Assembly: GCF_000959525.1 (NCBI RefSeq)
Contig: NZ_CP009832.1
Span: 2,728,001 to 2,792,000 of the forward strand
Reading direction: 5' to 3'
Length of the DNA stretch: 64,000 bases
Source of the DNA: Burkholderia multivorans ATCC BAA-247
Lineage (GTDB): Bacteria > Pseudomonadota > Gammaproteobacteria > Burkholderiales > Burkholderiaceae
Shown here: positions 1-64,000 of the stretch, in pieces
How positions within the stretch are numbered: position 1 is the stretch's first letter
How the letters are laid out: every line of letters begins with the position of its first letter
Position numbers and translations under genes: made by a program
The notes under the pieces: generated by a model
What the model saw: the letters and a program-made list of their open reading frames with translations, nothing else
Told to the model about the DNA's origin: nothing
Database searches by the model: none

Positions 1-1
1 G

Positions 2-325
2 GCCGACGCGATCGGGCCATCGAAGGCCGCACGCGGAGCGACGCGCGCGCAGCAGGCCACGGGGGCCGAAACGCCTGTCCCGGCCATCCGCAGCGCGAAA
101 GCGCCGCAGGTCGAGAAGGCGACGAAGACGAAAAGGACGGCCAAGCCGACGAAGGTACCGGCGCCGGCACGCGCCGAAAAAAGCACAAAGCCTGCAAAAG
201 CCGCACAACCGGCAACAGCCCCCAATGCCCCGACATCCGGACCGAAGCGCCCGCCATCCGCGCGCTCCATCGCCGCCGCGCCACGCAAAACCGGCCGCAC
301 AAAACAAAACCGCGCGGCCTCGTGA
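2..325 (+). CDS. C-terminal tail of an unidentified protein (5' end outside window)
   Basis: An open frame enters from the left edge and runs 107 codons to a TGA at 323-325. The visible part is low-complexity and strongly basic, made of Ala, Lys, Pro, Arg and Thr with KPTK-, KPAK- and APRKT-like stretches. It resembles the disordered tails of histone H1-like or nucleoid-associated bacterial proteins, but no domain is visible, so no function is assigned. The stop codon sits at the tip of a hairpin that looks like the terminator (307-342). A real frame is likely because it continues to that terminator and the bias is protein-like, but the identity must come from the upstream sequence. Confidence 0.55.
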   Translation, partial: ADAIGPSKAARGATRAQQATGAETPVPAIRSAKAPQVEKATKTKRTAKPTKVPAPARAEKSTKPAKAAQPATAPNAPTSGPKRPPSARSIAAAPRKTGRTKQNRAAS

Positions 326-342
326 CGAGACTCGCGCGGTTT
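307..342. terminator. Bidirectional hairpin terminator between the upstream gene and ppa
   Basis: The arms AAACCGCGCG (307-316) and CGCGCGGTTT (333-342) are perfectly complementary, with an inner CTCG/CGAG stem. A-rich sequence lies to the left and a short T run on the right. The two genes converge here, so one hairpin can serve both. The upstream gene's TGA lies at the apex between the inner arms. Confidence 0.6.
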
Positions 343-380
343 GCCTGCACCGCGAACCGGCCGCCGGGCCGGCGCGCCGC

Positions 381-908
381 TTACTTCTTGTAGTTCGCGA
401 CGCCGTCGGTGATTTCCTTGTGCGCGGCATCGATGCCGGCCCAGCCTTCGACCTTCACCCACTTGCCCTTCTCGAGCGCCTTGTATTGCTCGAAGAAGTG
501 CTTGATCTGGTCCTTCAGGTACTCCGGCACGTCGTCGATCGACTTCAGGTTCGCCGTCATCGGGCAGACCTTGTCGTGCGGCACCGCGATCAGCTTCGCG
601 TCGACGCCCGACTCGTCCGTCATCTGCAGCATGCCGAGCGCGCGCGAACGCACGATCGAGCCGGCCAGCAGCGGGAACGGCGTGATCACCAGCACGTCGA
701 CCGGATCGCCGTCGCCCGACAGCGTCTGCGGGATGTAGCCGTAGTTCACCGGATAGCGCATGCCGGTGCCGATGAAGCGGTCGACGACGAGGAGGCCCAA
801 CTCCTTGTCCGCCTCGTACTTCACCGGATCGCTCTGCGCGGGAATCTCGATGATCACGTTGAAATCTTGCGGCAGGTCCTTGCCGGCCGGAACATGATTG
901 AAGCTCAT
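381..908 (-). CDS. ppa: Inorganic pyrophosphatase (family I)
   Basis: This is a cytoplasmic Mg-dependent enzyme that hydrolyses pyrophosphate to two phosphates and so drives biosynthetic reactions forward. The 175-residue product is the usual length for bacterial family I enzymes. The signature DGDPVDVLV starts at D66, with metal-binding D66 and D71. The conserved [12 protein letters not shown] stretch precedes it. The start is the ATG at 908, giving [18 protein letters not shown], which matches typical N-termini. The open frame extends far upstream, but that extension is the antisense of the SDR and aldehyde dehydrogenase genes and is not coding. A TATAAT box lies about 90 bp upstream. The gene appears monocistronic and converges on the upstream gene. 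Confidence 0.97.
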
Positions 909-993
909 GAACGCTCTCTGTTGGTCGATGGGAAGTCGGGACAGGGCCGCCGCGGCCGGTGCGCGACGCGGGCGTCCCCGCAGGGAATGCGCC

Positions 994-999
994 ATTATA
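994..999 (-). promoter_or_regulatory. -10 box for ppa
   Basis: The minus strand reads TATAAT, a perfect sigma70-type -10 element, 86 bp before the ppa ATG. No convincing -35 hexamer sits 17 bp upstream. The rest of the 909-1181 gap holds no other feature I can support. Confidence 0.45.
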
Positions 1000-1181
1000 G
1001 CCAATCGACCGGTGGCGTCCGGACGACGATCGGCCGATAATCGTTCCCGATGTCCGGCGCGCGGACACGATCCGGCGCGGCACCGCCGCGGCCGCCGCGA
1101 CACGACAGCACGACTCCGACCCACCGACCGGCCTCGCAGCCGGGCACCGGCGCCACGTGGCCCGGCACGACAGGAGCAGGC

Positions 1182-2621
1182 ATGGAAGAGGCAAAGCATT
1201 TCATCGCGGGCGAATGGACGTTGCCCGCGCAACTGGAAACGATCGCCGTCATCGATCCGTCCGACGGCCAGCCGTTCGCGACGATCGCGCGCGGCACCGC
1301 GCCGGACATCGAGCGCGCCGTCGCCGCCGCGCGCGACGCGTTCGCCGGTGCGTGGGGCGCCGCGAGCGCGGCCGAGCGTGGCCGCGTGCTGATGCGGCTT
1401 TCGATGCGCGTCGCCGATCATCTCGACGAACTGGCCGCGATCGAGGCGCGCGACACCGGCAAGCCGCTCAAGCAGGCACGCGCCGACGCAGCCGCGCTCG
1501 CGCGCTACTTCGAGTTCTACGCGGGCGCCGCCGACAAGCTGCACGGCGAAACGCTGCCCTATCAGGCCGGCTACACGGTGCTGACCGTACGCGAGCCGCA
1601 CGGCGTGACGGGCCACATCGTGCCGTGGAACTATCCGATGCAGATCTTCGGGCGCAGCGTCGGCGCGGCGCTCGCGGCCGGCAACGCGTGCGTCGTGAAG
1701 CCGGCCGAGGACGCCTGCCTGTCGCTGCTGCGCATCGCGCAGCTCGCGGCCGAAGCCGGGCTGCCGGCCGGCGCGCTGAACATCGTCACCGGTTACGGCC
1801 ACGAGGCGGGTGCCGCGCTCGCGCGTCATCCGGGCATCGACCACATTTCGTTTACCGGCTCGCCGGCAACCGGCAAGCTCGTCGCGCAGATGGCCGCCGA
1901 GAACCACGTGCCCGTCACGCTCGAGCTCGGCGGCAAGTCGCCGCAGATCGTGTTCGCCGATGCCGACCTCGACGCGGCGCTGCCCGTGCTCGTGTCGGCG
2001 ATCGTGCAGAACGGCGGCCAGACCTGTTCGGCGGGCAGCCGCGTGCTGATCGAGCGCGCTGTCTACGAGCCGCTCGTCGAACGGCTCGCGACCGCATTCA
2101 ACGGGCTGCGCGTCGGCCCGAGCCGCGCCGATCTCGACTGCGGCCCGCTGATCAACGCGAAGCAGCAGCAGCGCGTGTGGGACTTCCTGTCCGATGCGCA
2201 GCATGACGGCATTCCGATGGCCGCGCACGGGCAGGTCGTCGCGGACGCGCCGGAAACCGGCTTCTACCAGGCGCCCGCGCTGCTGCGCGACGTGCCGCCG
2301 TCGCATCGCCTCGCGCAGGAGGAAGTGTTCGGGCCCGTGCTCGCCGCGATGCGCTTCGCCGACGAAGACGAAGCGCTCGCGCTCGCCAACGGCACGCCGT
2401 ACGGGCTCGTGGCCGGCATCTGGACGCGCGACGGCGCGCGTCAGATGCGGCTCGCGCGGCGCGTGCGCGCGGGCCAGGTGTTCATCAACAACTACGGCGC
2501 CGGCGGCGGCGTCGAACTGCCGTTCGGCGGCACCGGGCATTCGGGTCACGGTCGCGAAAAGGGCTTCGAGGCGCTGTACGGCTTCACCGCGCTGAAGACG
2601 ATCGCGATCCGGCACGGCTGA
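1182..2621 (+). CDS. NAD(P)-dependent aldehyde dehydrogenase
   Basis: This is a 479-residue member of the aldehyde dehydrogenase superfamily, which oxidises an aldehyde to its acid with NAD(P). The Rossmann region contains the PWNYP motif. The catalytic glutamate is E248 in LELGGKSPQ and the catalytic cysteine is C282 in GGQTCSAG. The C-terminal FGPV and PFGG motifs are present. Length and motifs resemble betaine- or gamma-aminobutyraldehyde-type enzymes, but the substrate cannot be read from sequence. The start is the ATG at 1182 behind a CAGGAGCAGGC ribosome binding site. The longer upstream frame lacks family similarity. It is the first gene of a same-strand set with an SDR and an MFS transporter, which suggests catabolism of an imported compound. 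Confidence 0.93.
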
Positions 2622-2727
2622 GCGGCCACGCGGGCGGCGGCGCGCGCATCCGTGCATGCCGGCCGCGGTGCAGCGCATCGGCTGCGCAGCAATACGACGA
2701 CAACGAATCGAATACAGGAGACAGACC

Positions 2728-3486
2728 ATGCGGTTGAGCGGCAAGACGGCGATCGTCACGGGCGGCGGCTCGGGCTTCGGCGAAGGCATCGCGAAGACGT
2801 ATGCGCGCGAAGGCGCGAACGTCGTCGTCAACGATCTGAACGGCGCGGCGGCCGAGCGTGTCGCGAGCGAGATCGCGCTCGCGGGCGGCAAGGCGATCGC
2901 GGTCGCGGGCGACGTGTCGCAAAGCGACGACTGGCGCGCGCTACTGCAGGCGGCGCTCGACGATTTCCACGCGGTGCAGATCGTCGTGAACAACGCGGGC
3001 ACCACGCATCGCAACAAGCCCGTGCTCGACGTGACCGAAGCCGAGTTCGACCGCGTGTACGCGGTGAACATGAAGAGCCTGTTCTGGAGCGTGCAGACCT
3101 TCGTGCCGTATTTCCGCACGCAGGGCGGCGGCGTGTTCGTCAACGTCGCCTCGACGGCCGGCGTGCGGCCGCGCCCGGGCCTCGTCTGGTACAACAGCAC
3201 GAAAGGCGCGATGATCACCGCGAGCAAGTCGCTCGCGGCCGAGCTCGGCGCCGATCGCATCCGCGTGAACTGCATCAACCCGGTACTCGGCGAGACCGCG
3301 CTCATGACCGAGTTCATGGGCTGCGAAGACACGCCCGAGAATCGCCGCCGCTTCCTCGCGACGATTCCGCTCGGCCGCTTCTCGACGCCGCAGGACATCG
3401 CGAACGCGGCGCTCTATCTCGCGTCCGACGAAGCCGAATTCATCACGGGCGTCTGCCTCGAAGTCGACGGCGGCCGCTGCATCTAG
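2728..3486 (+). CDS. Short-chain dehydrogenase/reductase (glucose 1-dehydrogenase-like SDR)
   Basis: This is a 252-residue classical SDR. The cofactor motif TGGGSGFG is at residues 11-18, NNAG at 88-91, and the catalytic S142-Y155-K159 triad is intact (ASTAG, YNSTK). The C-terminal region ends in the usual [13 protein letters not shown] block. Such enzymes interconvert alcohols and ketones with NAD(P)H; the substrate is not predictable. The start is the ATG at 2728, eight bases after a CAGGAG ribosome binding site, and upstream in-frame codons do not align with the family. It lies 106 bp after the aldehyde dehydrogenase and 117 bp before an MFS gene on the same strand, so the three probably form a catabolic operon. 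Confidence 0.92.
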
Positions 3487-3603
3487 CGTCCGCTGCTGCC
3501 GGACCCGGCGCGCGAGCGCCGGCATCGCTGCACCGCAATGCCTAGCACGACAACCGGCGCCGCACCCGTGCGCTGCCGGCTCACGACAAGGACAGGAGAC
3601 AAC

Positions 3604-4908
3604 ATGGCAACATCGACGCAGTCGCTGCCGGGCTCGTCCGGCGCATTCGAGGAAGCAACCTACCGGAAGGTATCGTGGCGGCTCACGCCGCTGCTGCTGC
3701 TCTGCTACGTGGTCGCGTATCTCGACCGCGTCAACGTCGGCTTCGCGAAGCTGCAGATGGCGAGCGACCTGAATCTCAGCGATACCGTATACGGGCTCGG
3801 CGCGGGTATCTTCTTCTTCGGCTACTTCCTGTTCGAGGTGCCGAGCAACATCATCCTGCACAAGGTGGGCGCGCGCGTCTGGATCGCGCGGATCATGGCG
3901 ACGTGGGGCGTGATCTCGATCCTCACGATGTTCGTGACGACGCCCGCGATGTTCTACGTGATGCGCTTTCTGCTCGGCGTCGCGGAAGCGGGCTTCTTTC
4001 CCGGCGTGATCCTGTACCTGACCTACTGGTATCCCGCGCACCGGCGCGGCCGCATGACGACGTTCTTCATGACGGCCGTCGCGCTGTCGGGCGTGATCGG
4101 CGGCCCGATCTCGGGCTTCATCCTGAAGGCGTTCGACGGCATCAGCGGCTGGCACGGCTGGCAGTGGCTGTTCCTGCTCGAAGGTATTCCGTCGGTGCTC
4201 GCCGGCGTGCTCGTGTTCTTCGCGCTCGACGACCGGATCGCGAAAGCGACGTGGCTCACCGACGAGGAAAAGGCGCTGCTCGCGCGCAACGTCGACGCGG
4301 AGGAAGCGACGAAGGAAGACCTGCCGCTCGGCGCGGTGATGGCGAGCCCGCGCGTATGGCTGATGGCGCTGATCTACTTCTCGTTCGTGATGGGGCTGTA
4401 CGGCGTCGGCTTCTGGCTGCCGACCATCATCAAGGCGACCGGCGTGACCGACACGCTCGCGATCGGCCTGCTGTCGGCCGTGCCGTATGCGGTCGCGGTC
4501 GTCGCGATGATCCTGATCGCGCGCAGCGCGGACAAGCATCGCGAACGGCGCTGGCACCTCGCGATTCCGGCCGCGCTCGGCGCTGTCGGCCTCGTGCTGT
4601 CGGTCGTGTGGGCACACGAGACGGCGCTCGCGATGCTCGGCCTCACGCTCGCGACGATCGGCATCCTGACGACGCTGCCGCTGTTCTGGAGCCTGCCGAC
4701 CGCGTTCCTCGGCGGCGCGGCCGCCGCTGCGGGCATCGCGATGATCAACTCGATCGGCAACCTCGCGGGCTTCCTGAGCCCCTATCTGATGGGCTGGCTC
4801 AAGCAGGCGACCGGCGCGAACGACGCGGGCATGTACATGCTGGCCGGCTTCCTCGTGCTCGGCGGCCTGCTCGCGCTGTCGGTGCCGAAGCGGCTCGTCG
4901 ATAAATGA
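3604..4908 (+). CDS. MFS transporter, ACS (anion:cation symporter) family
   Basis: This is a 434-residue inner-membrane protein with about twelve hydrophobic segments. The early motif YLDRVNVGFAKLQM is typical of the anion:cation symporter branch of the major facilitator superfamily, which imports organic acids such as galactonate, tartrate or phthalate with protons. The start is the ATG at 3604 after GGACAGGAGACA. An upstream in-frame ATG at 3538 has no comparable ribosome binding site and would add a non-hydrophobic leader. The gene follows the aldehyde dehydrogenase and SDR genes and is closed by a strong terminator, so the set looks like uptake plus oxidation of one carboxylate or sugar-acid substrate (inference). 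Confidence 0.9.
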   Translation: MATSTQSLPGSSGAFEEATYRKVSWRLTPLLLLCYVVAYLDRVNVGFAKLQMASDLNLSDTVYGLGAGIFFFGYFLFEVPSNIILHKVGARVWIARIMATWGVISILTMFVTTPAMFYVMRFLLGVAEAGFFPGVILYLTYWYPAHRRGRMTTFFMTAVALSGVIGGPISGFILKAFDGISGWHGWQWLFLLEGIPSVLAGVLVFFALDDRIAKATWLTDEEKALLARNVDAEEATKEDLPLGAVMASPRVWLMALIYFSFVMGLYGVGFWLPTIIKATGVTDTLAIGLLSAVPYAVAVVAMILIARSADKHRERRWHLAIPAALGAVGLVLSVVWAHETALAMLGLTLATIGILTTLPLFWSLPTAFLGGAAAAAGIAMINSIGNLAGFLSPYLMGWLKQATGANDAGMYMLAGFLVLGGLLALSVPKRLVDK

Positions 4909-4961
4909 TGCCGGTGTACCGCAGCCGCGACTAAGCGGCCTGGCCGCGCGCGACCGACAAG

Positions 4962-5005
4962 AAAAATGCCCCGAAAGCCGTCAGGCGTCCGGGGCATCGT
5001 TTTTT
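4962..5005. terminator. Bidirectional intrinsic terminator (MFS gene / hemY)
   Basis: The arms ATGCCCCG (4966-4973) and CGGGGCAT (4990-4997) are preceded by AAAAA and followed by CGTTTTTT. Both neighbouring genes point toward it, so it can end both transcripts. Confidence 0.8.
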
Positions 5006-5038
5006 GCTGCGCGTGCCACAAGCGGCAAACGCCGCGCG

Positions 5039-6226
5039 TCACACCACGGTGATCGCGAGCGCGCTTTCGCGGTAGTGCTTCGCGGCCTTGTCGGTTTCGC
5101 CGAGATGCTCGAACAGCCGCGCGAGCGCGCGGTGCGCGCGCACCTTCAGCGCCTCGTTGTCGGCGAGCTTCAGCGCCGCCTCGAGGAACGACTGCGCCTT
5201 GCCCCACAGCTGCTGCTGCTGGCAGAGGCGGCCGAGCGCGAACAGCAGGTCCGCATCCTCCGGATGATCCTTCTTCCACCCTTCGGCCTTCTGGATCAGC
5301 GGCAGCGCATCGGCGCCGGCCGTGTCCGGATAGCGGCGCAGCAGACGCGCGTCCCAGTTGTGCGCGAGCGCATCCTCGACGATGCGGCGCGCTTCGGTAC
5401 GGCGCTCGAGCGCGACCAGCAGCTCGGCCGCGAGATCGGCGAGGCGCGGCGACTGCCGCTCGGCCGGCGACAGCGACTGCCAGATCTCGAGCAGCGCATC
5501 CGCATCGTGACGGCGTTCGCGCAGCAGATTCTCGGCGGCCTGCTGCCGCAGCCGCACGGCCGCCGCCGGATGCAGCGCCTCGCGCTTCTCGAGCGCCTTC
5601 GCGAGCTTCAGCACTTCCGCCCAGTTCTTCAGCTGCTGCTGCGCGCGCAGCGCGACCTGCTGCGCATGAATGCGCTTGCCGCCCGCCTGCAGATCGGCGA
5701 GCGCGGCGAGCGCGCCGTCGGCATCGCGCGCGTCCGCACGCATGTCGGCCGTCGCGAGCAGCCGCGCGTCCTGCCATTCGGGCGCGTCGACCTTCGACAG
5801 CCACTCGTCGCGGCGCGTGTACTCGTGCATCCGATGCGCGGCGGTGGCCGCGACGAGGCTCGCCGCGCCCTGGTTCGCGTCGACGGCGAGCGCTTCGCGC
5901 GCGGCCTTCTCCGCACGCGAGAAACGGCCTGCGTACAGGTTCGCGATCGCATCGCGCAGCGATGCCTGGGCCTTCTCGTTGCGCGTACGCGCGCGATAGG
6001 CGGCGACCCGCTGCGGCATCCGCCAGATGTTGCGCACGATGCGCAGCAACGCATACACGACGATGAACAGCACGACGACGGATATCACGAACAGGTTCAG
6101 CGACACGTCGACGCGATACGGCGGATAGACGATCAGCACCTGCCCGGCGTCGAAACGCCCGACGGTGGCGAGCGCGACGGCGATCGCGAACAGGACCGCG
6201 AGCCAGACGATTCCTCGAAGCGTCAT
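5039..6226 (-). CDS. hemY: HemY-like heme biosynthesis-associated TPR membrane protein
   Basis: This 395-residue protein matches the HemY N-terminal family. It is not the protoporphyrinogen oxidase that is also called HemY in Gram-positive bacteria. Two hydrophobic helices lie at about residues 5-25 and 41-62, followed by a long alpha-helical tetratricopeptide-like domain rich in Ala, Leu and Arg. The family is linked to the tetrapyrrole pathway mainly by conserved position after hemC-hemD-hemX, and its exact role is unsettled. The start is the ATG at 6226, two bases after the stop of hemDX, so translation is probably coupled. It is the last gene of the hem operon, and the terminator at 4962-5005 follows. 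Confidence 0.9.
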   Translation of the reverse strand: MTLRGIVWLAVLFAIAVALATVGRFDAGQVLIVYPPYRVDVSLNLFVISVVVLFIVVYALLRIVRNIWRMPQRVAAYRARTRNEKAQASLRDAIANLYAGRFSRAEKAAREALAVDANQGAASLVAATAAHRMHEYTRRDEWLSKVDAPEWQDARLLATADMRADARDADGALAALADLQAGGKRIHAQQVALRAQQQLKNWAEVLKLAKALEKREALHPAAAVRLRQQAAENLLRERRHDADALLEIWQSLSPAERQSPRLADLAAELLVALERRTEARRIVEDALAHNWDARLLRRYPDTAGADALPLIQKAEGWKKDHPEDADLLFALGRLCQQQQLWGKAQSFLEAALKLADNEALKVRAHRALARLFEHLGETDKAAKHYRESALAITVV

Positions 6227-6228
6227 CG

Positions 6229-8199
6229 TTACCCCCGGCTCTTGAACTGCTGAACGGCGTTCAGGCTCGTGTTCAGGTTCGGCACCGCGACCGTCAGCGA
6301 CGCGCCGTCGACCTGCTTGAGCAGATCCTCGACCGTCTGCGTGTCCTTCGACGCCTGATCGAAATACTTGCCGACCGACGCCTGCGCGGCGTGCAGGTCG
6401 GCCTTCATCGCGCTCTCGTTGCGCGCGAGCAGCGACAGCCGCGCGGCGAGCAGCCGCAGCTTCACGTTCTCGCGCACGAAGTAGCCCTGGTCGGGCGACG
6501 CGAGCATCGCGTCCGCGTTGTCGATCCGGCGCACCTGCACGAGGCCCTTCAGCTGCTGCGTCAGACCCGACGAGAAGTCGTGCCACCACGTCTTCCAGCG
6601 CGGTTCGCCTGCGGCGGCGGCTGATGCCGTGTCGGCAGGCGCGGCCTTCGGCGCCGCGTGCGGCACGATCGCCTCGCCGGACAGCGGCAGCGCGTCGATC
6701 CGCGCGATCGCGTCGTCGAGCTTGATCGCGAGCCCGGTCAGATCGGCCGACGGTGCGGCCTTCAGCTTCTCGATGTCCTGCGCGAGCGCCTTGCGCACCG
6801 TCACGGCCTGCGCGCTCTGCGACGTCGCGAGCCGCGCATCGGCATTCTGCAGCGCAATCAGCGCGAGCTGCGTATTGCCGGTCAGCTGCAGCTGCTGGCT
6901 CGCGCTCGACAGCATCTGATCGACTTCCTCGAGCATCCACGCATCGCGGTTGCGCGACAGATCCTGGTACTGCTGCTGCAGCGCCTGCTGCGCGCTTTGC
7001 GCATCGGCGAGCTTGCCGTCGAGCTGCGCGAGCTGCGTGTCGACCTGATGCGTGCTCGCGAGCGCCTGCTCGGTCTTCGTGCGCGTCTCGGCGACCTGCG
7101 CGTCGAGCGTCTTCTGGCGTGCGACGAGCGCATCGTCGAGCCGGTCGATCTTGCGGTTCAGCGCGTAGCCGCCGACACCCGCCGCGCAGCCGAGCACGAC
7201 GACGACGAACCACAGCACCGCACTGCCGCCGCGGCGCGCGGGCGGTTCGGACGCGGTATACGAAGGTTGCGACGGCGGCGCGGAAGCGGCGGCCGGCTGG
7301 GAAGCGACGCTTTTGGAATCGTTGGTATCTGTCATGCGTTTAGTCACCGGTGCGGCTGTCGCCGGTTGGACGGCCTCGTCGGCCATCGTTCGAAACGCGC
7401 GGACGATGCGCTCATCGCCCGCGCCGGTCAGCGTAATCCTATCAAAACCCAATGCGCGCGCGGTCTGCTCGATCCGCGGATGCGGCGTCACGAGCGGCGC
7501 GTGCTTCAGCGCTTCGATCTCGGTGTCGTTCAGATGCGCGCGCGCGAGTTCGTGCAGGTTGCGCACGCCCTCCGAACTCGTGACGAGCCACGCGTGCGGC
7601 TCGCCGCCGAGCAGCGCATGCACGCGCTCCCACGTGCCGATGCGCGGCTCGGGCACGACGCGCCGGTAGGCGGCGACCAGCGTCACGTCGGCGCCCGCTT
7701 CCCGCAGTCGATCGGCGAGCCATTCGCGGCCGCCGTCGCCGCGCACGATCAGCACGCCCTTGCCGGCGAGCGCCGAGGCGCCGCCGAACGCGGCCTCGAT
7801 GCTCGCGAACAATCCTTCGGAATCGTAGTGCGGTGCGCTGCCGTCGCTGCCCGGCTGCGGCGCGATCACGCGATACGCGGGCGGCGCGATGCCGTGACGC
7901 TCGAGCGCGGCGACGCTGCCGGGGCCGACCACGCCGACCGGCAGAGCGTTCGGCCAGATCGCGCCGTACTGCGCGAGTGCACGATCGATCGCGTTCGGCG
8001 ACACGAAGATCACGAGCGCATAGTCGGCCAGCGCGGCGAACGCGGCCGCGAGCGGCGCCGGATCGTCGACCGGCGCGATGTCGATCAGCGGAAATTCGAG
8101 CACGTCGCAACCGGCGTCGGCCAGTTGCGCGGCGAGCCCGGCCGACTGGCCGTCGGGGCGCGTGAGAACGGCGGTGAATGCGCGCGCGCCGCCCGCCAT
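6229..8199 (-). CDS. Fused uroporphyrinogen-III synthase HemD / membrane protein HemX
   Basis: This is a 656-residue two-part protein. Residues 1 to about 270 are a uroporphyrinogen-III synthase domain, which cyclises hydroxymethylbilane with inversion of ring D; it begins FTAVLTRPDGQS and contains IFVSPNAID and LVTSSEGV. A Pro/Ala/Ser-rich linker follows, then one transmembrane helix at about 326-348. The rest is a long Gln/Ala-rich coiled coil and a HemX domain (WWHDFSSGLTQQLKGLVQVR). HemD is probably cytoplasmic and HemX periplasmic. The frame is continuous across the junction, and M289 (MTDTNDSK) could serve as a secondary HemX start. The ATG at 8199 overlaps the hemC stop by one base (TGATG). 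The fusion is known in Burkholderia. Confidence 0.93.
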   Translation of the reverse strand: MAGGARAFTAVLTRPDGQSAGLAAQLADAGCDVLEFPLIDIAPVDDPAPLAAAFAALADYALVIFVSPNAIDRALAQYGAIWPNALPVGVVGPGSVAALERHGIAPPAYRVIAPQPGSDGSAPHYDSEGLFASIEAAFGGASALAGKGVLIVRGDGGREWLADRLREAGADVTLVAAYRRVVPEPRIGTWERVHALLGGEPHAWLVTSSEGVRNLHELARAHLNDTEIEALKHAPLVTPHPRIEQTARALGFDRITLTGAGDERIVRAFRTMADEAVQPATAAPVTKRMTDTNDSKSVASQPAAASAPPSQPSYTASEPPARRGGSAVLWFVVVVLGCAAGVGGYALNRKIDRLDDALVARQKTLDAQVAETRTKTEQALASTHQVDTQLAQLDGKLADAQSAQQALQQQYQDLSRNRDAWMLEEVDQMLSSASQQLQLTGNTQLALIALQNADARLATSQSAQAVTVRKALAQDIEKLKAAPSADLTGLAIKLDDAIARIDALPLSGEAIVPHAAPKAAPADTASAAAAGEPRWKTWWHDFSSGLTQQLKGLVQVRRIDNADAMLASPDQGYFVRENVKLRLLAARLSLLARNESAMKADLHAAQASVGKYFDQASKDTQTVEDLLKQVDGASLTVAVPNLNTSLNAVQQFKSRG

Positions 8200-9200
8200 C
8201 AGGCCTCGCCCTTGCCGGCCTGCGAGCCGGCGAGCAGTGCGCGGACGATCTCGAGCGCGCCCTGCGCCTCGAGTTCGTCGGAAACCGCGCGGCCGAGCGC
8301 GAGCGCATCGGCGACCGTCACGACGGACGCGCACTCCTCGGCCGTCAGCACGCGTGAGCCGTCGATCGTCGACACGCGGCCCGTCAGATAGAGCTCCCCG
8401 GCCCGCCACACGGCATGCGCGGCGAGCGGCACCTCGCAGCTGCCGCCGAGCGCGCGCGACACCATCCGCTCGGCCTCGACGGCGAGCGCCGTCTGCGCGT
8501 CGTGCAGCGGTTCGAGCCACGCGGCGACGTCCGCGCGGTGTGCGGCGATCTCGATGCCGAGCGCGCCCTGACCGGCTGCGGGCGGGCTGTCCTCGACGTC
8601 GAGCAGCGCGCGAATCCGCGCCTCCAGACCGAGCCGCTTCAGGCCCGCGGCGGCGAGAATGATCGCGGCGTAATCGCCGCGATCGAGCTTCGACAGCCGC
8701 GTATCGAGATTGCCGCGCAGCGGCAGCACCTGCAGGTGCGGATAACGCGCGCGCAGCATCGCTTCGCGGCGCAGGCTCGACGTGCCGACGACCGCGCCGG
8801 CCGGCAGCGCGTCGAGCGACGCGTAGTCGTTCGACACGAACGCGTCGCGCGGATCCTCGCGCTGCATGATCGCGGCGAGCGCGAAGCCGTCCGGCAGCAT
8901 CATCGGCACGTCCTTCAGCGAGTGCACGGCGAGATCCGCGCGGCCGTCGGCGAGCGCGCTCTCGAGTTCCTTGACGAACAGTCCCTTGCCGCCGACCTTC
9001 GACAGCGTGCGATCGAGAATCTGATCGCCGCGCGTCGTCATCCCGAGGATTTTCACGTCACAAGCTGGATATAATTTGCGCAGCGCATCACGCACATGTT
9101 CGGCTTGCCACATCGCCAGGCGGCTTTCGCGCGAAGCGATCGTCAGCGTCGCCGGGGGCTGTGCCGGTCGCGGCCCGGCCGCGAGAATCTCGGAATTCAT
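8199..9200 (-). CDS. hemC: Hydroxymethylbilane synthase (porphobilinogen deaminase)
   Basis: This is a 333-residue cytoplasmic enzyme that joins four porphobilinogen units into hydroxymethylbilane, early in heme, siroheme and cobalamin synthesis. The N-terminal [15 protein letters not shown] is a family hallmark. C255 in [12 protein letters not shown] is the expected dipyrromethane-cofactor attachment residue. The VHSLKDVP and GTSSLRR motifs are also intact. The start at 9200 gives MNSEILAAG, a slightly long leader before the conserved strand. It is the first gene of hemC-hemDX-hemY and diverges from ppc across about 200 bp. Confidence 0.96.
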
Positions 9201-9349
9201 TGCAGGAACATCGAAGGACGGGATTGAAGATCGAACAATGGTAGCACGCACGCTTCGGCCCGCCCGGGCCGGGCGCCCGCGGCCGCCGCGCCCTCGCGCG
9301 GCCTGCGGCGCGGATGCGCGGATGCGCCGTACGTAGCTGGTTGCTTGAC

Positions 9350-9376
9350 CGCAGTTCCCGCAGTTTCCGCAGTTCC
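9350..9376 (+). repeat. Three-copy 9-bp tandem repeat upstream of ppc
   Basis: Three head-to-tail units, CGCAGTTCC, CGCAGTTTC and CGCAGTTCC, lie between a TTGACC hexamer (9345-9350) and the ppc ribosome binding site. Repeat spacing is just under one helical turn. The role is unknown; it could be a regulatory site or simple slippage. Confidence 0.6.
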
Positions 9377-9408
9377 TTTTGACTCGAGCTTTCCCAAGGA
9401 AACCCATC

Positions 9409-12400
9409 GTGAAGTCTTCCGGATCGGTGCGCGCGACGCGCCGCAATGCTGCCCTGCCCTCCTCCGACGCCCCGACGAGCGCCGTCGCCACCGCCGCGAA
9501 CGGCCGTGCGAAACCGGCAACGAAACCGAAAGACCCGATACGTCGGACAAAACGTGCGGCCACGACGCGCACGGCGAGCGCGCGCACGGCAGCAACGCCG
9601 AAGTCGGGCGGGCGCACGCGCGAAGACAAGGATCGTCCGCTGTTCGAAGACATCCGTTTCCTCGGCCGCCTGCTCGGCGACGTCGTGCGCGAGCAGGAAG
9701 GCGACACGGTGTTCGACGTCGTCGAGACGATTCGTCAGACCGCGGTCAAGTTCCGCCGCGAGGACGACCGCGAAGCCGCGCAGACGCTCGAGAAGAAGCT
9801 GCGCAAGCTGACGCCCGAGCAGACGGTCAGCGTCGTGCGCGCGTTCAGCTATTTCTCGCACCTCGCGAACATCGCCGAGGATCGCCACCACAACCGCCGC
9901 CGCCGCATCCACGCGCTCGCGGGCTCGGCGCCGCAGCCGGGCACGGTCGCGCACGCGCTCGACAAGCTGAAGACGACCGGCAATGCATCGAAGCGCGTGC
10001 TGCAGCGCTTCTTCGACGACGCGCTGATCGTGCCGGTACTGACCGCGCACCCGACCGAGGTGCAGCGCAAGAGCATTCTCGACGCGCAGCACGACATCGC
10101 CCGGCTGCTCGCCGAACGCGATCAGGAACTGACCGCGCGCGAGCGCCAGCACAACGAAGCGATGCTGCGCGCGCGCGTGACCGCGCTGTGGCAGACGCGG
10201 ATGCTGCGCGACGCGCGCCTGACGGTCGGCGACGAAATCGAGAACGCGCTGTCCTACTACCGCGCGACGTTCCTCGAGGAATTGCCCGCGCTGTACGGCG
10301 ACATCGAGGCCGCGCTCGCGGAGCACGGGCTGGCGGCGCGCGTGCCGGCGTTCTTTCAGATGGGCAGCTGGATCGGCGGAGATCGCGACGGCAATCCGAA
10401 CGTGACGGCCGCAACGCTCGACGAAGCGATCAATCGCCAGGCGGCGGTGATCCTCGAGCACTATCTCGAGCAGGTGCACAAGCTCGGCGCCGAGTTGTCG
10501 GTGTCGAACCTGCTGGTCGGCGCGAACGACGCGGTGAAAGCGCTCGCGGCCGCGTCGCCCGACCAGTCGCCGCACCGCGTCGACGAGCCGTACCGGCGCG
10601 CGCTGATCGGCATCTACACGCGCCTTGCCGCAAGTGCGCGCGTGCGGCTCGGCGAAGGCACGGTGCCCGTGCGCAGCGCAGGGCGCGGCGCCCCGCCCGT
10701 GCGCGCAACGCCGTATGCGGATTCCGACGAATTCGTCGCGGACCTGAAGGTACTGACCGCATCGCTCGCCGAACATCACGGCGCGTCGCTCGCCGCGCCG
10801 CGCCTCACGCCGCTCATGCGCGCGGCCGAAGTGTTCGGCTTCCACCTCGCGAGCATCGACCTGCGCCAGAGCTCCGACATTCACGAAGCGGTGGTCGCGG
10901 AGCTGTTCGCGCGCGCGGGTGTCGTGGCCGACTACGCGTCGCTCGAAGAGGCGGACAAGCTGCGCGTGCTGCTCGCCGCGCTGGCCGATCCGCGTCCGCT
11001 GCGCTCGCCGTACATCGAATACTCGGCGCTCGCGCAAAGCGAGCTCGGCGTGTTCGAAAAGGCCCGCGAAGTGCGTGCGCAGTTCGGCGCGCGCGCGGTG
11101 CGCAACTACATCATTTCGCACACGGAAACGGTCAGCGATCTCGTCGAGGTGCTGCTGCTGCAGAAGGAGACCGGCCTGCTCGAAGGCGCACTCGGCGCGC
11201 CGGACGGCCATGCGAAGAATGCGCTGATGGTGATCCCGCTGTTCGAGACGATTCCCGACCTGCGCGACGCGTCGCGGATCATGCGCGAGTATTTCGCGCT
11301 GCCGGGCGTCGATGCGTTGATCCACCATCAGGGCGACGAGCAGGAAGTCATGCTCGGCTACTCGGACAGCAACAAGGACGGCGGCTTCCTGACGTCGAAC
11401 TGGGAGCTGTATCGCGCCGAGCTCGCGCTCGTCGAACTGTTCCGCGAGCGCAAGATCACGCTGCGGCTGTTCCACGGCCGCGGCGGCACGGTCGGCCGCG
11501 GCGGCGGCCCGACCTATCAGGCGATCCTCTCGCAGCCGCCGGGCACCGTAAACGGCCAGATCCGCCTGACCGAACAGGGCGAAGTGATTGCGAGCAAGTT
11601 CGCGAACCCCGAGATCGGCCGGCGCAACCTCGAGACGGTCGTCGCAGCGACGCTCGAGGCGTCGCTGCTGCCGCAGTCGAACGCGCCTGCGCAGCTGCCG
11701 GCGTTCGAGGGCGCGATGCAGACGCTGTCCGACACCGCGATGGCCGCGTACCGCGCGCTCGTCTACGAAACGCCGGGCTTCACCGACTACTTCTTCGCGT
11801 CGACGCCGATCACCGAAATCGCCGAGCTCAACATCGGCAGCCGCCCGGCGTCGCGCAAGCTGCAGGATCCGAAGAACCGCAGGATCGAGGATCTGCGCGC
11901 GATTCCGTGGGGCTTCTCGTGGGGCCAGTGCCGGCTGCTGCTGACCGGCTGGTACGGCTTCGGCAGCGCGGTCGCCACGTATCTGGACGGCGCGGCCGAC
12001 GAAGCGGAACGCAGCAAGCGGCTTGCGTTGCTGAAGAAGATGAACAAGACCTGGCCGTTCTTCGCGAACCTGCTGTCGAACATGGACATGGTGCTCGCGA
12101 AGACCGATCTCGCCGTCGCGTCGCGCTACGCGGAACTTGTGCCGGACCGCAAGCTGCGCAACGCGGTGTTCGGACGCATCGTCGCCGAGTGGGAGCGCAC
12201 GTCGCACGCGCTCGCGGAGATCACCGGACACGAGGAACGGCTCGCGACGAATCCGCTGCTCGCGCGCTCGATCAAGAACCGCTTCCCGTATCTCGATCCG
12301 CTGAATCACCTGCAGGTCGAACTGATCAAGCGCCACCGCGCCGGCGACACGAACGCGCGGCTGCGCCGCGGGATTCATCTGACGATCAACGGGATCGCGG

Positions 12401-12423
12401 CCGGGCTGCGCAATACGGGCTGA
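9409..12423 (+). CDS. ppc: Phosphoenolpyruvate carboxylase
   Basis: This enzyme carboxylates phosphoenolpyruvate with bicarbonate to oxaloacetate and replenishes the TCA cycle. The product is 1004 residues, slightly long because of a basic, low-complexity N-terminal 70 residues. Family motifs are present: [12 protein letters not shown] with the catalytic His, the [19 protein letters not shown] block, and the glycine-rich [14 protein letters not shown] loop. The start chosen is GTG at 9409, eight bases after AAGGA, giving [12 protein letters not shown]. An in-frame TTG at 9379 lacks a ribosome binding site. The gene is monocistronic and is closed by a strong terminator. Confidence 0.96.
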
Positions 12424-12467
12424 CCCACGCGTGCCGCGCGCGCCGCATGGCGGGCGCTGCGCTGCCG

Positions 12468-12505
12468 AAGCCGCGACACGCGAATGCGCGTGTCGCGGCT
12501 TTTTT
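12468..12505 (+). terminator. Intrinsic terminator of ppc
   Basis: The perfect 15-bp arms AAGCCGCGACACGCG (12468-12482) and CGCGTGTCGCGGCTT (12487-12501) enclose a four-base loop and lead into a T run. Confidence 0.9.
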
Positions 12506-12551
12506 CATGCGCGGCGCGTCGATGCGCCGGGCGTCGATGCGTCGCGCGCGT

Positions 12552-13304
12552 TCAATGCGCGTCGATCAGCAGCGCGTCATGTTCGAACGATCCGTCGCCC
12601 TGCACCGCGTAGTACGCGCGCACTTCGTCCGGCGCGTGGGCCCAGAGCGCGCGAATGCCGGTCACGCTGTCGGCCGGCGTGCGGATCCGCGCGACCCACG
12701 TATCGAAATCGATCGGCAGCCGCCAGCGGCTCTTCACCTGCGCATCGAAGCCCGCGTCGCGGAACATCGCGAGCCACTCGTCGGCGCGATAGTCGCGCAC
12801 GTGCGACGCGTCGCGCAGCACTTCGGCCGCCTGCAGATACGTGTCGAGCAACGGGTGGTCGTTGCCGGCGATGTCGATCATCAGCACGCGTCCGCCCGGC
12901 TTCAGCACGCGGCGCACTTCGGCGAGCGCCGCGCGCACGTCGTGCCAGTGGTGCGCGCTCATCCGGCTGACGACCCAGTCGAAGGTCGCCGCGTCGAACG
13001 GCAGACGCTCGGCCGGCCCCTGCCGCGTGCGAACGTTCGCGAGCCCGCGCTCGCGTGCGGCCGCATCGACGGTCGCGAGCATCGGCTCGGCGAGATCGTA
13101 GGCGACGACCTCGCGCACGTGCGGCGCGACCGCGAAGCTCGCGTGGCCCGCGCCGCAGCCGAGATCGAGCACGGCCGCCTCGGGTGTCGCGCGCACGGTA
13201 TCGGCGAGCGTCTGCAGATCGGCGCCCGTCGCGTGAACGGTGCTCGTCAGATAGGCGGCGGCCGTCGAGCCGAATGCGTCGGCGACCTGATCGTGGTGTT
13301 TCAT
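12552..13304 (-). CDS. Class I SAM-dependent methyltransferase
   Basis: This is a 250-residue methyltransferase of the UbiE/COQ5-like group. Motif I, VLDLGCGAGHASFAVA, is at residues 45-60. The acidic residue after strand 2 (VVAYDLAEPM) and the post-motif PFDAATFDWVVSRMSAHHW follow, then LKPGGRVLMIDIAG. The substrate is unknown, and nothing around it suggests quinone synthesis. The start ATG at 13304 follows a CAGGAG-like site. It is transcribed divergently from an XRE-type regulator, and a near-consensus promoter for it (TTGTAC, 17 bp, TATTGT) overlaps a palindrome that may be that regulator's operator. This suggests a locally regulated methyltransferase, possibly in a stress or detoxification role (inference). 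Confidence 0.9.
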   Translation of the reverse strand: MKHHDQVADAFGSTAAAYLTSTVHATGADLQTLADTVRATPEAAVLDLGCGAGHASFAVAPHVREVVAYDLAEPMLATVDAAARERGLANVRTRQGPAERLPFDAATFDWVVSRMSAHHWHDVRAALAEVRRVLKPGGRVLMIDIAGNDHPLLDTYLQAAEVLRDASHVRDYRADEWLAMFRDAGFDAQVKSRWRLPIDFDTWVARIRTPADSVTGIRALWAHAPDEVRAYYAVQGDGSFEHDALLIDAH

Positions 13305-13358
13305 CGTGCACTCCTGTCGTGGGCGGGACGGGCGCTGACTCGCAGCGCGCGAATCGCT

Positions 13359-13387
13359 ACAATAGGGCGGCGTTTGTACCAGTACAA
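13359..13387 (-). promoter_or_regulatory. Promoter of the methyltransferase gene
   Basis: On the minus strand TTGTAC (13382-13387) and TATTGT (13359-13364) are separated by exactly 17 bp, a good sigma70-type arrangement. The -35 hexamer is one half of the palindrome at 13374-13387. Confidence 0.6.
13374..13387. promoter_or_regulatory. Inverted repeat, candidate operator for the divergent regulator
   Basis: TTGTAC and GTACAA are perfect inverted hexamers separated by CA. Each half also reads as a -35 hexamer: the right half for the methyltransferase, and the left half for a rightward promoter with TATTCT at 13398-13403 (18-bp spacing). A protein bound here would block both directions. Confidence 0.5.
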
Positions 13388-13532
13388 GTCAAGCAGTTAT
13401 TCTGGTATTCGTTACACCCGTCTGATCGTCGTGACGCTGCGGTCCGGTGCGTGTCGTGCGGCGCCCGTTGTACGTCGCACGTGGCCCGCGGCACATTGCA
13501 CGTTGCACGCCGCCCCTTTTCTCATTTCCCGC

Positions 13533-14342
13533 ATGAACCGTCCGTCCTCCGCTCCCACCCCGCCGCTCGATGCGACGCCCGCCCGCGCGCTGGGCGAATT
13601 CATTCGCGCGCACCGCGAACGCCTGTCGCCGCAGGCAGTCGGCCTGCCGCCCGGCCCGCGCCGTCGCACGCCGGGGCTGCGCCGCGAGGAAGTCGCGCAG
13701 CTGTGCGGCGTCAGCCCGACCTGGTACACGTGGATCGAGCAGGGGCGCCCGGTGTCGGCGTCGGCCGACGCGCTCGCACGAATCGCGGTCGCGCTGCAGC
13801 TGTCGAAGGCCGAGCGCGCGTATCTGTTCGAGCTCGCCGCGCAGCGCGATCCGGCCGAGCCCGACGTCGCGGCCGGCGACCTGCCGCCGACGCTCGCCGC
13901 CACCGTCGCGGCGATCGCGACGCCCGCGTACGTGCTCGATCGCCAATGGAACGCGCTCGCGTGGAACGCGCCGGCCGCCGCGCTGTTTACGGGCTGGCTC
14001 GACGGCGAGCACGACCGCAACCTGCTGCGCTTCACGTTCATGTCGCCGGCCGCACGCACGCTGATCGTCGATTGGGAAACCCGCGCGCGGCGGCTCGCGG
14101 CCGAATTCCGCGCCGATTCGATCCGTCATCTGACCGACGCGCCGACGCGCGCGCTGATCGATGCGCTGACGGCCGGCAGCGATGCGTTCGCGCAGTACTG
14201 GGCGTCGCAGGACGTATTCGAGCGCGAAGGCGGGCGGCGCGAATTCGACCATCCGGCCGACGGCCGGCTCGTCTATCAGCAGATCACGCTGAAGCCCGCG
14301 CATCGCGAGGATCTGAAACTCGTCGTGCTGGTGCGCGACTGA
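13533..14342 (+). CDS. XRE-family transcriptional regulator with MmyB-like ligand-binding domain
   Basis: This is a 269-residue regulator. Residues about 20-95 form a helix-turn-helix domain (LGEFIRAHRERLSP, then TPGLRREEVAQLCGVSPTWYTWIEQGR), typical of the family whose second half is an MmyB-like, PAS-fold ligand-binding domain. The latter is seen from about residue 115 (TPAYVLDRQWNALAWNAPAAALF) to the C-terminus. Members usually repress or activate an adjacent divergent gene in response to a small molecule, sometimes a fatty acid. The ATG at 13533 is the first in-frame start and has no strong ribosome binding site. The divergent methyltransferase and the palindrome between them make it the likely target. 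Confidence 0.9.
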   Translation: MNRPSSAPTPPLDATPARALGEFIRAHRERLSPQAVGLPPGPRRRTPGLRREEVAQLCGVSPTWYTWIEQGRPVSASADALARIAVALQLSKAERAYLFELAAQRDPAEPDVAAGDLPPTLAATVAAIATPAYVLDRQWNALAWNAPAAALFTGWLDGEHDRNLLRFTFMSPAARTLIVDWETRARRLAAEFRADSIRHLTDAPTRALIDALTAGSDAFAQYWASQDVFEREGGRREFDHPADGRLVYQQITLKPAHREDLKLVVLVRD

Positions 14343-14412
14343 CGCGACCGACCGACGCGCGCCTGCGGCGGACAGCAGCCGCGACAGCGGCGGCGGCCCT
14401 GCGCGCGAATGT

Positions 14413-14418
14413 TAGAAT
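14413..14418 (+). promoter_or_regulatory. -10 box for argH
   Basis: TAGAAT lies 50 bp upstream of the argH start, in the short gap after the regulator gene. The -35 region is not obvious. The same TAGAAT element precedes metG. Confidence 0.45.
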
Positions 14419-14468
14419 CGCGGGATTCCTCGGCGGCGCACGCCGCCCAACTCCCTCGAAGAATCGCC

Positions 14469-15878
14469 ATGACGTCCCAACTGCACAAAAAGGGCGAGGC
14501 CTGGTCGGCCCGCTTCTCGGAACCGATGTCGGAGCTGGTCAAGCGCTACACGTCGTCGGTGTTTTTCGACAAGCGCCTGGCGCTCGTCGACATCGCCGGC
14601 TCGCTCGCGCACGCGAACATGCTCGCGGCGCAGAAGATCATCAGCGCCGACGATCTGGCCGCGATCGAGCGCGGGATGGCGCAGATCAAGGGCGAAATCG
14701 AGCGTGGCGAATTCGAATGGCAGCTCGATCTCGAGGACGTCCACCTGAACATCGAGGCGCGCCTGACCGCGCTGATCGGCGACGCAGGCAAGCGCCTGCA
14801 TACGGGCCGCTCGCGTAACGACCAGGTCGCGACCGACATCCGTCTGTGGCTGCGCGGCGAAATCGACCGCATCGGCGGGCTGCTGAACGATCTGCGCGGC
14901 GCGCTGATCGACCTCGCCGAGCAAAACGCGGACACGATCATGCCGGGCTTCACGCACCTGCAGGTCGCACAGCCCGTCACGTTCGGCCATCATCTGCTCG
15001 CGTACGTCGAGATGTTCTCGCGCGACGCCGAGCGCATGCGCGACTGCCGCACGCGCGTGAACCGTCTGCCGCTCGGCGCGGCCGCGCTCGCGGGCACCAG
15101 CTATCCGATCGACCGTCATGCGGTCGCGAAGTCGCTCGGCTTCGACGGCATCTGCGCGAACTCGCTCGACGCGGTGTCCGACCGCGATTTCGCGATCGAA
15201 TTCACGGCCGCGGCCGCACTCGTGATGACGCACGTGTCGCGCTTCTCCGAAGAGCTCGTGCTGTGGATGAGCCCGCGCGTCGGCTTCATCGACATCGCCG
15301 ACCGCTTCTGCACGGGCAGCTCGATCATGCCGCAGAAGAAGAACCCGGACGTGCCCGAACTCGCGCGCGGCAAGACGGGCCGCGTGAACGGCCATCTGAT
15401 GGCGCTGCTCACGCTGATGAAGGGCCAGCCGCTCGCGTACAACAAGGACAACCAGGAAGACAAGGAGCCGCTGTTCGACACGGTCGACACCGTCGCCGAC
15501 ACGCTGCGCATCTTCGCGGAGATGGTCGCCGGCATCACGGTAAAGCCGGCCGCGATGCGTGCGGCCGCGCTGCAGGGCTTCTCGACCGCAACCGACCTCG
15601 CCGACTATCTGGTCAAGCGCGGGCTGCCGTTCCGCGACGCGCACGAAGCGGTCGCGCATGCCGTGAAGATCTGCGACGACCGCGGCATTGACCTCGCGGA
15701 TCTCTCGCTCGACGAGATGAAGCGCGAGCTGCCGAACGTCGCGCACCTGATCGGCGACGACGTGTTCGACTATCTGACGCTCGAAGGCTCGGTCGCGAGC
15801 CGCAACCACCCGGGCGGCACCGCGCCCGACCAGGTGCGTGCGGCCGCGCGGGCCGCGCGCGCCGCGCTCGGCAAGTAA
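14469..15878 (+). CDS. argH: Argininosuccinate lyase
   Basis: This is a 469-residue cytoplasmic enzyme that splits argininosuccinate into arginine and fumarate, the last step of arginine synthesis. It belongs to the fumarase/aspartase superfamily. The signature [16 protein letters not shown] carries the catalytic serine loop, and [13 protein letters not shown] and the [16 protein letters not shown] block are present. Length and the start [19 protein letters not shown] match the family. It appears to have its own promoter and a terminator directly after the stop. Confidence 0.97.
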
Positions 15879-15894
15879 GCGCAGCACCCTCACC

Positions 15895-15924
15895 GCGGAC
15901 GCCTGCACGGCGTCCGTTTTTTTT
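15895..15924 (+). terminator. Intrinsic terminator of argH
   Basis: The arms GGACGCC (15897-15903) and GGCGTCC (15909-15915) have a five-base loop and are followed by nine T residues. Confidence 0.85.
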
Positions 15925-15956
15925 CGCATGCGCCGCCACGCACCGCCCTTTTCCGG

Positions 15957-16646
15957 ATGACCCCGATGACCTTCTCCGCCGCGCTCTTCGACATGGACGG
16001 CCTGCTCGTCGATTCGGAGCGGACCATCATGAACGCGTGGATCGACGTGTCGAACGCGCACGGCGTCGCGCTGACCGTGGCCGACTACCTGCAGATCGTC
16101 GGGCGCTCGTTCGCCGAGGGGCAGACGATCCTCGCGCGGCTGATCGGCGACGTGGACACGTTCGACGCCGTGCGCATGCGCGTACGCGAACAGCTGGCCG
16201 CGCCCGAACCGCATCCGAAGTTCCCGCTGAAACCCGGCGCGCTCGCACTGCTCGACACGCTCGCACAGGCCGGCATTCCCTGCGCGGTCGCGTCGTCGTC
16301 CGCGCAGGAGGTGATACGCGCGCGGCTCGACGCGGTCGGCGTGCTGCCGTACTTCCAGGCGATCGCGAGCGGCACCGAGGTCGCGCGCGGCAAGCCGGAC
16401 CCGGCCGTGTACCGGCTCGCGGCCGAGCGCCTCGGCGTGCCCGCTCACGCGTGCGTCGCGTTCGAGGACAGCGACTTCGGCGTGCAGTCGGCGGCCGGTG
16501 CGGGCGCGTCGGTCGTCACCGTCCCCGATCTGAAGGCGCCGACGCCCGAGGTCGTCGCGCTGAGCCTGCACGTGCTCGCGTCGCTCGACGATGCGATCGC
16601 GCTGGTGCCGGCGTGGTTCGGCCGGCACGATACGCAGCTCGCCTAG
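15957..16646 (+). CDS. HAD-superfamily hydrolase (beta-phosphoglucomutase/phosphatase-like)
   Basis: This is a 229-residue HAD subfamily I hydrolase with a helical cap. Motif 1 is DMDGLLVDSE, with the nucleophile Asp near residue 11. Motif 2 is the serine run in AVASSSAQEV, motif 3 the lysine in GKPDPAVY, and motif 4 FEDSDFGVQSA. Such proteins dephosphorylate sugar phosphates or similar metabolites; the substrate is not determined. Two starts are possible, 15957 and 15966. I use the first, but neither has a clear ribosome binding site. It lies between two terminators and is probably transcribed alone. Confidence 0.88.
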   Translation: MTPMTFSAALFDMDGLLVDSERTIMNAWIDVSNAHGVALTVADYLQIVGRSFAEGQTILARLIGDVDTFDAVRMRVREQLAAPEPHPKFPLKPGALALLDTLAQAGIPCAVASSSAQEVIRARLDAVGVLPYFQAIASGTEVARGKPDPAVYRLAAERLGVPAHACVAFEDSDFGVQSAAGAGASVVTVPDLKAPTPEVVALSLHVLASLDDAIALVPAWFGRHDTQLA

Positions 16647-16683
16647 GCACCGGTTCGCCGCGCGGCACGCGAGAGCGCCATGC

Positions 16684-16716
16684 AAAACGGGCACCGCAGG
16701 GTGCCCGTTTCGTTTT
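16684..16716. terminator. Terminator between the HAD gene and the LprI-like gene
   Basis: The arms AAACGGGCACC (16685-16695) and GGTGCCCGTTT (16700-16710) flank a four-base loop, with T residues after. The neighbouring genes converge on it. Confidence 0.8.
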
Positions 16717-16766
16717 GCGTTTCGTTTGCGTTCCGCTTCGCGTCGCGCCGGAAAAAGCCGCGGCGG

Positions 16767-17564
16767 TCAGCGGTTGCCGGCCGTCTCGGACAGCCGCTTC
16801 ATCGTCGCGATGCGTGCGCCGATCAGATCGACGCGTCCGTCCTCGCCGACGAGCGGCGCGGTCGCATCGCGAAACGCGAACCACGCGCGCTGCGCGCGCA
16901 CGAGCGTCGCGGCCGAATGCGCGGGCATCTTGCGGCGCAGCTTCTGGTAATAGCGGTTCAGATCGAACACCGCGTGCTCGCATGCGGCGTCCTGGTCGCA
17001 CGGCCGCACGCGGCCGACCGGCGCATCGCGCGTGACGTTCGCCGGCTTGCCGTTCGCCGGTGCCGCAGCGGCCTGCGCGCCGCTTCCGACCGCCGCCGGT
17101 ATCGCGGCAGGCGGCGCGTAGCGTTCGGCCGCGGCACGCAGCGCGAGCGCGCGGCTGCGCACGGGCTGCAGCTGCATGTCGGCGCTCGCCATCGTGTACA
17201 TCGTGCCGCTCGTCGTGTCGTAGACGGCCTTCAGCAGATGCGCTTCGTCCTTGCGCCACGTGAGCCAACGCCGCTGGCTCTCCTGCCAGCCGCGCTTCGC
17301 GTCGGCCGGTGCATTCTTCAGCAGGCGCGCGTAGGCGTCGTCCATCGCGGCCTGCCACTGCTGCTGCGCTTCGTTCATGCACTGGATCTGGCCGGCCGTC
17401 GACGACCGGTCGCGCCGCGCGAGGCACTGCCGCATCGCGACGTCGATCGGATCGGCCGCCGCGACTTCGGCATGCGCGAGGCCAGGCGCCGCCGAGCAGA
17501 CCGCCCAGACGGCGAGCGCGGCGGCCGCCGCGCGCACCGCCCGGATTCGTCCCTGCGCCGCCAT
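16767..17564 (-). CDS. Periplasmic LprI-like (DUF1311) protein
   Basis: This 265-residue protein has a signal peptide ending near residue 32 (LAVWAVCSAAPGLAHA). It then has two cysteine-containing DUF1311/LprI-like segments. The first is C-L-A-R-R-D...QIQCMNEAQQQWQAAMDDAY, and the second starts RPCDQDAACEHAVFDLNRYY. Such domains occur in lysozyme-inhibitor-like lipoproteins and other periplasmic proteins; this one has no lipobox. The function is unproven. The ATG at 17564 overlaps the stop of the upstream decarboxylase by one base (TGATG), indicating translational coupling, which is odd for a cytoplasmic-periplasmic pair. Confidence 0.82.
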   Translation of the reverse strand: MAAQGRIRAVRAAAAALAVWAVCSAAPGLAHAEVAAADPIDVAMRQCLARRDRSSTAGQIQCMNEAQQQWQAAMDDAYARLLKNAPADAKRGWQESQRRWLTWRKDEAHLLKAVYDTTSGTMYTMASADMQLQPVRSRALALRAAAERYAPPAAIPAAVGSGAQAAAAPANGKPANVTRDAPVGRVRPCDQDAACEHAVFDLNRYYQKLRRKMPAHSAATLVRAQRAWFAFRDATAPLVGEDGRVDLIGARIATMKRLSETAGNR

Positions 17565-19843
17565 CAGTCGCGCACGCAGTCGACGAAGTACTCGACGCGG
17601 CCGTTCACCTCTTCCGCGACGAGACCGTGGATGTCGGTATGGAAGCCCGGGAAGCGCTCGTTGAAGTCGCGCGCGAACCGCAGGTAGTTCACGATCGTCT
17701 TGTTGAAGCGCTCGCCCGGAATCAGCAGCGGAATGCCCGGCGGGTACGGCGTCAGCAGGATGCTCGTCACGCGGCCTTCGAGCTCGTCGAGCGGCACGCG
17801 GTCGATCTTGCGGTGCGCGAGCTTCGCGAACGCGTCCGACGGCTTCATCGCGGGCTCCATGTCCGACAGATACATCTCGGTCGTCAGGCGCGCGATGTCG
17901 TTCGCGCGGTAGACGTCGTGGATCTGCGTGCAGAGATCGCGCAGCCCGACGCGCTCGTAGCGCGGATGCTGCGCGACGAATTCGGGCAGCACGCGCCAGA
18001 GCGGCTGGTTGTTGTCGTAGTCGTCCTTGAACTGCTGCAGCTCGGTCACCATCGAGTTCCAGCGGCCCTTCGTAATGCCGATCGTGAACATGATGAAGAA
18101 CGAGTACAGGCCCGTCTTCTCGACGATGATGCCGTGCTCGGCCAGGTACTTGGTGACGATCGCGGCCGGAATGCCGGTCTCGCCGAACTCGCCGTCGACG
18201 TCGAGCCCCGGCGTGATGATCGTCGCCTTGATCGGGTCGAGCATGTTGAAGCCTTCGGCGAGCGGGCCGAAGCCGTGCCAGCGGTCGTTCGGCTTCAGCA
18301 TCCAGGCTTCGCGCGAGCCGATCCCTTCTTCGGACAGATCCTCCGGGCCCCACACGCTGAAGAACCAGTCGTCGCCATATTCGGCGTCGACCTTGCGCAT
18401 CGCGCGGCGGAAGTCGATTGCCTCGGCGATCGATTCCTCGACGAGCGCCGTGCCGCCGGGCGGCTCCATCATCGCGGCCGCGACGTCGCACGACGCGATG
18501 ATCGCGTACTGCGGGCTCGTCGACGTATGCATCAGATACGCCTCGTTGAAGCGATGCTTGTCGAACGTGCGGTTCTCCGAATCCTGCACGACGATCTGCG
18601 ATGCCTGCGAAATGCCGGCGAGCAGCTTGTGCGTCGAGTGCGTCGCGAACACGAGCGCGCCCGTGCGCGGACGGCCGTCGCCGATCGCGTGCATGTCGCG
18701 ATAGAACGGATGGAACGCCGCGTGCGGCAGCCATGCTTCGTCGAAGTGCAGCGTGTCGAGCAGATCGCCGAGCAGGTCCTTGATCATCTCGACGTTGTAC
18801 ACGACGCCGTCGTAGGTGCTCTGCGTGATCGTCAGGATGCGCGGCTTCAGGTCGGGGTTCTGACGCAGCGCTTCGCGCGCGAACGGGTTCGCCTCGATCT
18901 TCTTGCGGATGTTCTCGGGCTTGAACTCGTCGCGCGGAATCGGGCCGATGATGCCGAAGTGGTTGCGCGTCGGCGTGAGGAACACGGGGATCGCGCCCGT
19001 CATCGTGATCGCGTGCAGGATCGACTTGTGGCAGTTGCGGTCGACGAGCACGATGTCGCCCGGCGCGACGGTCGCGTGCCAGACGATCTTGTTCGACGTC
19101 GATGTGCCGTTGGTCACGAAGAACAGATGATCGGCGCTGAAGATGCGCGCCGCGTTGCGCTCCGACGCCGCGACGGGGCCCGTATGGTCGAGCAGCTGGC
19201 CGAGTTCGTCGACCGCGTTGCAGACGTCCGCGCGCAGCATGTTCTCGCCGAAGAACTGGTGGAACATCTGGCCGAGCGGGTTCTTCAGGAACGCGACGCC
19301 GCCCGAATGGCCGGGGCAGTGCCACGAATACGAGCCTTCGTCCGCGTACTTGACGAGCTCCTTGAAGAACGGCGGCGCCAGCGAGTCGAGATAGACCTTC
19401 GCCTCGCGGATGATGTGGCGCGCGACGAACTCCGGCGTGTCCTCGAACATGTGGATGAAGCCGTGCAGCTCGCGCAGGATGTCGTTCGGCAGATGGCGCG
19501 ACGTGCGCGTCTCGCCGTACAGGAAGATCGGGATGTCCGCATTGCGGCGGCGCACTTCGGTGACGAACGCGCGCAGCTCGATGATCGCGGTCGCGAGCTC
19601 GGGCAGTTCGCCGTCCGGGCCGATTTCGCCGAGCATGAGTTCGTCGTCGTCGATCGACAGGATGAAGCACGAGGCGCGGCTCGACTGCTGCGCGAACGAC
19701 GTCAGATCGCCGTAGCTCGTGAGGCCGAGGACTTCCGCGCCCTCCTTCTCGATCGCTTCGGCCAGCGCCCGGATGCCGGAGCCCGAGATGTTCTCGGAGC
19801 GGAAATCTTCGTCGATGATCACGACGGGAAAACGAAACTTCAT
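17564..19843 (-). CDS. Ornithine/lysine/arginine decarboxylase, fold type I PLP enzyme
   Basis: This is a 759-residue enzyme of the large inducible-type Orn/Lys/Arg decarboxylase family, which makes putrescine, cadaverine or agmatine plus CO2. The N-terminal response-regulator-like wing domain covers about residues 1-120. The PLP domain has HFDEAW (D368) and the Schiff-base lysine K406 in STHKLLAG. The C-terminal domain contains LLTPYPPGIPLLIPGE. From memory, the equivalent B. cenocepacia gene has been treated as an ornithine decarboxylase; the substrate is not decidable from sequence here. It sits downstream of dcd on the same strand and is coupled to the LprI-like gene. Confidence 0.93.
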   Translation of the reverse strand: MKFRFPVVIIDEDFRSENISGSGIRALAEAIEKEGAEVLGLTSYGDLTSFAQQSSRASCFILSIDDDELMLGEIGPDGELPELATAIIELRAFVTEVRRRNADIPIFLYGETRTSRHLPNDILRELHGFIHMFEDTPEFVARHIIREAKVYLDSLAPPFFKELVKYADEGSYSWHCPGHSGGVAFLKNPLGQMFHQFFGENMLRADVCNAVDELGQLLDHTGPVAASERNAARIFSADHLFFVTNGTSTSNKIVWHATVAPGDIVLVDRNCHKSILHAITMTGAIPVFLTPTRNHFGIIGPIPRDEFKPENIRKKIEANPFAREALRQNPDLKPRILTITQSTYDGVVYNVEMIKDLLGDLLDTLHFDEAWLPHAAFHPFYRDMHAIGDGRPRTGALVFATHSTHKLLAGISQASQIVVQDSENRTFDKHRFNEAYLMHTSTSPQYAIIASCDVAAAMMEPPGGTALVEESIAEAIDFRRAMRKVDAEYGDDWFFSVWGPEDLSEEGIGSREAWMLKPNDRWHGFGPLAEGFNMLDPIKATIITPGLDVDGEFGETGIPAAIVTKYLAEHGIIVEKTGLYSFFIMFTIGITKGRWNSMVTELQQFKDDYDNNQPLWRVLPEFVAQHPRYERVGLRDLCTQIHDVYRANDIARLTTEMYLSDMEPAMKPSDAFAKLAHRKIDRVPLDELEGRVTSILLTPYPPGIPLLIPGERFNKTIVNYLRFARDFNERFPGFHTDIHGLVAEEVNGRVEYFVDCVRD

Positions 19844-19924
19844 GGGCGATTCTCCAAAAAGAACGACCGCGGCGCGTCACGCGCAGCGGTCACCCGGAAA
19901 CTGGTGAGACGTTATGCAAGCAGA

Positions 19925-20494
19925 TCAGGTTTTCGGCAGCGTGACACCGCGCTGCCCCTGATACTTGCCGCCGCGATCGGCATACGACACGTCGCACACC
20001 TCGTCGCTCTCGAAGAAGAGCACCTGCGCGACGCCTTCGTTCGCGTAGATCTTCGCGGGCAACGGCGTGGTATTCGAGAATTCCAGCGTGACGTAGCCTT
20101 CCCATTCGGGTTCGAACGGCGTCACGTTGACGATGATCCCGCAGCGCGCGTACGTGGACTTGCCGAGGCAGACCGTCAGCACGGTGCGCGGGATGCGGAA
20201 ATATTCGACGGTGCGGGCCAGCGCGAACGAGTTCGGCGGGATGATGCACACGTCGCCCTTGAAATCGACAAACGAGCCCTCGTCGAAGTTCTTCGGATCG
20301 ACGATCGTCGAGTTGATGTTCGTGAAGATCTTGAATTCGTCCGCGCAGCGGATGTCGTAGCCGTAGCTCGACGTGCCGTAGCTGACGATCCGGCGACCGT
20401 CCTCGGACGCGCGGACCTGATCGGGCACGAACGGCTCGATCATCTTGTGCTCTTCGGCCATGCGCCGAATCCATTTGTCGGACTTGATGCTCAT
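19925..20494 (-). CDS. dcd: dCTP deaminase
   Basis: This is a 189-residue cytoplasmic enzyme that deaminates dCTP to dUTP, the main route to dUMP and thymidylate in many Gram-negatives. It belongs to the trimeric dUTPase-like fold. Motifs are the [12 protein letters not shown] stretch, [28 protein letters not shown] (with the catalytic Glu) and the C-terminal [10 protein letters not shown]. The chosen start [13 protein letters not shown] matches the family; the frame continues upstream only as a spurious extension. An 81-bp gap separates it from the decarboxylase gene on the same strand. Confidence 0.97.
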
Positions 20495-20612
20495 ATCGGG
20501 GCGCCAGGAAACGCTGCGTGACGGTAAACGGAAACGAAGGCCGCCGGTTCGACGCGGCGGCCGCAGAAGGCGCACATTTTACGCGATCATCGGCGCGCGC
20601 ACGCGGCGGCCG

Positions 20613-21149
20613 TCATCGGATCACGCCGCAGGCAAGCGCGGGCCCCGCGCCGTGCTGCGGAAACGCGGGGTCGCTCGCGTCGCGATGGACCAGCGCCGAG
20701 CGGTTCAGCGCCGAGCGCACGCCGTCGAGGGCCAGATCGGGCGCGACGATGAAACCGGCGGCGACGCCGTTCGCGTCGGCGTGGATGTTGCCGAGATCGC
20801 CGGCGACGCGCGCGCCCGCGCGCAGCCGATCGGCGGCGGGCGCGAACACCTGGCCCGCGCTCGAGCCGTCGCCCGCATTGCAGTCGCCGCGCTCGTGCAC
20901 CTGCAGCGCATGATCGCTGTTCGGCGGCAGGCCGACGAGGTTGTAGGTCACCTGCACGCCGTCCGGGCGCTCGACGAACGTCACCGTGCCGCGCGTTTGC
21001 GAACCGACCGTCGGCTGCAGTTGCGCGTCCGCGCGTTTTTCGTGCGACGAGGAAAAGGAGGTGCAGCCGGCCAGCAGGCCCAGCACGGCGGCCGCCAGCA
21101 GCGCGCGTCGCGCGCGGCCCGCGTACGCGCCGAGATGTCGTTCGTTCAT
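20613..21149 (-). CDS. SodC-like (Cu/Zn superoxide dismutase family) lipoprotein lacking metal ligands
   Basis: This 178-residue exported protein has a signal peptide with the lipobox LLAGC (C29) and a Cu/Zn-SOD fold. The expected disulfide pair is C90 and C174 (ALACGVI). The usual copper pair H-V-H reads Q83-V-H85, the bridging His position in the AGGH motif reads AGQ (Q100), and no His occurs between H85 and H123 where zinc ligands normally lie. H155 and D118 remain. It is therefore probably not an active dismutase as encoded. Some SodC-like proteins, such as B. subtilis YojM, also lack Cu ligands. It lies between apbC and dcd on the same strand. Confidence 0.85.
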   Translation of the reverse strand: MNERHLGAYAGRARRALLAAAVLGLLAGCTSFSSSHEKRADAQLQPTVGSQTRGTVTFVERPDGVQVTYNLVGLPPNSDHALQVHERGDCNAGDGSSAGQVFAPAADRLRAGARVAGDLGNIHADANGVAAGFIVAPDLALDGVRSALNRSALVHRDASDPAFPQHGAGPALACGVIR

Positions 21150-21283
21150 TCGATCCTCATGCCGGCCGGCGGCCGTTCGATGCGGCAGCCGTGCCGGGCG
21201 GGTAAAGGGACCCGGGGGAAAGTCGCCATGATACCGCGCCTTCCGGCGCCGTAAACAGCGGAAGGGCCCGCCCCGCAAGGGTT

Positions 21284-22375
21284 TTACGTATTTTGAACAA
21301 CGATCGACGGGAACTTCGACGTCATGTCGCGCGCGCGCTCGGCAATCGCGAGCGCGACGCCGCGTGCGATGTCGCGATAGCGCCGCGCGAGCGCGCCGTC
21401 GGGCTCGGCCGCCACGGTCGGCGTGCCGCTGTCCGCGCGCTCGCGGATCGCGATGTCGAGCGGCAGGCTGCCGAGCACGGTGACGCCGTAGTCCTTCGCC
21501 ATGCGCTCGGCGCCGCCGGCGCCGAAGATGTGCTCCTCGTGGCCGCAGTTCGAGCAGATGTGGATGCTCATGTTCTCGACGATCCCGAGGATCGGAATCC
21601 CCACCTTCTCGAACATCTTCAGCCCCTTCTTCGCGTCGAGCAGCGCGATGTCCTGCGGCGTCGTGACGATCACGGCGCCCGTCACCGGCACGCGCTGCGC
21701 GAGCGTGAGCTGGATGTCGCCCGTGCCGGGCGGCATGTCGACGATCAGGTAGTCGAGCTCGCGCCAGTTCGTCTGCCGCAGCAGCTGCTCGAGCGCGGAC
21801 GTCGCCATCGGGCCGCGCCACACCATCGGGTTGTCTTCCTCGATCAGAAAGCCGATCGAGTTCGCCTGCAGCCCGTGGCCGACGAGCGGGTTCATCGACT
21901 GGTTGTCCGGCGATTCGGGGCGCTGGCCGTGGATGCCGAGCATCGTCGGCAGCGACGGGCCGTAGATATCGGCATCGAGGATGCCGACCGACGCGCCTTC
22001 GGCCGCGAGCGCGAGCGCGAGATTCACGGCCGTCGTGCTCTTGCCGACGCCGCCCTTGCCCGACGCGACCGCGACGATGTTCTTCACGTTCGGCAGCAGC
22101 TTCACGCCGCGCTGCACCGTGTGCGCGACGATCTCCTGCGACACCGCCACGCGCGCGTCGCGTACGCCCGGCACGGCCGTCAGCGCGGCCGCGATGCGCG
22201 CGCGCACGTCGTCGTACTGGCTGCGCGCCGGGTAGCCGAGCACCACGTCGACCGTCACGGCGTCGCCGTCGATCGCGACGTTGCGCACGCCCTTGTTCGC
22301 CGCGTACGGGCGGCCGGTATTGGGGTCGACGACAGCCGCCAGCGCGGCGTCGACTTGGGCCCGGTCAATGCTCAT
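21284..22375 (-). CDS. apbC: Iron-sulfur cluster carrier protein ApbC/Mrp
   Basis: This is a 363-residue P-loop ATPase that carries and delivers [4Fe-4S] clusters. An N-terminal DUF59-like domain (about 1-90) precedes the ATPase domain with the deviant Walker A SGKGGVGKSTT and the ILDADIYGPS and DMPPGTGD motifs. The conserved CSNC pair in HICSNCGHEEHIFG is the cluster-binding site. The start MSIDRAQVDAAL at 22375 matches the family; the earlier in-frame start adds only 14 unrelated residues. It diverges from the ompA-like gene across 345 bp. Confidence 0.95.
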   Translation of the reverse strand: MSIDRAQVDAALAAVVDPNTGRPYAANKGVRNVAIDGDAVTVDVVLGYPARSQYDDVRARIAAALTAVPGVRDARVAVSQEIVAHTVQRGVKLLPNVKNIVAVASGKGGVGKSTTAVNLALALAAEGASVGILDADIYGPSLPTMLGIHGQRPESPDNQSMNPLVGHGLQANSIGFLIEEDNPMVWRGPMATSALEQLLRQTNWRELDYLIVDMPPGTGDIQLTLAQRVPVTGAVIVTTPQDIALLDAKKGLKMFEKVGIPILGIVENMSIHICSNCGHEEHIFGAGGAERMAKDYGVTVLGSLPLDIAIRERADSGTPTVAAEPDGALARRYRDIARGVALAIAERARDMTSKFPSIVVQNT

Positions 22376-22720
22376 CGAAACTCCGTCAAAAACGTTTTTT
22401 TCGCGCGCAAACGTCAAGAAATATCAAATAACGCGGCGAATATCGAGAAAAGTGAAAGAATCTGTTGCATGCCATTGCGCGAACGCGCGAGCCGGCGCAC
22501 TCTTCGCGTGCGGCACGCTATGGGGCCAAATCGGCCACCAACCGCCTATATTGTAGAGGCTGACGCGTCGCGCTGTCCGAACAGCCACGCTGGCGGACAG
22601 GGCATGCGGCCGCCTCGGCGGCTGCCGCCGGCGCAGGCCTGCCCTCCTTTTTCGGGCGGCCGTGCAGGGAGCCGTAACTGTTGTTGTTGTCGACTCGTTC
22701 AACCAAGAGAGGAATCCAAG
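22376..22720. other. Divergent intergenic region apbC / ompA-like
   Basis: This is a 345-bp gap with a relatively AT-rich left half (22380-22470), unusual for this genome and likely to hold promoters. The minus strand shows TTGATA and TTGACG hexamers near 22410-22430. The plus strand has TATATT (22547-22552), a plausible -10 for the ompA-like gene. I see no gene or repeat in it. Confidence 0.4.
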
Positions 22721-23365
22721 ATGAACATGAAAATCGCGACTCGCCTGTCCGTCTTCGCACTCGCCGGCGCCCTGCTGGCGGGCTGCGCATCGCAGCAAGG
22801 CACCAACACGGCCGTCGGCACGGGCACGGGTGCAGCGCTGGGCGCGGGCATCGGGGCGCTTGCCGGGGGCGGCAAGGGTGCGGCGATCGGCGCGGGCGTC
22901 GGTGCGCTGGTCGGCGGCGTGACGGGTTACAACTGGCAAGCGATCAAGAACAAGCTCGCGCCGTCGGCTGCGCAGACGGGCACGCAGGTCACCGAGCAGC
23001 CGGACGGCTCGCTGAAGCTGAACGTGCCGAGCTCGGTCACGTTCGCGACGAACCAGTACGCGATCACGCCGGCCTTCACGCCGCTGCTGAACGACCTGGC
23101 AACGACGCTGAACCAGAACCCGCAAGTGACGGCGTCGGTGATCGGCTACACCGACAGCACGGGCTCCGCGCAGCTGAACCAGACGCTGTCGCAGAACCGC
23201 GCGCAAAGCGTCGTCAACGCGCTGGTGCAGCGCGGCGTCGCGGGCAACCGCCTGTCGGCACAGGGCATGGGCCCGTCGAACCCGGTGGCCGACAACTCGA
23301 CCGAAGCCGGCCGCGCACAGAACCGCCGCGTCGAGATCTACCTGCGCGCGCCGCAGCACCAGTAA
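22721..23365 (+). CDS. OmpA-family outer-membrane lipoprotein (YiaD-like)
   Basis: This 214-residue protein has a signal peptide with lipobox LLAGC (C22). A glycine-zipper region at about residues 33-70 (GTGAALGAGIGALAGGG) follows, then an OmpA-like peptidoglycan-binding domain from about residue 105. That domain has the signature GYTDSTGSAQLNQTLSQNRA and a C-terminal NRRVEIYL. It probably tethers the outer membrane to peptidoglycan. The start is the ATG at 22721 after AGAGAGGAA. It is monocistronic between divergent apbC and metG, and is among the less GC-extreme, probably highly expressed genes here. Confidence 0.93.
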   Translation: MNMKIATRLSVFALAGALLAGCASQQGTNTAVGTGTGAALGAGIGALAGGGKGAAIGAGVGALVGGVTGYNWQAIKNKLAPSAAQTGTQVTEQPDGSLKLNVPSSVTFATNQYAITPAFTPLLNDLATTLNQNPQVTASVIGYTDSTGSAQLNQTLSQNRAQSVVNALVQRGVAGNRLSAQGMGPSNPVADNSTEAGRAQNRRVEIYLRAPQHQ

Positions 23366-23546
23366 ATCGCGCACGACACGCCGGGCTGCGCCGCAGGATG
23401 CGCGCGCAGCCCCGCCGGACAAGGGATTGGAGGCGGCCGGTAACAAATCGAAAAAAATTTCGAACTTCTGTCGCGGTCCGTGGTCTTTCTTTACGGTACG
23501 CGGCTGGTGTTACCGGCGCGTCACCATTCTCCTCTTGTCGTTGTTG

Positions 23547-23578
23547 CTCCGGGGCCGAATTCGCCCCGGTTTTTTTTG
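23547..23578 (+). terminator. Intrinsic terminator between ompA-like gene and metG
   Basis: The arms CCGGGGC and GCCCCGG enclose CGAATTC and are followed by eight T residues. It lies about 180 bp past the ompA-like stop and upstream of the metG promoter. Confidence 0.85.
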
Positions 23579-23685
23579 CCCGCCGCTCGTCTGCTGCAAC
23601 GCAACATCGTGCCGCACTGCCGGCCCGGCTGCCGAGCCGCCGCGCGCCCGCGCCGGCGCCGCGCCTGCCCGGTCCGCGCCCCTGC

Positions 23686-23691
23686 TAGAAT
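23686..23691 (+). promoter_or_regulatory. -10 box for metG
   Basis: TAGAAT lies 46 bp before the metG ATG and after the preceding terminator. No clear -35 is seen. Confidence 0.5.
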
Positions 23692-23731
23692 CGCAGTTTC
23701 CGTCGTTTTCCGCTGTTCCTCTACAGACCCT

Positions 23732-25900
23732 ATGTCCGCATCCGACCTCACTTCCGTGCAGGCCGCGGCGCCGCAAGGCCGCCGCCAGATCCTCGTTACG
23801 TCCGCCCTGCCCTATGCCAACGGCCAGATCCATATCGGCCACCTGGTCGAGTACATCCAGACCGACATCTGGGTGCGGACGCTGCGAATGCACGGGCACG
23901 AGGTCTACTACATCGGCGCCGACGACACGCACGGCACGCCGGTCATGCTGCGCGCCGAGAAGGAAGGCCTGACCCCGAAGCAGCTGATCGAGCGCGTGTG
24001 GGCCGAGCACAAGCGCGACTTCGACAGCTTCGGCGTGTCGTTCGACAACTTCTACTCGACCGATTCCGAAGAAAATCGCCAGCTGAGCGAGAAGATCTAC
24101 CTCGCGCTGAAGGACAACGGGCTGATCGCCGAGCGCGAGATCGAGCAGGCGTACGACCCGGTCAAGGAAATGTTCCTGCCGGACCGCTTCATCAAGGGCG
24201 AGTGCCCGAAGTGCCACGCGAAGGACCAGTACGGCGACAGCTGCGAAGTGTGCGGCTCGACCTACCTGCCGACCGAGCTGCTGAACCCGTATTCGGTCGT
24301 GTCGGGCGCGACGCCCGTGCGCAAGACGTCGAAGCACTACTTCTTCCGCCTGTCCGACCCGCGCTGCGAGACGTTCCTGCGCGAATGGGTAAGCGGCCTC
24401 GCGCAGCCGGAAGCGACCAACAAGATGCGCGAATGGCTCGGCGACGCCGGCGAAGCCAAGCTCGCCGACTGGGACATCTCGCGCGACGCGCCGTATTTCG
24501 GCTTCGAGATCCCCGGCGCGCCGGGCAAGTACTTCTACGTGTGGCTCGATGCGCCGGTCGGCTACTACGCGAGCTTCAAGAATCTGTGCGATCGCAACGG
24601 CATCGACTTCGATGCGTGGATCCGCGCCGGTTCGAGCGCCGAGCAGTACCACTTCATCGGCAAGGACATCCTGTATTTCCACACGCTGTTCTGGCCGGCG
24701 ATGCTGCAGTTCTCGGGCCACCGCACGCCGACCAACGTGTTCGCGCACGGCTTCCTGACCGTCGACGGCGCGAAGATGTCGAAGTCGCGCGGCACGTTCA
24801 TCACCGCGCAGAGCTATATCGACACCGGCCTGAACCCCGAATGGCTGCGCTACTACTTCGCCGCGAAGCTGAACGCGACGATGGAAGACATCGACCTGAA
24901 CCTCGACGATTTCCAGGCGCGCGTGAACAGCGACCTGGTCGGCAAGTACGTGAACATCGCGAGCCGCGCGGCGGGCTTCCTGATCAAGCGCTTCGACGGC
25001 CGCGTGCAGGACAGCGCAATGAACCATCCGCTCGTCGCGAAGCTGCGCGAAGCGATTCCGCAGATCGCCGCGCACTACGAGGCGCGCGAGTACGGCCGCG
25101 CGCTGCGCCACACAATGGAACTCGCCGACGAAGTGAACGCCTACGTCGACGGCGCCAAGCCGTGGGAGCTCGCGAAGGATCCGGCCAACGCGGTCGCGCT
25201 GCACGAAACCTGCAGCGTGAGCCTCGAAGCGTTCCGCCTGCTGTCGCTCGCGCTCAAGCCCGTGCTGCCGCGCGTGGCGGAAGCGGTCGAGGCGTTCTTC
25301 GGCATCGCGCCGCTCGCGTGGGCCGATGCCGCGAAGCCGCTGTCGTCCGCGCAGCCGATCAAGGCCTACCAGCACCTGATGACGCGCGTCGACGCGAAGC
25401 AGATCGAAGCGCTGCTCGCCGCCAACCGCGATTCGCTGCAGGCCGACGCAACGGCCGCCGGCGGTGCGGGCGCCGCGGCCGCGAAAGGTGCGAAAGCCGC
25501 GAAGGCCCATGCGAAACCGGTCGCCGGGAATCCGGTCGCCGCGAACGGCGCCGACGACGCAACGATCTCGATCGACGATTTCGCGAAGATCGATCTGCGC
25601 ATCGCGAAGATCGTCGCGTGCCAGGCCGTCGAAGGGTCGGACAAGCTGCTGCAGCTGACGCTCGACGTCGGCGAGGAGAAGACGCGCAACGTGTTCTCCG
25701 GGATCAAGTCCGCGTATCAGCCCGAGCAGCTCGTCGGCAAGCTGACGGTCATGGTCGCGAACCTCGCGCCGCGCAAGATGAAGTTCGGGCTGTCCGAAGG
25801 GATGGTGCTCGCGGCCTCGGCGACCGACGAGAAGGCCGAACCGGGGCTCTATATCCTCGAGCCGCACAGCGGCGCGAAGCCCGGCATGCGCGTGAAGTAA
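23732..25900 (+). CDS. metG: Methionine--tRNA ligase
   Basis: This is a 722-residue class I aminoacyl-tRNA synthetase that charges tRNA(Met) and initiator tRNA. The HIGH-type motif [12 protein letters not shown] is at residues 27-38. A zinc knuckle (CPKC and CEVC) lies near residue 150, and KMSKS is at 348-352. The C-terminal appended tRNA-binding domain ([15 protein letters not shown]...) follows a flexible Ala/Lys-rich linker at about 560-605. Length fits the dimeric type. The start MSASDLTSV at 23732 is preferred; the open frame reaches upstream through the terminator region, which is not coding. A terminator closes it. Confidence 0.97.
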
Positions 25901-25923
25901 GCAGCGCGCCTCGCCCGCCCGAA

Positions 25924-25956
25924 CCGCCCCGCACCGCCCGTGCGGGGCTTTTTTTC
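25924..25956 (+). terminator. Terminator of metG (converging with tamB)
   Basis: The arms GCCCCGCAC (25926-25934) and GTGCGGGGC (25940-25948) are followed by a run of T. Confidence 0.88.
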
Positions 25957-25989
25957 GTCGGTCAGCAGCGCGGGCCGGCGAGCGTGTTC

Positions 25990-28900
25990 TCAGCGCCGCC
26001 CGAACCAGCGGTCGAAGCGCCGCGTGTAGTTGAGATCGACGCCCTGGAACGTGCCGCCGTACGCGGACACCGACCAGAAACGCGTCAGGTTGATCGTCGC
26101 CTTGAACGCGTTGCTCGCCGACTGCAGCCCCTGCTCGTAGCCGAGCACGAAGCGTTCGTTGATCGCCTTCGAGATCTGCACGACCTGCGGGTCGGTCAAG
26201 CCGACGTCGCTGCGGCCGATCGAGAATTCGTCGAGCCCGAAGGTCTGCGCGACGCGCTTGCCGGTCGCGCTGCCGAGCAGCGCGAGCGCGGCCGTCATCG
26301 TGTTCTGCTGGCCGATGTTGTTGCCCTGGTCGGTGCCGTGGCCGAACAGCAGCCACGACAGCTTTTCGTTGTCGGTCACGTTCGGCTCCGACACGAGCTT
26401 GACCGTCGGCGACTGGATCGTGCCCGTCACCTGCACGCCCGCTTCGACTTCCTGATTGCGCCGCATCGCGAGAATGTTGACGCCCGGATTCGATACCGGG
26501 CCGTTGAACGTGAAGAAGCCGTTCTCGATCGCGAGCTTGCGGCCGAACGACGTGTAGGTCGACCCTTCCGTCACGCGCACGTTGCCGATCGCGCGCAGCG
26601 GCACGCCCGGCGCGCTCATCACGGTGATCGTGCCGCGCAGGCCGAGATCGGCGCCGTGCCCTTTGAAGCGGAAGTTGTCGCCGAGGCCGATGTCGATGTT
26701 CGCGCGCGGCGCGAGCGACGGCGCAGGCTTGTCCGCGGCCTTTTGCGGCTTCGCGGCCGCGGTGCCGGTCTGCGTTTCGCCGCGCACCGTGCCGTCCGGC
26801 CGCACGATCACGACGTCGTCCGACAGATGCGGTGCCGATTCTTCCGGCAGATCGAACAACGCGCGATCGACGACGAACTTGCCGTCGATCGACAGCGCGC
26901 CGCGCGGCCCGTCGTTGGCGACCGTCGCCTTGCCGGACAGCGACAGCTTGCGGTCCGGCGCCGCGAACAGTTCGAGCTTGTCCGCGACGATGCTCGCGGT
27001 CAGGTCCGGCGCTTCGCCGTCCAGACGCACGCGACCGAGCGCGCGCAGCGTGCCGTCGCCGCCGTGGAACTCGACCTGCTGGAATTCGACGAGGTTTTCC
27101 GCGAGCCGCACGCGCACGACGCCGTCCTTCAGCTGCACGCCCTGATCGACGAGCGTCGCCGAGAGATCGTCGCCGGTCAGCATCCCGGACACGTTCGGCT
27201 TCGCCGGCGTGCCGGCGACCGTCAGCTTCAGCGCGGCGCGCCCGCCGAGCAGGTAGCTCGGGCCGAACAGGTTGCCGGTCGCCTTCAGCGACGGAATGTC
27301 GGCGTCGATGCGGCCCGACAGCGGCCCGTCGTCGGCGACGGCGAGCACGCCGTCGCGCGGCGCGAGCGGCACCGCGACGTTCGCATCGAGCGTGCCGATC
27401 CGGTTCGCCTTCGCGGCCGCGGTCACGTTCACGCGGTTGCCGGGGCCGAACGCGGCGCGCGCCGACAGATCGGTCAGCCCGAGCGATGCGATCCCGCGGC
27501 CGGTCTCGATCGTCACGTCGCCGCCGCGACGCTTCATCTGCAGATAGCCGGTCGCGGTCGCGCCGAGCGAAAAGTCCCAGTCGGCATCGAGTACGACGTC
27601 GGTCCGCACCGGCGGACGCTCGCCCGTCAGTTCCTGGCGCACTTCGAGGAAACGCGCGACCGATGCGCCGCTCACCGCACCGGCCGAACGAATCTGGCCG
27701 TGGTCGAACACGAACGACTTCAGGTCGATCGCCGCACCTTCGAGCGTGAGGCGCGCCGCACCGAGCGTCACGCGGCCCGTGCCGGCCGACACGGTCAGCG
27801 GCGTCTGCAGCGCGACGGCCGGCGTGCCGCGGTTCGCGAGACGCGTGACCGTGCCGTCCCAGCGCATGCCGTCGCGGCCCTCGGTCACGCCGCCGTTCGC
27901 CGCGAGCGTCATGTCGATCACGCGGCCGCCGGCGGCGCCGAGCGCCGATGCGTCGAACGTATGCTTCGCGCGCGTGCCCTCGAGGTTCGCGCGCAGCGAC
28001 TTCAGCTGCAGCGAGCCGAGTGCGATGTCGCTCGCGTCCGCGGTGAACACGAGCGCGCCGTGCGCGCCGTCGCGGATGTCCGCGCGGCCCTGCGCGGCGC
28101 CGATCCGGTTCGACCCGACGACCACGTGCTCGGCCTTGTACGTGGCCGTCACGTTCGGGTGCGCGAAGCTGCCCGTCAGATCGCCCTGCGCCTGCACGAG
28201 CCCCTGCACGCCGAAGCCGAGCCGGTCGAGCTGCGGCGCATCGACGACGAAATTGAGCCGGTCGCCCGGCGCGCCGAAGCTGCCGTGCAAATCGACGCGG
28301 TTGCCGGCGATCGACAGATTCGCATTGCTCGGCAGGATGCGCGCGCCCGCGAGCTGCACGACGCCCGCGCCGGTCAGCGGCACGCCGTCGTAGACGCTGT
28401 CGCCGAGCTTGAACGTCGCCTTCGTCGACAGTTGCGGCGCAAACGCGCCCGATGCGGTCAGCGTGCCGTTCACGCGCGTGTCGCCGCGGCCGGCCGGCCC
28501 CTTGCCCTTCGCGGGCGCCTTGCCGGCACCCGCCTTCGGCGCGCTCGCGGCCGCGAGCAGCAGCGGATCGAACGCGGTCAGCGTGGCCTTCGCGTCGTAG
28601 CTCGAATGCGCGTCGTGGCGGAACGCGCCGGTCAGGTCGATCCGCCCTTTGCCGGCCGTCACGCGCGCCTCGCTGATCACCGTCTGCTGCGCGGTCAGCG
28701 CGACCTTCGCGCGTGCGCCGAGCGCGAGCTTCGGATCGGTCAGGTCGAAATCGACGGTCGTCGCGTCGCCGGCAAGCGTCACGCCGAGCGGGCCGCCGAG
28801 CCGCATCGGCCGCAGCGCGGCGACGAACGCGTTCAGATCGAGGTTCGCGACCTTCAGATCGAACCGGCCCTTGCCGCCGCTCAGCGTGCCGCCGCCCGTC

Positions 28901-30030
28901 ACGCTCCCGTCGCGGATCAGCTTCAGCGCGAGTCCGTCGATGCGCTGCGCGTGCGCATCGAGATGCACGGTCGCGTGTGCGTCGACGATCGGCAGCAGAT
29001 GATCGCCGAGCGTGCCGGGCTTCGCGTTCACGATCGACACCGGCCCCGTGACGGCGAAGCCGTGCGGCTGCGCGGCACCGGCCGGCGCCGTCACCGGCTC
29101 GAGTGCGGCGCGCACCGCGAGATCGGCGGCTGGCGCGCTCGGCGAAATCGCCTTCGGGTTCACGTGATCGAACGCGAGCGACGCGCGCGTGAGCGGCACC
29201 GTGCCGAACGGCGCGGCCTCGACGTGCGCGCGTCCGTTGAGCTTCATCCCGCTCGCGTCGACGTCGGCGACCAGCGCCTCGAGCGAGCCCGACACGCGCG
29301 CGCGCGCATCGACCGGCTCGTCGGCGAACTTGCCCGCATAGGTCGCGTCGCCCGTCAGCGCGAACGGCTTCATGCCGTCGAGCTTCGCACGCGCGGTCAG
29401 CGAGCCGTACGGCGTATCGATGCTGTCGAGCGCCAGTTCGTGATGGCGGCCGTCGCTGCGGCCGTTCAGCGCGATGCGATCGAGCTGCGTCGTCGAGGCG
29501 CCTTCGTGGATCGCCAGATGATCGATCCGCAGATCGCCGATCCGCAGCTGCAGCGGCAGCCGCAGGTCCTGCGGCGCCGCGCTCGGCGTCGACGGGCCCG
29601 GCGCGATCCGCACGTCGATCGTCCCCGCGCGCAGGTACGCGATCGACAGCCGCAGCGGCGCGCGTGTCAGTGCCCAGCGGCCGTCGAGGCGGTCGACGCG
29701 CACTTCGGTGCCCGCGCCGCCGGGGCTAGTCCATGCGACGTCGCGCAGCCGCACGCCGGTCGCGAGCGCGCCGCCCTGCAGCGTGCCGGCGAGCCGGCCG
29801 CCGAGCACGCGCACGGCCGTCTGCCACGCAAGCCGCGTGCCGCGCTCGGTCGTCGCCGCGGCGAACACGAGCGCGAGTGCGAGCACGACGAGCAGCACGA
29901 GCGCCACGAGCGTCCAGCCGGCCACCCGCAGCGCACGGCCGCGCCGCCGCGGGCGCGGCGGTTCGGCCGGCGCGCCGTCGGGCGAATCCGGATCGTGGGG
30001 CGGCGGCGTGTCGTTCGGGTCCTTCGTCAT
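25990..30030 (-). CDS. tamB: Translocation and assembly module protein TamB (AsmA-like, DUF490)
   Basis: This is a 1346-residue protein anchored in the inner membrane by one N-terminal helix at about residues 33-57. It spans the periplasm as a long beta-rich structure. The C-terminal DUF490/TamB domain is recognised by VRVTEGSTYTSFGRKLAIENG and SWLLFGHG. It works with TamA in outer-membrane assembly and is also proposed to carry phospholipids between membranes. The first 30 residues are acidic and proline-rich, then basic (RPRRRGR) before the helix. It lies 28 bp after tamA on the same strand and is the second gene of the operon. Confidence 0.95.
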   Translation of the reverse strand: MTKDPNDTPPPHDPDSPDGAPAEPPRPRRRGRALRVAGWTLVALVLLVVLALALVFAAATTERGTRLAWQTAVRVLGGRLAGTLQGGALATGVRLRDVAWTSPGGAGTEVRVDRLDGRWALTRAPLRLSIAYLRAGTIDVRIAPGPSTPSAAPQDLRLPLQLRIGDLRIDHLAIHEGASTTQLDRIALNGRSDGRHHELALDSIDTPYGSLTARAKLDGMKPFALTGDATYAGKFADEPVDARARVSGSLEALVADVDASGMKLNGRAHVEAAPFGTVPLTRASLAFDHVNPKAISPSAPAADLAVRAALEPVTAPAGAAQPHGFAVTGPVSIVNAKPGTLGDHLLPIVDAHATVHLDAHAQRIDGLALKLIRDGSVTGGGTLSGGKGRFDLKVANLDLNAFVAALRPMRLGGPLGVTLAGDATTVDFDLTDPKLALGARAKVALTAQQTVISEARVTAGKGRIDLTGAFRHDAHSSYDAKATLTAFDPLLLAAASAPKAGAGKAPAKGKGPAGRGDTRVNGTLTASGAFAPQLSTKATFKLGDSVYDGVPLTGAGVVQLAGARILPSNANLSIAGNRVDLHGSFGAPGDRLNFVVDAPQLDRLGFGVQGLVQAQGDLTGSFAHPNVTATYKAEHVVVGSNRIGAAQGRADIRDGAHGALVFTADASDIALGSLQLKSLRANLEGTRAKHTFDASALGAAGGRVIDMTLAANGGVTEGRDGMRWDGTVTRLANRGTPAVALQTPLTVSAGTGRVTLGAARLTLEGAAIDLKSFVFDHGQIRSAGAVSGASVARFLEVRQELTGERPPVRTDVVLDADWDFSLGATATGYLQMKRRGGDVTIETGRGIASLGLTDLSARAAFGPGNRVNVTAAAKANRIGTLDANVAVPLAPRDGVLAVADDGPLSGRIDADIPSLKATGNLFGPSYLLGGRAALKLTVAGTPAKPNVSGMLTGDDLSATLVDQGVQLKDGVVRVRLAENLVEFQQVEFHGGDGTLRALGRVRLDGEAPDLTASIVADKLELFAAPDRKLSLSGKATVANDGPRGALSIDGKFVVDRALFDLPEESAPHLSDDVVIVRPDGTVRGETQTGTAAAKPQKAADKPAPSLAPRANIDIGLGDNFRFKGHGADLGLRGTITVMSAPGVPLRAIGNVRVTEGSTYTSFGRKLAIENGFFTFNGPVSNPGVNILAMRRNQEVEAGVQVTGTIQSPTVKLVSEPNVTDNEKLSWLLFGHGTDQGNNIGQQNTMTAALALLGSATGKRVAQTFGLDEFSIGRSDVGLTDPQVVQISKAINERFVLGYEQGLQSASNAFKATINLTRFWSVSAYGGTFQGVDLNYTRRFDRWFGRR

Positions 30031-30058
30031 GCGGATCGTCGTCGGTGTAGCGGTTCGT

Positions 30059-31876
30059 TCAGAATGCGATGCCGAGCGTCAGGTACGGACGCACGCTGCG
30101 GTTGCGCAGCCCGTACGCGACGTCGACGTTGATCGGGCCGACCGGGCTGCGCCAGCGCGCGCCGATGCCGACGCCCGGATAGAACACCTTCTCGCCCCAC
30201 GCATCGGTCGCGGTGCCGATGTCGAAGAACGTCGCGGCGCCCCAGTCGCGGTTGAACCAGTGCTGGTATTCGGCGGTGCCCGTCATCAGGTACTTGGTCG
30301 GCAGCACCGAGCCGTCGACGCTATTGCCGATGCTCTGGTAGCCGTAGCCGCGCACCGAGTTCGAGCCGCCCGCGCGGAACAGCAGCGACGCCGGCACCTG
30401 GGACGAGCTGCCGCTCGTGAATACGCCGCCGAGCTCGGCGCGGAACACGAACAGGTCGCGCTTGCCGATCGGCACGTACTGCTGGCCGCGCGCATAGCCG
30501 CGAATGAAGGTCTGGTCGGTCAGCACGCCCTTGATCGCGAAGCCGGCCTCCGCATGGATCAGGTTGCCCGAGCGCGGAAACAGCGGATCGTCGACATTGC
30601 GGCGCGTCCACGCCCACTGCGGCACCAGCGCGCGGCTCGTGGTCGGGCCCGCGCTGTTCTGGTCGAGCCGGTCCTGATAGAACATCAGCGAGTACGCATA
30701 GTCGATGAACTGCCCGGTGCGCGTCCGCTGCGCACCGACGCGCGCACTGTAGATGCGCGTGTCCGACACGTTGGTGTTCGTGTACGACGCGAGCACGCTG
30801 TTGGTCCAGCCGCGTTCGCCCGGCGGCATCGACAGCTGGATCTGCCCGTACTGCTGGATCTGGTCGAGCCGGCCCGATACGGTGAGCGGCCACGCGGCGC
30901 CGAACGTGTTGAGGTATGTGTACGAGCCCTGCACGTGCGGGCCCGTATCGGTCGCGTAGCCGACGCCGCCGCGTATGCTGTTGTACGGAAACTCGCTGAC
31001 CTTCACGTGTACGGGCGTGCGCTCGGGCTTGCTGACGTCGTCGCCGACGTCGATCGCGACGCTCGCGTAGTACGGCGTGTTCTGCAGCTGCCGCTGCAGT
31101 TCGTTGATCCGCTGCACGTCGTAGATCTCGCCTTCGGACAGCGGATTCACGTTCGTGACGATCCGCTCCGGATAGCGGCGCACGCCGTCGACGTCGACCT
31201 TGCCGATCGTAAACGTCGGGCCGCTGTCGAACGTGACCGCGAGGGCCGCGCGCTGCGTGCGCGGGTCGATCCGCGCTTCGGACGACACGATCTTCGCGCC
31301 GAGGTAGCGACGCGCCTGCAACTGCCGCAGCGCCGCGTTCTTGGCGCCGTCCCAGTCGGACTGCGTAAACGGGTCGCCCGTCTTCAGCGAGAACGCGAAA
31401 CGCGTGGCGGCTTCCTGCTTCGGATCTTCGGTGTCGACGGGTCCCTTGAACGTCAGGTCGACCGACGACACGAACGTCTGCGGTCCCGGTTCGACGGCGA
31501 CGCGCACGTCGCGCTTGCCGTCGCGCGTGCGCACGTCGGTGCGCACGACCGGCGAGAAATAGCCGGCCGTCGCGGTCAGGTCGCGCACCTGCTGCGGCGT
31601 CGCGGTGACGAGGAAGTCGAACTGGTCGTCGGTGATGTCGTCGCGCTTCGCGAAGCGCGCGATGTCGAGATGCGCGCTCAGCAGCTTGCGGATCGCGCGC
31701 GGCGCGTCGATGTCGACCTGGTACTTGGCCTGCGCCGGCAGCGCGAAACAGGCGACGAGACAGCCTGCGAGCGCGGCGCGCGCGGTTGCGCCGGCGCGGC
31801 GCGGTGCCGGATCGCGCGAGGCGCGGCGGGCCGCGTCATGCGCCGGAAGTCGTTGCTGGTTCGCGTGCCCCGCCAA
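30059..31876 (-). CDS. tamA: Outer-membrane assembly factor TamA (Omp85 family)
   Basis: This 605-residue Omp85-family protein has a cleavable signal (ending near CFALPAQA) and three POTRA-like periplasmic repeats over about residues 50-290. A 16-stranded beta-barrel follows, with GGSNSVRGYGYQSIG and the terminal GPINVDVAYGL...LGIAF. It acts with TamB in outer-membrane biogenesis. The start is uncertain: the 31876 codon is TTG, no in-frame ATG precedes the signal sequence, and the leader before the hydrophobic core is long and Arg-rich. A GTG or TTG start nearer the signal peptide is possible. It diverges from the DUF3460 gene. Confidence 0.92.
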   Translation of the reverse strand: MAGHANQQRLPAHDAARRASRDPAPRRAGATARAALAGCLVACFALPAQAKYQVDIDAPRAIRKLLSAHLDIARFAKRDDITDDQFDFLVTATPQQVRDLTATAGYFSPVVRTDVRTRDGKRDVRVAVEPGPQTFVSSVDLTFKGPVDTEDPKQEAATRFAFSLKTGDPFTQSDWDGAKNAALRQLQARRYLGAKIVSSEARIDPRTQRAALAVTFDSGPTFTIGKVDVDGVRRYPERIVTNVNPLSEGEIYDVQRINELQRQLQNTPYYASVAIDVGDDVSKPERTPVHVKVSEFPYNSIRGGVGYATDTGPHVQGSYTYLNTFGAAWPLTVSGRLDQIQQYGQIQLSMPPGERGWTNSVLASYTNTNVSDTRIYSARVGAQRTRTGQFIDYAYSLMFYQDRLDQNSAGPTTSRALVPQWAWTRRNVDDPLFPRSGNLIHAEAGFAIKGVLTDQTFIRGYARGQQYVPIGKRDLFVFRAELGGVFTSGSSSQVPASLLFRAGGSNSVRGYGYQSIGNSVDGSVLPTKYLMTGTAEYQHWFNRDWGAATFFDIGTATDAWGEKVFYPGVGIGARWRSPVGPINVDVAYGLRNRSVRPYLTLGIAF

Positions 31877-32074
31877 ATATGACCTCGCCCTCGGTTGTCA
31901 CGATTTCATGGAAAACCCTGTATTTGACCACAGGGTAGCGGCCGCGCCCGCGCGGACGCCGCTTTGATGCTTGGGCGCAACGCCCGGTGCGCCGCCGGAC
32001 GCCGGACGCCGCGCACCGGGCGCCGGCCCGCCGATTCGACGCGCGATTGACGCCGGCTGTTCCCCGCGATGCGG

Positions 32075-32080
32075 TAAAAT
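32075..32080 (+). promoter_or_regulatory. -10 box for the DUF3460-scpA transcript
   Basis: TAAAAT lies 55 bp upstream of the DUF3460 gene start in the 258-bp divergent gap with tamA. A TTGACG hexamer at 32047-32052 is too far (22 bp) to be its ideal partner. Confidence 0.4.
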
Positions 32081-32134
32081 CCCGCCATCGCAGAACCCGG
32101 CGCGTCGTGCGCCATGCCAACGGAAAGCCAAGCC

Positions 32135-32323
32135 ATGCCGTACCAGTCCGACGTCACGCAATTCCTGAACCAGCTCAAGCAGCAGAAGCCGACGCTCGAA
32201 GAAGAGCAGCGCAAGGGCCGCGCGCTGCTGTGGGACAAGCAGCCGATCGACCTCGACGAGCGCGCCGAGCAGCAGCAGTCGCGCGTGAAGCAAACGCCGT
32301 ACGTCTACTACCAGAACTTCTGA
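32135..32323 (+). CDS. DUF3460 family small protein
   Basis: This is a 62-residue charged, helical protein (MPYQSDVTQFLNQLKQQKP through TPYVYYQNF) with no signal or membrane segment. It matches the DUF3460 family of small betaproteobacterial proteins, whose function is unknown. The ATG at 32135 follows GGAAAG by seven bases and is preferred over the ATG at 32114. It ends four bases before the GTG of scpA, so the two are probably co-translated. This links it to chromosome segregation by position only. Confidence 0.8.
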   Translation: MPYQSDVTQFLNQLKQQKPTLEEEQRKGRALLWDKQPIDLDERAEQQQSRVKQTPYVYYQNF

Positions 32324-32327
32324 CGAC

Positions 32328-33200
32328 GTGAGCACCGCCGACGAGGCCAGCGCCGCCCGCGAGGACGACGCGGTCGCCGCGCCCGCGGGTGCCGATTCGA
32401 CGCCCGACACGGTCGACGGCGTCGCGGCGTTCGCTCGCCTGTACGGCGAGCCGTTGTTCAAGCTGCCGCAGGATCTCTACATCCCGCCCGATGCGCTCGA
32501 GGTCTTCCTCGAAGCGTTCGAAGGCCCGCTCGATCTGCTGCTGTACCTGATCCGCAAGCAGAACTTCAACGTGCTCGACATCCCGATGGCGCAGGTCACC
32601 GCGCAGTATCTCGGCTACGTCGACCAGATCCGCGCGTCGAATCTCGAGCTGGCCGCCGAATATCTGCTGATGGCCGCGATGCTGATCGAGATCAAGTCGC
32701 GCATGCTGCTGCCGGTGAAGAAGGCCGATACCGGCGAGGAAGCGGAAGATCCGCGCGCCGAGCTCGTGCGCCGGCTGCTCGAGTACGAGCAGATGAAGCT
32801 CGCCGCGCAGCGCCTCGACCAGTTGCCGCAGCTCGGCCGCGACTTCCTGCGCGCCGAGGTCTACATCGAGCAGAGCATCACGCCGCGCTTCCCGGACGTG
32901 AACGCGGACGACCTGCGCGCCGCCTGGGCCGACGTGCTCAAGCGCGCGAAGCTCGTCCAGCATCACAAGATTTCCCGCGAGGAACTGTCCGTTCGCGAAC
33001 ACATGAGCCTGATCCTGCGCCGGCTGCAGAACGCGCGCTTCATGGAGTTCGCGGATCTGTTCGACACGTCGCGCGGCGTGCCGGTCGTCGTCGTCAACTT
33101 CATCGCGATGCTCGAGCTCGCACGCGAATCGCTCGTCGAAATCACGCAGGCCGAGCCGTTCGCGCCGATCTACGTGCGCCTCGCGTACCTGCCCGCGTAA
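32328..33200 (+). CDS. scpA: Segregation and condensation protein A
   Basis: This is a 290-residue kleisin subunit that bridges SMC heads in the SMC-ScpA-ScpB condensin complex and acts on the nucleoid. The kleisin N-terminal core [17 protein letters not shown] is followed by the [19 protein letters not shown] helix and a C-terminal winged-helix-like segment. The first 40 residues are acidic and variable. The start is GTG at 32328 with no clear Shine-Dalgarno, but translation can be coupled to the upstream DUF3460 gene, which stops four bases earlier. scpB is not in this window. Confidence 0.92.
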
Positions 33201-33229
33201 CGCGCGGCCGGCCGCGACCGGTGAAATAG

Positions 33230-34225
<996 letters not shown>

Positions 34226-34266
34226 CGGCCGCCGAGCGCCCCGTCACGACGCATCACGGAGACATC

Positions 34267-34653
34267 ATGCAGCGCCACATGCTCAAATCGAAAATCCATC
34301 GCGCGGCCGTCACGCACTGCGAGCTGCACTACGAAGGCTCGTGCGCGATCGACGAAGACCTGCTCGAAGCGGCGAACATCGTCGAAAACGAGCGGATCGA
34401 CATCTGGAACATCAACAACGGCGAGCGGTTCTCGACGTACGCGATCAAGGGCGAGCGCGGCAGCGGGATGATCTCGCTGAACGGCTCGGCTGCGCGCCGC
34501 GCGCAGCTCGGCGATCTGGTCATCATCGCCGCGTTCGCGATGGTCGAGGAGGCCGAACTGCAGGCCGGCTGGAAGCCGAAGCTCGTGTTCATCGACGAAG
34601 GCAACAAGATCAAGGGCCACCGCGATCACGTGCCGACGCAAACCTGGACCTGA
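34267..34653 (+). CDS. panD: Aspartate 1-decarboxylase
   Basis: This is a 128-residue pyruvoyl-dependent enzyme that converts aspartate to beta-alanine for pantothenate synthesis. The self-cleavage site Gly24-Ser25 is intact in HYEGSCAID, generating the pyruvoyl group on the alpha chain. The [10 protein letters not shown] and [16 protein letters not shown] segments are typical. It is the second gene of panC-panD and ends at a strong terminator shared with the converging ParA gene. Confidence 0.97.
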
Positions 34654-34669
34654 GCGGCCCGCCGCAACG

Positions 34670-34720
34670 ACGAAGGGCTGGATCTCCGCCACGCGCGGAC
34701 ATCCAGCCCTTTTTATTTTT
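34670..34720. terminator. Bidirectional terminator between panD and the ParA gene
   Basis: The arms AAGGGCTGGAT (34673-34683) and ATCCAGCCCTT (34701-34711) are perfect and lead into T-rich sequence. The genes converge here. Confidence 0.85.
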
Positions 34721-34761
34721 GGCCGTGGCCGGCGCTGCGCGCTCGGGCCGCCGGCCGGCAT

Positions 34762-35421
34762 TCACGACGCCTTCGCGACCTTCGCCCCCTTCCCCGCGCT
34801 GCGCTCCGCCCATTCGACGATCGGCCCCCACTGCTCGAGATCCTTGTCGACGCGGCTTTTCGCGACGTCCCAGAGCGTCAGGCCGTGCGCGGCGATCTGT
34901 ACGTAGTTCTGCGTGTCGCGCAGGTAGCCGAGCACCGGCAGTCCGAGCCCCTCGACGAAACGGTGCAGCTGGTCGGACGAACGCGTGCGCGCGTCGACGC
35001 GCATCCCGACTATGCCGACCTCGACGCTGCCCTTGCGTACGGCCTTTTCGGTCGCGAGGCGTTCGAGAAACTGCTGCGTCGCCAGAATATCGAACATCGA
35101 CGGCTGCAACGGCACGATGACCTTGTCGGCCAGCTGCAGCGCGACGTTCAGCCGCGTGCCGTGCAGGCCGGCCGGCGTGTCGATCACCGCGTATTCGAGG
35201 CCGCGCGGCGGCTTCGACGGCGCGTCCGGATCGAGATTCCACGCCTCGATCGTCGGCAGCCCGGCCGGCCGCAGGTCGAGCCACGCATGCGCGGACTGCT
35301 GCCGGTCGAGATCGGCGAGCGCGACCCACGCGCCCTGCGCCGCGAAATAACCGGCAAGGTTGGTGGACAGCGTGCTCTTGCCGACGCCGCCCTTCGGATT
35401 CGCCACCACGATGACCGTCAT
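34762..35421 (-). CDS. ParA-family (MinD-like) ATPase, orphan
   Basis: This 219-residue ParA/MinD-type ATPase has the deviant Walker A PKGGVGKSTLSTNLA (K9 region), the DLDRQQSA motif and IDTPAGL. Such proteins partition DNA or position cell structures by forming ATP-dependent gradients. No parB-like partner or centromere-like repeat lies next to it, and it is too short to carry its own helix-turn-helix. It is therefore an orphan ParA rather than the chromosomal parAB system. It converges on panD and lies downstream of the DoxX gene on the same strand, 153 bp away. Confidence 0.85.
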   Translation of the reverse strand: MTVIVVANPKGGVGKSTLSTNLAGYFAAQGAWVALADLDRQQSAHAWLDLRPAGLPTIEAWNLDPDAPSKPPRGLEYAVIDTPAGLHGTRLNVALQLADKVIVPLQPSMFDILATQQFLERLATEKAVRKGSVEVGIVGMRVDARTRSSDQLHRFVEGLGLPVLGYLRDTQNYVQIAAHGLTLWDVAKSRVDKDLEQWGPIVEWAERSAGKGAKVAKAS

Positions 35422-35574
35422 GAATTCCCCCGAAAAAGCCGCGCGGCGCCGGCTGCATGGCCGGCGCCGCTCATTGCGGATACAGGGAGCGATGATATCG
35501 GTAAAACGGGTATCGCCGAAACGGGTTGCACCGATCCGCTGCCGTGCGCGGCCGGTACGCCTTCCCTATGTCGC

Positions 35575-35988
35575 TTACGCGCGTCGCGGTTCGGCGCCCG
35601 ATGCGTCGAGCGCGAATGCGCCGCCGCCGAGCAGCGCCTGCACGACGAGCGTCACCGCCCAGAACGCCGGGTATTCCCAGCCGCCGTGCGGCGCGCCGAA
35701 ACTCCAGCCGTTCGGCAGATGCGCCGAGACCGCGCCGAGCATGAACGGCAGCAGCACGAGCGCGGCGAGCCGCACGCGCACGCCGGCGAGCAGCGCGAGG
35801 CCGCCCACGAGCTCGACGAGCGTCGTCAGATAGGCGAGCCAGCCCGGCAGGCCGATCGACGCGAAAAACTGCGCGGTGCCGGGCAGCGTGAAGACGAATA
35901 CCTTTTGCGCGACGTGCGCGAGATACAGCACACCGAGTGCGACACGCAGCAGCGTCGCGGCGAAATCGTTCAGGCGATCGGAATTCAT
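35575..35988 (-). CDS. DoxX-family membrane protein
   Basis: This is a 137-residue integral membrane protein with four hydrophobic helices, fitting the DoxX/DUF417-like family (LRVALGVLYLAHVAQKVF; GTAQFFASIGLPGWLAYL; VELVGGLALLAGV). The family name comes from a thiosulfate:quinone oxidoreductase subunit, but most members have no defined role. The start is the ATG at 35988 behind CAGGAA; the longer in-frame start at 36084 adds an unrelated leader. Directly upstream of it is the simple-repeat cluster at 36112-36370. Confidence 0.85.
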   Translation of the reverse strand: MNSDRLNDFAATLLRVALGVLYLAHVAQKVFVFTLPGTAQFFASIGLPGWLAYLTTLVELVGGLALLAGVRVRLAALVLLPFMLGAVSAHLPNGWSFGAPHGGWEYPAFWAVTLVVQALLGGGAFALDASGAEPRRA

Positions 35989-36111
35989 GGCGGGTTCCTG
36001 TGAGAGTGAGTGATCGAATGGATCGCACTCTATTCGAAGCGATTTCTCGGATAAACACGCCGTTTCGCTTTCACTCGTTCTCAATGGGAATTAATCGAGG
36101 CAGGTGCCACG

Positions 36112-36166
36112 GGGCATGGGCCATGGGCCATGGGCCATGGGCCATGAGCCGTGAGTCACGAGTCAG
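36112..36166. repeat. Heptamer tandem repeat (GGGCCAT)
   Basis: Four perfect GGGCCAT units lie at 36118-36145, flanked by GGGCAT on the left and decaying units on the right (GAGCCGT, GAGTCAC, GAGTCAG). It is the first of three adjoining repeat families in the doxX-cobQ gap (35989-36431). The rest of that gap holds only a short AT-richer stretch next to doxX (36010-36095), a likely promoter area. Confidence 0.9.
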
Positions 36167-36180
36167 AGCCGCGAGCCGCC

Positions 36181-36260
36181 GCTCGCCGGGCCTCGCCGGG
36201 CCTCGCCGGGCCTCGCCGGGCCTCGCCGGGCCTCGCCTAGGCTCGCCGGGCGGGGCCGGG
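36181..36260. repeat. Decamer tandem repeat (CCTCGCCGGG)
   Basis: Four perfect CCTCGCCGGG units lie at 36191-36230, with one-mismatch copies on both sides (GCTCGCCGGG, CCTCGCCTAG, GCTCGCCGGG, CGGGGCCGGG). The array is eight units long in all and in register. It directly abuts the pentamer array. Confidence 0.92.
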
Positions 36261-36370
36261 CCAAGCCGAGCCGAGCCGAGCCGAGCCGAGCCGAGCCGAG
36301 CCAAGCCAAGCCAAGCCGAGCCGAGCCGAGCCGAGCCGGGCCGAGCCGGGCCGAGCCGGGCTGAGCTGAG
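36261..36370. repeat. Pentamer tandem repeat (CCGAG/CCAAG), 22 units
   Basis: The array consists of 22 in-register pentamers: mainly CCGAG, with CCAAG in four places, CCGGG alternating near the right end, and two final CTGAG units. The strand asymmetry is strong (few T on this strand). Such short-unit arrays are prone to slipped-strand length change and may serve as a variable-number marker. Confidence 0.95.
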
Positions 36371-36431
36371 TCAACCACGCCGAGCCGGGACACGCCGCTC
36401 CGAGCCCCACTCCCGCCCGCCGCCGCGCGAC

Positions 36432-37937
36432 TCAGCGAAACGCCGCGTACAGCGCGCCGAGGTCCAGATGCGCGGCGAACGTGTCCGCGAGCCGCTCCAG
36501 CGACGCCTCGCGCAGCGCCGGATAATCGATCCGTTCGGCGCGATCGAGCCCGGCCCACGCGAGCAGCGCCGTGCATGCGTCCGGCGCGTCGAACAGTCCG
36601 TGCACGTAGGTCGCGAGAATCTGCCCGTCCGCGGACAGCGCGCCGTCTGCACGCATGCCGCCCGCCGCCGCGCCGTCTTCCGCCAGCTCGAGGGCCGGCG
36701 ACGCGAGCGCGGGCCCGCGCGTGTCGCCCATATGGATTTCGTAGCCGTGTACCGCGGCGGCGCCCGGCAGCGCGAGGCGCCCGGTCACGTTCTTCAGCGT
36801 CTTGTCGGGCTGCAGCGTCGTCGCGAAATCGAGCAGCCCAAGCCCCGGCACGCTGCCGGGCGCGCCTTCGAGGCCGAGCGGATCGTCGAGCGTGCGGCCG
36901 AGCATCTGCATCCCGCCGCAGATGCCGATCACCTTGCCGCCGTAGCGCAGATGGCGCTGGATGACCGCTTCCCAGCCCGCCTCGCGCAGCCACGCGAGAT
37001 CGCGCTGCACGCTCTTCGAGCCGGGCAGGATCAGCAGGTCGGCGTTCGGCACGGGGCCGCTTTTCCAGTACGTGAATTCGACCTGCGGATGCGCGCGCAG
37101 CGGATCGAAGTCGGTGTGATTGCTGATGCGCGGCAGCGCCGGCACGACGACGCGCAGCACGCCCGCGTCGCTGCGCGCGGCCGCGCTGCGCGCCTGCGCG
37201 GGCAGCATGTCCTCAGCATCGAGCAGCAGCCCGTGCAGATACGGCAGCACGCCGAACACCGGCTTGCCCGTCTGCGCGCGCAGCCAGTCGAGGCCCGGCT
37301 CCAGCAGCGCGATATCGCCGCGGAAGCGGTTGATCACGAAGCCGCGCACGCGCGCGCGCTCGCTGTCCGACAGGCATGCGAGCGTGCCGACGAGATGCGC
37401 GAACACGCCGCCGCGGTCGATGTCGGCGACCAGCACGACCGGACAGTCGACGCGCTCGGCAAAGCCCATGTTCGCGATGTCGCCTTCGCGCAGGTTGATC
37501 TCGGCCGGGCTGCCGGCACCTTCGACGATCACCGCGTCGTAACGCGAGCGCAGCCGCGCGTACGATTCGAGCACCGCATCGAACGCGACCGGCTTGTAGT
37601 CGTGATACGCGCGCGCGTTGAGGTTCGCGCGCGCCTTGCCGTGGATGATCACCTGCGCGCCGCGATCGCTGGTCGGCTTCAGCAGCACCGGATTGAAATC
37701 CGTATGCGGCGCGACGCCGGCGGCCAGCGCCTGCAGCGCCTGCGCGCGGCCGATCTCGCCGCCGTCGGTCGTGACCGCGCTGTTGAGCGCCATGTTCTGC
37801 GGCTTGAACGGCGCGACGCGCACGCCGGCGCGGCGCGCAAGGCGGCACAGGCCCGCGACGAGCGTGCTCTTGCCCGCGTCGGACGTCGTGCCCTGGATCA
37901 TCAGCGTGCCGCGCGGCAGCAGGTCGGGTGCATTCAT
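36432..37937 (-). CDS. cobQ: Cobyric acid synthase
   Basis: This 501-residue glutamine amidotransferase amidates four carboxylates of adenosylcobyrinic acid a,c-diamide. The N-terminal dethiobiotin-synthetase-like ATPase domain has [15 protein letters not shown] and KPQNMALNS. The C-terminal class I amidotransferase-like domain has the nucleophile Cys in ICGGMQMLG and the His in HGYEIHMG and YVHGLFD. It is transcribed away from cobU, with a 77-bp gap between starts. It belongs to the cobalamin region 36.4-46.5 kb. Repeats lie just beyond its stop. Confidence 0.96.
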
Positions 37938-37970
37938 CGTGAGAAAAATCCGGAGCGACGCAAAGGCGGC

Positions 37971-37976
37971 ATTATC
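37971..37976 (-). promoter_or_regulatory. -10 box for cobQ
   Basis: The minus strand reads GATAAT 34 bp before the cobQ ATG in the short divergent gap with cobU. The -35 is weak. Confidence 0.35.
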
Positions 37977-38002
37977 GCCCGCGTCGCGACGCGCGGCGCC
38001 GT

Positions 38003-38008
38003 TACAAT
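38003..38008 (+). promoter_or_regulatory. -10 box for cobU, close to the start codon
   Basis: TACAAT ends six bases before the cobU ATG at 38015. A transcript begun at the usual distance would start at or next to the ATG, so the mRNA may be leaderless. The -35 is weak. Confidence 0.4.
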
Positions 38009-38014
38009 CACGCG

Positions 38015-38575
38015 ATGATTCCGCACGACCTCACCTTCGTTCTCGGCGGCGCGCGCTCGGGCAAGAGCGCCTACGCCGAACGGCTCGCCGCCGACAGCGG
38101 CCGCCCCGTCACCTACATCGCGACGGCCGCCGCGACGGCCGACGATGCCGAATTCGCGAGCCGCATCGCGCACCATCGCGCGCGCCGGCCCGCGGACTGG
38201 GGCTTCGCCGATGCGCCGGTCGCGCTCGCCGAGACGCTCGCGCAACTCGACGATCCGCGCGCATGCCTGCTCGTCGACTGCCTGACGCTGTGGCTCGCGA
38301 ACCTGCTGTGCCCGGCCGACGGCGAACCGCTCGACGCGGCACGCTACGCGGCGCACGTCGATGCGCTCGACGCGGCGCTGCGCGGCGCGCGCGCGAAGGT
38401 GATCGTGGTCAGCAACGAGATCGGCCTCGGCGTCGTACCGCTCGGCTCGGTCACGCGCCGCTACGTCGACGAACTCGGGCGGCTGAACCAGCGCATCGCG
38501 GCGCTCGCGACGCGCGTGACGCTGCTCGTCGCGGGCCTGCCGCTCGACATCAAGCCGGGAGCGCCGACATGCTGA
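38015..38575 (+). CDS. cobU: Bifunctional adenosylcobinamide kinase / adenosylcobinamide-phosphate guanylyltransferase
   Basis: This 186-residue enzyme phosphorylates adenosylcobinamide and then transfers GMP to form adenosylcobinamide-GDP, ready for the lower ligand. The P-loop GGARSGKS is at residues 11-18, followed by [17 protein letters not shown] and the [12 protein letters not shown] block with the guanylylation region. The start at 38015 lacks a Shine-Dalgarno and may be leaderless. The stop overlaps the cbiB start, so cobU-cbiB-cobD-btuF are a coupled operon. Confidence 0.95.
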
Positions 38576-39513
38576 TGCTGTCGCTGCCGATCGTCGCGAT
38601 GCTCGCGGTCGCGGCCGCGTTCGTCGACCGCGTATTCGGCGAGCCGGCCGGCTGGCATCCGCTCGTCGCGTTCGGACGGCTCGCGGCACGCATCGAGGCC
38701 GCGCTGAACACCGGCCGGCGCGGCCGCATCGCCGGCGTGGCCGCATGGGCGGCGGCCGTCGTGCCGCCGGTCGCGCTCGCCACCCTGCTCGCGGCCGCAC
38801 TGCCGTGGCCGCTCGCGGCCGCGCTGCACGTCGCGCTGCTCTGGTTCGCGCTCGGCGCGAAGAGCCTCACCGAACACGTCGCGCCGATCGCCGCCGCGCT
38901 GCTGCGCCGCGACCTCGACGCGGCGCGCACGCTGACCGCGCGCATCGTGTCGCGCGACACGAGTGCGGCCGACGAAGAAGCGCTGTCGCGTGCGGCCGTC
39001 GAATCGGCGCTCGAAAACGGCAATGATGCGATCTTCGGCGCGCTGTTCTGGTTCGTCGTCGCCGGCGGCCCGGGCGCATTGCTGTTCCGCCTCGCGAACA
39101 CGCTCGACGCGATGTGGGGCTACCGCACGCCGCGCTTCGCGACGTTCGGCTGGGCCGCCGCACGCATCGACGACGCGCTGAACTGGATCCCCGCGCGTCT
39201 GACCGCAGCGAGCTACGCGCTGCTCGGCGACACGGCCGCCGCCTGGCGCTGCTGGCGCACGCAGGCGCACCGCTGGGACAGCCCCAACGCGGGCCCCGTG
39301 ATGGCGGCCGGCGCCGGGAGCCTGAACGTGCGGCTCGGCGGCCCGGCCGTCTATCACGGCGCGCTCGAGGATCGCCCCGCGCTCGGTACCGGCGCGCTCG
39401 CGACGGCCGCGCACGTCGTCGCCGCGCTCTCGCTCGTCACGCGCACGCTCGCACTGTGGCTCGCGCTGCTCGTCGCGAGCGCCGCGCTCGTCATGGCCGC
39501 TCATCATGTCTGA
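38569..39513 (+). CDS. cbiB: Adenosylcobinamide-phosphate synthase
   Basis: This 314-residue inner-membrane enzyme attaches (R)-1-amino-2-propanol O-phosphate to adenosylcobyric acid. It has several hydrophobic helices and the family motifs DRVFGEPAGWHPLVAFG, LENGNDAIFGALFWF, ANTLDAMWGYR, WIPARLTA and DSPNAGPVMAAGAG. The start may be 38569 or 38575 (MLML); both overlap the cobU stop. The 3' end overlaps cobD by eight bases. The aminopropanol phosphate it uses is made by the next gene. Confidence 0.95.
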   Translation: MLMLSLPIVAMLAVAAAFVDRVFGEPAGWHPLVAFGRLAARIEAALNTGRRGRIAGVAAWAAAVVPPVALATLLAAALPWPLAAALHVALLWFALGAKSLTEHVAPIAAALLRRDLDAARTLTARIVSRDTSAADEEALSRAAVESALENGNDAIFGALFWFVVAGGPGALLFRLANTLDAMWGYRTPRFATFGWAAARIDDALNWIPARLTAASYALLGDTAAAWRCWRTQAHRWDSPNAGPVMAAGAGSLNVRLGGPAVYHGALEDRPALGTGALATAAHVVAALSLVTRTLALWLALLVASAALVMAAHHV

Positions 39514-40525
39514 TACTCCGATCGCGCACGGCGGCAATCTGTACGAAGCCGCGCGCCGCTACGGCATTCCCTACGAGGCATGGCTCGACCTGTCGACCGG
39601 CATCAACCCGGTCGGCTACCCGGTGCCGCCGGTGCCGGCCGACGCATGGCGGCGGCTGCCCGACGACGGCGATGGCCTCGCCGGCTGCGCGGCGCGCTAC
39701 TACGGCGTGCGCGACGATGCGCACGTGCTGCCCGTCGCCGGCAGCCAGGCCGCGATCCGTGCGCTGCCTGCGCTGCTGCCGCCCGGCGACGCCGGCGTCG
39801 CACCGCTCGCATACGGCGAATATGCGCCCGCGTTCGCGCGGCACGGCCATCGCGTCGTGCCGCTCGACATCGCCGCCGACGCACTGCCGGCCACGCTGCG
39901 CCATGCGATCGTCGGCAACCCGAACAATCCGACCGCTGAATCGGTTTCCGTCGGGCGCCTGCTCGGCTGGCATGCGCAGCTCGCTGCGCGCGGCGGCACG
40001 CTGATCGTCGACGAAGCGTTTGCCGATACCGGCGCCGTCGATTCGCTCGCGTCCTACGCCGATCGGCCCGGTCTCGTCGTGCTGCGCTCGGTCGGCAAGT
40101 TCTTCGGTCTGGCCGGCATCCGCGCGGGCTTCGTGCTCGCGCACCCCGCGCAAATCGGCGCGCTGCGCGCGCTGCTCGGCGCGTGGACGGTCGGCGGTCC
40201 CGCGCGCCACGCGGTCGCCGCCGCGTTCGCCGATCGCGCCTGGCAGGCCGCCGCGCGCGAACGGCTCGCGGCCGACGGCGCACGACTCGCCGCGCTGCTG
40301 CGCGCGCACGGCTTCGCGGTGCGCGCGACGCCGCTGTACAGCTGGACCGACGACGCGCGCGCGGCGGCGCTGCATGCGGCGCTCGCGACGCGCGGCATCT
40401 GGACGCGCTACTTCGCGCAACCGTCGAGCGTGCGCATCGGGCTGCCGGGCAGCGAAGCCGAATGGCAGCGCATCGCCGACGCGCTCGCGCAATGCGTGCC
40501 GACGCTGGAGCGCGCATCGGCATGA
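39506..40525 (+). CDS. cobD: Threonine-phosphate decarboxylase
   Basis: This is a 339-residue class I/II aminotransferase-fold PLP enzyme that decarboxylates L-threonine O-3-phosphate to aminopropanol phosphate for the nucleotide loop. It begins HGGNLYEAARRYGI, contains LDLSTGINPVGY, NPNNPT and DEAF, and has the PLP lysine in SVGKFFGLAGIRAGF. In the Pseudomonas naming this is CobC. It overlaps cbiB upstream, and its stop overlaps the btuF start (ATGA). Confidence 0.94.
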   Translation: MSDTPIAHGGNLYEAARRYGIPYEAWLDLSTGINPVGYPVPPVPADAWRRLPDDGDGLAGCAARYYGVRDDAHVLPVAGSQAAIRALPALLPPGDAGVAPLAYGEYAPAFARHGHRVVPLDIAADALPATLRHAIVGNPNNPTAESVSVGRLLGWHAQLAARGGTLIVDEAFADTGAVDSLASYADRPGLVVLRSVGKFFGLAGIRAGFVLAHPAQIGALRALLGAWTVGGPARHAVAAAFADRAWQAAARERLAADGARLAALLRAHGFAVRATPLYSWTDDARAAALHAALATRGIWTRYFAQPSSVRIGLPGSEAEWQRIADALAQCVPTLERASA

Positions 40526-41439
40526 ACACCCGCTCGTTGCGCCCGCTGCTGTCCGCAGCCATGCTCGCGCTGCTCGCCCACGCGCCGCTCGCACACGCGG
40601 ACGTCAGCGCACGCGACGACGCCGGCCTGACCGTCACGCTGCCCGCGCCCGCGCGACGCGTGATCAGCCTCGCGCCGCACGTGACCGAACTCCTGTACGC
40701 GGCCGGCGGCGGCGCCAAGCTCGTCGGCACCGTCACGTACAGCGATTACCCGCCGGCCGCGAAGTCGGTGCCGCGCGTCGGCGACAACAAGGCGCTCGAC
40801 CTCGAGCGGATCGCCGCGCTGCGGCCGGACCTGATCGTCGTCTGGCGGCACGGCAATGCCGAGCGACAGACCGATGCGCTGCGTGCACTGCACATTCCGC
40901 TCTTCGTCAGCGATCCGAAGCATCTGGACGACATCGCGTCGTCGCTGCGCCGGCTCGGCACGCTGCTCGGCACGCAGCCGGCCGCCGATGCGGCGGCCGC
41001 GTCGTTCGAGCGCGACATCGCGGCCCTGCGTGCACGCTACGCGGCGCGCGCGCCCGTCACGGTGTTCTTCCAGGCATGGGACCGCCCTCTGATGACGCTG
41101 AACGGCACGCATCTGATCAGCGACGTGATCGCGCTGTGCGGCGGCCGCAACGTGTTCGCGTCGCTGAAGCCGCTCGTGCCGACCGTCACCGACGAAGCGG
41201 TGCTTGCCGCGAATCCGGAAGCGATCGTGACGACGAGCGGCGGCGCGACGCGCTCGGACCAGGCGCTGCCGAGCCTCGAACGCTGGCGTGCATGGCCCGC
41301 GATGACGGCCGTCGCGCGCAACAACCTGTTCGCGATCGACGGCGATCTGCTGACGCGACCCGCGCCGCGCATCGCGGACGGCGCAGCCGCGCTCTGTACC
41401 GACCTCGATGCTGCACGCGCGCGCCGGCCGGCGCACTGA
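40522..41439 (+). CDS. btuF: Cobalamin-binding periplasmic protein (BtuF-like)
   Basis: This 305-residue protein is exported by a signal peptide ending at APLAHA (about residue 26). It has the class III solute-binding fold with ISLAPHVTELLYAAG, GTVTYSDYP and LIVVWRHGN, as in BtuF. It should deliver cobalamin or its precursors to the BtuC-BtuD transporter, whose genes sit in the converging operon. The start at 40522 overlaps the cobD stop by four bases. It is the last gene of its operon. Confidence 0.9.
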   Translation: MNTRSLRPLLSAAMLALLAHAPLAHADVSARDDAGLTVTLPAPARRVISLAPHVTELLYAAGGGAKLVGTVTYSDYPPAAKSVPRVGDNKALDLERIAALRPDLIVVWRHGNAERQTDALRALHIPLFVSDPKHLDDIASSLRRLGTLLGTQPAADAAAASFERDIAALRARYAARAPVTVFFQAWDRPLMTLNGTHLISDVIALCGGRNVFASLKPLVPTVTDEAVLAANPEAIVTTSGGATRSDQALPSLERWRAWPAMTAVARNNLFAIDGDLLTRPAPRIADGAAALCTDLDAARARRPAH

Positions 41440-41505
41440 AAGACGATCGCGGCCGCCGTTCTGCGCGCCGGCGCGTGAACCGGCGCATGCCGTGCCGATA
41501 ACGCG

Positions 41506-42093
41506 CTACGCGTCGTCCCATTGCACGACGTCCCACGCATCGCCGCCATCGTCCGCTCGCAGCCAGACGACACCGCCCGTCGGCACGGGCCGCGCGAGCA
41601 GCGTGTCGAGCGGCACGCGCAGCACATGGGCCGCGAACGCGCGAATCACGCCCGCATGCGTGACGATCCATTGCGGGACGCCGAGCCGCGCGATCGCGTC
41701 CGCGCGCTGCACGACGCGTGCGGCAAACTGCGCGACGCTTTCGCCGCCGTGCGCACGCGCATGCATCAGATCGGCAGCCCATGCATCGAGCGCCGCACGG
41801 TCGATGTCGTTCCAGCGCTGCATTTCCCACGCGCCGAAATCGAGTTCCTGCCAGCCGGCGTCGCGTTCGCACGGCACGCCGCACATGTGCGCGAGCCGGT
41901 CGGCGACCGTCGCGCAGCGCGTGAGCGGACTCGTGCCGATGCACGCGGGCAGCGGCGCGCCGAGTGCGGTCAGCCGATCGTGCAGCAGGCGCGCGGCCGC
42001 GTCGGCAGAACCGGCGAGCGGCACGTCGGTGCGTCCGTAGCAGACCCCCGACGCGACCGCGACGGCCGGATGACGGATCAGGACGACATCCAT
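41506..42093 (-). CDS. cobC: Alpha-ribazole phosphatase-like histidine phosphatase
   Basis: This is a 195-residue member of the histidine phosphatase superfamily. The catalytic motif appears as IRHPAVAVASGVCYGRTDVPL, with R7-H8 followed by P instead of the common G; the Pro variant is frequent in CobC-like proteins. The second conserved part VTHAGVIRAF is intact. In the cobalamin context it would remove the 5'-phosphate from alpha-ribazole phosphate or cobalamin phosphate. The start at 42093 overlaps the end of cobS by 16 bases. It is the last gene of btuC-btuD-cobT-cobS-cobC and converges on btuF. Confidence 0.88.
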   Translation of the reverse strand: MDVVLIRHPAVAVASGVCYGRTDVPLAGSADAAARLLHDRLTALGAPLPACIGTSPLTRCATVADRLAHMCGVPCERDAGWQELDFGAWEMQRWNDIDRAALDAWAADLMHARAHGGESVAQFAARVVQRADAIARLGVPQWIVTHAGVIRAFAAHVLRVPLDTLLARPVPTGGVVWLRADDGGDAWDVVQWDDA

Positions 42094-42851
42094 CCGAGCA
42101 TCACCAGATAGATCGCGAGCTCGCTCGCCTGCTGCGCGAAGCCGAGACAGTCGCCCGTATAGCCGCCGATCCGCTTCACGAAATAGCGCGCCGCACACGC
42201 GCGCACGAGCGCGAGTGCGACGAGCGCCGCGACGCCCGCGCGCCAGTCCGGCCAGAACAGCCACGGCAGACCGAATGCGGCCGCCATGCACGCTGCGCGC
42301 GCGTTCATCCGCTGCGCGACCGGCTTCGCCTTGCCTTCGGGCCGCACGTAGTCGAGCGACAGCAGCAGGCTCACGGCCGCCGCGCGGCTCGCCGCATGCG
42401 CGGCGATCATCGTCCACGCGGCGCGCAGCGGCGGCATCGCGGCCAGCGCCTGCCACTTCAGGCCGAGCGCGACGATCAGCGCGACCGCGCCGAACGTGCC
42501 GATCCGCGAGTCGTGCATGATGCGCAGCACGTCGTCGCGCGTATAGCCGCCGCCGAACGCGTCGCAGCTGTCGGCGAGACCGTCCTCGTGAAACGCGCCC
42601 GTCGCGAGCAGGGTCGCGGCCATCGACAGCCCGACGGCGATCGACGCGGGCAGCACGCGCAGCGCAGCGAGATAGACGAGCGCACCCCATGCGCCGACGC
42701 AGGCGCCGACGAGCGGGAAATAGCGCGCGGCCTGGTCGAGATCGCCGGCCGCGTAGCCGATCGCCTTCGGCACCGGCACGCGCGTGAAATAGCCGAGCGC
42801 GACGAAGAAGTACCGCACTTCCGCGCGCACGCCGCGGGCCGGCTCACGCAT
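42078..42851 (-). CDS. cobS: Adenosylcobinamide-GDP ribazoletransferase (cobalamin synthase)
   Basis: This 257-residue inner-membrane enzyme joins adenosylcobinamide-GDP to alpha-ribazole to complete cobalamin (phosphate). It has six or so hydrophobic helices and the motifs FFVALGYFTRVPVP, TGAFHEDGLADSCDAFGGG and IMHDSRIGTFGA. The acidic DGLAD motif is the expected active site. I prefer the start at 42851 (MREPARGVRAEVRYFF); the longer in-frame start at 42941 would overlap cobT by nearly 100 bp. With 42851 the overlap is eight bases. Confidence 0.94.
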   Translation of the reverse strand: MREPARGVRAEVRYFFVALGYFTRVPVPKAIGYAAGDLDQAARYFPLVGACVGAWGALVYLAALRVLPASIAVGLSMAATLLATGAFHEDGLADSCDAFGGGYTRDDVLRIMHDSRIGTFGAVALIVALGLKWQALAAMPPLRAAWTMIAAHAASRAAAVSLLLSLDYVRPEGKAKPVAQRMNARAACMAAAFGLPWLFWPDWRAGVAALVALALVRACAARYFVKRIGGYTGDCLGFAQQASELAIYLVMLGWMSS

Positions 42852-43899
42852 CACGATTGTCGACGCCCGCGGATTCGAAGCTCGCCATCTCGGCGAGAAA
42901 CGCGGCGGCCGCGCGCACGAGCGGCAGCGCGAGCGCGGCACCCGTCCCTTCGCCGAGCCGCAGGTCGAGCGCGAGCAGCGGCTTCGCGCCGAAATGCTCG
43001 AGCATCCGCCGGTGGCCGGCCTCGTGCGATGCGTGCGAGAACACGCAGTAGTCGCGCACGCCCGGCGCGAGCCGCTCGGCGACGAGCAGCGCGGACGTCG
43101 AGATGAAGCCGTCGACGAGGATCGTCATCCGCTCGCTCGCGGCCGCGAGGTACGCGCCCGTCATCATCGCGATCTCGAAACCGCCGAACGTCGCGAGCAC
43201 GTCGAGCGGCGCAATCGCGTGCGAGTGCCGCGCGAGCGCACGCGCAAGTACCGCGCGCTTGTGCGCGAGACCCTGATCGTCGAGACCCGTGCCGCGGCCG
43301 ACGCACGCGTCGATCGGCACATCGAGCAGCCGGCTCATCAGGCACGCGGCCGCCGACGTGTTCGCGATCCCCATCTCGCCGAAGCCGATCACGTTCGTGC
43401 CGAGCGCCGCATGATGACGCACGCGCGCCGCGCCGGCCGCGAGCGCCGCCATCGCGTCGTCGCGCGTCATCGCCGGCTCGACCGCGAAATTGCGCGTGCC
43501 GCGGCCGATCGGCAGCGACACGAGCCGCTCGGACGCCGGCAACGGCGACGCGACGCCCGCATCGACGATCTCGAGTTCGCTTTGCGCGACGCCCGAGAAC
43601 GCATTGATCGCCGCGCCGCCGGCGAGAAAGTTGGCGACCATCTGCGCGGTCACCGATTGCGGATACGGGCTCACGCCTTCCACCGCGATCCCGTGATCGC
43701 CGGCGAACACGATCATCGCCGGGCGCTGCACGCGCGGCTGCTCGGTGCGCTGGATCAGCCCGATCTGCAACGCGAGCGCCTCGAGCTGGCCGAGACTGCC
43801 AGGCGGCTTCGTCTTGTGGTCGATCACGTGCTGCAGGCGCTTGCGCAGCGCATCGTCGAGCGGCGCGATCGGCGGAAGGAATTCGGTCGGAGTGGTCAT
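42844..43899 (-). CDS. cobT: Nicotinate-nucleotide--dimethylbenzimidazole phosphoribosyltransferase
   Basis: This 351-residue enzyme makes alpha-ribazole phosphate from dimethylbenzimidazole and nicotinate mononucleotide, activating the lower ligand. Family motifs are TKPPGSLGQLE, FAGDHGIAVEGVSPYP and LRLGEGTGAALALPL, the last with the catalytic Glu. The start MTTPTEFLPP at 43899 is preferred to the upstream in-frame ATG at 44004, which would reach into btuD. It lies 52 bp after btuD in the riboswitch-controlled operon. Confidence 0.95.
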   Translation of the reverse strand: MTTPTEFLPPIAPLDDALRKRLQHVIDHKTKPPGSLGQLEALALQIGLIQRTEQPRVQRPAMIVFAGDHGIAVEGVSPYPQSVTAQMVANFLAGGAAINAFSGVAQSELEIVDAGVASPLPASERLVSLPIGRGTRNFAVEPAMTRDDAMAALAAGAARVRHHAALGTNVIGFGEMGIANTSAAACLMSRLLDVPIDACVGRGTGLDDQGLAHKRAVLARALARHSHAIAPLDVLATFGGFEIAMMTGAYLAAASERMTILVDGFISTSALLVAERLAPGVRDYCVFSHASHEAGHRRMLEHFGAKPLLALDLRLGEGTGAALALPLVRAAAAFLAEMASFESAGVDNRDA

Positions 43900-43951
43900 C
43901 GAAAGGGAGCCTCGTCGGCGCGGCTTGCGCCGTACGCCGGAACAATGGAAA

Positions 43952-44767
43952 TCATGCGCGCCGCTCGGGCCACGCGGGCAGCAATGCATCGCGGCCGTTT
44001 TCACGGATCAGCACGAGCGGATAGCCGAACGCGTCGCTCGCCCGTTCGGGCGTGAGCACGTCGCATACCGGCCCGGACCATGCTTGGCCGCGGCCGTCGA
44101 GCAGCAGCGCATGCGTCGCGAAACGTCGCGCGAGATTCAGGTCGTGGCACGAGAACAGCACGGTGCGCGCGCGCGCGTGAACCCAGTCGGTCAGCGCGGT
44201 CAGGCAGTCGATCTGGTGATGCAGATCCAGATGCGCGAGCGGCTCGTCGAGCAGCATCAGCGGCGCGTCCTGGCACAGCGTCGCGGCCAGTGCGACGCGC
44301 TGCCGCTCGCCGCCCGACAGCGACAGCACGTCGCGCCCTGCGAGCGCGCTCAGGCCGAACGTCGCGAGCGCGGCGCGCGCCGCCTCGCGGTCTCCGTCGC
44401 GCTCCCAGCCCCAGCCGGCGAGATACGGAAAGCGGTTGAGCAGCACCGTGTCGAACACCGTCGCGCTGAATGCGTCGTGCAGTTGCTGCGGCATCAGCGC
44501 GCGGCGCTGCGCGAGTTGCGCGGGCGGCCATGCGGACAACGGCCGGCCGTCGATCTCGACATTGCCGCCGGCCGGCGGCCGCAGTCCCGCGAGCGTCGCG
44601 AGCAGCGTCGTCTTGCCGGCGCCGTTCGGGCCCGCGACGCACCAGATTTCGCCGGGCCGGAACGCCTGCGTGAACGCCGCGAGCAGCGTGCGTGCGCCGG
44701 CCTTCAGCGTCAGGTCGCGCGCTGCGTAGGCGCCTTGTTCTGCGGCATCGAACCTGGCCGCGGTCAT
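43952..44767 (-). CDS. btuD: Cobalamin ABC transporter ATP-binding protein (BtuD-like)
   Basis: This is a 271-residue ATPase subunit that powers cobalamin import across the inner membrane. Walker A is GPNGAGKTT, the signature motif LSGGERQRVALA, and Walker B LMLLDEPLAHLDLHHQ, with the switch His in SCHDLNLA. The FecCD/BtuCD-type class is inferred from its operon partner BtuC. The start at 44767 overlaps the btuC stop by four bases (ATGA). BtuF is encoded in the converging operon. Confidence 0.92.
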   Translation of the reverse strand: MTAARFDAAEQGAYAARDLTLKAGARTLLAAFTQAFRPGEIWCVAGPNGAGKTTLLATLAGLRPPAGGNVEIDGRPLSAWPPAQLAQRRALMPQQLHDAFSATVFDTVLLNRFPYLAGWGWERDGDREAARAALATFGLSALAGRDVLSLSGGERQRVALAATLCQDAPLMLLDEPLAHLDLHHQIDCLTALTDWVHARARTVLFSCHDLNLARRFATHALLLDGRGQAWSGPVCDVLTPERASDAFGYPLVLIRENGRDALLPAWPERRA

Positions 44768-45777
44768 CGTGTCGGCCTCCTCAGCAACATCCACAGGAAC
44801 ACCGGCACGCCGATCAGCGCGGTCATCACGCCGACCGGCAATTGCGCGGGCGCGATCGCGCTGCGCGCGAGCAGGTCGGCCGCCATCACGCCGCTGCCGC
44901 CCGCGAGCATCGCGGCGGGCAACAGCATGCGCTGATCGTTGCCGAACGCGAGCCGCAGCGCGTGCGGCACGACGAGGCCGACGAAGCCGATCGTGCCGGC
45001 CGTCGTGACCGCGGCCGCGGCGGCGAGCGATGCGGCGAGATAGACGCGCACGCGCAGCCGCGCGACCGGCACGCCGAGCGCGAGCGCCGCCGCGTCGCCG
45101 CGCAGCAGCACGTTCAGCTGCGGCGCGGCCGGCAGCGCGACGGCGGCGGCGAGCAGCAGCGCACCCCACGCGAACCATGGCGCGCTCGCGCCGTTCAGAT
45201 CGCCGGTCAACCAGAACAGGATGCCGCGCAGCCGCGCATCGGGCGCGATCGACAGCAGCAGCGTGACGAGCGCGCCCCAGCCGGCGGCCATCACGACGCC
45301 GGTCAGCAGCAGCCGCGGCGATGCGTCGCGCGATTCGCCGCGCCACAGTTCGCGACGTGCGAGGCCAAGCACGAGCGCGATCGACACGAGCGCACCGGCG
45401 AACGCCGATGCATCGACGAGCCACCACGCACCGCCCGCAATCATCGCGGCGAGCGCGAAGCCGGCCGCGCCGCCCGACACGCCGAGCACGTACGGCTCCG
45501 CGAGCGGATTGCGCAGCAGGACCTGCAACAGCGCGCCGGCGAGCGCGAGCAACGCGCCGCACGCGAAGCCGGCCAACGCACGCGGAAGCCGCAGCGTGCG
45601 CACGATGTCGGCGAACAGCGCAGCATCGCCCGTCGCGTCGCTGCCGTGCGGCACGAGCGCCGCGAGCGCCTGCCACGGCGACATCGCCACGCTGCCGATC
45701 GACAGCGACGCGACGAGCAGTAGCGCGGCGGCGGCCGCGAGCGCGGCCCAGATCGCGGCGGCGCGACGCGCGTTCAT
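44764..45777 (-). CDS. btuC: Cobalamin ABC transporter permease (BtuC/FecCD family)
   Basis: This is a 337-residue permease with about ten hydrophobic helices. The family motifs LRLPRALAGFACGALLALAGALLQ, NPLAEPYVLGVSGGA and GTIGFVGLVVPHALRL are present; the last contacts BtuD. It imports cobalamin with BtuD and BtuF. The start is set at the ATG at 45777, which has no purine-rich ribosome binding site and lies six bases after a perfect 28-bp palindrome. An upstream open frame ends by ATGA overlap at this codon. A cobalamin riboswitch lies about 525 bp upstream, so the operon should be repressed by B12. Confidence 0.9.
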   Translation of the reverse strand: MNARRAAAIWAALAAAAALLLVASLSIGSVAMSPWQALAALVPHGSDATGDAALFADIVRTLRLPRALAGFACGALLALAGALLQVLLRNPLAEPYVLGVSGGAAGFALAAMIAGGAWWLVDASAFAGALVSIALVLGLARRELWRGESRDASPRLLLTGVVMAAGWGALVTLLLSIAPDARLRGILFWLTGDLNGASAPWFAWGALLLAAAVALPAAPQLNVLLRGDAAALALGVPVARLRVRVYLAASLAAAAAVTTAGTIGFVGLVVPHALRLAFGNDQRMLLPAAMLAGGSGVMAADLLARSAIAPAQLPVGVMTALIGVPVFLWMLLRRPTR

Positions 45778-46301
45778 ACGGCGCGCAGCGCACGGCATGC
45801 CGTGCGCTGCGTGTGCGCGCGAATGCGCGCGATGGCCGCAGCCGGCACGGGCGCGGCGGCGCGGGAGGTCACGATGATCGGCAAACGAATCGTCCTGGTC
45901 GGGCGGGTTGGCGAAGCGAGGTGCGCGGCGCTGCGGCCGCGCGCGATCTGCGCAATATAGAGGAAAGCGCCGGCATCGACGCTGCCGCGCGGACGTCGGC
46001 CGCAGGTCGAGCATGTGGCGGCGTGCGCGAGCCAAGGTCGATGCTGCGGCGCCGCTGCGCGCGAGCGGCTGCCGCCCGCAGAGCGACGCGCACCATGGCG
46101 CCCGCCGCGCACGCATGCACACGCACCGGCGCAAACACAGACGCGGGCACGAACGGCGCCGCAGCGAACGGCGAAGCCGCACGCGGCACGCGGCGCCAGG
46201 CGGACGATTGGGGTCGGCATCGAAGAAAGTCCCGTGAAGCACTGCGCGTCCCGCCTCCCCGCAGGCCGCGCGTCACGAAGCCCGCACGGGCTCCCCGCCT
46301 C
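45778..46301 (-). other. Long leader between cobalamin riboswitch and btuC
   Basis: This is a 524-bp stretch on the btuC strand. It contains one open frame from an ATG at 46220 to a TGA at 45774, 148 residues, which overlaps the btuC start as ATGA. The encoded peptide is Arg/Ala/Cys-rich (for example VCVCAGACACVRGG), lacks a recognisable domain, and uses T-ending codons (GTT, CGT, TGT) more than neighbouring genes. I do not call it a gene. The leader ends at the palindrome next to btuC. Confidence 0.5.
45784..45811. repeat. Perfect 28-bp palindrome just upstream of btuC
   Basis: CGCAGCGCACGGCA is followed directly by its exact reverse complement, centred on GCATGC. In RNA it would form a stem ending six bases from the btuC start codon and could cover the initiation region; as DNA it could bind a dimeric regulator. 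Confidence 0.85.
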
Positions 46302-46497
46302 GGCCGGTATCCGGGCTGGCGGCGCACCGGCTCGCCTTCCCGCGCGAACGAACGCGCAGTGGCCCGCGCTTGCGTGCATTGCACGCGAAACGCGCCCGAG
46401 CCGGCCTGCATCGAACGATGCGGCCGCTTACCGTTGCGGGGGCAGCGCAGGCGAGCGGCGTCCTGGCGAACGCGCGCATTCCTGCTTCCCGTTTAAC
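46302..46497 (-). ncRNA. Cobalamin (adenosylcobalamin/B12) riboswitch
   Basis: On the minus strand the conserved elements occur in the right order: CCCGCAACGGTAAGC, the GCCACTG box, GGGAAGGCG, and the terminal GCCAGCCCGGATACCGGCC (B12 box). This is diagnostic for the cobalamin riboswitch class. It lies downstream of a strong promoter and upstream of btuC-btuD-cobT-cobS-cobC, so B12 should reduce their expression. The distance of about 525 nt to btuC is unusually long. Confidence 0.95.
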
Positions 46498-46531
46498 CGC
46501 GCGTGTCACGCGCGAGCACCGAGGCGGCGCC

Positions 46532-46560
46532 AGTTTAGGAGCGGGCCGCGCGAGCGTCAA
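46532..46560 (-). promoter_or_regulatory. Promoter of the riboswitch-btuC operon
   Basis: On the minus strand TTGACG (46555-46560) and TAAACT (46532-46537) are separated by exactly 17 bp. Transcription would begin about 30 bp before the first conserved riboswitch element. Confidence 0.75.
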
Positions 46561-46672
46561 GAATCGCGCCTGGCAAGCGCGAATCCCGCGCACGATCCGC
46601 GGATTCGCGGCAAGAAGCAGGGGTGTTACGACTGGAAACGTTACAGATGTCGGAATGCGCGTTATTCCGCGC

Positions 46673-46678
46673 TAAAAT
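46673..46678 (+). promoter_or_regulatory. -10 box for the zapB-like gene and zapA
   Basis: TAAAAT lies 26 bp upstream of the ATG at 46704, and an AGAGGA ribosome binding site lies between them. The -35 is not clear. Confidence 0.5.
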
Positions 46679-46703
46679 GCTGGGTCTTTAGAGGACGCAG
46701 CAG

Positions 46704-47054
46704 ATGCTCAACGAACTCGAAACCCTATCTCAAAATATTGGCCGGCTGATTTCGCTGAACAAGCGCTATCACTCGGAACGGCTCGCGCTCGAGGAGCAGG
46801 TCGCGCAACTGCGCGCGGAAGCGGAAGCGGTGCGTGCGGAACTCGCGCAGCTGCGCGACGAACGCAATGCGCTCGAGGCCGAACGCGACACGCTGTCGGC
46901 GAAGATCGACGACGCGCAAGTCAAACTGAACGCGATCCTCGAAAAGCTGCCGCGCACGAAGAGCGCGGAGCAAGCCGACAATCAGCTCGACCTGCTGGAT
47001 GCGCAGGCGCGCACCGATAGCGACGACGCGGCCAGCCACGGAGAACATGCATGA
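46704..47054 (+). CDS. ZapB-like coiled-coil cell division protein (TIGR02449-type)
   Basis: This is a 116-residue protein that is almost wholly a coiled coil from residue 3 to about 88 (heptads of Leu, Glu, Arg), with a short acidic tail. It has no signal or membrane segment. It resembles the ZapB-like/TIGR02449 proteins encoded just before zapA in many proteobacteria, which are thought to work with ZapA at the FtsZ ring. The start ATG at 46704 follows AGAGGA. The stop overlaps zapA by four bases (ATGA), showing translational coupling. Confidence 0.85.
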   Translation: MLNELETLSQNIGRLISLNKRYHSERLALEEQVAQLRAEAEAVRAELAQLRDERNALEAERDTLSAKIDDAQVKLNAILEKLPRTKSAEQADNQLDLLDAQARTDSDDAASHGEHA

Positions 47055-47365
47055 GCACGAAGCAGATCGAAGTCTCCATTCTCGGTCAGAGTTATCGTCT
47101 CGCCTGCTCGGCCGAAACGGAAGCGGCGCTGCTCGAAGCGGTCGCGCGCGTCGACGCGGAAATGTCGAAGATCCGCGCCAACAGCTCGGTGCGCGGCACC
47201 GATCGCATCGCGGTCATGGCCGCGCTGTCGCTCGCATCGGAATTGCTGCGACTGCAAACGAGCGTGCGGCACGGTGAAGCATTTCCGGCCGAGGAAATCC
47301 GGCGTACAATGCGCCAGATGAACGAACAACTCGGTGCGGTGCTCGCACAGCACGAGACGCAGTAA
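47051..47365 (+). CDS. zapA: Cell division protein ZapA
   Basis: This is a 104-residue protein that binds and bundles FtsZ protofilaments at midcell. The N-terminal beta-hairpin MSTKQIEVSILGQSYRLAC and the following helix (LLEAVARVDAEMSKIRA) are typical, with a C-terminal coiled coil for tetramerisation. It overlaps the ZapB-like gene by four bases. The probable 6S RNA follows, the same order as in E. coli (zapA-ssrS). Confidence 0.95.
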   Translation: MSTKQIEVSILGQSYRLACSAETEAALLEAVARVDAEMSKIRANSSVRGTDRIAVMAALSLASELLRLQTSVRHGEAFPAEEIRRTMRQMNEQLGAVLAQHETQ

Positions 47366-47448
47366 ATCTTCGAATCGATGCGTCGATTCCCCTTGATCTC
47401 CACGATCAACGGTGGTCAAATTGGCGCAACGATTCACAGTTCAGTCAG

Positions 47449-47627
47449 CTTCCCTGCCTGGTTCGCCAAGGTCATATATTCCTTGAACCAATGCCATGTG
47501 CACGGTTGCGGAAATTTGTAGCACGGGCGCGCGCGTCACTCTGTCTGATGTACCCGAAGTGCTGCTAACTGCGACCAATTCTGAACCTCAGGTTCAGGAT
47601 GCCGGCCTAGCGGCTAAGGCGGGGGCC
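47449..47627 (+). ncRNA. ssrS: Probable 6S RNA
   Basis: The gap after zapA is not coding and has 6S-like sections in order. A 5' TCCCTGCCTGG arm can pair imperfectly with the 3' AAGGCGGGGG arm. An internal part TCATATATTCCTTGAACCAATG resembles the E. coli 6S 5' half. A TGAACCTCAGGTTCA hairpin near the 3' end matches the E. coli TTGAACCAAGGGTTCAA hairpin. 6S RNA binds sigma70-RNA polymerase in stationary phase. The location between zapA and the next gene matches E. coli. Ends are approximate. Confidence 0.78.
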
Positions 47628-47633
47628 TATCCA

Positions 47634-47669
47634 ACGGCATCGGGCGAGTCCCGATGCCGTTTCCTTTTT
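47634..47669 (+). terminator. Intrinsic terminator after the 6S RNA
   Basis: The arms ACGGCATCGGG (47634-47644) and CCCGATGCCGT (47650-47660) are perfect, followed by TTCCTTTTT. Confidence 0.88.
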
Positions 47670-47776
47670 CAGGGTCCGTCTGCGTATCGCCTGCGCACGC
47701 ACGCTGTCGCTGCCACGCGTGCACGCGCCGATCGCGATCGCCCTCACACTGCCTCTTTTTGCGTCGATTACGATCC

Positions 47777-48238
47777 ATGCAATTCTGGCTGATGAAGTCC
47801 GAACCGGACGAAGCGAGCATCGACGATCTCGCGCACGCCCCGCAACGCACGCTGCCGTGGACCGGCGTGCGCAACTATCAGGCGCGCAATTTCATGCGCG
47901 ACACGATGAAGATCGGCGACGGCGTGCTGTTCTATCACTCGAGCTGCCCCGAACCGGGCATCGCGGGCCTCGCCGAAGTCGCGTCGACGCCCTACCCCGA
48001 TCCCACGCAATTCGATCCGAAGAGCCCGTACTACGATCCGAAATCGTCGCCGGAATCGCCGCGCTGGCTGCTCGTCGACGTACGCTTCGTGAAGAAGACG
48101 CCGCTCGTGCCGCTCGCCGCGCTGCGCGAGCACGACGAGCTGGCCGACATGCGCGTGCTCGCGCGCGGCAATCGGCTGTCGATCACGCCCGTCACGCGCG
48201 CCGAATGGAAATTCATCACCGAAAAGCTGATGAAGTGA
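47777..48238 (+). CDS. EVE domain-containing protein
   Basis: This 153-residue protein is one EVE domain, a PUA-like fold proposed to recognise modified bases in RNA or DNA. It starts QFWLMKSEPDEASIDDL and contains TGVRNYQARNFMRD and VLFYHSSCPEPGIAGLAEV, the binding-pocket segments. It is a housekeeping-type, stand-alone member rather than a restriction-system fusion. The start ATG at 47777 is clear because upstream frames lack similarity. A terminator-like hairpin follows. Confidence 0.92.
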   Translation: MQFWLMKSEPDEASIDDLAHAPQRTLPWTGVRNYQARNFMRDTMKIGDGVLFYHSSCPEPGIAGLAEVASTPYPDPTQFDPKSPYYDPKSSPESPRWLLVDVRFVKKTPLVPLAALREHDELADMRVLARGNRLSITPVTRAEWKFITEKLMK

Positions 48239-48313
48239 CGATGTCGAACGTCAAATCCCGTCAGCTCGCGCCGCCCCGGCGGAACTCGCGACGCGCTCGC
48301 GCAGCCTAAGCAT

Positions 48314-48348
48314 CCGCTGCCGGACCGATCGGGTGCGGCAGCGTTTTC
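48314..48348 (+). terminator. Hairpin terminator after the EVE gene
   Basis: The arms CGCTGCCG (48315-48322) and CGGCAGCG (48336-48343) are followed by TTTT. Confidence 0.6.
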
Positions 48349-48417
48349 GTTGCGCGGCCAGCCCGCGTCGTGCACGCGCGAACCGCGTGCGCGCCCTCGC
48401 ACAAGGAGAGTCCAACA

Positions 48418-49158
48418 ATGACCAAGAAATCCGCCGTCGCGCTGTCGCTCGCGCTCGCCGCCGCCGTTCCCGTCGCGTTGACGCTTGCGTCGCCTGCCGC
48501 GCACGCGCAGGCCATGAACCCCCATTTCCCGGAACCGGCCGGCGTGCTGTCGCTGTCGTCGCAGGCGAGCGCCGACGTGCCGCAGGACATCATTCACATC
48601 ACGCTGTTCTACGAGCAACAGGCGAAGGATCCGGGCAGCCTGACGTCCGCGCTGAATCAGCGCGCCGACGCCGCGCTCGCGCAGGCGAAGGGCGTGTCGG
48701 GCGTATCCGCGCACACCGGCGCGTTCTCCGTCTATCCGAGCACCGATCGCGACGGCAAGATCTCCGCATGGCGCGGCCGCACGGAAGTCGTGCTCGAATC
48801 GCGCGATTTCGCCGCGGCGTCGAAGCTCGCGGGCCAGCTGTCGAATCTCATGCAGATCGCGAACGTCGAGTTCTCGCTGTCGCCCGAAGCGCAGCGCGCG
48901 GCCGAGCAGAAGCTCACGACCGAAGCGATCAAGTCGTTCCGTGCACGCGCGGACGAAGCGGCGAAAGCGTTCGGCTACAGCAGCTATACGATCCGCGACG
49001 TCAACGTCGGCAGCGGCCGCAACGTGCAGCCGTATCCGCGGATGATGGCGATGGCCGCCGCACCGATGGACAGCGCGAAGATGAGCGCACCGATTGCGGT
49101 CGAAGGCGGCAAGGCGACCGTGTCGGTGACGGTCAACGGTTCCGTGCAGATGAAGTAA
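48418..49158 (+). CDS. SIMPL domain-containing (DUF541) periplasmic protein
   Basis: This 246-residue exported protein has a signal peptide ending at AAHAQA (about residue 31). Its mature part is a SIMPL/DUF541 domain (LSSQASADVPQDIIHITLFYE; then RGRTEVVLESRDFAAASKLAGQL; C-terminal KATVSVTVNGSVQMK). The family includes E. coli YggE and a Brucella outer-membrane protein, with links to oxidative stress but no settled activity. The start ATG at 48418 follows AAGGAGAG. It is monocistronic and ends at a shared terminator with lgt. Confidence 0.9.
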   Translation: MTKKSAVALSLALAAAVPVALTLASPAAHAQAMNPHFPEPAGVLSLSSQASADVPQDIIHITLFYEQQAKDPGSLTSALNQRADAALAQAKGVSGVSAHTGAFSVYPSTDRDGKISAWRGRTEVVLESRDFAAASKLAGQLSNLMQIANVEFSLSPEAQRAAEQKLTTEAIKSFRARADEAAKAFGYSSYTIRDVNVGSGRNVQPYPRMMAMAAAPMDSAKMSAPIAVEGGKATVSVTVNGSVQMK

Positions 49159-49194
49159 CCGTAGCGCGCGGGTCGCGCCGCGCCAGCAGCATGT

Positions 49195-49226
49195 AAAAAC
49201 GCCGGCCCGCAGGCCGGCGTTTTTTG
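49195..49226. terminator. Bidirectional terminator between the SIMPL gene and lgt
   Basis: The arms ACGCCGGCC (49199-49207) and GGCCGGCGT (49212-49220) have AAAAA before and TTTTTT after. Confidence 0.9.
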
Positions 49227-49279
49227 TTGCGCGATGCCGATACGCGCGCTTGCGCGCATCGGCCCCGCATCGGCTCGCA

Positions 49280-50173
49280 TTACGCGGCGGCCGCAGCCGT
49301 GCGGCGGCGCCGATACGCCCACACCATCAGCGCGATGCCCGCGACGATCATCGGCAGCGACAGCCACTGCCCCATCGACAGCCCGAGTGCAAGCAGACCG
49401 AGGAAATCGTCGGGCTCGCGCGCGAATTCGACGGTGAAGCGCGCGAGGCCGTAGCCGATCAGGAACAGCGCGGAGACGGCGCCCATCGGCCGCGGTTTGC
49501 GCGCGAAGAAGAACAGCACGAAGAACAGCGCGATCCCTTCGAGCGCGATCTCGTAGAGCTGCGACGGATGACGCGGCAGCATCTGGTATTGCATGAACAC
49601 GTCGGCGAGATGCCACTTCTCGACGAGCTCCGGGTGCTTCGGCAGCCACGCCGCATCGTCGCGCATCGCGCCGGGAAACAGCATCGCCCACGGCGCGCCC
49701 GGATCGGTCACGCGACCCCACAGCTCGCCGTTGATGAAGTTGCCGAGTCGCCCCGCGGCGAGCCCCGTCGGCACCATCGGCGCGACGAAGTCGGTCACCT
49801 GCAGCCAGTGGCGCTTGCGCTGCCACGCGAACAGCACCATCGCGAGCGTCACGCCGAGAAAGCCGCCGTGAAACGACATCCCGCCTTCCCACACCTTGAA
49901 CACGTCGAGCGGATGCGACAGGTAGAAGCCGGCCTTGTAGAACAGCACGTAGCCGAGCCGGCCGCCGAGCACGGTGCCGAGCACGCCGTAGAACAGCATG
50001 TCGTCGATGTCCTTCGCGGTCCAGCCCTGCGCAGCGACGTGCGGCAGCTTCAGCCGGATCCGGCCGACGACGATCGCCGCGATGAAGCCGACGAGGTACA
50101 TGAGGCCGTACCAGCGCACGGCCAGCGGCCCGAGGTGGATCGCAACGGGGTCGAAATTCGGGTGAATGATCAT
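49280..50173 (-). CDS. lgt: Phosphatidylglycerol--prolipoprotein diacylglyceryl transferase
   Basis: This 297-residue inner-membrane enzyme adds diacylglycerol to the lipobox cysteine of prolipoproteins, the first step of lipoprotein maturation. It has seven hydrophobic helices and the Lgt signature [14 protein letters not shown], with HGGFLG earlier and [13 protein letters not shown] with the catalytic region later. Substrates encoded in this window include the OmpA-like and SodC-like lipoproteins. It lies downstream of the LysR gene on the same strand, with 88 bp between. Confidence 0.96.
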
Positions 50174-50261
50174 GGATTAGCGATGAAGTTTTCGAATGCG
50201 CACGGCGCCGGCTGACGCGCGGCACCGCGCATTGGACGGCACACGCGCGCCATCGTTCACG

Positions 50262-51176
50262 TCAGGCGGCGGGCGCCTGCGCACGCACGACCTCGATGAA
50301 CGCGGCCAGCACGGGGCTTACGTCGCCGGTGCGCCAGACGAGGCCCGTCTCGACGACGGGCGCGTCGCCGGCGAGCGGCCGGTAGACCACGCCGGTGCGC
50401 CGCAGATTACGCAGCGATTGCGGCACCAGTGCGACGCCCATGCCGGCCGACACGAGGCTGACGATCGTCTGCATCTGGATCGCCTCCTGGCCGATGCGCG
50501 GTATCGCGCCGGCCGCGCCGTAGCAGCCCGTAATGATGTCATAAAAGCCGGGCGCCAAACGGCGCGGAAAGATCACGAGCGGCAGCGCGGCGATCTCGGC
50601 GAGGTGTACGGGCGTGTCTTCCGGCGCGTCGGACGCGCCCGCCGGCATCGCGACGACGAGCGGCTCGCGCACGACCGGCAGATACGACAGCCCGGCCGCA
50701 TGACGCGGCGGCACGGGCGGAATCACGAGCCCCGCGTCGATCCGGCCCGCGACGAGCTCGTCGATCTGCACGTCGCTCGTCGCTTCCGCGAGCTGCAGGC
50801 GTACCTGCGGATAGCGCGCGCCGAATGCGCGCAGCAGCGACGGCAGCAGCCCGTAGTCGGCCGTCGAGACGAACGCGAGCGCGAGCGAACCGGCCTCGCC
50901 GCGCGCGAGGCGCCGCGCGAGCGGCGGCAGCGCATCGGCCGCCGCGAGGAGGCGCCGCACGTCGGGCAGCAGCGCCGCACCGACCGCCGTCAGCGCAACC
51001 GAGCGTTTCGTGCGGGCGAACAGCGCGACGCCGAGCGCGTCCTCGAGCGCGCGGATCGCCTGCGAGAGCGGCGGCTGCGTGATCGACAGCCGCTCGGCGG
51101 CGCGGCCGAAATGCCGCTCGTCGGCGACGGTCACGAAATAGCGCCACTGGCGCAGGTCGGGCGTCGGTTCGGCCAT
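50262..51176 (-). CDS. LysR-family transcriptional regulator
   Basis: This 304-residue regulator has the LysR winged helix-turn-helix at residues about 9-68 (WRYFVTVADERHFGRAAERLSITQPPLSQ) and a periplasmic-binding-protein-like effector domain (about 95-295). It is transcribed divergently from ilvD across a short AT-rich gap (51177-51320), which is the classic arrangement for a LysR protein acting on its neighbour, here perhaps ilvD and itself. The effector is unknown. It is not an IlvY by position alone, because no ilvC is adjacent. Confidence 0.92.
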   Translation of the reverse strand: MAEPTPDLRQWRYFVTVADERHFGRAAERLSITQPPLSQAIRALEDALGVALFARTKRSVALTAVGAALLPDVRRLLAAADALPPLARRLARGEAGSLALAFVSTADYGLLPSLLRAFGARYPQVRLQLAEATSDVQIDELVAGRIDAGLVIPPVPPRHAAGLSYLPVVREPLVVAMPAGASDAPEDTPVHLAEIAALPLVIFPRRLAPGFYDIITGCYGAAGAIPRIGQEAIQMQTIVSLVSAGMGVALVPQSLRNLRRTGVVYRPLAGDAPVVETGLVWRTGDVSPVLAAFIEVVRAQAPAA

Positions 51177-51320
51177 CGCTCACTCATTCGCAAAAACACT
51201 TAATAAGCGACAAATAATATATTGGACACGCGAATACGGAAACGCCATCCTTGTTCGAGCCGCACCGCACGGCGCGCCCGCGCGATTGGTCCGGCCCCAC
51301 AACAATCGATGGAGCTCCCC
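51177..51320. promoter_or_regulatory. AT-rich divergent control region lysR/ilvD
   Basis: A strikingly AT-rich stretch (51190-51225) in an otherwise GC-rich gap holds overlapping TTAATAA and AATAATATATT elements. This is suitable for a divergent promoter and LysR-type binding. No single T-N11-A palindrome stands out clearly enough to name. Confidence 0.45.
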
Positions 51321-52994
51321 ATGTCGTACAACCGTCGCTCGAAGCACATCACGCAAGGCGTCGCCCGCTCGCCGAACCGTTCGATGTATTACGCCCTCGG
51401 CTATCAAAAGGAAGATTTCGACAAGCCGATGATCGGCATCGCCAACGGGCATTCGACGATCACGCCGTGCAACGCAGGGCTGCAGCGCCTGTCCGACGCG
51501 GCCGTCGAGGCGATCAAGGCGGCCGGCGCGAATCCGCAGATCTTCGGCACGCCCACGATCTCGGACGGCATGTCGATGGGCACCGAAGGGATGAAGTACT
51601 CGCTCGTGTCGCGCGAGGTGATCGCCGACTGCATCGAGACCTGCGTGCAGGGCCAATGGATGGACGGCGTCGTGGTGGTCGGCGGCTGCGACAAGAACAT
51701 GCCGGGCGGGATGATCGCGCTCGCGCGGCTGAACGTGCCGGGCATCTATGTGTACGGCGGGACGATCCGCCCGGGCCACTGGAAAGGCAAGGATCTGACG
51801 ATCGTCTCGGCGTTCGAGGCGGTCGGCGAATTCACGGCCGGGCGCATGTCGGACGAGGATTTCGAAGGCATCGAGCGCAACGCGTGCCCGACGTCGGGCT
51901 CGTGCGGCGGCATGTACACCGCGAACACGATGAGCTCGTCGTTCGAGGCGCTCGGCATGTCGCTGATGTATTCGTCGACGATGGCGAACCCCGATCAGGA
52001 AAAGGTCGATTCGGCCGCCGAATCGGCGCGTGTGCTCGTCGAAGCGGTGAAGCGCGACCTGAAGCCGCGCGACATCATCACGAAGCAGTCGATCGAGAAC
52101 GCGGTGTCGCTGATCATGGCGACCGGCGGCTCGACCAATGCGGTGCTGCACTATCTCGCGATCGCGCATGCGGCCGAGGTCGACTGGACGATCGACGACT
52201 TCGAGCGGATCCGCAAGCGTGTGCCGGTGATCTGCGACCTGAAGCCGTCGGGCCGGTACGTCGCGACCGACCTGCACCGTGCGGGCGGCATTCCGCAGGT
52301 GCTGAAGATCCTGCTCGATGCGGGCCTGCTCCACGGCGACTGCGTCACGATCACGGGCCGCACGCTCGCCGAAGAGCTGAAGGACGTGCCGTCCGTGCCG
52401 CGCACCGACCAGCAGGTGATCTTCCCGATCGAGCGCGCGCTATACAAGGAAGGCCATCTCGCGATCCTGAAGGGCAATCTCGCCGAGGACGGCGCGGTCG
52501 CGAAGATCACCGGGCTGAAGAACCCGGTGATCACGGGCCCGGCGCGCGTGTTCGACGACGAGCAAAGCGCGATGGACGCGATCCTAGGCGACAAGATCCG
52601 CGCCGGCGACGTGCTCGTGCTGCGCTATCTCGGCCCGCAAGGCGGCCCCGGCATGCCCGAAATGCTCGCGCCGACGTCGGCGATCATCGGCAAGGGGCTC
52701 GGCGAATCGGTCGGCTTCATCACCGATGGCCGCTTCTCCGGCGGTACGTGGGGGATGGTCGTCGGCCACGTCGCGCCCGAGGCCTTCGTCGGCGGCACGA
52801 TCGCGCTCGTGCAGGAAGGCGACTCGATCACGATCGACGCGCATAAGCTGCTGCTGCAGCTGAACGTCGACGATGCGGAGCTCGCGCGCCGCCGCGCCGC
52901 ATGGAAGCAGCCGGCGCCGCGCTATACGAGCGGCGTGCTCGCCAAGTATGCCGCGCTCGCACGGCCGGCGAATCGGGGCGCGGTCACGGGGTGA
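51321..52994 (+). CDS. ilvD: Dihydroxy-acid dehydratase
   Basis: This is a 557-residue Fe-S enzyme that dehydrates 2,3-dihydroxy acids to 2-oxo acids in isoleucine, valine and pantothenate precursor synthesis. The cluster cysteines are in [10 protein letters not shown] and [17 protein letters not shown]. The C-terminal [19 protein letters not shown] block is typical of the IlvD/Edd family. The start [14 protein letters not shown] at 51321 is six bases after GGAG; the longer frame begins with a TTG and lacks similarity. It is divergent from a LysR gene. Confidence 0.96.
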
Positions 52995-53000
52995 CGTGCG

Positions 53001-53022
53001 GCCCGTCATGCGGGCTGTTTTC
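53001..53022 (+). terminator. Weak hairpin after ilvD
   Basis: GCCCG (53001-53005) and CGGGC (53011-53015) with a short loop are followed by TGTTTT. The stem is only five base pairs, so this is tentative. Confidence 0.4.
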
Positions 53023-53104
53023 GGCGGTGCGGCGGCTCGGCGGTGCGGCAGTCCGTCCGCCGCGCCCCATCGGCAGCGCGCCGAACCGGCGTCTTCTTTG
53101 CTCT

Positions 53105-53110
53105 TATAAT
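53105..53110 (+). promoter_or_regulatory. -10 box for the cytochrome c gene
   Basis: TATAAT is a perfect -10 hexamer 43 bp before the start codon. The -35 position shows no good hexamer. Confidence 0.55.
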
Positions 53111-53152
53111 GCGCGGACCGTGAAGCCGGCCGTGCCGCCGGCGGAGAACCGC

Positions 53153-53479
53153 ATGAAACAAACGATATTGCGCGCGCTGCTCGCGACGCTGCTGGCCGGC
53201 GGCGCGGCGGCCGCGTCGGCGCAGCAGGCCGACGGACTGACGCTCGCGCAACGCAAGAACTGCATGGCCTGCCATGCGGTCGGCAAGCCGCTGATGGGCC
53301 CGTCGTTCCACGACATCGCGCGCCGCTATGCGCCGCGCGGCGATGCGGCCGACTATCTCGCGCAGTCGATCGTAAAGGGCAGCGTCGGCGTGTGGGGAAA
53401 CGTGCCGATGCCGGCCAATACGCAGCTGACGACCGCCGAAGCGCATACGCTCGCGCAATGGGTGATGTCGCTGCACTGA
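53153..53479 (+). CDS. Class I c-type cytochrome (c551/c552-like)
   Basis: This is a 108-residue periplasmic monoheme cytochrome. A signal peptide (ending ASAQQ, about residue 25) precedes the heme motif CMACH at residues 37-41. The axial methionine is expected at M86 (VPMPANTQL). The short size and pattern fit cytochrome c551/c552 electron carriers. The start at 53153 gives a compact signal; the upstream in-frame extension is not a signal sequence. It converges on the DUF2486 gene. Confidence 0.9.
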   Translation: MKQTILRALLATLLAGGAAAASAQQADGLTLAQRKNCMACHAVGKPLMGPSFHDIARRYAPRGDAADYLAQSIVKGSVGVWGNVPMPANTQLTTAEAHTLAQWVMSLH

Positions 53480-53567
53480 TTCGAATCGGATGAAAACCGG
53501 CTGCGGCGCGCTCGACATGCGGCCGCATCGCCGCTGCGCCGCTGCGCCGGAGTGGCCCGCTCGCCGT

Positions 53568-54347
53568 TCAGTCGGAACGCGTGCCGCGGCGCCGCGCGAT
53601 TTCCTCGTCGACCGCGTCGCGCACCCAGTCCATCACCTCGGTTTCGAGCGCCAGCGCCACTTCGCGCGTGATCTGGCCGACCAGCCACGCCGAATGGTCG
53701 TGTAGCGCCTCGCGGCAGCGCGCTTCGATCGCGTCGCGCCCTGCGCCGGTCAGATAGGCGGTCAGACGGTTGCGCAGGCGCTCGGCGACATGCTGCGCAT
53801 CCTCGGCCGTCAGCACTGCCACCGGCTCGTCGGCGGCGGGCACAACGGCTTCAGGCAGCGTGTCGTCGACCGCGGCGCGGCCCGGCGACCGTGCGGCTGC
53901 ACTGGCGGCGTCCCCCGACGGCACGTCGGCGGCCAATGTCGACGACAGCGGCGCGCCCATCGCCGCGTCTTGCGCGACGACCTGCCGCGCGGCGCCCGGC
54001 TCGGCCGGCGCATCCGCATCGCGCGCCGCCGCCGCGTCGGCCGGCGGCCATTCGACTGCCGGCACGTCGGGTGTCGGCACCGGATGCACGGCGACGACTT
54101 CGGGATCGGCTTCGGCTTCCGGCGCGGCGGCCGGCACGGTAGACGACGCGGTAGCCGGCGCCGCGGCCGCGCCGCCCGGCACGAGCACATCGGTCAGTAG
54201 CGGCAGCGCCGCGTCGTCGTGCAGCGAGTGCTGCGCCTGCGGCGCCTGCGGCGGCACATCGGCTTCGCGCGCCTGCGCGCGTTCCGGCCGGCCCGGCACG
54301 AGAACGTCGGTCAGCGTCGGAATCGAGGATGGTTCGGGTTGTGTCAC
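53568..54347 (-). CDS. DUF2486 family protein
   Basis: This 259-residue protein has two parts. Residues 1 to about 175 are Ala/Pro-rich, disordered-looking and likely fast-evolving, but contain the exact motif LTDVLVPG twice (12-19 and 51-58). The C-terminal 80 residues (AQHVAERLRNRLTAYLTG to the Arg-rich end) are helical and look conserved. It matches DUF2486, a family known from Burkholderia, with no function assigned. It follows holC by 25 bp and pepA on the same strand, so it is co-transcribed with a replisome subunit gene. It has no signal peptide. Confidence 0.8.
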   Translation of the reverse strand: MTQPEPSSIPTLTDVLVPGRPERAQAREADVPPQAPQAQHSLHDDAALPLLTDVLVPGGAAAAPATASSTVPAAAPEAEADPEVVAVHPVPTPDVPAVEWPPADAAAARDADAPAEPGAARQVVAQDAAMGAPLSSTLAADVPSGDAASAAARSPGRAAVDDTLPEAVVPAADEPVAVLTAEDAQHVAERLRNRLTAYLTGAGRDAIEARCREALHDHSAWLVGQITREVALALETEVMDWVRDAVDEEIARRRGTRSD

Positions 54348-54372
54348 GCGAGCACTCCGTCGACGGTTTCGG

Positions 54373-54789
54373 CTAGCCGCCCTGCTTGTAATTGTTCAGC
54401 GCATAGCCGCGATCGCGGTAGAAGCGATAGCGTTCACGGCCTGCGGCCAGTTCGTCCGGCGCATTGCCGACCACTTCGAGCAGCCGCTCGAAGCGCGCGA
54501 ACTGCGCGGGCACGGCCGCGCCGAGGTTCAGCAGCACGTGGTAATGCGGCGCCTTGTCGAGGTCGGCGGCGAGCACGATCGGCGTGCCGGCCGCGTGCGC
54601 GCTGTCGACGCCGCAATGCGGAATGAAGTCGAGCGGCGAAAACGTCCACAGCCGCTCGTCGAGCGCGCGCAGGCGTGCGGGCTCCGCGACCACGACGACC
54701 GGCTGCCCCGCCTGGTAGGCCTTGCGCAGCAGCCGGCACGCATACGCGAGCGAATCGCCGACGTTCGAATGGAAATCGATCCGCGTCAT
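54373..54789 (-). CDS. holC: DNA polymerase III subunit chi
   Basis: This 138-residue subunit links the clamp loader to single-stranded DNA-binding protein at the replication fork. It starts TRIDFHSNVGDSLAYACRLLRKAY and contains the SPLDFIPH block typical of chi. The C-terminus YRDRGYALNNYKQGG is also standard. It lies between pepA (34 bp upstream) and the DUF2486 gene, in the pepA-holC order common to proteobacteria. Confidence 0.95.
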   Translation of the reverse strand: MTRIDFHSNVGDSLAYACRLLRKAYQAGQPVVVVAEPARLRALDERLWTFSPLDFIPHCGVDSAHAAGTPIVLAADLDKAPHYHVLLNLGAAVPAQFARFERLLEVVGNAPDELAAGRERYRFYRDRGYALNNYKQGG

Positions 54790-54823
54790 GACCCGCGTAC
54801 CCGCATCGTCGTCGCTCGCGCCA

Positions 54824-56335
54824 TTACTGGCCGGCGCGGTCGATCAGGAACTGCGCGAGCAACGGCACCGGACGGCCGGTCGCGCCCTTCGCCGCCCCGC
54901 TCTTCCACGCGGTGCCCGCGATGTCGAGGTGCGCCCACGGGTAGTTCTCGGTGAAGCGCGACAGGAAGCAGGCGGCCGTCACGCTGCCGGCCGGACGCCC
55001 GCCGATGTTGGCGAGATCCGCGAAGTTCGACTTCAGCTGATCTTGATACTCGTCGTCGAGCGGCAAACGCCATGCCGGATCGTTCGCCTCGCGCGACGCG
55101 TCGAGCAGTTCGCCCGCGAGCGCGTCGTCCTTCGAGAACAGCCCGCTGTTGTGATGGCCGAGCGCGATGATGCAGGCGCCCGTCAGCGTCGCGATGTCGA
55201 TCACCGCCGCCGGCTTGAAACGCTCGGCGTACGTGAGCGCGTCGCACAGGATCAGGCGGCCTTCGGCGTCGGTGTTCAGCACCTCGATCGTCAGCCCCTT
55301 CATGCTCGTCACGACGTCGCCCGGCTTCGTCGCGTTGCCGCCCGGCATGTTCTCGCAGGTCGGGATGATGCCGACGACGTTCAGCTTCAGCCCCATCTCG
55401 GCGACCGCGCGAATCGTGCCGAGCACCGAGCCGGCGCCGCACATGTCGTACTTCATTTCGTCCATGCCCTCGCCCGGCTTCAGCGAGATGCCGCCCGTGT
55501 CGAAGGTGATGCCCTTGCCGACCAGCACGATCGGCGCGGCCTTCGCGGCGGCGCCCTGATAGTGCAGCACGATGAACTGCGGCGGCTCGACCGACGCGCG
55601 CGCGACCGACAGGAACGAGCCCATCTTCAGCGCCTGGATCTGTTTCAGGCCGAGCACCTCGGCCTTCATCCCCCAGTCCTTCGCGAGCTGCTTCGCGGTG
55701 TTCGCAAGATAGGTCGGCGTGCAGACGTTGCCCGGCAGGTTGCCGAGGTCGCGGGTCAGATCCATCCCGTTCGCGAGCGCGACGGCCTGCTTGACCGCGA
55801 CCTTCGCGGCCTTCTCGTCGGCCGGCTCGACGCTGAACACCACGCGCTTCAACGTATGCGAGACCGGTTCCGGCTTGCTCTTCATCTGCGTGAACCGGTA
55901 GGTCTCGTTGCGCAGCGCGAGAATCGCCGCGCGCACGCCCCAGTCCGAGCCGCGCTCGTCGACCGGCAGCTGCGCGAGCGTGAACGTGACCTGGACGACC
56001 TTCGTCGCGAACAGCGCGCGCCATGCGGCCGTGACGGCGTCGTTGTAGGCTTTCTGGTTGAAAGCATCCTGCTTGCCGAGGCCGACCAGCAGCACGCGCG
56101 ACGCGCCGATGCCCGACACCTCCGGCAGGAACAGCGTCTTGCCGCGCTTGCCGTCCATGTCGCCGGCCTTCACGACGCGCGAAATCAGTCCCTTGGTGGC
56201 CGTGTCGATGTCCAGCGCTGCGCCCGACAGCGTCTGCGCTTCGAAGATGCCGAGCACGATGCAGTCGGACTTCCCGGTCAGGAACCCCTTCGCCTCGCCT
56301 TTGCTCCAATCACAGCCTTTTATGCTAAAGTCCAT
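54824..56335 (-). CDS. pepA: Leucyl aminopeptidase
   Basis: This is a 503-residue M17-family metalloaminopeptidase that removes N-terminal residues from peptides; in E. coli it also binds DNA. The N-terminal domain is followed by the catalytic domain with [15 protein letters not shown] and the metal-binding [17 protein letters not shown] signature. Length and start ([14 protein letters not shown]) are usual. It is the first gene of pepA-holC-DUF2486 and diverges from lptF across 122 bp, as in E. coli. Confidence 0.96.
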
Positions 56336-56351
56336 CGCGCTTGTCCTCGGA

Positions 56352-56357
56352 TAAAAT
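56352..56357 (+). promoter_or_regulatory. -10 box for lptF
   Basis: TAAAAT lies about 100 bp before the lptF start in the pepA-lptF divergent gap. The -35 is poorly conserved. Confidence 0.4.
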
Positions 56358-56457
56358 CTGGGCTAAGGATGAAAGCCGCAATTATCCGCTATTTTTCCCG
56401 TGGCGGCGCGAGCGCCGCACCACGCGGGCGCTGCCTCCCGCCCTCTTCTCTTCAAGA

Positions 56458-57552
56458 ATGATCTTCGAACGCTCCCTCCAGCGCGAGCTTGCGTATACGG
56501 CTGGTGCCGTGTTCATGGTGCTGCTCACGATCATGCTCACGACGATGATGATCCGCATCGTCGGCTATGCCGCGTCCGGCGAAGTCGACCCGAAGGACGT
56601 CCTCGTGCTGATCGGCCTGACCGTCATCGGCTATCTTGCGGTGATGCTCGTCGTCACGCTGTTCGTGTCGATCCTGTTCGTGCTCACCCGGTGGTACCGG
56701 GACTCCGAAATGGTCGTCTGGCTCGCGTCGGGCGTGAGCCTCACGCGGCTCATCAAGCCGATCGGCGTGTTCGCGACGCCCATCATCGTGCTGATCACGT
56801 TCTTCGCGTTCGTCGGCTGGCCGTGGTCGAACCAGCAGAGCCGGCTGATCAAGGCGCGCTTCCAGCAGCGCGACGAGATCTCGCTGCTCGCGCCCGGCCA
56901 GTTCCGCGAATCGGCGTCGAACCATCGCGTGTTCTTCATCGAGAAGATGACGCCCGACCAGAGCAAGGTGCAGAACGTGTTCGTCACGTCCACCGAGAAC
57001 GGCAAGGTCAACGTCGTCGTGTCGCAGACGGGCCACACCGAAACCACGAAGGACGGCGACCGCTTCGTCGTGCTCGAGGACGGCCGCCGCTACGACGGCA
57101 CGCCCGGCCAGCCGAACTTCAAGATCATGGAGTTCGAGCGCTACGGCGTGAAGATCACGAGCAAGCCGGTCGTCAACGTGCCGACCACGAGCAGCACGCC
57201 CACGCCCGAGCTGCTGCGTAACCCGACGCGCGACAACCTCGCGGAATTCGCGTGGCGCGCCGGCCTGCCGCTGATCGCGATCAACCTGATGGTGCTCGGC
57301 ATTCCGCTCGCCTATCAGAACCCGCGCCGCAGCCGCACGATCAACCTCGTGATGGCCGTGCTGATCTATCTGACCTACTCGAACCTGCTGAACGTCGTGC
57401 AGGCGCAGATCGAGCAGGGCAAGATGTCGTTCGGCGTCGGGCTCGTCGCGCTGCACGTGGTCGTCGCGGCGATCGTCGCGTTCATCTTCTGGCTGCGGGT
57501 GCGCAATCGCCCGCTTTTCACACGCGCGCTGTTCGGCCGCTCGGGAGCATGA
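56458..57552 (+). CDS. lptF: LPS export ABC transporter permease LptF
   Basis: This is a 364-residue inner-membrane subunit of the LptB2FGC complex, which extracts lipopolysaccharide from the inner membrane. It has three N-terminal and three C-terminal helices around a periplasmic beta-jellyroll domain. It begins MIFERSLQRELAYTAGAVF and contains GNRLF-like permease segments such as YLAVMLVVTLFVSILFVLTRWYRDSE. An in-frame upstream start exists, but the 56458 ATG matches the family. lptG starts three bases after its stop. The ATPase LptB is not in the window. Confidence 0.95.
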   Translation: MIFERSLQRELAYTAGAVFMVLLTIMLTTMMIRIVGYAASGEVDPKDVLVLIGLTVIGYLAVMLVVTLFVSILFVLTRWYRDSEMVVWLASGVSLTRLIKPIGVFATPIIVLITFFAFVGWPWSNQQSRLIKARFQQRDEISLLAPGQFRESASNHRVFFIEKMTPDQSKVQNVFVTSTENGKVNVVVSQTGHTETTKDGDRFVVLEDGRRYDGTPGQPNFKIMEFERYGVKITSKPVVNVPTTSSTPTPELLRNPTRDNLAEFAWRAGLPLIAINLMVLGIPLAYQNPRRSRTINLVMAVLIYLTYSNLLNVVQAQIEQGKMSFGVGLVALHVVVAAIVAFIFWLRVRNRPLFTRALFGRSGA

Positions 57553-57555
57553 TCG

Positions 57556-58704
57556 ATGCGGCTCTATGAAAAGTACTTCGCGCGGCAGATCTACGTCACG
57601 TTCGTCTTCATCCTGTTCGCGTTCTCGGGCCTGTTCTTCTTCTTCGACCTGATCAGCGAACTGAACTCGGTCGGGCACGGCAACTACAAATTCGGCTACG
57701 CGGTGCTGCGCGTCGCGCTGCAGACGCCGTCGCGCTTCTACGAAATCATCCCGGTCGCCGCGCTGATCAGCGCGATCTACGTGTTCGCGCAAATGGCCGC
57801 GAACTCGGAGTTCACGATCTTCCGCGTCTCGGGCCTCGCGACCAACCAGGCGCTGCGCTCGCTGCTGAAGATCGGCGTGCCGCTCGTGATCGTCACCTAC
57901 CTGATCGGCGAGTTCGTCGGCCCGTACGCCGACCAGCTGTCCGAGCGCGTGCGGCTGCAGGCGCTCGGCGCATCGGTGTCGTCGAACTTCCAGTCCGGCG
58001 TATGGGTGAAGGACACGCTCGCCGCGCGCGAGAACGGCGAGCAGGTCACGCGTTTCGTGAACGTCGGCAGCCTCGCGCCCGATTCGACGATCAGCAACGT
58101 GCGGATCTACGAATTCGACGCGAAATTCCAGCTGAAGAACGTGCGCATCGCGCAGACGGGACGCTACGAGCCGCCCGGCCACTGGCTGCTCAAGGGCGTG
58201 ACCGAGACGGAACTGACGCCGATCCGGCCGATCGCCGGGCAAGCGCCCGATGCGCTGAACCCCGTGTACCGGTCGCAGCAGGTGTCGCTGCCCGAATACC
58301 GGCTGCGCTCGGATCTCACGCCGCAGATCCTGTCCGTGCTGCTCGTGTCGCCCGAGCGCATGTCGATCATCAACCTGTTCCGCTATATCCAGCACTTGCG
58401 CGAAAACCATCAGGACACGCAGCGCTACGACATCGCGCTGTGGCGCAAGCTGCTCTATCCGTTCGCGGTGTTCGTGATGCTCGTGCTGTCGCTGCCGTTC
58501 GCGTATCTGCATACGCGTGCGGGCGTGGTGGGCGTGAAGGTGTTCGGCGGCATCATGCTCGGGATGAGCTTCCAGCTCCTCAATACGCTGTTCTCGCATA
58601 TCGGTACGCTGAACACGTGGCCCGCGCCGCTCACCGCAGCCACACCGGGCCTGATCTATCTCGCGCTCGGGCTGTTCGCACTGAAATGGGTCGACCGGCA
58701 CTGA
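57556..58704 (+). CDS. lptG: LPS export ABC transporter permease LptG
   Basis: This is a 382-residue partner of LptF with the same six-helix plus jellyroll layout. It begins MRLYEKYFARQIYVTFVFILFAF and ends with helices around LLYPFAVFVMLVLSLPFAYLHTR and LIYLALGLFALKWVDR. It works with LptF, LptB and LptC to push LPS to the periplasmic bridge. It follows lptF with a three-base gap, so the two are coupled. Confidence 0.95.
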   Translation: MRLYEKYFARQIYVTFVFILFAFSGLFFFFDLISELNSVGHGNYKFGYAVLRVALQTPSRFYEIIPVAALISAIYVFAQMAANSEFTIFRVSGLATNQALRSLLKIGVPLVIVTYLIGEFVGPYADQLSERVRLQALGASVSSNFQSGVWVKDTLAARENGEQVTRFVNVGSLAPDSTISNVRIYEFDAKFQLKNVRIAQTGRYEPPGHWLLKGVTETELTPIRPIAGQAPDALNPVYRSQQVSLPEYRLRSDLTPQILSVLLVSPERMSIINLFRYIQHLRENHQDTQRYDIALWRKLLYPFAVFVMLVLSLPFAYLHTRAGVVGVKVFGGIMLGMSFQLLNTLFSHIGTLNTWPAPLTAATPGLIYLALGLFALKWVDRH

Positions 58705-58732
58705 GCGCCGCGCGCCCGACGGAGGATTCGAC

Positions 58733-59113
58733 ATGAATGCGCACGGCATCGTCCTGTTCGGTCATGGCGCGCGCGATCCGCGCTGGGCCGAGCCGTTCGA
58801 GCGGCTCGCCGCGCGGCTGCGCGCCGCCGGCAGCGCCGCGCAGGTATCGCTCGCGTTCCTCGAACTGATGACGCCTTCGCTCGACGCCGCGGTTGCCGCA
58901 CAGATTGCGGCCGGCTGCACGCGCGTGACCGTCGTGCCGGTGTTCTTCGGCCAGGGCGGCCACGTGCGGCGCGATCTGCCGCAACTGATCGACGCGTGCC
59001 GTGCCGCCCATCCCGGTGTCGAGATCCGCTGCGCGACGGCCGTCGGCGAAGACGACGGCGTGCTCGACGCGATCGCGCGCTACTGCATCGACCAGCTCGA
59101 ACGCGACGCCTGA
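58733..59113 (+). CDS. Short CbiX-type sirohydrochlorin chelatase
   Basis: This is a 126-residue homodimer-forming chelatase of the CbiX(S)/SirB type, which inserts Co(II) or Fe(II) into sirohydrochlorin. The metal-binding histidines are H11 (FGHGARDPRW) and H77 (GQGGHVRRDLP). The short length matches the ancestral single-domain form. A GGAGGATTC ribosome binding site precedes the ATG at 58733. It follows lptG by 28 bp but fits functionally with the SUMT gene that converges on it: both act between uroporphyrinogen III and siroheme or cobalamin. Iron versus cobalt specificity cannot be read. Confidence 0.85.
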   Translation: MNAHGIVLFGHGARDPRWAEPFERLAARLRAAGSAAQVSLAFLELMTPSLDAAVAAQIAAGCTRVTVVPVFFGQGGHVRRDLPQLIDACRAAHPGVEIRCATAVGEDDGVLDAIARYCIDQLERDA

Positions 59114-59144
59114 AAGGCAATGCGCAGCGCATAGCGCACCATGA

Positions 59145-59178
59145 CAAACGCCGGCAGATGCCGGCGTTCGTATTTTGG
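59145..59178. terminator. Terminator between the chelatase and SUMT genes
   Basis: The arms AACGCCGGCA (59147-59156) and TGCCGGCGTT (59159-59168) are followed by CGTATTTT. The genes converge here. Confidence 0.75.
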
Positions 59179-59213
59179 GGGACGGCGCGAAGCCGTCGCA
59201 TGCGGCGCCGTCG

Positions 59214-59966
59214 TCAGGCCGCGTTGCGCAGCCGGCCGCCCTCCGCTCCGCGTTGCGGCTGCCGCTCGGCGAGCGCATCGCCGATCATCAGCAGGCTCGG
59301 CTGCGCCGGATCGAGCCACGCCTGCGCCGCGCCGGCTGCCATCTCGGCGAGCGTGAGCGTCAGCGTACGCTCGCGCGCGGTGCTGCACGCCTCGACGATC
59401 GCGACCGGCGTCGTCGGCGCACGGCCCGCGTCGATCAGCTCCTGCGCGATGCCCGGCGCGCTGTCGCGCCCCATGTAGTAGACGATCGAGTCGGCACGCG
59501 CCGCTTCGCGAATCTCGTCGCTGCCCGGCGCGCGGCTGTGCGTCGCGAACGCGACGCTGCGTGCGACGCCGCGCAGCGTCAGCGAGCGCTTCAGCGTCGC
59601 CGCGCTCGCCAGTGCCGCCGTGATGCCCGGCACGACCTCGTAGTCGATGCCGGCCGCTTCGAGCGCACGCATTTCCTCGTCCGCGCGGCCGAACAGCATC
59701 GGATCGCCGCCCTTGAGCCGCACTACGCATGCGTGTTCGCGCGCCGCGTCGACGATCTGCTTGTTGATGAACTGCTGCGCGGTCGAGCGCTGCCCGCAGC
59801 GCTTGCCGACCGCGATCCTGCGTGCGTTCGGCGCGTAGTCGAGCATCTCGGGCTCGACGAGCGCGTCGTGCAGCACGACGTCGGCCGCGGCGAGCAGCCG
59901 CGCGCCGCGCACCGTGATGAGGTCCGCCGCGCCCGGCCCTGCGCCGATCAGATACACCTTGCCCAT
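59214..59966 (-). CDS. cobA: Uroporphyrinogen-III C-methyltransferase (SUMT)
   Basis: This 250-residue enzyme methylates uroporphyrinogen III twice with SAM to precorrin-2, the branch point to siroheme and cobalamin. Motifs in order are YLIGAGPGAADLITVRG, VGKRCG, VVRLKGGDPMLFGRADEE and VPGITAA. It is a stand-alone SUMT, not the CysG fusion. It is the last gene of the cys operon (71 bp after cysN), consistent with siroheme supply for the sulfite reductase CysI. Confidence 0.95.
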   Translation of the reverse strand: MGKVYLIGAGPGAADLITVRGARLLAAADVVLHDALVEPEMLDYAPNARRIAVGKRCGQRSTAQQFINKQIVDAAREHACVVRLKGGDPMLFGRADEEMRALEAAGIDYEVVPGITAALASAATLKRSLTLRGVARSVAFATHSRAPGSDEIREAARADSIVYYMGRDSAPGIAQELIDAGRAPTTPVAIVEACSTARERTLTLTLAEMAAGAAQAWLDPAQPSLLMIGDALAERQPQRGAEGGRLRNAA

Positions 59967-60037
59967 GTTTGTCGCTTCGCCTTCATGCGGGCGACGCTAC
60001 CGGCGCGCGCCGCCGCGTGGCGGCAGCGCGATGCCGG

Positions 60038-61354
60038 TTACGCCGAAAACGCCCGGATCATCCCTGCGGCGACCGTATGATGGGTCGCCTCGTCGATCAG
60101 CACGAACGCGCCCGTGCCCGGATGCGCGTCGTACGTGTCGCACACGATCGGTTTTTGCAGCGTCAGCGCGACGCGGCCGATGTCGTTCATCTTCAGGTCC
60201 TGACGGTCGGTCGCGTGCGACAGCGTATGCACGTCGAGCACCTGCTTGACGCCGCCGATCTTCGCGAACACCGTGCTCGTCGTCTGCTTCAGCAGGTACT
60301 TGCGCTGCGGCGACAGCGGCGTCTCGTCGAACCAGCACAGGTCCGCCTCGAGCTTCTTCGCGGGCGCGACCGGCTCGGCGGCCGTCACGAACATGTCGCC
60401 GCGCGACACGTCGACGTCCTGGTCGAGACGGATCGTCACCGTCTGACCCGCGAACGCGTGCGGCACGGCCGCGGTGCCGCCCGGCACCGGCGCGATGATC
60501 TCGGCGACCGTCGCGGGACGGTTCGACGGCAGCACGACGATCTCGTCGCCGACCTTCACCTCGCCCGACTCGATGCGGCCCATGTAGCCGCGGAAGTCGT
60601 CGGCCGAGCTGCCGTCCTGACGCGCGACCCACTGCACCGGGAAGCGCAGCGCATCGTGCGCCTGCGTCGCGACCGGCAGCGACTCGAGCACGTCGAGCAG
60701 CGGCTCGCCCGCATACCACGGCATGCGCTCGCTCGCGCCGACGATGTTGTCGCCCTTGAGCGCCGACACCGGCACGAAGCGCACGTCGGTCAGCCCGAGC
60801 TGCTTCGCGAGCGCGACGTACGCGTCGCGGATCTCGTTGAAGCGCGCTTCGCTGTAGTCGACGAGGTCCATCTTGTTGATCGCGACGATCACGTGCTGCA
60901 GCGCGAGCAGCTTCACGATCGCGCTGTGGCGCTTCGTCTGCGGCAGCAGTTCGGCAACGCCGTTCTCGACCGTCACGCGCGTCGCGTCGATCAGGATGAT
61001 CGCGGCATGCGCGGTCGACGCGCCCGTCACCATGTTGCGCGTGTACTGCTCGTGGCCCGGCGTGTCGGCGATGATGAACTTGCGCTTGGCCGTCGCGAAA
61101 TAGCGATACGCGACGTCGATCGTGATGCCTTGCTCGCGCTCGGCTTCCAGCCCGTCGGTCAGCAGCGCGAGGTCGAGCTCGTCGCCGACCGTGCGCTTGT
61201 TCTTCGCACGCGACAGCGCGGACAGCTGGTCGGACAGCACGGCCTTGCTGTCGTACAGCAGGCGGCCGATCAGCGTGCTCTTGCCGTCGTCGACGCTGCC
61301 CGCGGTGATGAAGCGCAGCACGCCGAGGTCTTCGGTGTTCTCGATGATGCTCAT
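60038..61354 (-). CDS. cysN: Sulfate adenylyltransferase subunit 1 (GTPase subunit)
   Basis: This is a 438-residue GTPase that couples GTP hydrolysis to APS formation by CysD. The G1 motif GSVDDGKSTLIGR, DTPGHEQYTRN and NKMDLVDY are present, followed by EF-Tu-like beta-barrel domains. It is not fused to an APS kinase (CysC). Consistent with that, the CysH here carries the extra cysteines of APS reductases, so the pathway can skip PAPS. cysD starts 23 bp upstream. Confidence 0.96.
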   Translation of the reverse strand: MSIIENTEDLGVLRFITAGSVDDGKSTLIGRLLYDSKAVLSDQLSALSRAKNKRTVGDELDLALLTDGLEAEREQGITIDVAYRYFATAKRKFIIADTPGHEQYTRNMVTGASTAHAAIILIDATRVTVENGVAELLPQTKRHSAIVKLLALQHVIVAINKMDLVDYSEARFNEIRDAYVALAKQLGLTDVRFVPVSALKGDNIVGASERMPWYAGEPLLDVLESLPVATQAHDALRFPVQWVARQDGSSADDFRGYMGRIESGEVKVGDEIVVLPSNRPATVAEIIAPVPGGTAAVPHAFAGQTVTIRLDQDVDVSRGDMFVTAAEPVAPAKKLEADLCWFDETPLSPQRKYLLKQTTSTVFAKIGGVKQVLDVHTLSHATDRQDLKMNDIGRVALTLQKPIVCDTYDAHPGTGAFVLIDEATHHTVAAGMIRAFSA

Positions 61355-61376
61355 GATGTGAATGTCCCCGTGTGCT

Positions 61377-62339
61377 TCAGAAATAGCCTTGCTTCTTGCG
61401 CTGCTCCATCGCGGCTTCGGAGGTCTGGTCGTCCATCCGCGTCGCGCCGCGCTCGGTGATCTCGGTCACCGCCGTCTCGGCGATGATCTTCTCGACGTCG
61501 TCGGCGTCGCTCTCGACCGGGCAGGTGCAGGAAATGTCGCCGACCGTGCGGAACCGCACCTGCGCGATCTCGCTCGTCTCGCCCTCGCGCATCGGCGTGA
61601 GCGGCGTGACCGGCACGAGCAGCCCGTTGCGGCGGACGATCTCGCGGCGATGCGCGTAGTAGATCGACGGCAGCTCGAGGTTTTCGCGCGCGATGTACTG
61701 CCACACGTCGAGCTCGGTCCAGTTCGAGATCGGGAACACGCGCAGATGCTCGCCCTTGTGCAGGCGCGCGTTGTACAGGCTCCACAATTCCGGACGCTGC
61801 GCCTTCGGATCCCACTGGCCGAATTCGTCGCGGAACGAGAAGATGCGCTCCTTCGCGCGCGCCTTCTCCTCGTCGCGGCGCGCACCGCCGATCATCGCGG
61901 TGAAGCCGTGCGCGTCGATCGTCTCGAGCAGCGTGACGGCCTGCGCGGCATTGCGCGAATCGGTCTCGCGGCGCAGCACGACCGTGCCGCGCTTGATCGA
62001 GTCCTCGACGTGACCGACGATCAGCTCGGCGCCGATCTCTTTCGCGCGGCGATCGCGGAAGTCGATCACTTCGTCGTAGTTGTGGCCCGTGTCGATATGG
62101 ACCAGCGGGAACGGCAGCGTGGTCTTGCGGTTCGCGCCGAGACCGAACGCCTTCAGCGCGAGGTGCAGCACGACGACCGAATCCTTGCCGCCCGAGAACA
62201 ACAGCGCCGGCTTGCTGCATTCGGCGACCAGCTCGCGCAGGATGTGGATCGACTCGGCTTCGAGCCAGTCGAGATGGCCCATGCGGCTGTCGGCGCCGGT
62301 GGGCGGGGCAAAGGCGGATTGCTCGAGCGTCGTGCTCAT
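61377..62339 (-). CDS. cysD: Sulfate adenylyltransferase subunit 2
   Basis: This 320-residue ATP-sulfurylase catalytic subunit makes APS from sulfate and ATP. The PP-loop is LLFSGGKDSVVVLHLALKAF, followed by LPFPLVHIDTGHNYDEVIDFRDR and the conserved GGARRDEEKARAKERIFSFRDEFGQWDP block. The start MSTTLEQSAFAPP at 62339 is preferred; the open frame upstream overlaps cysH. It pairs with cysN downstream. Confidence 0.96.
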   Translation of the reverse strand: MSTTLEQSAFAPPTGADSRMGHLDWLEAESIHILRELVAECSKPALLFSGGKDSVVVLHLALKAFGLGANRKTTLPFPLVHIDTGHNYDEVIDFRDRRAKEIGAELIVGHVEDSIKRGTVVLRRETDSRNAAQAVTLLETIDAHGFTAMIGGARRDEEKARAKERIFSFRDEFGQWDPKAQRPELWSLYNARLHKGEHLRVFPISNWTELDVWQYIARENLELPSIYYAHRREIVRRNGLLVPVTPLTPMREGETSEIAQVRFRTVGDISCTCPVESDADDVEKIIAETAVTEITERGATRMDDQTSEAAMEQRKKQGYF

Positions 62340-62416
62340 GGTTTCAGTCCTTCTCTTCTGGGTTCGTGCAGCCCGCTGTCGCGAGCGGCGCAATATCCGA
62401 TCTTGTCGTTCGGGCT

Positions 62417-63160
62417 TCAGTGCGATGCGTCGGCGCTTGCGGGAATCGGCGTGATCGCGATGTGCAGACCGCATTCCTTCGTGTCGCGCGACTCCCACCA
62501 CCAGCGGCCCGCGCGGCTGTCCTCGCCGGGACGGATCGCACGCGTACACGGCTCGCAGCCGATGCTCGGATAGCCGCGCGCATGCAGCGGGTTGACCGGC
62601 ACGCCGAATGCGTCGAGGTACGCCCACACGTCGCGCTCGGTCCAGTCGGCGAGCGGATTGTACTTCGCGATCCCGCGCGCCTCGTCCTGCTCTTCCTCGT
62701 GCAGCTCGGCACGCGTGACCGACTGCTCGCGGCGCTGGCCCGTGACCCACGCATCGACGTCGGCGAGCGCGCGGTTCAGCGGCTCGACCTTGCGGATGTG
62801 GCAGCACGATTTCCGCAGCTCGACGCTTTCGTAGAATGCGTTCAGTCCGTGCTCGGCGACATAGCGATCGACCGCATCCTGCTGCGGGTGGAACTGCTCG
62901 ATCTCGTACCCGTAGCGCTCGCGCACGCGGTCGATCATGCCGAGCGTCTCGGCATGCAGGCGGCCCGTGTTCAGCGAGAAGATGCCGATCGCGAGACCCT
63001 TCGACAGGATCGCGTGCGTGAGCAGCATGTCCTCCGCGGCGAGGCTGCTCGCGAGCTTCACGTTCGGATGACGCGCGGCGATCTGCGCGAGCAGCGCATC
63101 GAGCCGCTCGACCTTCGCGGCGAGTTCGGGCGTCAGCGCGGTGGCGGTCGCGTTGCTCAT
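62417..63160 (-). CDS. cysH: APS/PAPS reductase (thioredoxin-dependent, Fe-S type)
   Basis: This is a 247-residue reductase that converts adenylyl-sulfate to sulfite. The cluster cysteines C119-C120 (KSCCHIRK) and C202/C205 (GCEPC) are present, as in [4Fe-4S] APS reductases and unlike E. coli PAPS reductase. The catalytic cysteine is in the C-terminal KECGLH (C230). The substrate is therefore probably APS (family knowledge plus inference). The gene overlaps the DUF934 gene by four bases and precedes cysD. Confidence 0.95.
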   Translation of the reverse strand: MSNATATALTPELAAKVERLDALLAQIAARHPNVKLASSLAAEDMLLTHAILSKGLAIGIFSLNTGRLHAETLGMIDRVRERYGYEIEQFHPQQDAVDRYVAEHGLNAFYESVELRKSCCHIRKVEPLNRALADVDAWVTGQRREQSVTRAELHEEEQDEARGIAKYNPLADWTERDVWAYLDAFGVPVNPLHARGYPSIGCEPCTRAIRPGEDSRAGRWWWESRDTKECGLHIAITPIPASADASH

Positions 63161-63714
63161 GCGCTCACCTTGGCAGCGGACGTCGCTACGTCGGCCGTCG
63201 CTGCGCGGCGACGGAACAGCGGCGCCGGCTCGTCGAACGCGCCCTGATAGCGCTGCGTGAATTCGCCGAACGCATTCAGCGCATCGTGGATGTCCTTGTC
63301 AGCGCGCACCGCGAACGCGTCGAAGCCGCAACGCGACATGTACAGCAACTGGTCGCGCAGCACGTCGCCGATCGCGCGCAGCTCGCCGGTCCAGCCGTAG
63401 CGCTCGCGCAGCAGCCGCGCAATGCTGTAGCCGCGGCCGTCCGCGAAGCGCGGGAAGTCCACCGCGATCAGCGAGATCGCGTCGAAGTCCGGCGCGAGAT
63501 CGGCCGGTTCGCTGTCCGGCGCGAGCCACACGCCCAGTTCGTCCTTCGTCTTCGCGGCGACGAGCGCCGCGCGCTCGGCCTGCCACAGGGCGAACGGCAC
63601 CAGCACCTTGCCGGCCGGCAGCGCATCGACCGCGGGCAGCGCACCGTCTTCCGCCGCGCGCACGACCTGCCATGCGTCGTCGATCACTGCGCGGTTCTTG
63701 ATAATCGAAGCCAT
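63157..63714 (-). CDS. DUF934 domain-containing protein
   Basis: This is a 185-residue protein whose central part matches DUF934, a family nearly always encoded between cysI and cysH. Recognisable segments are VPFALWQAE, ISLIAVDFPRFADGRGYSIARLLRERYGW and ELRAIGDVLRDQLLYMSRCGFDAF. The function is not established; a role in sulfite reductase assembly or electron transfer is speculative. I use the ATG at 63714 rather than the TTG at 63720. It overlaps cysH by four bases. Confidence 0.92.
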   Translation of the reverse strand: MASIIKNRAVIDDAWQVVRAAEDGALPAVDALPAGKVLVPFALWQAERAALVAAKTKDELGVWLAPDSEPADLAPDFDAISLIAVDFPRFADGRGYSIARLLRERYGWTGELRAIGDVLRDQLLYMSRCGFDAFAVRADKDIHDALNAFGEFTQRYQGAFDEPAPLFRRRAATADVATSAAKVSA

Positions 63715-63739
63715 CTGCAAATTCCTTCTACCCGGTTGG

Positions 63740-64000
63740 TTACGCGTTCACGGCCTGGCGCGCGGCATACACGCGCTCCTTGAACGGCGCGATGCCGATG
63801 CGATCGTACGTGTCGATGAAGCGTTCGCCGTCGATGCGCGCTTCGACGAACGTGTCGATCAGCGTCGACACGACGTCGGGCACTTCTTCGGCGGAGAACG
63901 ACGGGCCGATCACGCGGCCGAGGCGCGCGCCGTTCTGGCCCGTGCCCTGCTCGCCGCCGAGCGACACCTGGTACCACTCGGCGCCGTCCTTGTCGACGCC
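63740..64000 (-). CDS. cysI: Nitrite/sulfite reductase, C-terminal fragment (CysI-like)
   Basis: This is the final 86 residues of a gene that starts beyond the right edge. It shows the sulfite/nitrite reductase hemoprotein C-terminal domain with DKDGAEWYQVSLGGEQG and ARLGRVIGPSFSAEEVPDVV. The rest of the protein, including siroheme and Fe-S motifs, is outside the window. It is the first visible gene of cysI-DUF934-cysH-cysD-cysN-cobA on this strand. It gives SO3 to S reduction, fed by CysH and by siroheme made through SUMT. Confidence 0.9.
   Translation of the reverse strand, partial: GVDKDGAEWYQVSLGGEQGTGQNGARLGRVIGPSFSAEEVPDVVSTLIDTFVEARIDGERFIDTYDRIGIAPFKERVYAARQAVNA

Follow-up and report, generated by a model that had tools for sequence, protein, structure and literature searches.

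In promoter-type contingency loci, a tandem repeat lies upstream of a gene, an arrangement also found at the locus of this study, between doxX and cobQ of Burkholderia multivorans ATCC BAA-247; however, the present tract is located outside the conserved block adjoining doxX and is absent from all 62 relatives compared. In the accessible text of PMC1574311, 24 of 33 intergenic indels found in B. mallei after passage were located in simple sequence repeats (SSRs). The tract resembles these SSRs in its short tandem units, partly intergenic in B. mallei, whereas length change on passage is a property of B. mallei; it differs in having two registers, ordered unit variants, and a position from which a small gene and a terminator have been lost, and is known from one genome. 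The term "compound microsatellite" is used in PMC8619395 and PMC4700210, and the adjoining arrays of related units that mark such microsatellites are also seen here; on the other hand, the arrays of this study keep a fixed 5-bp register with changing units, extend to at most ~270 bp, and occur at several sites of the genus. In the accessible text of the open-access literature, neither the doxX-cobQ locus nor Burkholderia arrays of the compound 5-bp kind were found, and neither doxX nor cobQ appears in the main text of PMC4603805.

The tract was located in the window, the whole stretch of DNA analyzed (64,000 nucleotides), where it sat between doxX and cobQ (both on the minus strand), after the stop of cobQ (36432) and upstream of the start of doxX (35988), as the earlier note had placed it. 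TRF applied to the window reported a period-7 array at 36106-36150 (score 69), a further row at 36115-36170 covering the decayed end of the heptamer block, a period-10 array at 36185-36366 (18.2 copies; score 161; 0% indels), and a period-5 array at 36255-36370 (23.2 copies; score 162). The arrays and their place were consequently real, but they formed two blocks rather than the three adjoining repeat families described previously (Table 1). The GGGCCAT heptamer was present as noted, and its extent was corrected, with decayed copies reaching 36166. When the second block was read in steps of 5 bp from 36185, 38 pentamer units followed one another without an indel: GCCGG/GCCTC alternating, some mixed units, GCCGA ×7, GCCAA ×3, GCCGA ×4, GCCGG/GCCGA alternating, GCTGA ×2, and GTCAA. 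The "decamer" unit is a GCCGG+GCCTC dimer of this 5-bp register, and decamer and pentamer constitute one array because all 38 units share one register without an indel. The proposal of successive expansions was supported, as was, for this pair, that of one array seeding the next; a role of the heptamer as seed of the other arrays was not supported because its register is different. The longest perfect runs were GGGCCAT ×4, CCTCGCCGGG ×4, and GCCGA ×7, in a whole tract of ~265 bp with ordered unit variants. With at least two adjoining arrays (the heptamer block and a 5-bp register of several unit types), the tract has the composition of a compound microsatellite. We consider it probable that it is a lineage-specific one that expanded by slippage where the gap is no longer constrained, and that it is most likely near-neutral.

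Table 1. Features of the doxX-cobQ region and related loci (window positions unless a locus is named).
Feature	Position	Strand	Description	Basis
doxX	35575-35988	minus	Pfam PF07681	E 4.5e-20
Conserved doxX-adjoining block	35989-36098	minus		alignment to 14 relatives
Site where relatives have, in collinear position, the small gene and intrinsic terminator	36099-36431	minus	neither present	alignment
Heptamer block	36111-36166	no strand	GGGGCAT, GGGCCAT ×4, then decayed GAGCCGT, GAGTCAC, GAGTCAG	TRF and unit parse
Compound pentamer block	36185-36374	no strand	one 5-bp register, 38 units, mostly GCCNN	TRF and unit parse
cobQ (cobyric acid synthase)	36432-37937	minus	Pfam PF07685 and PF01656	E 1.4e-56 (PF07685)
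Small-gene start in named CobQ loci	L033-L036 and L038 from 4586; L037 from 4594	plus		pattern scan of CobQ loci
Long compound one-register arrays at unrelated sites, other Burkholderia	L156 1400-1645; L259 434-700; L262 337-607; L274 354-596

The scores of 161 and 162 compared with a best TRF score of 113 in 60 dinucleotide shuffles of the window, and 1000 shuffles of the doxX-cobQ gap reached 68 at best; head-to-tail short units were thus well above chance, as in an SSR. No other short-unit repeat of the window was as strong, and the next best TRF array there scored 131 with a unit of 48 bp. A further 400 kb of this genome were sampled as 20 stretches, 19 regularly spaced and one picked for a second GCCGA array. 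Among units of ≤10 bp, the best TRF score there was 92, and every array that scored above those of the doxX-cobQ gap had a unit of at least 42 bp; over the 464 kb in total, no short-unit array was stronger than that of the gap. Larger-unit arrays of this genome included 69 bp × 5.2 copies (L237 11253-11613) and 47 bp × 4.0 copies (L228 17711-17897). Long G+C-rich repeats can be mis-sized, but an assembly artefact is extremely improbable here: the assembly (6,322,746 bases) consists of 3 contigs (550,289, 2,344,193, and 3,428,264 bases) and is 100% complete, the tract is only ~265 bp long with ordered unit variants, and comparable arrays are found in other assemblies.

The doxX-cobQ gap was compared in 64 other genomes of the genus (one per species), both anchors being present in 62; G038 and G042, without a doxX anchor, were left out. 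The check on related genomes suggested in the earlier note did not return the same length and sequence in all relatives: none of the 62 carried the arrays. In the gaps of these relatives, TRF rows with a score of ≥40 and a unit of ≤30 bp were found only in G054 (11 bp, 2.5 copies, score 40) and G047 (18 bp, 2.8 copies, score 60). The gap was 446 bp in the window and, among the relatives, 358-402 bp in 49, 107-208 bp in eight, 285 bp in two (G063 and G064), and 431-451 bp in three. The 285-bp gap was nearly identical between G063 and G064 (L188 and L189; a few bases differ), yet their flanking genes were 83-93% identical and a tree of eight neighboring genes separated the two genomes; this gap may be a recombined or unusually constrained segment. 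A search of a plasmid collection for other strains gave one distant cobQ match only.

Most relatives had a small gene in the gap, mostly together with an intrinsic terminator, and the window genome had neither. A minus-strand protein of 42-50 amino acids was encoded in the gap of 50 of the 62 relatives; the gene was preceded by a GGAGG-like ribosome site, and the protein showed a basic N terminus, a hydrophobic segment, and a Cys-Asp that was invariant in the 13 aligned members. Read by eye, it is signal-peptide-like and probably secreted. Judging from substitution ratios, the small gene is under purifying selection: the median dN/dS was 0.33 (1221 of 1225 pairs), and pooled pN/pS was 0.46 in frame versus 0.91 and 1.41 in the other frames. 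The terminator motif downstream of the small gene, defined as a strict GGGCATG...CATGCC stem followed by at least 4 T within the next 10 bases, was found in 45 of the 62 relatives, all of which had the small gene, and a terminator scan was positive in both relatives tested (L004 and L007). The small gene was not found in 12 relatives (G013, G063, G064, G014, G015, G017, G021, G024, G027, G035, G050, and G052), and the gap of G013 contained a diverged frame lacking the Cys.

CobQ was 91-92% identical in the named Burkholderia loci (B. cenocepacia, B. metallica, B. anthina, B. territorii, and one further species). When 32 of 80 named-record CobQ loci were scanned with a simple pattern, the small gene was found in all six Burkholderia loci (L033-L038), and the 26 others (L039-L064) gave no match to this pattern. 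A small-protein profile matched 37 of 299 genomes of the family: 35 from the same genus and two weak matches elsewhere (E 1.8e-4 and 5.7e-4, the second with an internal stop). Only weak sub-threshold matches were obtained in Pfam, and in NCBIfam, NF058595 appeared in 10 of 13 members below the cut-off (best E 0.0029; 13.6 bits for member 1 versus a cut-off of 37). In the gap of the window, there was no small-gene frame, no terminator motif, and no terminator-like site (G+C-rich stem and T run), and the search of the whole genome for the small gene returned nothing better than E 0.14 (none at 0.001). In the tree of eight neighboring genes (21 genomes; G021 and G035 as the outgroup), the window genome clustered with G028 and G029 with a support of 87. 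Because this sister pair keeps the small gene and the terminator, the loss of both and the arrays probably belong to the branch of the window, as far as a support of 87 allows.

Five blocks of the window were locally aligned to 14 relatives with 100 shuffles each (70 comparisons). The ~110-bp block adjoining doxX aligned in all 14 (scores 55-92; shuffle means ~17; 0/100 shuffles each), and homology faded past it; the array blocks were mostly without homology to the old gap sequence. For the heptamer block, only G063 (32; 0/100) and G013 (23; 3/100) stood out, and G063 had two heptamer-like copies at the collinear place. This block also shared GGGCATG with the old terminator stem at a collinear place, with a score within chance. 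In the block comprising the interval between the arrays and the decamer, G003 (34; 0/100) and G012 (31; 3/100) stood out, but not the sister pair (19-20; 88/100); in the pentamer block, G060 (29; 4/100) and G045 (29; 5/100) stood out, again not the sister pair. The right flank gave no relative at ≤5/100 shuffles among the 14. These scattered scores, which the sister pair did not share, did not show that the arrays arose from the lost gene, and seeding from old sequence is not claimed because 70 comparisons were made; the arrays may nevertheless have grown in place.

The doxX-adjoining block probably holds the promoter and ribosome site of doxX, although a sigma-70 promoter scan of it gave no match. 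The distance from the doxX ATG to the nearest array is 118 bp, which places the arrays beyond this block; they were found neither within a coding frame nor within promoter spacing as inferred from the block. Because of this position, a contingency role for doxX, by which array length was proposed to alter its expression, was not supported. It is very improbable that the tract is a contingency locus in which slippage alters array length and switches doxX or cobQ-doxX read-through: a same-strand gene preceded by tandem repeats, perfect runs of 4-7 units, and the location in SSRs of 24 of 33 intergenic indels of passaged B. mallei (accessible text of PMC1574311) are in line with it, but, in addition to the position of the tract, its retention in none of the 62 relatives and the interruption of the repeats by variant units argue against it.

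Nothing found argues for a function of the array. Long open frames run through it, and it scored neither as a structured RNA nor as an intrinsic terminator: minus-strand RNA folding equaled that of shuffles (z 0.01), and an Rfam scan of 35400-36800 gave no match at the gathering score. It is quite improbable that the tract took over as the cobQ/doxX transcription boundary or has a function as an RNA or DNA structure. In favor of such a role, its occupation of the terminator's place and the mostly non-coding location of related arrays could be cited; against it, besides the folding and Rfam results and the gap devoid of terminator-like sites, the related arrays showed, by eye, no consistent strand direction.

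Six consecutive GCCRR units were found in 11 of 65 genomes (including that of the window), and 24 array loci were examined: the window, a second site of the same genome, and 22 chosen by the GCCRR pattern or by cross-match. A 5-bp-periodic tract of ≥45 bp was present in 21 of these loci and one of ≥200 bp in eight, two of which were the same site in G063 and G064. Units changed within one register at several loci (e.g., L156), and compound arrays of this type reached ~270 bp at unrelated, mostly non-coding sites. By a crude test of G+C at codon positions, 16 of the 21 tracts were outside coding-like frames, one abutted such a frame, one was inside, and three had no frame for judging. Array-like blocks at other loci cross-matched, as a mobile or horizontally acquired repeat element inserted in the gap would also do, but this origin is scarcely credible: the cross-matches fell on simple repeats without shared non-repeat sequence at the inspected sites, unit order varied between sites, and the window showed no ends resembling those of an element.

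The second GCCGA array of the window genome (L238 7941-8020; contig C3 near 2937950) started directly after the stop of a TetR-type gene. At this site, G033 and G045 carried an isochorismatase-domain gene that was missing in the window genome, and also in the sister pair and G013; the sister pair had no array there. The idea that such arrays presuppose gene loss agrees with the window and this second site, but was contradicted at the array sites of G059, whose flanks abut in G048 and G062, and of G051, whose flanks abut in G004. Gene loss is not required because the flanks abut at these two sites, so that the arrays there amount to a gain of ~215-245 bp with nothing replaced. That the same 5-bp register recurs at many sites may signal something more specific than plain slippage. 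Taking the arrays as a fixed register with changing units, up to ~270 bp and mostly just outside genes, a recurring mutational process of Burkholderia might build compound 5-bp-register arrays, one of which would here have overwritten the gene for a small secreted protein and its terminator and would now be the cobQ/doxX boundary; we regard this as improbable.

For the lineage-specific, near-neutral microsatellite that we favor, short direct repeats would have expanded by slipped-strand mispairing, and point changes in single units would have been amplified in turn, giving the GCCGG/GCCTC dimers, GCCGA, and GCCAA. The tract would be tolerated because the interval from the cobQ stop to the conserved doxX-adjoining block no longer contains anything under selection. 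The sole plausible effect would be indirect, in that loss of the terminator may let cobQ transcription read on towards doxX.

This analysis places a compound microsatellite on a phylogeny in which the sister genomes still keep the small gene and terminator, and the comparison brings to light, between cobQ and doxX, a Burkholderia gene for a conserved small protein that reaches the cut-off of no Pfam or NCBIfam family. This gene and the recurrence of 5-bp-register arrays in the genus are more interesting than the array itself, which points to a recurrent array type in Burkholderia with a testable cause.
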